Shown here: in pieces, positions 1 to 28,103 of the stretch
Layout of the letters: each line of letters starts with the position of its first letter
Numbering within the stretch: position 1 is the first letter of the stretch
NCBI GenBank assembly: GCA_902463875.1
Contig: CABQHR010000003.1
Location: 1-28,103, forward strand
DNA: 28,103 bases
Origin: an uncultured Collinsella sp.
Lineage (GTDB): Bacteria > Actinomycetota > Coriobacteriia > Coriobacteriales > Coriobacteriaceae
Reading direction: 5' to 3'
Notes under the pieces: model-generated
Told to the model about the DNA's origin: nothing
The model's input: only the letters and a program-made list of their open reading frames with translations
Databases searched by the model: none
Translations under genes and position numbers: made by a program

Positions 1-392
1 ACCTCGCCCCAGCCATAGAGGCGGGGAAAGCCCTTAAGGCCCGAAAGGGCGCGATGGCATTCGTATTCCTCGCGAAACGCCGCCTTGAACTTGGCGACCA
101 GTGCCTCGTGAGCGGCATCGTCGTCAAACTCATCGCGCGTCGGCAAGATGAGCTGTTTGAGTGCCACGGCCTCGCCTTGGGCGTTGACGGCACGCGTCAC
201 GCGGCCGATACCGCCACGGCGCATGGTGGCATCGTCGGCAAACAGCATCGTAAAACGACGCAGATAGGCAGGCAGTTCGTCCTGACCGAGCGCAATGGCC
301 GGCTCAAACCCGTCGACACGCGCCAGGCGCAGGCCGACCATGGGATCGCGACCGAGCGATTGCGGTGTGGTGGATGCAAGATCGGTCATCAT
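1..392 (-). CDS. Serine/threonine protein kinase-like protein, N-terminal part (cut by window edge)
   Basis: The reading frame is open from an ATG at 392 to the window edge, giving 130 residues. After about 60 N-terminal residues it shows a degenerate glycine-loop-like stretch, MRRGGIGRVTRAV, then an AVALKQLILP strand that looks like the kinase VAxK lysine strand. A later GLKGFPRLYGWGEV segment looks like the beta4-beta5 part of the N-lobe. The catalytic loop and DFG motif would lie outside the window, so activity cannot be judged. The start codon overlaps the stop of the upstream gene as ATGA, with no clear ribosome-binding site, which suggests translational coupling to the membrane-anchored protein at 389-1294. 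A second ATG follows directly at 389. It could also be another member of the kinase-like fold. The kinase call is an inference from the N-lobe pattern only. Confidence 0.6.
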   Translation of the reverse strand, partial: MMTDLASTTPQSLGRDPMVGLRLARVDGFEPAIALGQDELPAYLRRFTMLFADDATMRRGGIGRVTRAVNAQGEAVALKQLILPTRDEFDDDAAHEALVAKFKAAFREEYECHRALSGLKGFPRLYGWGE

Positions 393-1294
393 AGGGCAAG
401 CGCCGCCACGTTATTGTTGAAGTTACCGAGTGCGACGTCATCATCGCCGTAATGGCCGACCCATTGACATAGGTTGGTGTAACAGCCCCACAGATTGGCA
501 TACTGCTGGTACCATTTTGACCGGGGCGAGAATGTCTGACGACCGAACTCGGCTCGGATGACAAACATCTCCCCGACCAGGCTGTCGCACGGCCTGGGAT
601 CTCCCGTAGAGTTATAGGTCGAAACCACGTCATTGGCACGAGAAACATAGCCGTCGAGCATGTTGTACTTGGTCACAAGCCAACTGTGAATGCTCTCTTC
701 CTCAGCAGCGGAAAGGCCACCGGAGTTTGTATCGTTGTCAGTGTTGCCGCCCGTCGAGCCGCCGTTTCCAGACCCTCCGGCAGAGGAACCCAACCCAGAG
801 CCGCCGCCCGAACTCGACGAATCCGAGCCGGAGCCAGAAGTATCCGAGCTACCGGGCTTTCCGGACTGCTGGGCGTCCTGCTCCTTCTGCTGCTCGACCT
901 TATTCACCGTTGCCGCCACACTATTGTTGGACAATCGATCGATGATCTTGGTGTTGGTGAGCACGATGGTTTTGCCATTGGCAAGCGTGACTTCGTTGTC
1001 CGGGGCCTCGGCGCCGTCCGCGTCGTCGGTGCCAAACACAATATGCGCGACCACACTTGCCCAAGCATATCCAGTCGTGGTGCCCAGATCACTTTTGACC
1101 TCATGCCCCACGCGCGGTTCGCGTGCGGCATGTGCCTGCATCATGGACGGCACGGTCATGCCATAGGCAGAAACGCCAGCTATGACCAGCACCAGCGAGC
1201 AAGACAGCAGTGCGTACGCCCGCGGCGCCAAGCCCAGTCGGCGTCGCATGCGCACCGCGGCGCCGCGCTTTGTCTGAGTGCCACCGGGCCGCAT
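389..1294 (-). CDS. Membrane-anchored extracytoplasmic protein of unknown function
   Basis: The start is taken as the ATG at 1294 because GGAGGAG lies six bases upstream; a longer frame reaching 1387 lacks such a site. The 301-residue product has a basic N-terminus (KRGAAVRMRRR), one hydrophobic segment at about 27-47, and then an outside domain. A Ser/Gly/Asp-rich linker of about 50 residues in the middle separates a small first domain (VTLANGKTIVLTNTKIIDRL) from a C-terminal domain rich in Trp and Tyr with three cysteines. I do not recognise the family. The topology is that of a single-pass protein exposing its C-terminal domain at the cell surface. It overlaps the downstream kinase-like gene by four bases, so the two are probably made together and may work together. 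A terminator-like hairpin sits just upstream of its ribosome-binding site. Confidence 0.75.
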   Translation of the reverse strand: MRPGGTQTKRGAAVRMRRRLGLAPRAYALLSCSLVLVIAGVSAYGMTVPSMMQAHAAREPRVGHEVKSDLGTTTGYAWASVVAHIVFGTDDADGAEAPDNEVTLANGKTIVLTNTKIIDRLSNNSVAATVNKVEQQKEQDAQQSGKPGSSDTSGSGSDSSSSGGGSGLGSSAGGSGNGGSTGGNTDNDTNSGGLSAAEEESIHSWLVTKYNMLDGYVSRANDVVSTYNSTGDPRPCDSLVGEMFVIRAEFGRQTFSPRSKWYQQYANLWGCYTNLCQWVGHYGDDDVALGNFNNNVAALAL

Positions 1295-1308
1295 GCGTTC
1301 TCCTCCAA

Positions 1309-1334
1309 CAAAAACACGCCGCTCGGGAGCGGCG
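1309..1334 (-). terminator. Terminator-like hairpin just upstream of a start site (possible attenuator)
   Basis: On the minus strand CGCCGCT and AGCGGCG pair around a CCCG loop and are followed by TGTTTTTGTT. The T-run runs directly into the GGAGGAG ribosome-binding site of the gene starting at 1294. No room for a promoter remains between hairpin and start, so it would either end recR read-through or act as an attenuator for the downstream gene. The hairpin is read from sequence; the role is inferred. Confidence 0.45.
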
Positions 1335-1448
1335 CATTCATTCGAATCCATATTTGAGTGTATCAGCGAACCCAAAAGGTTGCGCAACGAATGGGCAAAT
1401 TAAGGATGCGAGTGGAAGCATCCATGCGATAAGCGGATACAAAGCATC

Positions 1449-1464
1449 TTTGTTGCACAACAAA
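1449..1464. promoter_or_regulatory. 16-bp perfect palindrome, possible operator
   Basis: TTTGTTG and CAACAAA are separated by CA. It lies between recR and the membrane-protein gene starting at 1294. A second inverted repeat, GCACGGGG/CCCCGTGC with a 12-nt loop, lies at 1474-1501, 39 bases past the recR stop. It has no T-run, so I do not call it a terminator. Confidence 0.25.
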
Positions 1465-1539
1465 CTTACAGTCGCACGGGGAAATTATGGCTACCCCGTG
1501 CGTCGCGAGGAAAACATACGGCAGGAGCAGGCTCGCCAC

Positions 1540-2136
1540 CTAAATCGTGCGACGGGCCTCGATAGCGCGCCCAAGCGTAAGCTCGTCGGCATACTCCAGG
1601 TCGCCGCCCACGGGCAGGCCGCTCGCCAGACGCGATACCTCAACGCCCAGCGGCTTGATAGTGCGGGCCAGGTAGCTCGCCGTGGTCTCGCCCTCAATAT
1701 TGGGGTTGGTGGCGATGATGACCTCATGGATATCCTCGTGGCCCAAACGCGCCAGCAGCTCGCGAATGTGCAGCTGCTCGGGGCCAATCTTGTCCATGGG
1801 ACTGATCACGCCGCCCAATACGTGGTAGAGACCGTGATAGCTGCCCGTGCGCTCAATCGCCTGGACATCGCGCGGCTCGCCCACCACGCAAATGCGAGTG
1901 GTATCGCGCATCGGGTCCTGGCAGATGGAGCACTCGTCGGCCGTGGCGTAGTTAAAGCAACGGCTGCAAAAGTGGACCTCCTGCTTAACCTCCAGGATGG
2001 CCTCGGCCAGGCGGCGGGCCTCCTCGGCATCGGCCTCGAGCAGATAATAGGCGATGCGCTGGGCCGACTTGGGACCAATGCCCGGCAGACGGCCCAGCTC
2101 ATCGAGCAGTTTTTGCAGACTGTGATTCGCACTCAT
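1540..2136 (-). CDS. recR: Recombination mediator protein RecR
   Basis: The 198-residue product has the normal RecR length and layout. An N-terminal helix-hairpin-helix ([21 protein letters not shown]) is followed by a four-cysteine zinc finger ([18 protein letters not shown]), a Toprim domain starting at [17 protein letters not shown], and the C-terminal [21 protein letters not shown] signature. RecR acts in the cytoplasm with RecO/RecF to load RecA on gapped DNA. It starts 13 bases after the ybaB stop with no good ribosome-binding site of its own, which fits translational coupling in a ybaB-recR operon. This pair, often with dnaX nearby, is a very common bacterial arrangement. Confidence 0.97.
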
Positions 2137-2149
2137 ATATATGCGTGTC

Positions 2150-2470
2150 TTAGAACGGCATGCCCGGGATGTTGAGGCCGCCGGTGATGGCGCCCATCTG
2201 CTTGTTGGCGAGCTCGTTGACGCCGCGGACGGCCTCGTTGACGGCAGCCATGATCATGTCCTGCAGCATATCGACGTCCTCGGGATCGAGGGCATCGGGG
2301 TCGATGGTGAGGTTGACGAGCTCCATCTCGCCGTTAACGGTCACCTTGACCATACCGCCGCCGGCAGAGGCGTCGACGGTCTGGGACTTGAGGTTCTCCT
2401 GCGCGGCGGCAAGCTGCTCCTGCATCTTGCGAGCCTGCTTCATCATCTGCTGCATGTTCATACCGGCCAT
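2150..2470 (-). CDS. ybaB: YbaB/EbfC family nucleoid-associated protein
   Basis: This 106-residue protein has the family pattern. A Met/Gln-rich amphipathic helix comes first ([24 protein letters not shown]). It is followed by a beta sheet with [27 protein letters not shown] and a C-terminal helix ([23 protein letters not shown]). Family members are dimeric DNA-binding proteins of the nucleoid. The start at 2470 is supported by AAAGGAG five bases upstream. It is the first gene of the ybaB-recR unit, and its upstream gap carries three ATTATGCAA motifs. Confidence 0.95.
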
Positions 2471-2632
2471 GATGGCTCCTTTACGTGCGGCCGCACGCCG
2501 AGCTGCAAGGGCAGCCGGAGCGCGGCGGGACTTTCAAACTCAAAAATCGTACCACGGTGCGAGGCCAGAGAGCGGGGCGGACACGCTACCTCAGTCGATA
2601 TACATGTCCTCCAATACAAACCACGCGCAAAG

Positions 2633-2667
2633 ATTATGCAAGGCCGAATTATGCAAGGTTGCATAAT
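2633..2667. promoter_or_regulatory. Cluster of three ATTATGCAA half-sites (putative operator)
   Basis: ATTATGCAAGG occurs at 2633-2643 and again at 2648-2658. The second copy forms a perfect inverted repeat with TTGCATAAT at 2659-2667, with a two-base spacer. The spacing between the direct copies is 15 bp. The cluster lies in the 339-bp gap (2471-2809) between ybaB and the plus-strand membrane-protein gene at 2810. The rest of the gap shows no gene I can support. A dimeric regulator plus one accessory half-site is the simplest reading. Neither the regulator nor the controlled gene is known. Confidence 0.4.
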
Positions 2668-2769
2668 ATCGCATACTCAATCTAGTAGAGCCGAATCCGG
2701 CATTTCATGTGTGCCACTAAATAGCTAAATGCCAAACCGCTGCTCGAGGCGGAGCACATGGCGGCAGGG

Positions 2770-2775
2770 TATAAT
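2770..2775 (+). promoter_or_regulatory. Putative -10 box
   Basis: A perfect TATAAT lies 34 bases before the start of the membrane-protein gene at 2810. No convincing TTGACA-like -35 is present at the right distance, so this is a tentative promoter. Confidence 0.4.
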
Positions 2776-2809
2776 TTGATTGTCATAGATAGCAATTTGG
2801 AGGTGCCCC

Positions 2810-3286
2810 ATGAATGCCCCCGACGCGCTCCAAAACATCCGCTCAAAACACCCCGTTGCATATGTGGTTCTCTATCTCTTTGTCGGCTGGGCATTGCTGG
2901 TTGTCATCACCCATGCTATAGCCTTTGGAGCAGAACTGCTGATAACCAGCTCGGACCAGCCCACCGTCAAATGGGAAGCGACCGATGAGTGCACCGATGG
3001 AACCCGAACCATTTACTACAACAGCCCGTCCCTCTACCAAGAGTTCAAGGTCAAGATAAAGGACGCCAAGATTGTCGATGCCGAGCCAGGCGTTTATTTG
3101 GCAATCGGAGCAACCGTCAACGCCGAACAAGTCGAGTACACGGACAGCCATGCGACGTATCGCATCGACCTCAGCATCCTAGGCCGACCGTCACGTACCT
3201 GTCTGCTCGAATGCGACATACGCGGCACCACACTACACATGTCCGAAATACAAATGCGCCCGGATAAAAAGCCCCTAAAGAGCTAG
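2810..3286 (+). CDS. Small single-pass membrane protein, unknown function
   Basis: The 158-residue product has one hydrophobic segment at about 17-42 (VAYVVLYLFVGWALLVVITH) followed by a soluble domain of about 110 residues. That domain has a beta-rich look (VYLAIGATVNAEQVEY, TYRIDLSILG) and two nearby cysteines (CLLEC). The start is well supported by GGAGGTG five bases upstream and a TATAAT box before that. It stands alone between divergently and convergently placed minus-strand genes, so it is probably monocistronic. A short CCCCTA/TAGGGG inverted repeat overlaps the stop but lacks a T-run. I do not recognise the family. Confidence 0.75.
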   Translation: MNAPDALQNIRSKHPVAYVVLYLFVGWALLVVITHAIAFGAELLITSSDQPTVKWEATDECTDGTRTIYYNSPSLYQEFKVKIKDAKIVDAEPGVYLAIGATVNAEQVEYTDSHATYRIDLSILGRPSRTCLLECDIRGTTLHMSEIQMRPDKKPLKS

Positions 3287-3311
3287 GGGTCCTAAGCCCA
3301 GCAAGCGATTC

Positions 3312-3584
3312 TCAACAGTAAAACGACAGCCCACCGGTTGTTTCTTTCCAGCGTTTGCAAATCAGCGCATGGTTAGATGAAACAAACTGCATGATATCGC
3401 GTAAATCCCGAGCAGGAATATCGCCCTTGTTATGGGCCAGCTTGCATCCGCCGGAGCGGGTAAGCCATATCTTGGTCGCCTCGGCGGTGGGGCGCTCGAC
3501 CGCGATATGAACATGGACAGGTTCGCCGTTCTCCCCCGTCCAGAAGAAGATGATGTACGGCCCGAGTCGAAACAGACTAGGCAT
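3312..3584 (-). CDS. DUF4160 family protein
   Basis: The start is set at the ATG at 3584, where the typical DUF4160 N-terminus begins (MPSLFRLGPYIIFFW). This gives 90 residues, the usual family size. The family pattern continues with GEPVHVHIAVERP, a KIWL strand, and a C-terminal helix with NHALICKRWKE. DUF4160 proteins have no firmly established function and often sit beside another small gene in pairs that resemble toxin-antitoxin loci. Here the gene overlaps the stop of the upstream 86-residue gene by eight bases, so the two are almost certainly translated together. The family assignment is from recognised sequence pattern; any toxin role is speculation. Confidence 0.8.
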   Translation of the reverse strand: MPSLFRLGPYIIFFWTGENGEPVHVHIAVERPTAEATKIWLTRSGGCKLAHNKGDIPARDLRDIMQFVSSNHALICKRWKETTGGLSFYC

Positions 3585-3837
3585 AGACTCGTCCGCCTTC
3601 GTAAGCAAAACGCAAGATGAGCGGGGCGTTGTTGCGTACAAAATCATCGAGTTCTTTGAGGTCCGCTTCGCTAAAGCCCTCGTGTGACACCCAATTGAAT
3701 GCCGGCAAGATGCACTCCGCCGTGTCAAAACCCCAATCGCGTGGGCGCTCCACAACGACCTTCACCGTATTGTCCTCCCGGACTTCGGAATACGAAACTT
3801 GCGTATCGTCCTCAAGGCGGACATATTCCCACATCAT
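3577..3837 (-). CDS. Small hypothetical protein paired with the DUF4160 gene
   Basis: This acidic 86-residue protein begins MMWEYVRLEDDTQVSYSEV and has a single central VKVVVERP strand and a C-terminal helical part (SEADLKELDDFVRNNAPLIL). GGAG lies seven bases before the ATG at 3837. On the minus strand a TATACT box at 3873-3878 could be its -10, though no -35 is evident. DUF4160 genes are often next to a small partner (commonly DUF2442), but I cannot match this protein to DUF2442 by eye. The eight-base overlap with the DUF4160 gene argues for a stoichiometric pair. Confidence 0.75.
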   Translation of the reverse strand: MMWEYVRLEDDTQVSYSEVREDNTVKVVVERPRDWGFDTAECILPAFNWVSHEGFSEADLKELDDFVRNNAPLILRFAYEGGRVYA

Positions 3838-3891
3838 AAGCTCGCTCCGTTCAAAGACGTCTCTTCTTGAGCAGTATACCCGCCTGCGCAG

Positions 3892-6375
3892 CTACTCCAC
3901 CGGCTTGAAGATGGTGGACTGACCGAAGACGCTGCGGATGAGGGCTTTGGCCTCGTCCTCGGTCTGCGGGATGCTCGGGGCTGCGCCCCGATGGCCGAAG
4001 GGGCTGCCCGCGCCGGGGTTGGACTCCCAGGGAGCTGCAGGAGCGTCCCCCTCTTTGGGGGCAGTTGCGGCGGGCTTGGGCGCGGACGCCGTGGCCGGCG
4101 CGTCGAACGGAGGCAGATCGTCCCCGCCCGCATCGGCGGCAAAACCGGCGACCATGGCATCGTCGTAGGGCACCTGCTCGGATTCCCACGGCGCAGACTG
4201 CGCGGACGGCTGAGCCTTGGGACCGGACGCGCGCTCGGGCGCGCGGGGCGCAGGCTCAGTCGGGAGCTTGCCCGTGGCGGGAGCGCCGGCAGGGTTGTCC
4301 GAGCGCAGCCAGGGGGCCTTGCCCAGGTCGGATGACTTGGGCGCAGGCGCAGCGGCAGGCTTGGGCGCGGGGACCGAAGCAGCCGATTTGGCCGCGGCTG
4401 GCTTAGGCGCCGACGGGGTCGATGCCGCTACCGGTGCCGCTTGCTGCTGCGGCGCGCTGGCGCTCGAGGATACAGGGGCCGCCGAGGACACGGGCTGCGG
4501 GTCCGCAGATGCCGCAGCCCGTGCAGATGGAGAATGCTCCTCATGTTGAGGAGCCGGCGTGCCACCTCCATCCAGGACGTAGTCGACGGTGCGACGACCG
4601 AAGACCGCGCAGACCGTCGGCAGGACCACCGACTGCGTGTCAGCGCGGCCGAGCATCTTGATGGCAAAGGTCGAGCCCGCGGGGAACGAGACCGTGAGCT
4701 TGGAGCCGTCGTCGGCCGTGGCGCGGGCGTTGAGCAAAAGCCCTGCGTAGGAAGCCTGACGCGCCTTGACACGCTCGACAACCTCGGCCCATTTGCGCTG
4801 CAGCTCTCCGGCATCCTCGACCGCGGGCGTCTCGGCAGCACCGGCGGCAGCAACCTGGGCGGCGGTGCTGGGCTGGGGCTTAGGTGCCGGAGCGGTGGCA
4901 GGCGCGGGGGCCGCAACGGGCTGAGGCGTCGGAGCCGGCGCAGACTGAGGTGCAGACGCTGCAGGCTTGGAAGCCGACACGGACGCAGAACGGGGCGCAG
5001 GCTGAGCCGCCGGAGCGGCAGCACCACGGTCCCAAGGCATACCGCCCTGGCGCGCGGACGTATCAGCGGGGGTAGCAGATGCCGCCGGAGCGGCAGCACG
5101 GGCGCCCGAAATGAGCGTCGGTTGCTGGGCAGCAGCGGGTACGGATGCTGCAGGCGCGGCGGCCTGAGCAGCAGCCACGCTCGCCGGCACGGCGCCGTTG
5201 GCAACCATGGCCTCCAGGCGTGCCACGCGCTCGGCCAATGCCTCAATCGTTAAATCAGCCTCGGGACGTGCCAGACGCGTGCAGGCAATCTCGAGCACCA
5301 GGCGCACGTCGCTCGCGCCCCTCATCTCCAGTGCGGCATCGTCGAGCACTGTCAGCACGCGGGCCAGGCGATCGGCAGGATGCTCGCCAAAGGCAGCGGC
5401 CTCGGCAGCAAGCGCCTCGGCCTGCTCGGAGCCGCCCTCAAACAGCTCGGCGCGGGCACCGGCAACGCAGGCAACGTACACGTCACGCACATGCGCCACC
5501 AGGTCGCGCGTCAGCTCCAGCAGGTCGTTTCCTTCCTCGACCTGCGCACGAATCAGTCCATAGAGCTCGGCAACATCGCGATCGGCAATGGCGCGGGAAA
5601 ACTCGCCCAGAATCTGGTCCGAAACCTCGCCTAAAAGCGAGCGGGCGTCGTCCGCATGCACAGAACCGTTACCAAAGACGCTCAGCTGCTCCAGCGTGGA
5701 CAATGCGTCGCGCATGCCACCCTTGGCATGGCGCGCCACGATAGCCAGCGCCTCGTCGTCGTAATCGAAGCCCTCCTGCTCGCACACGTATGCCAGGCGA
5801 TGCTCAATATCCTCGTTACCGATGCGGTGGAAATCGAAACGCTGGCAGCGCGAGAGGATGGTCTCCAGAATCTTTTGCGGGTCGGTGGTGCACAGCACAA
5901 AGATCACGTGCGCCGGTGGCTCCTCGAGCGTCTTGAGCAGCGCGTTGAACGCCGCCGTCGTGAGCATGTGGACCTCGTCGATGATATAGATCTTGTACTT
6001 ACCACGCACCGGGGCAAAGTTAACGGAGTTGATGATCTCCTCGCGCACGTTGTCTACACCGGTACGGCTTGCGGCATCGAGCTCGTAGACATCGGGGTGG
6101 TTGCCCTCGGCGATGAGCTCGCATTCCTCACAGGTGCCGTCGGGCATGCAGCCGCTCGCACCCTCGGCGCGCGCCGCCTCGGCATTGCGGCACAGCAGCG
6201 CCTTGGCAAGGATGCGCGCCATGGTGGTCTTGCCCGTGCCGCGCGGACCGCAGAACAGGTAAGCGTGGGACAGGCGCCCCTCGGTAATGGCGTGCTCGAG
6301 CGTCGAGACGATGTGCTGCTGGCCCACCACGGAGTCGAAGGTGAGCGGGCGATACTTTCGGTACAACGATTCCAT
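3892..6375 (-). CDS. dnaX: DNA polymerase III subunits gamma/tau
   Basis: The product is the clamp-loader ATPase of the replisome. The start at 6375 gives the canonical N-terminus MESLYRKYRPLTFDSVVGQ, with GGGGGAG upstream; longer in-frame extensions do not fit the family. Residues 43-50 are the Walker A motif GPRGTGKT. C62, C76, C82 and C85 form the zinc module. DEVH at 133-136 is Walker B, and SRC at 175-177 is the sensor 1 / arginine-finger region. The AAA+ and collar domains end near residue 380. The rest of the 827 residues is very Ala/Pro-rich, broken by one folded segment around LQRKWAEVVERVKARQASYAGLL that resembles the tau C-terminal domain. I found no obvious A-rich slippery site for a frameshifted gamma form. 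The downstream pair of small genes begins 54 bases later. Confidence 0.96.
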   Translation of the reverse strand: MESLYRKYRPLTFDSVVGQQHIVSTLEHAITEGRLSHAYLFCGPRGTGKTTMARILAKALLCRNAEAARAEGASGCMPDGTCEECELIAEGNHPDVYELDAASRTGVDNVREEIINSVNFAPVRGKYKIYIIDEVHMLTTAAFNALLKTLEEPPAHVIFVLCTTDPQKILETILSRCQRFDFHRIGNEDIEHRLAYVCEQEGFDYDDEALAIVARHAKGGMRDALSTLEQLSVFGNGSVHADDARSLLGEVSDQILGEFSRAIADRDVAELYGLIRAQVEEGNDLLELTRDLVAHVRDVYVACVAGARAELFEGGSEQAEALAAEAAAFGEHPADRLARVLTVLDDAALEMRGASDVRLVLEIACTRLARPEADLTIEALAERVARLEAMVANGAVPASVAAAQAAAPAASVPAAAQQPTLISGARAAAPAASATPADTSARQGGMPWDRGAAAPAAQPAPRSASVSASKPAASAPQSAPAPTPQPVAAPAPATAPAPKPQPSTAAQVAAAGAAETPAVEDAGELQRKWAEVVERVKARQASYAGLLLNARATADDGSKLTVSFPAGSTFAIKMLGRADTQSVVLPTVCAVFGRRTVDYVLDGGGTPAPQHEEHSPSARAAASADPQPVSSAAPVSSSASAPQQQAAPVAASTPSAPKPAAAKSAASVPAPKPAAAPAPKSSDLGKAPWLRSDNPAGAPATGKLPTEPAPRAPERASGPKAQPSAQSAPWESEQVPYDDAMVAGFAADAGGDDLPPFDAPATASAPKPAATAPKEGDAPAAPWESNPGAGSPFGHRGAAPSIPQTEDEAKALIRSVFGQSTIFKPVE

Positions 6376-6490
6376 GGGTGCTCCCCCGGGTATACTGAGT
6401 CTTGTTGCCGCGACGGCCATACGGTCGCACGGCATACCGCATCCATAATAACCCGTACGGCGAGCCCGCCGCGCTAGGAGTCCAAAGAGT

Positions 6491-7207
6491 ATGGCAGACG
6501 CAGAGAGCAACCTCGTTCCCTCCGAAGCAGCCGACCAGGTCGAGGTCGCGCTCGAGACGCAGGCCGCAGCCGATGACGGCATTCTATACCTCAACGAGTA
6601 TCAGTACGAAAACGACCTCGTCACCGACTTTGCGCGCCTGGTCGCCTCGCCCAGGCGCCGTGGCTCCCTGTACGTCGCCGCCGCGATTGCCGCGCTCATC
6701 GGCATCGGCATGCTGGTGGCCGGCGGCAGCTGGATCAAGTTCGGCGTCGTCTTGATCGTGTTCGGCGCCTTTTTGGCCTGGTGGAGCAAGAACCTCCACC
6801 ACACGCTCGCCCGCGACTTTATCGATGCCGTCGAGACCGACGAGTCCATGGGCGGCCGCTACCGCCGCGTCGCCGCCAACGAGAACGGCCTGATGGTATG
6901 GGGCAAGAGCGGCAAGTCGCAGTTCTTCCCGTTTGAGAAGCTCGACCACGTGCTCGACGGCGAGCGCATCTTTGTGGCCATGTTCGCCGACCAGGGCGTG
7001 ACGATCCCCAAGGACACCTTCGTCCGCGGCGATGCCGAGCAGTTTGGCTCCTTCCTCAAGGCGCGCATCAACAAAAAACTCCGCATCGAGACCAAACGCA
7101 AGAAGATGAAGGCCGAGAAGGCCGCCGCCGAGGCCAAGCAGGGCGACAAGCCCCAGGAGACCAAAGGCAAGCAGCGCAAGCAGAAGAAGAACAAGAAGAA
7201 GCGCTAA
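6491..7207 (+). CDS. Two-TM membrane protein with a YcxB-like domain
   Basis: The 238-residue product has an acidic N-terminal segment of about 50 residues. Two membrane helices follow at about 60-80 and 82-98. A cytoplasmic domain (GRYRRVAANENGLMVWGKSGKSQFFPFEKLDHVLDGERIFVAMF) comes next and looks like the C-terminal domain of YcxB-type proteins. The last 50 residues are a Lys/Glu/Gln-rich tail ending KKNKKKR, which may bind nucleic acid or the membrane surface. TAGGAG lies ten bases before the ATG at 6491. It is divergent from dnaX across a 115-bp gap, where CATAATA near 6440 might be part of a promoter. The YcxB resemblance is by pattern only and the role is unknown. Confidence 0.8.
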   Translation: MADAESNLVPSEAADQVEVALETQAAADDGILYLNEYQYENDLVTDFARLVASPRRRGSLYVAAAIAALIGIGMLVAGGSWIKFGVVLIVFGAFLAWWSKNLHHTLARDFIDAVETDESMGGRYRRVAANENGLMVWGKSGKSQFFPFEKLDHVLDGERIFVAMFADQGVTIPKDTFVRGDAEQFGSFLKARINKKLRIETKRKKMKAEKAAAEAKQGDKPQETKGKQRKQKKNKKKR

Positions 7208-7262
7208 GGCCAGACCAGACAGGCAGCCTCGCATCCCGCTATCCTCGCCATCCGCCCGAGCG

Positions 7263-7271
7263 TGCTACACT
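7263..7271 (+). promoter_or_regulatory. Extended -10 promoter candidate for the kinase/FHA/RodA operon
   Basis: TGCTACACT is an extended -10 (TGnTAnnnT) located 80 bases before the kinase gene at 7352. It lies in the only sizeable gap upstream of the operon. No clear -35 is visible, which is acceptable for extended -10 promoters. Confidence 0.4.
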
Positions 7272-7351
7272 AGCAGCATCTATGCCACCGCGAACGGCTC
7301 GGCCCCGCGCCCGCCGCTCGCAAACGAACTTTAAACGCACGAGGGTTGGCC

Positions 7352-9205
7352 ATGCCGCTTTTCTCGCAACATACCGCCCGGTTCTCGCCGGACGTTCCTT
7401 TGGAGGGCACCAGCTCTCGCGAGCTGCTCAAGCGGTACCAGCCGCTCGAGACACTTACGACCGGCGGTTTTGGCTCCATCGAGATCTGCCGCGACACGCA
7501 CCTGCGCCGCCGCGTCGCCATTAAGCGCATCCCCCTTATCAACGGCGCCGGCATGCCCGCCAGCGACATCATGGATGTCCTGCGCGAGGCGCACACTGCC
7601 GCCATGCTTCAACATCCCAATATCGTGCAGGTCATCGACTTTACGCATGACACAGCCTATGCCTACCTGGTTATGGAATATGTCGATGGCATGTCGCTGG
7701 CCGAGTTTTTGCATCGCGTGGACGGCCACTCACTTACCTTTGACGAGGCCGCGGCCATTGCCGATGCCCTGGGCCAGGCGCTCACCTTCGCCCACAGTAA
7801 TGGCGTACTCCACCTGGACATTAAGCCCGCCAACGTGCTCATCGACCACTCGGGCAATGTAAAGCTCACCGACTTTGGCATGGCGCGACTGTCGTCCGCC
7901 GGTGGCTTTGGCGGCTCGCGCGGCGGCACCATCGGCTACATGCCGCCCGAGCAGCTCGATATCGAGACCGGCACGGTCGACGAACGCGCCGATGTCTTTG
8001 CCCTTGCCTGCGTTATCTATGAGGGCTTGTGCGGCAGCGCTCCCTTTATGGCGGCCACGCCCGCCGACTCGCTCGACCGCATCATCGGCGGCGCCACCTA
8101 TCCCAGCGAGCTGATACCACACTTTCCCCCGGGAGCCGAGGCCGCGCTCATGAGCGCGCTCTCCCCCATGCCGCAGGACCGCCCCAACAGCATCGAGGCA
8201 TTTTGCGACCAACTCCTTGCCGGTCTGGGCAGCGTGCGCGAGGGCCGTCGCAGTCTGGAGCAAATGGTTGGCGAGCTTTCGGATGACGAGCAGGAGCTCG
8301 ACGATATCGAGCCGTCGTACTACGAGGACGACGCCATCGAGGTCGACCCCGCGCTCGGCTGGGCGGGCACGCGCTGGAGCCATGCGCGCGACTACACCAT
8401 GCACGCTATCTCGGCGCTAACGTGCGGCACCTTTAGCTTTTTGCTGATGCAAACGGCCGGGGTCGCGGCGCTTCCCGGGTTGGTCGTCGCGGCTATCGCT
8501 ATTGGCGCGGCAGCCGGCTTGGCACCGCAGATTGGCTCGGCCATCTCGGCCGTGGGCTTTTTGGTGCTCATGGCCAACGCCACCATGCAGGCGCAGGGCA
8601 TCCTGTCGATGTTGCCCGTCGCGGTGATCTTTGCCGCTGCCATGTCCGGTTGGTGGATTGCCTGGGGTCGCACCGAGGCTGCCGCGAGCGCCGCGCTCAC
8701 CTGTGCACTCGCGCTTGGCTGTCTGACTGGCAATACCTTCCTGGCAGCTGGGGTCGCCGCCGGCGTCGCGTCATTTTGGCTCGGCCCGGCAAGCGCCGCC
8801 GCGGCAACGGGCATGGGCGTGCTTTTTGCCCGTCTGGCCACGGTCGCGCTTTCAGCCGGAGGCGTGCTGGGGCTCGGTAACGTTGCCGCAGCGCTGGAAG
8901 ACCCGCTCCTTTGGGCTGCCTTTGTGCTGGTCGCGACAACTGCCGCGGCGTCATCTGCGCTGCTCAATGCCCATGCCAAGCGTGCCGACCAGGGCTCAAA
9001 CCTTGCCGCAATCGCCGCCATCGCTGTCACCGGCATCGGCTGCGCAGCGGCATCCTGTCTTGCACACCATATGGAAATTGCCAGCCTTGCAGCCGCGGTC
9101 GCCGCCAAGGCGGCAGTTGCGGGAACCCTATCCTCTATAATCGTTGGGATATGCCTATATTTGCTCGGATACCAAAGAACCTATACGGAGAGTGATCTTT
9201 CGTGA
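7352..9205 (+). CDS. Ser/Thr protein kinase fused to a polytopic membrane domain
   Basis: The ATG at 7352 is preceded by GAGGG six bases upstream; an in-frame TTG at 7346 is less likely. In the 617-residue product the kinase domain spans about 29-290. It has a glycine loop GGFGSI, catalytic lysine K58 in VAIKR, HLDIKPANVL with D156, DFG at 174-176, and YMPPEQ. The HRD arginine is replaced by Leu, so it is a non-RD kinase, which usually does not depend on activation-loop phosphorylation. Residues from about 350 form roughly eight to ten Ala/Gly/Val-rich membrane helices instead of a single-pass PASTA anchor. Its stop overlaps the fhaA start (GTGA), so it heads the operon in the way pknA/pknB accompany fhaA-fhaB-pstP-rodA-pbpA in mycobacteria. 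A TATAAT at 9136-9141 might act as an internal promoter. Confidence 0.92.
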   Translation: MPLFSQHTARFSPDVPLEGTSSRELLKRYQPLETLTTGGFGSIEICRDTHLRRRVAIKRIPLINGAGMPASDIMDVLREAHTAAMLQHPNIVQVIDFTHDTAYAYLVMEYVDGMSLAEFLHRVDGHSLTFDEAAAIADALGQALTFAHSNGVLHLDIKPANVLIDHSGNVKLTDFGMARLSSAGGFGGSRGGTIGYMPPEQLDIETGTVDERADVFALACVIYEGLCGSAPFMAATPADSLDRIIGGATYPSELIPHFPPGAEAALMSALSPMPQDRPNSIEAFCDQLLAGLGSVREGRRSLEQMVGELSDDEQELDDIEPSYYEDDAIEVDPALGWAGTRWSHARDYTMHAISALTCGTFSFLLMQTAGVAALPGLVVAAIAIGAAAGLAPQIGSAISAVGFLVLMANATMQAQGILSMLPVAVIFAAAMSGWWIAWGRTEAAASAALTCALALGCLTGNTFLAAGVAAGVASFWLGPASAAAATGMGVLFARLATVALSAGGVLGLGNVAAALEDPLLWAAFVLVATTAAASSALLNAHAKRADQGSNLAAIAAIAVTGIGCAAASCLAHHMEIASLAAAVAAKAAVAGTLSSIIVGICLYLLGYQRTYTESDLS

Positions 9206-10215
9206 ACTTCCTGAACATCTTCGAGGACCACGTGGCCGGCATCTTCGGTGCCACCCGTGCCCCGTTCTCCTTTAAGAAGCTTGCCAAGCAGGCCGCTCGC
9301 GACATGGAGGATCAGACTCTGGTGATTAACGGCGTCAACACGGCGCCGGCACTCTATACCATCCTGATCGCCGCCGACGACGATCCCATGCTCGCCCCGT
9401 TCTACCCCGAGCTTTCGCGCGAGGTCCGCGAGTTCGTGAAGGCACAGGCCGAAAAGCGCCGCTACGTCTTTGTCGGCGAGCCCCTCGTGCGCTTTATGAT
9501 CGATCCGCAGCTGCGCGCCGGCAAGTTCTCGGTCTTTGCCGAGAACGTCGATGCCCCCACGCTCGGCCGCCTGTACGAAGAAGAGCGCGCCTATCAAAAC
9601 GGTCTGGGCCAAAACAACTCCGCGGCAAGCCGTGCCGCCAGCGCCCCGCGCGCCGGCCAGCAGCAGTTTGCTGCCCCGCAGCAGCAGCGCCCCGCCGCCA
9701 TGCCCCAGCAGCAGCCGACGCCTCGCGCCGCCGCTCCCGACCCGCTTGCCGTGGCAGACCCCTTCGCGCCTAGCGTCCCCGACCCCGCCGCCGCACCCAT
9801 CCCGGTGCCGCAGACCGTCTCGCGCGACGCGCTTGCCGGCATGGGCGGAGCCGCCGCGACCGGTGCCGCCGTGGGCCTAGGCGCCGCAGCCGGCATCGCC
9901 TCCAACATGGCGAGCACTCGCGCCCCGCAGCGCCCGCTCGCCCAGCTCGTCGACGTCGTGAGCGGCGAGAGCCATAGCATCACCTCCGCACAGGTGACCA
10001 TCGGTCGCGAGCGCTCAGTTTCCGACATTGCCCTGCGCGACCCCAACGTGTCGCGCCGCCACGCCCAGCTCACCTTTACGGGCTCGGATTGGTCGATCGA
10101 GGACCTCAATTCCACCAACGGCACACTCGTCAACAACCGCCGCATTACGCGCTGCCCGCTGCGCAACGGCGATCTGCTGACGTTTGGCCTGAGCACCTTT
10201 GAATTTAGGGGATAG
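9202..10215 (+). CDS. fhaA: FhaA-type protein: DUF3662 plus C-terminal FHA domain
   Basis: The start is a GTG at 9202 overlapping the kinase stop, with GGAGAG upstream. The 337-residue product begins with the DUF3662 domain at about 1-130 (MNFLNIFEDHVAGIFGATRAP, VRFMIDPQLRAGKF). A Gln/Pro/Ala-rich linker of about 110 residues follows. A C-terminal FHA domain at about 250-335 has the phosphothreonine-binding residues R269, S284, H287 and the NSTNG loop around 303-307. In mycobacteria FhaA binds phosphorylated partners of PknB signalling, including the lipid II flippase regulator MviN. The same role is plausible here given the neighbouring kinases, phosphatase and RodA/PBP, but it is inferred from family and context. 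Confidence 0.93.
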   Translation: MNFLNIFEDHVAGIFGATRAPFSFKKLAKQAARDMEDQTLVINGVNTAPALYTILIAADDDPMLAPFYPELSREVREFVKAQAEKRRYVFVGEPLVRFMIDPQLRAGKFSVFAENVDAPTLGRLYEEERAYQNGLGQNNSAASRAASAPRAGQQQFAAPQQQRPAAMPQQQPTPRAAAPDPLAVADPFAPSVPDPAAAPIPVPQTVSRDALAGMGGAAATGAAVGLGAAAGIASNMASTRAPQRPLAQLVDVVSGESHSITSAQVTIGRERSVSDIALRDPNVSRRHAQLTFTGSDWSIEDLNSTNGTLVNNRRITRCPLRNGDLLTFGLSTFEFRG

Positions 10216-10221
10216 TCGCTT

Positions 10222-10638
10222 ATGAACATCGATATCGTCCTTTTTGCAGGCCGCATCGTCCTGGTCGCCCTGCTCTATATCTTCCTGTTCGCCGTCATGA
10301 AGACCGGCGTGGGGCTTGTGCGCGGACAGCGCCGCGACTCGGCTATCTGGACGATCGATGTGGACAAGGGTCCGCGCGGTATCCGCGGCATCCACGTAGA
10401 CATGCTCGGCCCCGTCATCGTCGGTCGCTCGCCATCTTCGGACATCTGCATCAACGAACCATTCGTCTCGGCCTCGCATGCGCGCTTTTCGCTGCAGGGC
10501 CCGGCGCTCATCATCGAGGACCTCAACTCGCTTAACGGCACGCTCGTCAACGGCCGCCAGCTTGTGGAGCCCGCAACGCTGCGCGAGGGCGACGAAGTCC
10601 AGATCGGCGATGTGGTCATGAAGGTGAACCGTCGATGA
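10222..10638 (+). CDS. fhaB: FhaB-type membrane-anchored FHA domain protein
   Basis: This 138-residue protein has an N-terminal membrane helix at about 5-29 (IVLFAGRIVLVALLYIFLFAV) and a cytoplasmic FHA domain at about 60-135. The binding residues R69, S84, H86 and the LNSLNG turn near 101-106 are all present. Actinobacterial FhaB (FipA) has the same size and topology and recruits phosphorylated division or cell-wall proteins to the membrane. AGGGGA lies nine bases before the start, and the stop overlaps the phosphatase start as ATGA. The position between fhaA and the PP2C gene matches the mycobacterial order. Confidence 0.92.
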   Translation: MNIDIVLFAGRIVLVALLYIFLFAVMKTGVGLVRGQRRDSAIWTIDVDKGPRGIRGIHVDMLGPVIVGRSPSSDICINEPFVSASHARFSLQGPALIIEDLNSLNGTLVNGRQLVEPATLREGDEVQIGDVVMKVNRR

Positions 10639-12569
10639 TCGACGAGGAGAACAAGTCCGCGACTATGACCGAGGCACCGGCTGCCGCCACAGCTGCGCCG
10701 GCCCACGCCGCTCCGGCGGGCTCCGCACCCGTGGAACCCGAGGACACCGTGTTCTCCCTGCCTCTTTCGCATGTAACGCATGATATTTCGGATCTCGCCG
10801 ATAACGAGGACGAAGCGGATGCCGTAGCGGCGCCCATCGGCGCACATGCTGCGGAACAGCCCACAGCGCCCGAAGCAACCTCGGCGCCAGCTCACTTTGC
10901 AGAGCCCGTCGCCGCGGCAATCAACGAGAGCGCTGCGGTGTTTGCGGCACCCGAGCCCGCCGCGCCGGCGTTTCCCATAGCTCCGGCATCCGAAGTTGCG
11001 CCCGTGTCTACGCCGGCGCCCGAAGCGGAGCCATCCCCCGAGGACGGCCCTGCACCCAAGACCCCGCAGCCTGCGCCCGCAAGCGAGTCCGATGCCGTGG
11101 CCGAGCCCGCCGCCCAGTCGCAAAGCATGCCCGCGCCGTCGCACTTTGCGACGCCCGAGCCTATAGACGTCAGCCCGCAAGACGACGAGTCGACCGCCCG
11201 CGTGTCCGAGGAGCCCGGCTCCCCGGACACCGGCGATTCCGAATCAAACGCCGAGACCGACACCGTCTCTCCCGGTGACACAGCCGAGATCGACGTTGCC
11301 GCCGTTGAGGCCAAGCTCAAAGACCCCGGCTCGACCATGAGCTTTGAGCCCCTGACCGAGGAGCGCATCGAGACCGACTCGACCTATGATGCCGGCACCA
11401 CCACGCAACTCATGTGGGGCGCCCGCTCCGACGTTGGCTGCGTACGCCCGCACAATGAGGATTCCTACCTGGTGCAGTCGCCGCTCTTTTGCGTATGCGA
11501 CGGCATGGGCGGTCACGCCGCCGGCGAGGTAGCCTCTTCCATCGCCGTCGAGACTATTGCCAAGACGGCCCCGCAGTCCGCCGACGCAGCACGCCTGGCC
11601 GCAGCCGTCGAGGCAGCCAACGCCGCCGTAATCGAGGCGGCCCTGAACGGCCTGGGCAAGCCCGGCATGGGCTGCACGGCCACCTGCGCCTATATCGAAA
11701 ACGACACGCTCGCCATCGCCCACGTGGGTGACTCTCGCGCCTACCTGCTCCACGAGGGCACGCTCATCCGCGTGACCCGCGACCACTCCTACGTGGAGGA
11801 GCTCGTGGACGCCGGCGAGATTACGGCAGACGAGGCTCGCGTCCACCCCAACCGTTCGGTCATCACCCGTGCGCTGGGCTCGGACCCCGCCATGTATGCC
11901 GACCACTTCACTCTGCATATCGAGGAAGGCGACCGCCTGATCCTGTGCTCCGACGGCCTTTCGAGCATGATTCCCGATAGCGATATCGAGAACATCGCCA
12001 CGCAGTCCTCAACCGCGCAAATCTGCGTCGACAACCTAGTGGACGCGGCGCTTGCCGCCGGCGGCCACGACAACGTGACCGTAGTAGTCGTTGACCTGGT
12101 TGACGATGGCGTTATGCGCGAGGCGCAACGCGTGCGTCGCCGCAACGTCACCATCGGCGTCGTCTTGGGTCTCGTCTTGGTGTTGGCGGCTGCCATCTGG
12201 GCATACGCAGGCGTTACCGGCTCGTACTACCTGGGTACCTACCAGGGCAATGTCGCCGTCTGGCGCGGCCTGCCCGGCAAGCCGCTCGGACTCAAGCTCC
12301 ACTGGCTCGAAAGCGAAACCAGCATTAAGCTGTCCGACCTGCCCGAAGACACGCAAAACCGTCTCAAGGCGGGCATTCCGCAAACAAGTGTCGACGATGC
12401 GCAAGACACGATATCCAAGTACCGCCACCAGATCGACGAGGAACAGACCCGCCAGGTGATCGACGCGCAAACGATTCGCGACAACACCAATCAGGGATCG
12501 ACCTCCGAATCAGATTCTGAGAAAACCGCCGAACAGTCCGCCGAGGCCGAAGCCTCCGATAAGAATTAG
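10635..12569 (+). CDS. pstP: PP2C-family Ser/Thr phosphatase with long disordered N-terminus
   Basis: The product (644 residues) should reverse the phosphorylation made by the operon's kinases. The catalytic domain, about 258-490, carries the metal-binding motifs of PP2C enzymes: RPHNED (D276), VCDGMGGH (D289), AIAHVGDSRAYL, ILCSDGLSSM and GGHDNVTVVVVD. A membrane helix at about 505-528 and an outside segment of about 115 residues follow, as in PstP of other actinobacteria. What is unusual is the first 255 residues, a low-complexity stretch of Ala, Pro, Glu and Ser with many Thr/Ser sites. Typical homologues start almost at the catalytic domain. No strong internal start was seen directly before the catalytic domain, and the ATGA overlap with fhaB supports the long form. 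Confidence 0.93.
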   Translation: MIDEENKSATMTEAPAAATAAPAHAAPAGSAPVEPEDTVFSLPLSHVTHDISDLADNEDEADAVAAPIGAHAAEQPTAPEATSAPAHFAEPVAAAINESAAVFAAPEPAAPAFPIAPASEVAPVSTPAPEAEPSPEDGPAPKTPQPAPASESDAVAEPAAQSQSMPAPSHFATPEPIDVSPQDDESTARVSEEPGSPDTGDSESNAETDTVSPGDTAEIDVAAVEAKLKDPGSTMSFEPLTEERIETDSTYDAGTTTQLMWGARSDVGCVRPHNEDSYLVQSPLFCVCDGMGGHAAGEVASSIAVETIAKTAPQSADAARLAAAVEAANAAVIEAALNGLGKPGMGCTATCAYIENDTLAIAHVGDSRAYLLHEGTLIRVTRDHSYVEELVDAGEITADEARVHPNRSVITRALGSDPAMYADHFTLHIEEGDRLILCSDGLSSMIPDSDIENIATQSSTAQICVDNLVDAALAAGGHDNVTVVVVDLVDDGVMREAQRVRRRNVTIGVVLGLVLVLAAAIWAYAGVTGSYYLGTYQGNVAVWRGLPGKPLGLKLHWLESETSIKLSDLPEDTQNRLKAGIPQTSVDDAQDTISKYRHQIDEEQTRQVIDAQTIRDNTNQGSTSESDSEKTAEQSAEAEASDKN

Positions 12570-12585
12570 AAAGGGAGTGCCGCTT

Positions 12586-15456
12586 ATGAGTCGCCGCAAC
12601 ACCGAGCTGCTCTTGCTCATCGCCTCGGCGTTCCCCGTCATCCTGCTGTATGCGATGTACGTCCTCACCGCGGGCGCTGCCATCTCCTTTGAGACGCTCG
12701 CCGTACCGATTGGCCTCTTTGCCGCCTTTGCCGCGGCGCACATTGCCGTGCGCATCTTGGCGCCCGGTGCCGACCCCGCCATCCTGCCCATTGTCTTTGT
12801 GCTTTCGGGCATCGGCATCACGTTCGTGACGCGTCTCGCCCCCGCTCTCGCCATCTCACAGCTCATCATCCTGTTTGTCTCGGTGGCCCTGATGGTGGGA
12901 ACGCTCGCGTTGGTTAAGAACCTCGACGTGGTCATGCGCTACAAGTACACCTTTGGCATTATCGGCATCATTCTGCTGATGCTGCCGATCTTTATCGGCA
13001 CCACGATCTCGGGCTCCAAGCTGTGGATTCGCATCGCGGGCTTTACCATCCAGCCCGGCGAGTTCGCCAAGGTCTTTATCGTGCTGTTCCTGGCCGGGTA
13101 CCTGGCCGAGAACCGCGAGCTGCTCTCCATCTCCAACCGCAAGATCCTGGGCTTTAAGATCCCTCGCCTGCGACTGCTGCTGCCGCTGTTTGCCGTGTGG
13201 GGTGTGTGCCTGCTCGTCGTCGTCTTCGAACGCGACCTGGGTTCGGCCGTGCTGTTCTACACCATCTTCTTGCTGATGCTCTACGTTGCCACGGGACGAT
13301 TCTCGTATGTCGTTATCGGCCTTGCACTCTTAGCTGTCGGAGCCGTGGGCGCCTACAAGTTCCTGTCTCACGTTCAGGTGCGTTTCCAGGTTTGGGTCGA
13401 TCCGTTTAAGGACGCCCAGGGCCAGGGCTACCAGATCGTCCAGTCGCTCTTCTCGCTTGCCGATGGCGGTCTGGTCGGCGTTGGCATCGGCAACGGCATG
13501 GCCAACAACATCCCTGTCGTCGAGTCCGACTTTATCTTCTCGGCCATCGGCGAGGAGATGGGCCTTTTGGGCGGCGGCGCCGTGCTCATCCTGTTTATGC
13601 TCTTTGCCGTGCGTGGCCTCACCACGGCCGCCCGCGCTAAATCCGACCTCGCAGCCTTTAGTGCCACGGGCCTTACGGCCGCCATCAGCTTCCAGGCCTT
13701 TTTAATCGTTGGCGGCGTAACCCGCCTGATCCCGCTGACCGGCGTCACCCTGCCCTTTATGAGCCAGGGCGGCTCCTCGCTGCTGGCGAGCTTTATCATC
13801 GTCGCGCTCCTGCTGCGCGCCGGTGACGAGGCGACCGGACGCGAGGCCGAGCTCACCGGCACCGGCACCATGGCCGCCATCACCGATGATCAGGTCGCAT
13901 CTGCCGCCGCCCCGACGGGCACGCGCTTTGCCGCCTCGTCTTCCTACGGCAGCGGCAGCCATTCCGTCGGCTCGCGCATGCGTCGTCGCCTGCTCGACAC
14001 GCCTGAATCCGGCGTGCTCGGCCGCGTTGCGCTCGCCAACCGTCTAACCCGTGCGGTGCTCGCCTTTACGGCGCTGTTCGCCATCCTTATCGGCAACCTC
14101 ACCTATGTCCAGGTCATCAAGGCCAAGGACTATCAGGACATGCCGACCAACAACCACACCATCGCCCGCTCCAAGTACATCCAGCGCGGCTCCATCATCA
14201 CGTCCGATGGCGTGACGCTGGCCGAGTCGCTGCAGCAGGAGGACGGCACCTACGTACGCTCCTACCCCAACGGCAACCTGGCAGCGCACGTGGTTGGCTA
14301 CGTGAGCCAGCAGTATGGCACCACTGCCATCGAGAGCGTCATGAACGACACGCTCACCGGCTCTAAGGATTACTCCAGCTGGAACAACGCCATCGCGTCG
14401 CTCGCGGGCCAGACCCAGCCGGGCAACACCGCCAAGCTCACCATTGACTCGCGTATCCAGACGGCGGCCGAGCAGGCGCTCAAGGGCTTTAAGGGCGCTG
14501 TAGTGGTCATCGATCCGCGTACTGGCGCGGTGCTCGCATGTGCCAGCTCGCCCACCTACGACAACACCAACATCGACGCCCTGCTGCAGGCGGGCGGCGG
14601 CGAGGACGGCTCTATGTACAATCGCGCCATGGACGCGCTGTACACGCCGGGCTCCACGTTTAAGGTCGTTACGCTTTCCGCGGCACTCGAGACCGGTACC
14701 GCCAGCCTTACCAGCACCTACCAGGCGCCCGGCTCCATGGACATCGGCAACGCACCGGTCACCAACTATGCCAACGAGAGCTACGGCACCATCAGCCTGC
14801 AGCAGGCCTTTGCCGTGTCCTCCAACGTCGTCTTTGGCCAGGTGGCAAACGAAGTTGGCGCAAACACGCTCGTGCAGTTTGCCAACGCCTTTGGCTACGG
14901 CCAAAAGCTCGGCCAGGACCTGGCCTCCACGGCCTCCATCATGGCCGACCCGTCGCTCATGACCGAGTGGGAGACCGCCTGGGCCGGCGCCGGCCAGCCT
15001 GTCGGCATGGACCACACGCCCGGCCCGCAGACCACCGTCATGCAAAACGCCGTAATTGCCGCCGCCATCGCTAACAGTGGCGTGGTCATGGACCCATACT
15101 TTGTAGCCCAGGTACTCGCCCCGGACGGAACCGTGGTCAAGACCACGCAGTCCCGCTCGCTGGGTCAGGCCGTCAGCTCCGCCACGGCCGACCAGGTCAA
15201 GCAGGCCATGCTTGCCGTCGTCCAGTCCGGCACCGGCACCGATGCCCAGGTCCCCGGCGTCAAGGTCGCCGGCAAGACCGGCTCGGCCGAGACCGGCGGC
15301 ACCAACGTCAACTCGATGTTCGTTGGCTTTGCACCTTACGATTCACCCACGGTCGCCATCTCGGTGGCCTTGGAGGATTACGACAAACACGACGTCAAGG
15401 CGGCCAAGATTGCCGGCATCGTCCTGACCGCGGCGCTCGCCGCACAGGGAGCGTGA
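12586..15456 (+). CDS. RodA/FtsW-PbpA fusion: glycosyltransferase plus class B penicillin-binding protein
   Basis: AAGGGAG lies eight bases before the ATG at 12586 (an in-frame GTG at 12577 is less likely), giving 956 residues in one uninterrupted frame. Residues 1 to about 425 are a SEDS polytopic domain with the FERDLGSAV motif and PFMSQGGSSLLASF near its end. After a linker of about 50 residues a new membrane helix (AVLAFTALFAILIGNLTYVQVI) starts a PbpA-type class B PBP with dimerisation and transpeptidase domains. The active-site motifs are STFK with S690, SSN at 745-747 and KTG at 897-899. SEDS proteins polymerise lipid II and class B PBPs crosslink it. They normally act as a complex of two chains; here they are one chain. 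In actinobacteria rodA and pbpA are usually adjacent genes at this position. Confidence 0.94.
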   Translation: MSRRNTELLLLIASAFPVILLYAMYVLTAGAAISFETLAVPIGLFAAFAAAHIAVRILAPGADPAILPIVFVLSGIGITFVTRLAPALAISQLIILFVSVALMVGTLALVKNLDVVMRYKYTFGIIGIILLMLPIFIGTTISGSKLWIRIAGFTIQPGEFAKVFIVLFLAGYLAENRELLSISNRKILGFKIPRLRLLLPLFAVWGVCLLVVVFERDLGSAVLFYTIFLLMLYVATGRFSYVVIGLALLAVGAVGAYKFLSHVQVRFQVWVDPFKDAQGQGYQIVQSLFSLADGGLVGVGIGNGMANNIPVVESDFIFSAIGEEMGLLGGGAVLILFMLFAVRGLTTAARAKSDLAAFSATGLTAAISFQAFLIVGGVTRLIPLTGVTLPFMSQGGSSLLASFIIVALLLRAGDEATGREAELTGTGTMAAITDDQVASAAAPTGTRFAASSSYGSGSHSVGSRMRRRLLDTPESGVLGRVALANRLTRAVLAFTALFAILIGNLTYVQVIKAKDYQDMPTNNHTIARSKYIQRGSIITSDGVTLAESLQQEDGTYVRSYPNGNLAAHVVGYVSQQYGTTAIESVMNDTLTGSKDYSSWNNAIASLAGQTQPGNTAKLTIDSRIQTAAEQALKGFKGAVVVIDPRTGAVLACASSPTYDNTNIDALLQAGGGEDGSMYNRAMDALYTPGSTFKVVTLSAALETGTASLTSTYQAPGSMDIGNAPVTNYANESYGTISLQQAFAVSSNVVFGQVANEVGANTLVQFANAFGYGQKLGQDLASTASIMADPSLMTEWETAWAGAGQPVGMDHTPGPQTTVMQNAVIAAAIANSGVVMDPYFVAQVLAPDGTVVKTTQSRSLGQAVSSATADQVKQAMLAVVQSGTGTDAQVPGVKVAGKTGSAETGGTNVNSMFVGFAPYDSPTVAISVALEDYDKHDVKAAKIAGIVLTAALAAQGA

Positions 15457-15588
15457 TGCCCATGATCGAATCGGACACCCGAGGCGCGCCGCGGCCGAAG
15501 AGCTAGCGGCAACGCGCCACACGGCCCCAGCGGCCACATCGTAGGTACTACACACATCGTTGAGCGAATAGTTATGTTAGGAGCAGGA

Positions 15589-17538
15589 ATGGAACAGAGG
15601 GTCCTCGGGGGAAGATACCTCCTCAAGGATAAGGTGGGGACAGGCGGCATGGCGACCGTCTTCCGTGCGCAGGACCAGGTCCTCGACCGCACGGTTGCCG
15701 TCAAGATCATGCTGCCGCAGTATGCTGGCGACGCAACCTTCGCCGCACGCTTTAAGCAGGAGGCCCAGGCAGCAGCCGGTCTCTCCTCCCCCTATATCGT
15801 GGGCGTCTACGATTGGGGCAAGGACGGCGACACCTATTACATCGTCATGGAGTACCTGCGCGGCACCGACCTTAAGAGCGGCATCAAGAGCCACGGCGCC
15901 CTCGACCCCAAGAAGGTCGCCCAGATCGGCTCGCAGATCAGCTCTGCACTTTCGGTCGCCCACAAGCACGAGATCATCCACCGCGACATTAAGCCGCAGA
16001 ACATCATGGTGCTGCCCGACGGCAACATCAAGGTGATGGACTTTGGCATCGCGCGCGCCAAGAACAGCCACCTCACGCAAGACAACAACGTGCTGGGAAC
16101 CGCCCACTACGTCAGCCCCGAGCAGACCCGTGGTCAGGACCTCGGTCCCACCTCGGATATCTACTCGCTGGGCGTCGTGATGTACGAGTGCGCCACCGGC
16201 CGCGTTCCCTTTGACGGTGACGACGCCATCTCGGTCGCACTCAAGCAGGTCAACGAGCTGCCTATTCCGCCGAGCCAGATCAACTCCGGTGTCGACGCCG
16301 ACCTTGAGCGCATCATCCTCAAGTGCATGGAGAAGGACCCGGCAAACCGCTTCCAGACCGCCGACGAGCTGCGTCAGGTGCTCAACAGCTACCTGTCCGG
16401 TCGTGCCGTAAACATCTCGGAGCCCACGCGCATCATCGGTGCCCCCGGTGAGCCGGGCGCCACCAAGACTCGCGAGCTTTCCGATCAGACGCGCGCCATG
16501 GTTCGTCCCGTCTCGGGCGTGAGCAGCCAGAATACCGCCCGTAGCTCGGTTTCGGGCTCCACCGGCTCCTACGAGGTCGAAAAGCCCAAATCCAACAAGA
16601 ACAAGATCATCGCCGCCGTGGTGGCAGCCGTTGCCGTCATCGGCATCGTGGTGGCCTTTGCCACAGGACTCTTTGGCGGCGAGCAGGTCACCGTGCCCGA
16701 TGTGCTGGGCAAGGACCAGCAGACTGCCGTCGAGCTGATCAAGGAAGCCGGCCTCGAGGTCGGCACCATCGACCAAAGCTACAACGACGATGTCGACGAG
16801 GGCAAGGTCGCCGAGCAGACGCCCAACGGCAACACCAAGAAGGCCAAGGGCACCAAGGTGAACCTGGTAATCTCCAAGGGCCCCAAGCCCTCCGAGAAGG
16901 TTGAGGTTCCCCGGCTTGTCGGCCTGACCAAGGACCAGGCAGAAGCCGCGCTGGCAAGCGTTGGCCTGAAGGGCAACGCCTCCGAGGAGGCCAACGAGGC
17001 CGATGAGGGCCAGGTCTTTGAGCAGGGCACCGAAGCCGGTAAGGAAGTCGCGAAGGGCACGACCATCTCGTACAAGGTCTCGAGCGGCCCGGATACCACG
17101 TCCGTCCCCGATCTGACCGACATGACCGAAGCCCAAGCGCGCAATGCCCTCGATATGGCAGGCTTTGGCGTCGACGTGAGCTACCAGGAGAACGACTCGG
17201 TTACCGAAGGCACCGTGATCAGCTGGAACCCCAGCGGCAAGCAGAAGCCCGGCGCCACGATTACCGTCGTCATTGCCAAGAAGTCCGGCAAGGCCAGCGT
17301 TCCGGGCAACCTGTACGGCAAGAGCATTTCCGCCGCCGTTACCGCGCTCAACAACGCCGGGTTCTACAACATCGCATTCTGCGATCAGAACGGCAACCCC
17401 GTGAGCGGCAACGAAAACGCCACCGTTACGGGCGTCTCCCCCACCGGTAAGCAGTCCACCGACAACACGATCACGTTGACGGTTTCGATTTCTGGCTCTG
17501 GTACTGATTCAGGCGACGATTCCGGTACGACCAACTAG
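15589..17538 (+). CDS. pknB: PASTA-domain Ser/Thr protein kinase PknB
   Basis: The start is placed at the ATG at 15589 because AGGAG lies five bases upstream; an earlier ATG at 15574 lacks this. The 649-residue product has a kinase domain at about 10-275 with GTGGMATV, K39, HRDIKPQNIM (D133), DFG at 151-153 and the TAHYVSPEQ P+1 loop. A juxtamembrane segment of about 60 residues, a membrane helix at about 340-361 and four PASTA repeats follow (starting VTVPDVLG, VEVPRLVG, TSVPDLTD and ASVPGNLYG). PASTA repeats bind muropeptides or lipid II, and the kinase regulates cell-wall synthesis and division. It sits 132 bp after the RodA-PbpA fusion and ends the operon before a strong terminator. Confidence 0.97.
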   Translation: MEQRVLGGRYLLKDKVGTGGMATVFRAQDQVLDRTVAVKIMLPQYAGDATFAARFKQEAQAAAGLSSPYIVGVYDWGKDGDTYYIVMEYLRGTDLKSGIKSHGALDPKKVAQIGSQISSALSVAHKHEIIHRDIKPQNIMVLPDGNIKVMDFGIARAKNSHLTQDNNVLGTAHYVSPEQTRGQDLGPTSDIYSLGVVMYECATGRVPFDGDDAISVALKQVNELPIPPSQINSGVDADLERIILKCMEKDPANRFQTADELRQVLNSYLSGRAVNISEPTRIIGAPGEPGATKTRELSDQTRAMVRPVSGVSSQNTARSSVSGSTGSYEVEKPKSNKNKIIAAVVAAVAVIGIVVAFATGLFGGEQVTVPDVLGKDQQTAVELIKEAGLEVGTIDQSYNDDVDEGKVAEQTPNGNTKKAKGTKVNLVISKGPKPSEKVEVPRLVGLTKDQAEAALASVGLKGNASEEANEADEGQVFEQGTEAGKEVAKGTTISYKVSSGPDTTSVPDLTDMTEAQARNALDMAGFGVDVSYQENDSVTEGTVISWNPSGKQKPGATITVVIAKKSGKASVPGNLYGKSISAAVTALNNAGFYNIAFCDQNGNPVSGNENATVTGVSPTGKQSTDNTITLTVSISGSGTDSGDDSGTTN

Positions 17539-17590
17539 TCATCAAGACGTTGCCCACAGCGGCTGATGATGCAAATACATTCGCTCAATT

Positions 17591-17627
17591 GCGCCCGTTT
17601 GCTCCCCCTGCAAACGGGCGCTTTCTT
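17591..17627 (+). terminator. Rho-independent terminator of the pknB operon
   Basis: A perfect 11-bp stem, GCGCCCGTTTG with CAAACGGGCGC, and a 9-nt loop are followed by TTTCTT. It lies 53 bases past the pknB stop. Confidence 0.85.
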
Positions 17628-17669
17628 CATCTGAAGTAGCGAAAACCACGGCATACCTTTAAACCAGAA

Positions 17670-17698
17670 GAGCCCGGCACCGTGGTGGTACCGGGCTC
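17670..17698 (-). terminator. tRNA terminator hairpin, repeat copy 1
   Basis: GAGCCCGGTACC and GGTGCCGGGCTC pair with one mismatch and are followed on the minus strand by TTCTGGTTTAAA. The hairpin lies directly behind a tRNA 3' end (GCACCA), as a tRNA terminator would. Confidence 0.65.
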
Positions 17699-17797
17699 GG
17701 CAAATCTCTGGTGCCCCCGGGCGGATTCGAAAACTCCCCCCGCGAGGAAATTGGTGACGCGGGTGTCGACGGTCCGAATCCTGCCCTTAGACCAGAA

Positions 17798-17826
17798 GAG
17801 CCCGGCACCATAGCGGTACCGGGCTC
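17798..17826 (-). terminator. tRNA terminator hairpin, repeat copy 2
   Basis: This is the same GAGCCCGG...CCGGGCTC hairpin in the second repeat unit. The loop differs from copies 1 and 3, and TTCTGG follows on the minus strand. Confidence 0.6.
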
Positions 17827-17925
17827 GATATTCCTCTGGTGCCCCCGGGCGGATTCGAAAACTCCCCCCGCGGGGAAATTGGTGACGCGGGTGTCGACGG
17901 TCCGAATCCGGCCTTTAGACCAGAA

Positions 17926-17954
17926 GAGCCCGGCACCGTGGTGGTACCGGGCTC
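17926..17954 (-). terminator. tRNA terminator hairpin, repeat copy 3
   Basis: The same hairpin as in copy 1 is placed ten bases after the 3' CCA of the truncated tRNA-Arg fragment (17965-18009) on the minus strand. It is probably the original terminator of the tRNA-Arg gene before the element inserted. Confidence 0.65.
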
Positions 17955-17960
17955 GGCAAA

Positions 17961-18009
17961 TCTCTGGTGCCCCCGGGCGGATTCGAACCGTCGACACCCG
18001 CTTTAGGAG
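17961..18009. other. Left attachment site (attL), 49-bp direct repeat
   Basis: These 49 bases are identical to 28048-28096. They run from just outside the tRNA 3' CCA to the end of the anticodon loop. Flanking bases differ immediately on the inner side (GTCATGG here against AGCGGTG at the right end). A tyrosine integrase gene begins 237 bp inside, as expected for site-specific insertion into a tRNA gene. Confidence 0.9.
17965..18009 (-). pseudogene. 3' half of tRNA-Arg (displaced fragment)
   Basis: This fragment runs from the anticodon loop (CTCCTAA) through the T-arm and acceptor strand to an encoded CCA. The 5' half is missing here and is replaced by element DNA, so it cannot give a tRNA. 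It keeps the downstream terminator at 17926-17954. Confidence 0.85.
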
Positions 18010-18116
18010 GTCATGGCCATTCATCTTAACTGGGGAAATGCATTTTTGCTCTGTTATATATATTCGCAGGTAGTTTAGCTATTTTAACGTTTCCGCTCGT
18101 TGCTATTAGATTTTAT

Positions 18117-18169
18117 TTTCACCCTTTTTTCACCCCTGAAAGCCATATTGACGGCTTGCAGGGGTGAAA
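18117..18169. promoter_or_regulatory. Left integrase arm-type sites (three TTTCACCC copies)
   Basis: TTTCACCC at 18117-18124 and TTTCACCCC at 18128-18136 are direct copies offset by 11 bp. GGGGTGAAA at 18161-18169 is an inverted copy. The same motif occurs four times near the right end, including a direct pair again offset by 11 bp. Placement near both att sites fits the arm sites bound by the AP2-like N-terminal domain of this integrase class. Confidence 0.65.
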
Positions 18170-18172
18170 AAT

Positions 18173-18227
18173 TTACGTTAGGCTCGGGGCCGAGGCCTTC
18201 AAAGCCCCGGCCCCGAGCCTAACGTAA
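18173..18227. promoter_or_regulatory. 19-bp perfect inverted repeat directly upstream of the integrase gene
   Basis: TTACGTTAGGCTCGGGGCC at 18173-18191 is perfectly inverted at 18209-18227, with a 17-nt loop. It ends seven bases before the GGAGGA ribosome-binding site of int. On the plus strand no T-run follows. On the minus strand the hairpin is followed by AAATTTTTC, so it may stop transcription coming out of the element toward attL. It could equally hide or expose the int ribosome-binding site in mRNA, or bind a regulator as DNA. Confidence 0.6.
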
Positions 18228-18245
18228 TCCCCTTGGAGGACTCTT

Positions 18246-19553
18246 TTGGAAAACAGAATCAAACCAACCGCAAAGGGAACCTCTGAGCCCATCAAAGGAA
18301 AGCCGGGCTCATTCAAGATTTACTTTTCCCTCGGGCGAGATCCAAACTCCGGAAAGAACGGCAGCAAGGTTAAGTATCTCAAAACGCCTAAGAGAACCAT
18401 CCACTGCAAGAGTAAGAACCCCAAGAACTGGCCCAGCGAAGTCGCGAACGCTCTTGATGAGTACCGCAAGGAACTTGAGAGCTACGAACCATCTAGGGAT
18501 GCACCTAGCACCGTTGCAGCGTATGCCGAAGACTTCCATGTGCTCCGGGAGAATTCTTTTGGCTCGCCCCTCTCGTATCAAAGAGAGGGTTACGACGTAC
18601 GACATATTCGTGAGCTGTTCGGAGACATGCCCCTAGACGACCTGAGACCCGATGACATTAAGCGCGCCTATGCGGACGCTCGTTCAAATGGAAGATTCAC
18701 CGATGCCGAGATTCGTCGCATTCACGTTAAGCTTAAGCAGGTCATGCAAGATGCCTTTGAAAACGAGCTGATTAGCCGAAATCCTTGCATAGGCATCAAG
18801 CTTCCAAAACCAGATCTTCGAGCACGCAACTTTCTTCCCCCTGATGAGCTACCGAGATTCACCGAATGTTTGCTCACCGAGCCAATGGGGCCCATGACCG
18901 TCTGCACCATGCTCATTTTCCACCTTGGGCTGAGGAAAGGCGAGGCATTAGGACTCAGCTGGCTCGATTACAACCCCGATGCCATGGAGCTCCGAATTAT
19001 CCGCCAGTACACCAGCGACAAGACCTTGAGGCCCCCGAAATCTGAAATGAGCAGACGCATTCTCTCTATAGACAAAACGCTGGCCGACTACTTGGACAAA
19101 TGGAAGGACATGCAAAACGACATATTCAAACGTCGTGGGCTGGAACGAAAGGACACCGATCCTATCGTTCACGCATTCAGCGTTGGAAAGGATGCCGATG
19201 GCTTCCGCCGTATAAGCGTCACCCGGCCAGAGGGGCACAACTATTCCCGATGGTTTAGGGACTTCTGCGTCGACAACGGCTATGGAAGCTACAGCAACGT
19301 GACTAGACAGTTTATGCGCGACGGCAAGCTCCACACACGCGGGACGGGATACTCGGGACTCGTTCCTCATGGCCTACGTCACACCGCCGCGACCGCCCTC
19401 GTGGCGAGCAATGTCGATTTGAAGACCGTTCAAGCGCGAATGGGCCATGCCTCCGCAAGTACAACAGCAAACTTCTACACCCATGCAATCAGAGCAAACG
19501 ACCGTAATGCAGCGGAGGTGTTCGAGAAGATTAGTGATTCGTCTAACAAATAG
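18246..19553 (+). CDS. int: Tyrosine-type site-specific integrase
   Basis: The start is TTG at 18246, five bases after GGAGGA, giving 435 residues. An N-terminal AP2-like arm-binding region comes first (GSFKIYFSLGRDPNSGKNGSKV). A core-binding helical domain follows at about 85-200, then the catalytic domain. R230 (HLGLRKGEALGL), H375 and R378 (PHGLRHTAAT), H401 (MGHAS) and the nucleophile Y411 (NFYTHA) are all present, so the enzyme looks intact. It recombines attP with the tRNA-Arg 3' half and, with an excisionase, reverses this. The weak start codon and the large hairpin in its leader suggest low, controlled expression. Confidence 0.97.
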   Translation: MENRIKPTAKGTSEPIKGKPGSFKIYFSLGRDPNSGKNGSKVKYLKTPKRTIHCKSKNPKNWPSEVANALDEYRKELESYEPSRDAPSTVAAYAEDFHVLRENSFGSPLSYQREGYDVRHIRELFGDMPLDDLRPDDIKRAYADARSNGRFTDAEIRRIHVKLKQVMQDAFENELISRNPCIGIKLPKPDLRARNFLPPDELPRFTECLLTEPMGPMTVCTMLIFHLGLRKGEALGLSWLDYNPDAMELRIIRQYTSDKTLRPPKSEMSRRILSIDKTLADYLDKWKDMQNDIFKRRGLERKDTDPIVHAFSVGKDADGFRRISVTRPEGHNYSRWFRDFCVDNGYGSYSNVTRQFMRDGKLHTRGTGYSGLVPHGLRHTAATALVASNVDLKTVQARMGHASASTTANFYTHAIRANDRNAAEVFEKISDSSNK

Positions 19554-19572
19554 CGCTCGCATAGTACTGACA

Positions 19573-19596
19573 CTAATGGTAGACTGTTACCATCAG
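19573..19596. promoter_or_regulatory. Imperfect 24-bp palindrome upstream of the mobilization operon
   Basis: CTAATGGTA and TACCATCAG form nine-base arms (eight pairs match) around GACTGT. It lies 22 bases before the start of the 228-aa gene that opens the downstream operon, so it is a candidate operator. No clear -35/-10 pair could be assigned. Confidence 0.35.
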
Positions 19597-19617
19597 GTAA
19601 GAGAGAGGAGGTTATCA

Positions 19618-20304
19618 ATGGCATTGACCACTGCAAGCAGCAAGCTCCGTTCGACGATTCTGTTCAATTCGAAGGAGGAGCAAGTCCTATTCAAGCGTTC
19701 CAGCGCGGACCTAGCCGCTGCAAGAGGACTCACTCCTTCCGCGCTTTTGGCGAGACTCCCCATGGAGCAGCTAACAAGCTCAGACCTTGGAAGATGGGCG
19801 GCGAAGCTCATCTATGCGGAGGACGGAAACTGCCTCGACGCCTTCGAGGCTATGTTCGAAAACTGGAGCGCAATTCAACCAACGAAGGATTGCCGCGGCA
19901 TCGTTAAGGGGTTCTTTGACTACTGTCATGAGGCCAGGGTCTGCATCGACACCACTGACGAGCGTGTGTATCATCTCCGCTCAAATTGGGATAGCGTCTG
20001 TCTTCTGGCCGAAGAGGCTTGCAAGGCGCACGAGGACAGTCTCGATTTGCGCATTCAGGCAAAAACCGGTCGCGAGCTTGAAATGCTCTTGCAAAACCCG
20101 ACGGCGCTACTCACCATCACGCCGCTGCTCTCGCACATCATCAATCTGTGGGAGTGCATCAAGGATTACTCCTGTACCTATCGCGTTCTACTCGATTTCG
20201 CCAACATGGGCGAGTCATCACGTAAGGGGTACATGGAGCCCACAGAGGCTCGAATCAGCCTCTTGCACCTTATCGACGCTTACGAGGAAGGAGACGCCAA
20301 CTAG
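19618..20304 (+). CDS. Hypothetical element-encoded protein (228 aa)
   Basis: The ATG at 19618 follows AGGAGG seven bases upstream. An in-frame extension to 19447 would overlap int and lacks a ribosome-binding site. The product is soluble and mostly helical by look. It begins MALTTASSKLRSTILFNSKEEQVLFKRSSADLAAARGLTPSALLARL, which suggests an N-terminal segment like those that precede small DNA-binding or replication-control proteins, with no recognisable fold. No signal peptide or membrane helix is visible. It lies between int and the Xis-like gene and reads in the same direction, so it probably belongs to the excision/replication module. I do not recognise the family. Confidence 0.75.
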   Translation: MALTTASSKLRSTILFNSKEEQVLFKRSSADLAAARGLTPSALLARLPMEQLTSSDLGRWAAKLIYAEDGNCLDAFEAMFENWSAIQPTKDCRGIVKGFFDYCHEARVCIDTTDERVYHLRSNWDSVCLLAEEACKAHEDSLDLRIQAKTGRELEMLLQNPTALLTITPLLSHIINLWECIKDYSCTYRVLLDFANMGESSRKGYMEPTEARISLLHLIDAYEEGDAN

Positions 20305-20396
20305 TCGATAAGACCGAATTACAAGCAAGCACCCGACTCCCCTCATTGTCGCCAAACATCGAAGAGGAGCCGAGCACCCTAACAGAGGAGTTTATC

Positions 20397-20639
20397 ATGC
20401 ATTTTGCAGATGGCCCCAAGGTTGACGCCATTTCCGCAGGCATCAACCTCCGTCGCACTGGCACCAAGCGCATTTTGAGCCGTCTCGACGTTCAGATTCT
20501 CACCGGCATTGGCCAGTCAAGTGCCATCCGACTCATGAAGTCGACTCATCATTCTTTTCGCATCGCCAACCAATATTTTGTCATGGAGGAAGACCTCTTC
20601 GATTATTTCAGGTCTTTGGCTGATGAGGCGAGCGAATAA
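20397..20639 (+). CDS. Xis-like / MerR-type small DNA-binding protein
   Basis: The ATG at 20397 has GAGGAG seven bases upstream, giving 80 residues. The sequence LSRLDVQILTGIGQSSAIRLMKSTHHSFRIANQYFVMEEDLFDYF has the layout of excisionase-type winged helices: a helix-turn-helix, then a short wing with an aromatic strand, then an acidic-aromatic helix. Excisionases bend att DNA and bias the integrase toward excision. They may also regulate transfer genes. The stop overlaps the helicase start by one base (TAATG), tying it to the replication/mobilization operon. A role as operon regulator rather than Xis is an open alternative. Confidence 0.65.
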   Translation: MHFADGPKVDAISAGINLRRTGTKRILSRLDVQILTGIGQSSAIRLMKSTHHSFRIANQYFVMEEDLFDYFRSLADEASE

Positions 20640-21535
20640 TGCAGTGTCCAACCCCCAACCCTTTCATTTTCGAGTCCGATAAGCTCGATGAGCATCTCAG
20701 TGCTCTTGAGGGCGATCAACCCATCGCTCTCTTCGGACTCAAGGCCCTTAACGACATCCTCGGCGGCGTCCATCCCGGGCTGAACTACGCCATCGGAACC
20801 GGCCCCGGCAAGGGCAAAACGACCTTGGCCTTGCAGGAGACCGATAAGCTTGCGAACGACGGACACCCGGTAATTTATGTTTCCGCCGAGCTCCCTGCGC
20901 ATAAGCTCTTGGAAAAGAGCCTTGCACGGCTCAGCGGCAACGAGCTCGCCCTTTCTGAGGTCGCCGATGCGGCGGCGGAAGACCATCCCAAGCACGAGGC
21001 CTTCGAGGCCGCGCTCAACAGGTACCGCAACCGCATCGCCCCAAACCTCTGCATCACCGGCCCATTGAACACCGTTGAGCTCTCAAACCTCGTTGGGTTG
21101 ATAGCACGCGAGCGCAACGAAGCTCCCATCGTTTTCGTAGACTACCTTCAGCTCCTTGCCTGCGGTATCACGGCGGGTCAGCAGTTCATCGACGAGCGCT
21201 TGGCAATCACGGCGTGCGTAAAGGGCTTGCGGGAAATCTCGAACCTCTATGGTTCGCCCATCATCGCCCTGAGCTCGACCATACGCAAGTCCTACGAGTC
21301 TGGAAAATCGAGCAAGCCCAACCTCGGTATGTTCGGCGGCTCTTCGACGGTCGAATACAGCTTCGACTCCGTCCTCTTCCTTGCCGATGACGACGGGAAA
21401 CCCGACCATGCCTTTGAGCCGCCCGCAGTCGGCACCCCGCTTAAGCTCATCGCTCTCAAGAACCGTTACGGCACGTTAGGCGAAGCTCGGCTCGACTTCG
21501 ACGGAGCCCACGCCACCTTCCTCGATAGGAGCTAA
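20639..21535 (+). CDS. DnaB-type (RecA-fold) helicase domain protein
   Basis: This 298-residue protein corresponds to the C-terminal motor of DnaB helicases without the primase-binding N-terminal domain. It has Walker A GPGKGKTT at 55-62 (K60), VSAELPAHKL in the Walker A' (H1a) region, and Walker B VFVDYLQLL with D168. The SSTIRKSYESGKSSKPNLGMFGGSS-like segment is the DnaB DNA-binding/arginine-finger region, and KNRYGTLGEARLDFD is the C-terminal signature. In mobile elements such genes serve replication of the excised circle or strand unwinding during transfer. It overlaps the Xis-like gene and precedes mobC by three bases. Confidence 0.88.
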   Translation: MQCPTPNPFIFESDKLDEHLSALEGDQPIALFGLKALNDILGGVHPGLNYAIGTGPGKGKTTLALQETDKLANDGHPVIYVSAELPAHKLLEKSLARLSGNELALSEVADAAAEDHPKHEAFEAALNRYRNRIAPNLCITGPLNTVELSNLVGLIARERNEAPIVFVDYLQLLACGITAGQQFIDERLAITACVKGLREISNLYGSPIIALSSTIRKSYESGKSSKPNLGMFGGSSTVEYSFDSVLFLADDDGKPDHAFEPPAVGTPLKLIALKNRYGTLGEARLDFDGAHATFLDRS

Positions 21536-21538
21536 GCG

Positions 21539-21889
21539 ATGCGCAGCGCCAGCAGGACCGCGCACATCAACGTTCGTATGACCGATGGGGAGCGGGCCGC
21601 AATCGTGGCCCGCTCTTCCTCTTTCGGCATTCCCCCATCAACGTTCATGCGCGAGGCCGCGCTCAATATCGGAGAGAAGCCCGTCAAAGTCGCCGATGAA
21701 ACCACCCTGCGGCAGATGCTCGTCGAGATGAAGCGTCAGGGAAACAACCTCAATCAGGCCATGCGCTCCATAAACGCCTATGGCGTCGACCGGCAAACGG
21801 CCACCCAACTCGCAATCGCCGTCCAATCTATATCGAAGACGGTTTCCGAACTCTCAACCCTTCTGTCAAAAGCAAAGGAGCGGTTATGA
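21539..21889 (+). CDS. mobC: MobC-like relaxosome accessory protein
   Basis: The 116-residue product begins with a short beta strand (AHINVRMTDGERAAIVARSSSFG), the N-terminus of a ribbon-helix-helix fold. It continues with the MobC pattern PPSTFMREAALN and LVEMKRQGNNLNQAMRSINAYG. MobC proteins bind oriT next to the relaxase nick site and help melt the DNA. TAGGAG stands just upstream of the start at 21539. Its stop overlaps the coupling-protein start (ATGA), so relaxosome and coupling protein are co-translated. Confidence 0.9.
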   Translation: MRSASRTAHINVRMTDGERAAIVARSSSFGIPPSTFMREAALNIGEKPVKVADETTLRQMLVEMKRQGNNLNQAMRSINAYGVDRQTATQLAIAVQSISKTVSELSTLLSKAKERL

Positions 21890-23799
21890 AAAGCAGGATG
21901 CTCGCCGCCCTCATATCATCCGTCGTCATCGCGTTTTTTGCCTATCCGATTCTTGCAGCGCCTATCGACGATATTGTTTCTGGAGTTGAGCCCAATGCGT
22001 CGGCCCTCCCCTCGGCGCTCAATGCGGCCACGGTTTTCAGCTGGTGGCTCTCGGGCGCACTCATCACCCATATCGCGGGAACCGTCCTCACCTTCCTTCT
22101 CGCGCTTTGCATCTGCTCCTTCATCGCCTACTCAAGCGCCCTCAACGCCCGCGCAGAGGACGGCGGGGTACTCGGGGACGCGCACGTGAAGTCCGGTCTA
22201 GAGGTGGTCAGGGGCTCCATGACATGGAACGGCTCGGCAAACCCCTCGTCGCGCGGGTTCGTCTACGGGTTCACCAGATGGCACGGCAAACCTTGTTACT
22301 TATTCGAGCCGAAGAAGATGGTTTTTGCTTCCGGGGCCACAGGGTCGGGCAAAAGCCGCTTCCTTTATCTACCCTCTATCGATTTGCTCTCGTACGGCGA
22401 CGGCTCCAATGGTTCCGAGCCCTTGACGCTCGTCGTTTCCGACGTCAAGAACGAGCTCATAGAGCTCACGGGCGATGAGCTCACTCGACGCGGCTACCGC
22501 GTCCTCCTGCTCGATACTCAGCATCCCTATCGCGGCCAAAGATTCAACCCGCTCAAGCAGATCATCGACCTCCATGCCGAAAGCCGCGACCAAGAGGCCG
22601 AGCAGGCGGCGGATGCCATCGCGGAACTCGTGGTTCAGGATGATGAGAAAGGCAAGGGCTCGCATTGGACCGCGTCCGCGCGGGGCCTCCTGTCCGCCCT
22701 TGTCTTGCTCGTCGCCATGTCCGACGAGTGTCCCAAGGCGGCGAAACACCTTGCGACCGTCTGCGAGGTGCTGGACCGCGGCACCGAGGCGGAGGGCGAC
22801 AACCCGGCCGAACCGCTCAAGGGCGTTTTCCGCGCCCTGCCAAGCGGGCACCCTGCCAAGAACAGGGCGTCGCAGTTCGTCTCGTCGGGCGGCAACGAGC
22901 TCAGGAGCATCCTCTCGACCCTCAAGGTGGCGATCCGCCCGTTCTCGTCGGCCCCGGTCGCATGGATGACGTCAGGGTCCGACATCGACCCTCGCGCGGT
23001 TCTTGAAACCAAGAGCGCCGTGTTCCTCCACGTGCTCGACGAGGGATCGCCCTACAACTGCATCGCGGCGATATTCCTCTCCCAGCTCTGGGCATCCGTC
23101 CAAACCGTCGCCGACTCCAACGGCGGAAGACTTCCGCGCCCCGTCCAGATTCTCGGCGACGAATGGGGCAATCTGCCCCGCGTCGAGTGCCTGCCCGCCC
23201 TGCTCAGCCTCGGGCGGAGTTACGGTGTCTTCTGGACAGGCGCAACCCAAGACATATCACAGCTCAATAAATATGGCGAAAAAGATGGACGCAGGAAGAT
23301 CCTCGCGAACTGCGGCGTCAAGATCGCCATGAAGCTCGCCGAGGAGGAGGACCGCCGGTACTTCACCGAGCTCATCGGCAAGACCACCCGCCACACGCAG
23401 GGCACGAGCAGCAGCAAGGCAGCGTCGGGCTCGTCGGCATCGACCTCCTACAACGAGAGCGCAGACGACGTGATACACGCATGGGAATGGCGCGACATGG
23501 CCCCGGACAGAGACGGGATAATCGTCGTCAAGCACGCAGACAACGGAATGCCCGCCGCGCACGCCGGGGTCTTCCGCGCACCCGTTGCCGATTGCACCAA
23601 GACGCCCACGAAGGAGCATTTCGATCTCGGGACACCGGAACACGAGACGGAAATGCGCCGCGATTATCAGAGGAGGTTGGATGAGGCCGCAACTGAAAAG
23701 ATGGGCGAACACGTCGACCTTTGGTGCCCCAAATGGCCCAAACCGAAAAAGGCAGACACCGAATCGACCGGCAAGTTCACCGGTCTCTCGCTCGACTAG
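21886..23799 (+). CDS. VirD4/TraG-type type IV coupling protein
   Basis: This 637-residue ATPase has two N-terminal membrane segments (about 5-25 and 50-85) and a cytoplasmic RecA-like motor. Walker A GATGSGKS is at 150-157 (K156) and Walker B ILGDEWGNLP has D425-E426. VVSDVKNEL, GATQDISQL and the intervening all-alpha domain region are typical of VirD4 family members. Coupling proteins carry the relaxase-bound DNA strand to a mating channel. Because no channel genes are found in the element, this protein would dock to a channel supplied by another element. Many small mobilizable elements lack a coupling protein, so this one is better equipped than most. The C-terminus (about 550-637) is charged. 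Confidence 0.95.
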   Translation: MKSRMLAALISSVVIAFFAYPILAAPIDDIVSGVEPNASALPSALNAATVFSWWLSGALITHIAGTVLTFLLALCICSFIAYSSALNARAEDGGVLGDAHVKSGLEVVRGSMTWNGSANPSSRGFVYGFTRWHGKPCYLFEPKKMVFASGATGSGKSRFLYLPSIDLLSYGDGSNGSEPLTLVVSDVKNELIELTGDELTRRGYRVLLLDTQHPYRGQRFNPLKQIIDLHAESRDQEAEQAADAIAELVVQDDEKGKGSHWTASARGLLSALVLLVAMSDECPKAAKHLATVCEVLDRGTEAEGDNPAEPLKGVFRALPSGHPAKNRASQFVSSGGNELRSILSTLKVAIRPFSSAPVAWMTSGSDIDPRAVLETKSAVFLHVLDEGSPYNCIAAIFLSQLWASVQTVADSNGGRLPRPVQILGDEWGNLPRVECLPALLSLGRSYGVFWTGATQDISQLNKYGEKDGRRKILANCGVKIAMKLAEEEDRRYFTELIGKTTRHTQGTSSSKAASGSSASTSYNESADDVIHAWEWRDMAPDRDGIIVVKHADNGMPAAHAGVFRAPVADCTKTPTKEHFDLGTPEHETEMRRDYQRRLDEAATEKMGEHVDLWCPKWPKPKKADTESTGKFTGLSLD

Positions 23800-23808
23800 G
23801 AAGAACGC

Positions 23809-24747
23809 ATGACAGCGATAAAGCAGACGAGCGTATGCAGCGAGAGGCACCTCTCCCGCCTCAAGGACTATCTCTCATGGGACAGGGAGAAGGCGCTCGC
23901 GCACGACACCCAGAACATCATCGATGAAGAGCGATGGTTCCAAGAGATGTCGGACACCCGTAAGGCCATGGGCCATGACAGGCCGGGAAAGGCCGGTGCC
24001 AAGTGCACCTACATGCAGCACCAGATACTCGGCTTCCTCCCCGACGAATGCGACCTCAACGGCGGCAAGATGACGCCGGAGATGTGCATGGGATACGCGA
24101 GGAACTATGTAGCCGAGCGCTATCCGAACCAAGAGGTCGTTATGGTCCTGCACCGCGAGCGCTGCCGCTCCGACGGCACCGACCGCTACGCCGTGCACCT
24201 CGGCATCAACCGCAGCGACCTTGAGACGGGCCGGAGGCTCGACGAGGGCCCCGCACGCAAGGCCGCTGCCGCACGGGTGAAGACCGTCCGTGCCCTGGAC
24301 GAGAGGTATGGGCTCAAGCAGCTTGAGCGCGGCAAGGCCAACTCGCGCATCCACGCGAGGCAACCGGGGAAAGAGGAGCGCGACATGGCACGCAAAGGGC
24401 GGGCCGAGCGCTCCGAGAACGCCCGCGTGCGCGAGGCGGTCGCACGCCGGATCGAGGAGGTCGGGCGCATCCGGGAATGCCCCGATCGATTGGGCGAGCT
24501 TGAACGACGGCTCAAGGACGACGGCATCGAACTCGCCAAGTCCAAGGGCGGAAGCCTCCAATACCGCTACTACTCGAAGTCGCTCGGTGGCACGAGGAAG
24601 GTCAACGGCGGAAGGCTCGGCTTCGCCGCCAGCCGCTCGTCTGGCCTCGTCGTCCGTTTCACGCTGCGCGGGATAGCGACGGCAATGAGGGCATTCTGGG
24701 AACTGGAACGCAAGGCGCAGGAGAACCAGAACGGGCGCGGGGACTGA
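23809..24747 (+). CDS. MOBP-like relaxase (mobilization nuclease)
   Basis: AGGAAG lies six bases before the ATG, and the product has 312 residues. The N-terminal half follows the Gram-positive MOBP pattern. A candidate nucleophile Tyr lies in RLKDYLSW (Y21), the next conserved block is YMQHQILGFLP (H71), and the metal site is VLHRERCRSDGTDRYAVHLGIN (H115, H130, N134). In the canonical motif the last block reads HxHxxxN; here the first His is replaced (YAVH). The C-terminal part is a charged helical region ending in a small folded domain (SLQYRYYSKSLGGTRKVNGGRLGFAA). It would nick oriT and stay linked to the transferred strand. The gene is last in the operon and is followed at once by a terminator and the candidate oriT. 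Confidence 0.85.
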   Translation: MTAIKQTSVCSERHLSRLKDYLSWDREKALAHDTQNIIDEERWFQEMSDTRKAMGHDRPGKAGAKCTYMQHQILGFLPDECDLNGGKMTPEMCMGYARNYVAERYPNQEVVMVLHRERCRSDGTDRYAVHLGINRSDLETGRRLDEGPARKAAAARVKTVRALDERYGLKQLERGKANSRIHARQPGKEERDMARKGRAERSENARVREAVARRIEEVGRIRECPDRLGELERRLKDDGIELAKSKGGSLQYRYYSKSLGGTRKVNGGRLGFAASRSSGLVVRFTLRGIATAMRAFWELERKAQENQNGRGD

Positions 24748-24756
24748 GCGCTTGAG

Positions 24757-24785
24757 CCGGGACGCAACAGGCGTCCCGGTTTTTT
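24757..24785 (+). terminator. Rho-independent terminator after the relaxase gene
   Basis: CCGGGACGC and GCGTCCCGG pair around AACAG and are followed by TTTTTT. It is placed ten bases after the relaxase stop. Confidence 0.9.
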
Positions 24786-24825
24786 GGCGAGAGCGACTTC
24801 GGAGCGGTTCGCCCCCGCCGCAGGC

Positions 24826-24863
24826 GGCAAGATGATTCCGTGCAACGGAATCCATATCTTGCC
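24826..24863. other. Candidate origin of transfer (oriT) hairpin
   Basis: GGCAAGAT pairs with ATCTTGCC, and inside it GATTCCGT pairs with ACGGAATC, leaving a three-base CAT bulge and a GCA loop: 16 bp in 38 nt. The right arm contains TATCTTGC, one base from the IncP/MOBP nick-region consensus YATCCTGY. It lies 79 bp past the relaxase stop, a usual place for oriT. The structure is seen directly; the oriT role is inferred. Confidence 0.5.
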
Positions 24864-25170
24864 TGCACGGAGCGAGCCAGTTGCCAAAGCAACGCGAGCC
24901 CGGGCAGGTGAGCGCCGGTTGAGCCGACGCCGAGGAGACGCGACCCATGGGGAGCGTCGCACGATGGCGCTCGGTGACCCGGCGCGAGAGGCCCCGCTCG
25001 GCGACCACGGCGGAGCGATGGCGACTTCTGGAAGCCATCGAGCGCAGCCGTTCGGCGGGCGGGGCCGGTGTGAGCGGAGGCGAACGAAACGCGACCCTGG
25101 GGAGCGTTGCCAGGGAGGCGCAGCGAGAGCGACGGTGCGTCGCGGGGGTCCCGCCCATAAGCGGGACCCA
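24864..25170. other. Structured non-coding tract inside the mobile element (possible RNA or extended oriT)
   Basis: About 300 bp without a credible gene but with many nested stems. GTTGC/GCAAC is at 24880-24893. A rod is built from GGCCCCGC (24990-24997) with GCGGGGCC (25059-25066), ACGGC (25007-25011) with GCCGT (25047-25051), and CGATGGC (25016-25022) with GCCATCG (25034-25040). A nine-bp GGGTCCCGC/GCGGGACCC hairpin is at 25146-25169. A near-direct repeat (ACGCGACCC, then GGGGAGCGT) occurs at 24938-24961 and 25089-25111. GGAGCG recurs five times between 24801 and 25106. The tract is bounded by terminators on both sides. A frame across it has no ribosome-binding site and an Arg/Gly/Ala-biased translation, so it is not called. 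Confidence 0.5.
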
Positions 25171-25198
25171 TCGGCCTCAAGATCGATCGTTGAGCATT

Positions 25199-25232
25199 AA
25201 GAAAGCCCCGACCAGATGGTCGGGGCTTTCTT
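25199..25232. terminator. Strong bidirectional terminator
   Basis: AAGAAAGCCCCGACC pairs perfectly with GGTCGGGGCTTTCTT around an AGAT loop. It gives a U-rich 3' side in both directions, so it can end any plus-strand transcript of the structured tract and the minus-strand cargo operon, whose last stop is at 25279. Confidence 0.9.
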
Positions 25233-25278
25233 AGCTATAGGAACGGATAGATGTCGACCGGCTGCTTCTATACCTTAA

Positions 25279-26535
25279 TTAGTTCGCTTTCGTAGCACCG
25301 CAGGAAGAGCACTTGTAACCGGTGGTCACGGTTTCATCATAAGCCGCGCTTACCTGCACCTGCTCGTCATAGGCCGCTTTATCAGTCACCGTTTCGTAGT
25401 AACCCTGCTTCACGGTAACGTAGGAAGAATGATATCCACCACAATTACCACCGTTCAAAGCAGAGTTTTTTAAATGCCCCCAAGGGTCTGACGTGATATC
25501 CGCACCGCACTGGTTGCAGATATAGTGCTCCTCCGTCACCGGGTCATGCCATACCTGATGCGTCACCGCGTCATGGTGGACGGTCTTGTACTGAGCATCA
25601 TGGTGGACGGTCTTTGTTTGAGCGACCCAGTTGTGCTGGTGCGCCGAGTTATCGTCCTTCTTCGACGAACTGCCCGAATTGGAGTTCGAACCGGAGTTGC
25701 TGCTGTTGCCGCCACTTGGCTTGCTGTCGGATTTGCCATCGTCCTTCTTGGACGAGGAATCGCCCTTGCTGCCGGAACCGGTATTCCCATCATCCTTCTT
25801 GCTATCGGAGGTCTCCGGGGTCTTCGCATCGGACTTATCTTCCTTGGCGGTTTCCTGCGCCTGCTCCGTCTCCTTCTCGACGGCATCGGTGTCGACGTTC
25901 GGGTTCTTCTTGATGTTATCCTCGAACTTCTTCACGACCTCGGCACCCTTGTCTCCGGTCAGGGTGGAATCGCCCTTCTTCACGGCTGCTGCAACGTCCT
26001 TGGCGATGGCGGTCAAGTCATCCTTCGCCACCTTGTCCGCATCCACCTTTTCGAGCGTGATAGTAGTGCCAGCTGTCTTTTTGTCCGCCTTCCCTGCCTT
26101 GACCTTCTCGGTTGCGACCTTGTAGGTGGAACCGTCCGCGTTCACCGGAGGGATGAGGGTGACGGTGTATGTACCGGACTTACCGACCTTCACGGTCACC
26201 TGCTTGTTTGCGGCGATGGCGGTGTAGAAGTCCACATCACCTTCCGCTCCCTCGATATGGGCGATGACGGGCGTGGAGGTGTCCGCATCCCATCCATCGG
26301 CCTTCACCTCAAGGGAAAGCACCATGTCCTGCTTCTCCTCATCCTTTGACTGGGACACCGCAGGGACGTTCGACTTTCCCGCCCATCCGGCGTGTGCGAT
26401 GGCGTACCCGCCACCTCCGATAATGAGCGCCGCGCATAAGATTCCCGCTCCTGCCGCGCAGACTTGCTTGTGAGAGAACTCTCGTCCGAAAAGTTTGATT
26501 CGACCGCTATTTCCCATTCGCGAACACCGGATCAT
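25279..26535 (-). CDS. Membrane-anchored surface protein with C-terminal zinc-ribbon-like repeats (cargo)
   Basis: The start at 26535 has GGGAGAG eight bases upstream; MGNS at 26517 is an alternative. The 418-residue product has one membrane helix (about 24-46) and then a beta-sandwich-like domain at about 75-162 (VTVKVGKSGTYTVTLIPP). A helical part follows, then a Ser/Lys/Asp/Gly-rich low-complexity linker at about 230-296 with repeated SSKKDD. The C-terminal region is His- and Cys-rich: HNWVAQTKTVHHDAQYKTVHHDA, then CNQCG (340-344), C365, and a final CSSCG (409-413). This would be exposed outside the cell and may bind metal. The gene overlaps the stop of the upstream lipoprotein gene, so the two form one operon. 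I do not know the function. Confidence 0.75.
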   Translation of the reverse strand: MIRCSRMGNSGRIKLFGREFSHKQVCAAGAGILCAALIIGGGGYAIAHAGWAGKSNVPAVSQSKDEEKQDMVLSLEVKADGWDADTSTPVIAHIEGAEGDVDFYTAIAANKQVTVKVGKSGTYTVTLIPPVNADGSTYKVATEKVKAGKADKKTAGTTITLEKVDADKVAKDDLTAIAKDVAAAVKKGDSTLTGDKGAEVVKKFEDNIKKNPNVDTDAVEKETEQAQETAKEDKSDAKTPETSDSKKDDGNTGSGSKGDSSSKKDDGKSDSKPSGGNSSNSGSNSNSGSSSKKDDNSAHQHNWVAQTKTVHHDAQYKTVHHDAVTHQVWHDPVTEEHYICNQCGADITSDPWGHLKNSALNGGNCGGYHSSYVTVKQGYYETVTDKAAYDEQVQVSAAYDETVTTGYKCSSCGATKAN

Positions 26536-27313
26536 ACATCGTCTCTCCCAGCTTCAGAACCAGGCTGTCGTTACGTTTCTCGAGGGTGTAGGCCACCGTC
26601 GCTCCATCGACTGTCAGCTCGCCCTTGTAGACAAGCGGGCGCGGTGTCGAGTCGGTATCCTTAGCCCTCTGGTCTTTGACCGTGAGGCTGTATTTTCCCA
26701 AATGGTCCGATGCGGCCCATTCGTCATCGCTGGGGCCCTGGATGAATAGATAGCCCTTTTGGTTATACGAGGCCTTCTTGAATGCAATCTTTCCGCTGTC
26801 GAAGTTGATTTCCTCGGGACTCGCCATGGACTCCGGCCGGTTCGAGCGTTCCCATTCCTGCGATTCAAGCAGCTCTTTGACGCGAGCGACCGCCTTACCG
26901 GTGTAGTCCTCGTAGTACTTCTTCGCATCGTCCTCGCTCAAGAAATAACGCTCTCCATATTCCTCATCCCCCGACGGGATATAGGCGTCTTCGTCATCGA
27001 CTTTTTTAAGTGTCAATGTTCCAAGCTCGCTTGAGTTCAGGACGATGTTGTCATCTTCCTGAGTCCACGTTCCCGAGGATTCAAATGAGCCGGCGTAGTG
27101 CCAACCGTCATCGTTATCAAAAACGATGGTTGTTTCGGAGCCAATCGCGTTCTTCGTCATCTTCCCGAGAGCAACGTTGTTACAGACTGAGATGTAATAG
27201 AGGGTTTTTCCCTTTACCCCTGTCTTTCCGCATCCGCTCAGGCCGCCTAAACCCATAAGCGGCAAAAGGCCGATGGCACCTAGAAAACCGCGTCTTGATA
27301 CGTTTGTTGTCAC
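26507..27313 (-). CDS. Tat-exported lipoprotein (cargo)
   Basis: The start is taken as GTG at 27313, which has AGGAAG upstream and places a twin-arginine signal right at the N-terminus (SRRGFLG, residues 6-12). A hydrophobic stretch and a lipobox LSGC with C28 as the lipidated cysteine follow; a longer frame lacks these features at its start. The mature part (about 240 residues) contains two similar beta-rich segments, GTWTQEDDNIVLNSSELGTL and GELTVDGATVAYTLEKRNDS, which resemble the repeats of small lipocalin-like bacterial lipoproteins. A helical region (EDDAKKYYEDYTGKAVARVKEL) sits between them. It overlaps the surface-protein gene by 29 bases. A TACAAT on the minus strand at 27383-27388 could be its -10. 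Confidence 0.75.
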   Translation of the reverse strand: MTTNVSRRGFLGAIGLLPLMGLGGLSGCGKTGVKGKTLYYISVCNNVALGKMTKNAIGSETTIVFDNDDGWHYAGSFESSGTWTQEDDNIVLNSSELGTLTLKKVDDEDAYIPSGDEEYGERYFLSEDDAKKYYEDYTGKAVARVKELLESQEWERSNRPESMASPEEINFDSGKIAFKKASYNQKGYLFIQGPSDDEWAASDHLGKYSLTVKDQRAKDTDSTPRPLVYKGELTVDGATVAYTLEKRNDSLVLKLGETMYDPVFANGK

Positions 27314-27439
27314 GACATTCTTCCTTTCTTTCTCAATGGTGCTTGCGGTTATCCCCCTGATCAAAAAAGAGACCATAAGAGCATTGTATTGCAAATTGTC
27401 ACTTATATAGGTGTGACTCATATAGGGCTAACCCAAATC

Positions 27440-27468
27440 ATTGGCACCACTGGCTAGGAGGTACCAAT
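27440..27468. promoter_or_regulatory. Inverted repeat over the XRE gene ribosome-binding site
   Basis: ATTGGCACC (27440-27448) and GGTACCAAT (27460-27468) match at eight of nine positions. The loop and right arm contain the AGGAGG ribosome-binding site, and the right arm ends in the start codon at 27467. It may be an autoregulatory operator or an mRNA hairpin that limits translation. Confidence 0.45.
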
Positions 27469-27697
27469 GATTCAATTAGATGCAAAGATGAGAGTCGGGT
27501 TGCGAATAAAAGAACTGAGGAATGCACTCGGCTATAGTCAGGAAACCCTTGCGTACTCTATAGAGATGTCCCGGACTTACTTTGCCGAAGTCGAAATCGG
27601 CAAGCGAAACATATCAATTGAAAACATCGACCGGATCGCCCGAGGACTAGGCGTTTCTCTGAAGGAATTCTTCGACTCTGACCTGTTCATCGAATAA
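27467..27697 (+). CDS. XRE/Cro-family transcriptional regulator
   Basis: This 76-residue protein is essentially one helix-turn-helix domain: GLRIKELRNALGYSQETLAYSIEMSRTYFAEVEIGKRNISIENIDRIARGLGVSLKEFF. AGGAGG stands six bases before the ATG. It is divergent from the cargo operon across a 153-bp gap, which makes that operon and itself the most likely targets. It may also be a stand-alone controller of element maintenance. A second operator pair was not found. Confidence 0.92.
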   Translation: MIQLDAKMRVGLRIKELRNALGYSQETLAYSIEMSRTYFAEVEIGKRNISIENIDRIARGLGVSLKEFFDSDLFIE

Positions 27698-27828
27698 AAC
27701 AATAGTAAATCGAAACAGAACGGAAGAACGAACCATCAACGGTATTCAGCGTCCCATGGGCCTCGGAAACAATCCGGCGATATCTAAAGTTATCGAATTC
27801 ACGCCCGTCTCGCGGCAACGTCAACCTA

Positions 27829-27897
27829 GGTTTTCAACGCTTTCCATAGCCGGAGGGTCCTCATCTAACCCGTAGGCTGTGGGAAGGGTTGAAAACC
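27829..27897. other. Long 69-nt stem-loop near the right end of the element
   Basis: GGTTTTCAAC (27829-27838) pairs with GTTGAAAACC (27888-27897). After one mismatch the pairing continues inward for about 12 more positions (CTTTCC with GGGAAG, then ATAGCC with GGCTGT), including two G-T pairs. The loop is 23 nt, and it has no T-run on either side. It lies in the 354-bp gap between the XRE gene and the tRNA. Candidate roles are a single-strand replication origin, a recombination or regulatory site, or part of an RNA. Confidence 0.55.
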
Positions 27898-27905
27898 GGC
27901 GGTTT

Positions 27906-27980
27906 GGGTGAAATTACGGGGTGAAATATGAAGCTGAGATGTTTTCGCCATAGAAAGAACTTTCACCCCTTTTTCACCCC
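27906..27980. promoter_or_regulatory. Right integrase arm-type sites (four TTTCACCC copies)
   Basis: GGGTGAAA at 27906-27913 and GGGGTGAAA at 27918-27926 are inverted copies. TTTCACCCC at 27961-27969 and again at 27972-27980 are direct copies offset by 11 bp, like the pair at the left end. They lie 68 bp or more from the right attachment site. Confidence 0.65.
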
Positions 27981-28047
27981 TCAAGCGGTTTTTACCCCTA
28001 TCTATACAGAAACAGGTCAGACGATTTATATCATCTGACCTGCTATT

Positions 28048-28096
28048 TCTCTGGTGCCCCCGGGCGGATTCGAACCGTCGACACCCGCTTTAGGAG
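28048..28096. other. Right attachment site (attR), 49-bp direct repeat
   Basis: Identical to 17961-18009. Here it forms the 3' half of the intact tRNA-Arg gene. The crossover must lie within these 49 bases, probably in or near the anticodon loop. Confidence 0.9.
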
Positions 28097-28103
28097 AGCG
28101 GTG
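28052..28103 (-). tRNA. tRNA-Arg (CCU), 3' part; the gene continues past the window
   Basis: On the minus strand the anticodon stem CCGCT/AGCGG encloses the loop CTCCTAA, giving anticodon CCU at 28092-28094, which reads AGG. The T-arm (TTCGAAT loop) and the acceptor strand CGGGGGC with A and an encoded CCA follow. The T-stem as read has one A-C mismatch. The D-arm and 5' acceptor strand lie beyond the window end, so completeness cannot be confirmed. Confidence 0.85.

Follow-up and report, generated by a model that had tools for sequence, protein, structure and literature searches.

A predicted origin of transfer with a covarying hairpin leader in a mobile element of Collinsella

The window (the whole 28,103-nt stretch of Collinsella DNA analyzed here) carries an integrated element of about 10 kb, in which a densely folded tract (24786 to 25234) lies between the relaxase gene and the next gene on the minus strand. 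What does such a tract do for the element? It might specify an RNA, offer protein-binding sites as duplex DNA, or work as a folded single strand during transfer. An earlier note, made by a model from the sequence alone, had proposed two options, a structured RNA that carries its own terminator and an extended oriT/relaxosome platform; the oriT option was supported, and the oriT could be placed, whereas a stand-alone RNA gene appears unlikely.

The element lies between two identical direct repeats, and the genes for the integrase, DnaB-like protein, NikA-like protein, coupling protein, and relaxase follow one another in this order on the plus strand, all inside the repeats (Table 1). The NCBIfam family nearest to the coupling protein is the CD1115 family, with a score of 223.9 bits under a cut-off of 250. 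No channel component was found among the element open reading frames (ORFs) tested (9 against Pfam, 10 against NCBIfam), so the element is probably mobilizable rather than self-transmissible. Its closest named relatives are two Collinsella aerofaciens contigs (class Coriobacteriia). A tRNA-Arg(cct) gene is present in three of the five related loci for which the surrounding region was scanned; a tRNA scan of the window found none. A 26-bp piece of the att repeat occurs in four copies (17706 to 17731, 17834 to 17859, 17962 to 17987, and 28049 to 28074), three of them in tandem at the left end with a spacing of 128 bp, and the extra copies may have been left by previous integrations into the same tRNA gene. 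Two cargo genes on the minus strand (25279 to 26535 and 26507 to 27421) matched no Pfam or NCBIfam family; genomes G010, G035, and G093 carry relatives of one or the other. The protein collection contains 462 homologues of the relaxase at E ≤ 0.001; IMG/VR gave no match, and PDB gave only chance β-lactamase matches (E ≥ 1.5). The metal-binding motif of relaxases is usually HxH; read by eye, the window relaxase has AVHLGIN and seems to carry alanine in place of one of these histidines (AxH), and the relaxase of locus L122 reads AHVHVYVN.

Table 1. Positions of the element's genes and ends and of the features of the tract in the window copy
Feature	Position	Strand	Basis
att direct repeat, left (49 bp)	17961..18009		identical to 28048-28096
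Tyrosine integrase	18246..19553	+	PF00589, E 5e-17
DnaB-like helicase domain protein	20639..21535	+	PF03796, E 1e-22
NikA-like relaxosome accessory protein	21539..21889	+	PF21983, E 8e-15, above cut-off
Type IV coupling protein	21886..23799	+	PF02534, E 2e-41
Relaxase (MobA/VirD2 family)	23809..24747	+	PF03432, 26.8 bits, cut-off 24.6
Hairpin and six T 3' of relaxase gene, terminator-like	24756..24785	+	sequence; unlisted by consensus scan
H1, stem GGCGA/TCGCC enclosing GAGCGA..GAGCGG	24786..24813	+	paired in 9/9 aligned loci
H2, hairpin abutting CAAGAT	24815..24827	+	stem excess in 25 loci
oriT inverted repeat CAAGAT-(ATTCCG..CGGAAT)-ATCTTG	24828..24861	+	core in 26/29 relaxase-bearing class genomes
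Predicted nic ATATCTTG^C	24861..24862	+	similarity to nic sites of MOBP type; relaxase gene 5' in 26/26 loci
H3, hairpin CCTGC..GCAGG, 5' end of presumed transferred strand	24862..24908	+	5-bp stem
Hairpin unit U1, tip GACGC-GA-CCCATGGG-GA-GCGTC	24908..24990	+	covarying stems, tandem GA
Rod, three stacked stems, tip GATGGC..GCCATC	24990..25066	+	covariation; model R2
Hairpin unit U2, GTGAGCGGAG-stem-GA/GA tip-stem-GCAGCGAGAGC	25070..25130	+	covarying stems, tandem GA
9-bp GC hairpin GGGTCCCGC..GCGGGACCC	25146..25169	+	sequence
Inverted repeat between tract and next minus-strand gene	25198..25233		17-nt perfect, 25198-25214/25217-25233
att direct repeat, right (49 bp)	28048..28096		identical to 17961-18009

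The plus strand of the tract folds to -257.1 kcal/mol against -203.9 ± 7.1 kcal/mol for 100 dinucleotide shuffles (z, -7.53), and the minus strand has a z of -7.01, which bears out the dense structure claimed by the earlier note. Among 200-nt windows across the element (n = 67; mean z, -0.95), the lowest value, -6.3, belongs to the one that begins at 24750; the windows from 24900, 25050, and 25200 reach -3.3, -4.8, and -5.1, and the element ends fold well too (-3.6 to -4.7). The note had also picked out the rod and the GC hairpin at their present coordinates, five copies of GGAGCG, and a near-direct repeat (24938 to 24961 against 25089 to 25111); all were recovered, and the repeat turned out to be the tips of U1 and U2. 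The note saw no credible gene in the tract; the 138-amino-acid plus-strand ORF has no Pfam family. The GC hairpin is seen in G038 and G010, and in G015 with one arm base missing. As to the claim that the tract is bounded by terminators, these can be read by eye in this copy; however, a consensus scan of 24700 to 25300 lists none, and the right-hand inverted repeat is imperfect in G010 and absent from G038 and G015, placing it outside the conserved feature. No Rfam 15 family matched the tract at the gathering threshold; seven sub-threshold matches at E ≤ 1 all fall in 25163 to 25250, on or beside the right-hand repeat, and none is convincing. A plain-sequence consensus scan gave no promoter-like site in 24700 to 25300, and none of 50,697 phage records and 72,556 plasmid records matched the tract by blastn.

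Homologous loci resolve the left part of the tract. Blastn with the tract gave matches in 19 of 197 genomes of relatives and, inside the genus, in 11 of 43; weak matches exist in other families (e.g., G102, G112, G157, and G184). Eight genomes of the genus have a relaxase at E ≤ 1e-100, and in all of them a core lies downstream of it on the relaxase's strand; an alignment of nine loci exposed the order of this core: H1, H2, CAAGAT, the inverted repeat, and ATATCTTGC. The H1 stem takes G-C, U-A, and wobble forms among the nine. A covariance model of the core built from this alignment (R1) matched 13 of 396 genomes of the class, whose class name is inferred from kinship relative to the nearest genome in the set; eight of these were in the model and five were new, namely G019 and G042, which nearly duplicate G025, along with G045, G195, and G291, which are more distant. 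The same search of 296 genomes of the phylum gave 0 matches and had no known positive, so that the empty result is uninformative. With the relaxase protein as query, 29 genomes of the class matched at E ≤ 1e-20, and in 26 of them (the 13 R1 genomes and 13 more) a core of the form CAAGAT-repeat-ATCTTGC stands beside the relaxase; no such core was found in G336 and G382, whose relaxases have 36% identity, and the third of the shortfall is G372, whose DNA was not included. The scan of these wider loci requires ATCT[TC]G, and some of its matches, away from any relaxase, are due to chance; in G008, G012, G004, and G395, where the repeat arms are short or interrupted, the core was accepted by its place and by the abutting hairpin where present (just 3 to 4 bp in G395 and G004).

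In the core, pairing is kept while the sequence of the repeat changes. The repeat arms are very unlike across loci and yet complementary (ATTCCG, TGTAGGTACGTACAAA, GGAATGT, CGCGGCGTCA), and G093 carries a compensated change to CGAGAT..ATCTCG. In the nine-locus alignment covariation of the core is modest, with 4 of 22 pairs changed on both sides and 93.9% of cells paired (89.7% when shuffled). Over 25 loci the H2 stem averages 6.64 bp, compared with 3.47 bp at random positions, reaching at least 6 bp in 17 and only 3 bp in 3; the excess is modest for H3 (4.72 against 3.83 bp). The long oriT repeats of G031, G195, and G045 (given jointly as loci L069, L067, and L068) share an apical stretch near AAACCGGAGGAACGACGGTT on differing arms, which is possibly a protein site.

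MOBP-type oriT sites, such as those of RP4, R64, and the Ti borders, have a YATCYTG-like nic consensus, and we take their form to be a repeat, a few bases, YATCYTG, and a cut after G, the same form as at the window core. The nic core is mostly CATCTTG or TATCTTG, with the complementary CAAGAT on the far side; A stands where Y is expected in three or more loci (G406, G003, G040, and G093). An inverted repeat just 5' of a YATCYTG-like sequence (24828 to 24862) and an adjacent MobA/VirD2 relaxase gene with a NikA/MobC-type accessory protein are thus both present, and the first third of the tract is very probably an oriT. Since the repeat is nearly palindromic, we infer the nicked strand from two features, the spacing and the position of the relaxase gene 5' of the nic.

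The leading region extends from 24862 to about 25170, and its hairpins stand 3' of the predicted nic in the order H3, U1, rod, and U2. Most hairpin units share the plan given for U2 in Table 1, with stems that vary between and within elements. The covariation in homologous elements for which the earlier note proposed to look was found in the rod. In an alignment of nine loci and 24 pairs, 94.4% of cells are paired against 80.4% in shuffles; 10 of the 24 pairs have changed on both sides, which 1 of 500 shuffles reaches, and the covariation score is 0.419 against 0.162 (0 of 500). When the structures were slid by 1 to 3 columns, 27 to 51% remained paired. When all hairpin units were aligned with MAFFT, differences in loop length put the tips out of register, and stems were counted from tip-anchored arms instead: the 13 distinct stems average 6.0 of 7 pairs against 4.16 with arms permuted (0 of 5,000), a result that is biased upwards, the 27 hairpins behind these stems having been picked by eye, partly since their arms pair. 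The rod alignment and the held-out scan described next are firmer tests.

The pairing that is kept favors one strand. Mismatches in the stems are G·T in eight cases and A·C in two. The typical tip, GC-GA-CC-(3-4)-GG-GA-GC, contains a tandem G-A mismatch step, and we scanned for it in a loose form (GA, two pairs, a loop of 3 to 6, two pairs, GA, and a stem of at least 5). In 12 loci, the same ones on which the scan was defined, 10 such hairpins lie on the presumed nicked strand (in 8 loci) and 0 on the complement; 7 of the 10 are distinct, and one (shared by G031 and G035) fits the form by a pairing other than the U1 tip. Eleven held-out loci gave 6 against 0, in 6 loci, where 1,000 shuffles gave a mean of 0.13 and a maximum of 2; 5 of these 6 are distinct, and the sequence common to G008 and G040 differs in having an AT-rich stem. 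The total is 16 on the presumed transferred strand and 0 on the complement, in 12 distinct sequences of which 10 have the standard tip. A hairpin of the scanned form is missing from 4 of the 12 and 5 of the 11 loci, and the form occurs elsewhere too, with 51 matches in 899,764 strand-bases of the context loci, a count that includes the tracts and takes overlapping loci repeatedly.

Fold energies of the leader are more variable. Its z is more negative on the plus than on the minus strand in 10 of 12 loci with RNA parameters and in 8 of 12 with DNA parameters, the latter giving no clear strand preference. G002 and G025 have weakly folding leaders (z, -0.4 and -1.5), and for G127 and G291 the better fold is that of the complement. 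G010 is without the rod, and in G025, G042, G045, and G291 the hairpins are rearranged or of another kind, indicating that no single stem is essential. The covariation, the strand bias of the tandem-GA hairpins, and the excess of G·T over A·C mismatches together point to selection on the fold of one strand, the presumed transferred one.

The leader keeps to the nic rather than to a gene. The relaxase gene is on the 5' side of the nic in all 26 loci, on the same strand in 18 and divergent in 8, and the leader is 3' of the nic whichever direction the relaxase gene points. In G031, G035, and G291, 2.0 to 2.9 kb of other DNA, which in G035 includes relatives of the window genes 26507 to 27421 and 27467 to 27697, separates the relaxase from the oriT, and the leader is still at the nic; in G007 the oriT and leader lie upstream of, and divergent from, the relaxase operon, with their order unchanged. 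A covariance model of the rod (R2) found nine places at E ≤ 1e-10 in the 396 genomes, all beside an oriT; eight of the nine had built the model, so that what it adds independently is the match in G007 and the finding that strong matches do not occur elsewhere. In G093 it found nothing at default search settings (0 of 1), and an unfiltered search of that locus gives a partial match; a weak match on contig 115 of G127 was dropped, no oriT being seen there by eye. G135 (L122), whose relaxase is 33% identical over residues 28 to 144, has two tandem-GA hairpins (the complement has none) behind a different repeat, one that ends in TTCCTGG; this oriT was read by eye where the core scan found no usual core. 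Kept across these layouts and behind another oriT, the leader appears to belong to the transferred strand and not to a gene or to one relaxase.

Two loci show the parts in other states. In G002 (L071, 8020 to 8659) the relaxase match consists of two overlapping pieces in different frames; the gene looks broken, while the oriT and leader are well kept. In G026 (L004, 1501 to 1631; L073) a decayed piece of the tract retains the rod end, U2, and the GC hairpin, with no core beside it and no relaxase match at E ≤ 1e-20 in the genome; this single case fits decay after loss of mobility.

Our reading, to which we give a probability of about 0.6, is that the tract is an oriT followed by a structured leader that acts as folded single-stranded DNA. 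Its foundation lies in sequence comparison, which supports two things directly: a hairpin-flanked repeat ending in the predicted ATATCTTG^C beside a MobA/VirD2-family relaxase and a NikA-like gene, and, 3' of this putative oriT, a series of covarying hairpins in which evolution evidently acts on pairing and favors one strand. It is probable on these grounds that the leader acts as the folded transferred strand. NikA would bind the inverted repeat of the oriT, and the relaxase would nick the plus strand after G24861 and remain on the 5' end at C24862. The plus strand would then enter the recipient with the hairpins first and the relaxase gene last. The hairpins would fold in the single strand, most likely as a single-strand origin; a host enzyme would lay a primer at them, and the complementary strand would be made leftwards across the re-joined nic. 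The att site would be double-stranded only once recircularized, and synthesis from the leader would reach it last. Multiple stem-loops on the transferred strand, as in a single-strand origin, are indeed present. Priming is our first choice because the geometry matches that of ICEBs1 sso1, and the element also encodes the DnaB-like helicase domain protein; resting on position and structure, it may be the leader's job at somewhat below even odds, and other possible roles would be to protect the 5' end or to give the host a signal.

Among the other explanations, a structured regulatory RNA from the plus strand, controlling transfer genes in the new host, for instance, and lying beside the oriT by chance, fares best. 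RNA from the plus strand would leave the same covariation as folded DNA, and the G·T bias and the plus-strand fold z values speak for it. Against it stand the empty promoter scan, the right-hand terminator that relatives do not conserve, a position that tracks the nic and not one gene or the relaxase transcript, and the lack of an Rfam family; we consider it unlikely, and the first three points likewise make the stand-alone RNA gene of the earlier note unlikely. A little less likely is an extended double-stranded relaxosome platform whose repeats bind NikA, the relaxase, or the coupling protein. The NikA-like gene and the near-direct GAGCGA/GAGCGG repeats inside H1 would suit it, and duplex inverted repeats are bound by PcfF, an oriT accessory protein (PMC6514445). 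However, a GA/GA step would read TC/TC on the opposite strand, tandem-GA hairpins are also found with the different oriT and relaxase of G135, and stems that change sequence with pairing kept are the reverse of what a duplex site needs and are left unexplained by a purely double-stranded platform.

A Frpo-type single-stranded promoter in the folded plus strand is improbable. Frpo elements are folded leading-region DNA (PMC11541004), and the next gene (25279 to 26535) is on the minus strand, so that the plus strand is its template; however, polymerase from the tract would run leftwards, away from this gene, whose start is its right end, and no sigma-70-like -35/-10 pair was found in 24700 to 25300 by a scan that reads plain sequence and not a folded promoter. 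A REP-like palindrome family or a degenerate protein gene, to which the repeated units and a complementary strand largely free of stops in the eight loci examined might point, is very improbable given that no strong rod-model match lies away from an oriT in 396 genomes, that one-base changes of loop length between close relatives shift any frame, and that the plus-strand ORF has no Pfam family.

A folded transferred strand behind an oriT therefore remains the preferred reading, and the leaders could tentatively be seen as a modular class of single-stranded DNA: nic-proximal, covarying tandem-GA hairpins that accompany the oriT cores of Coriobacteriia mobile elements, are separable from them, and work only as folded transferred strand, in priming, protection, or early signaling in the recipient. 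In the open-licence literature we found no description of this oriT family or leader and no described oriT for Collinsella or its class. The results provide a recognizable oriT for a relaxase family with hundreds of homologues and, through covariation, evidence that structure is under selection in DNA that is probably single-stranded. They also offer a small module that can be deleted to study how the incoming conjugative strand is primed in gut Actinomycetota. With MOBP oriT sites and the oriT-PcfF-PcfG system of pCF10 the locus shares a MobA/VirD2-family relaxase, a NikA-like gene, and a repeat a few bases 5' of the nic; it differs in the far-side CAAGAT, the abutting hairpin, a structured leader of about 300 nt, and, as read by eye, a relaxase with AxH where HxH is expected. 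Like the Frpo/ssi promoters of F-like plasmids, the leader is folded DNA in the leading region, whereas it has no promoter hexamers that we found and a different position relative to genes. The closest counterpart is sso1 of ICEBs1 (PMC4595007), which is downstream of oriT, orientation specific, and predicted to form three stem-loops, and whose placement the authors explain by att staying single-stranded until recircularization. Unlike sso1 and rolling-circle single-strand origins, the present leader is built of GC-rich units with tandem-GA tips, and it is likened to them by position and structure rather than sequence: in each case a few hundred nucleotides by the relaxase gene, downstream of oriT, form several stem-loops whose structure is apparently more conserved than their sequence.
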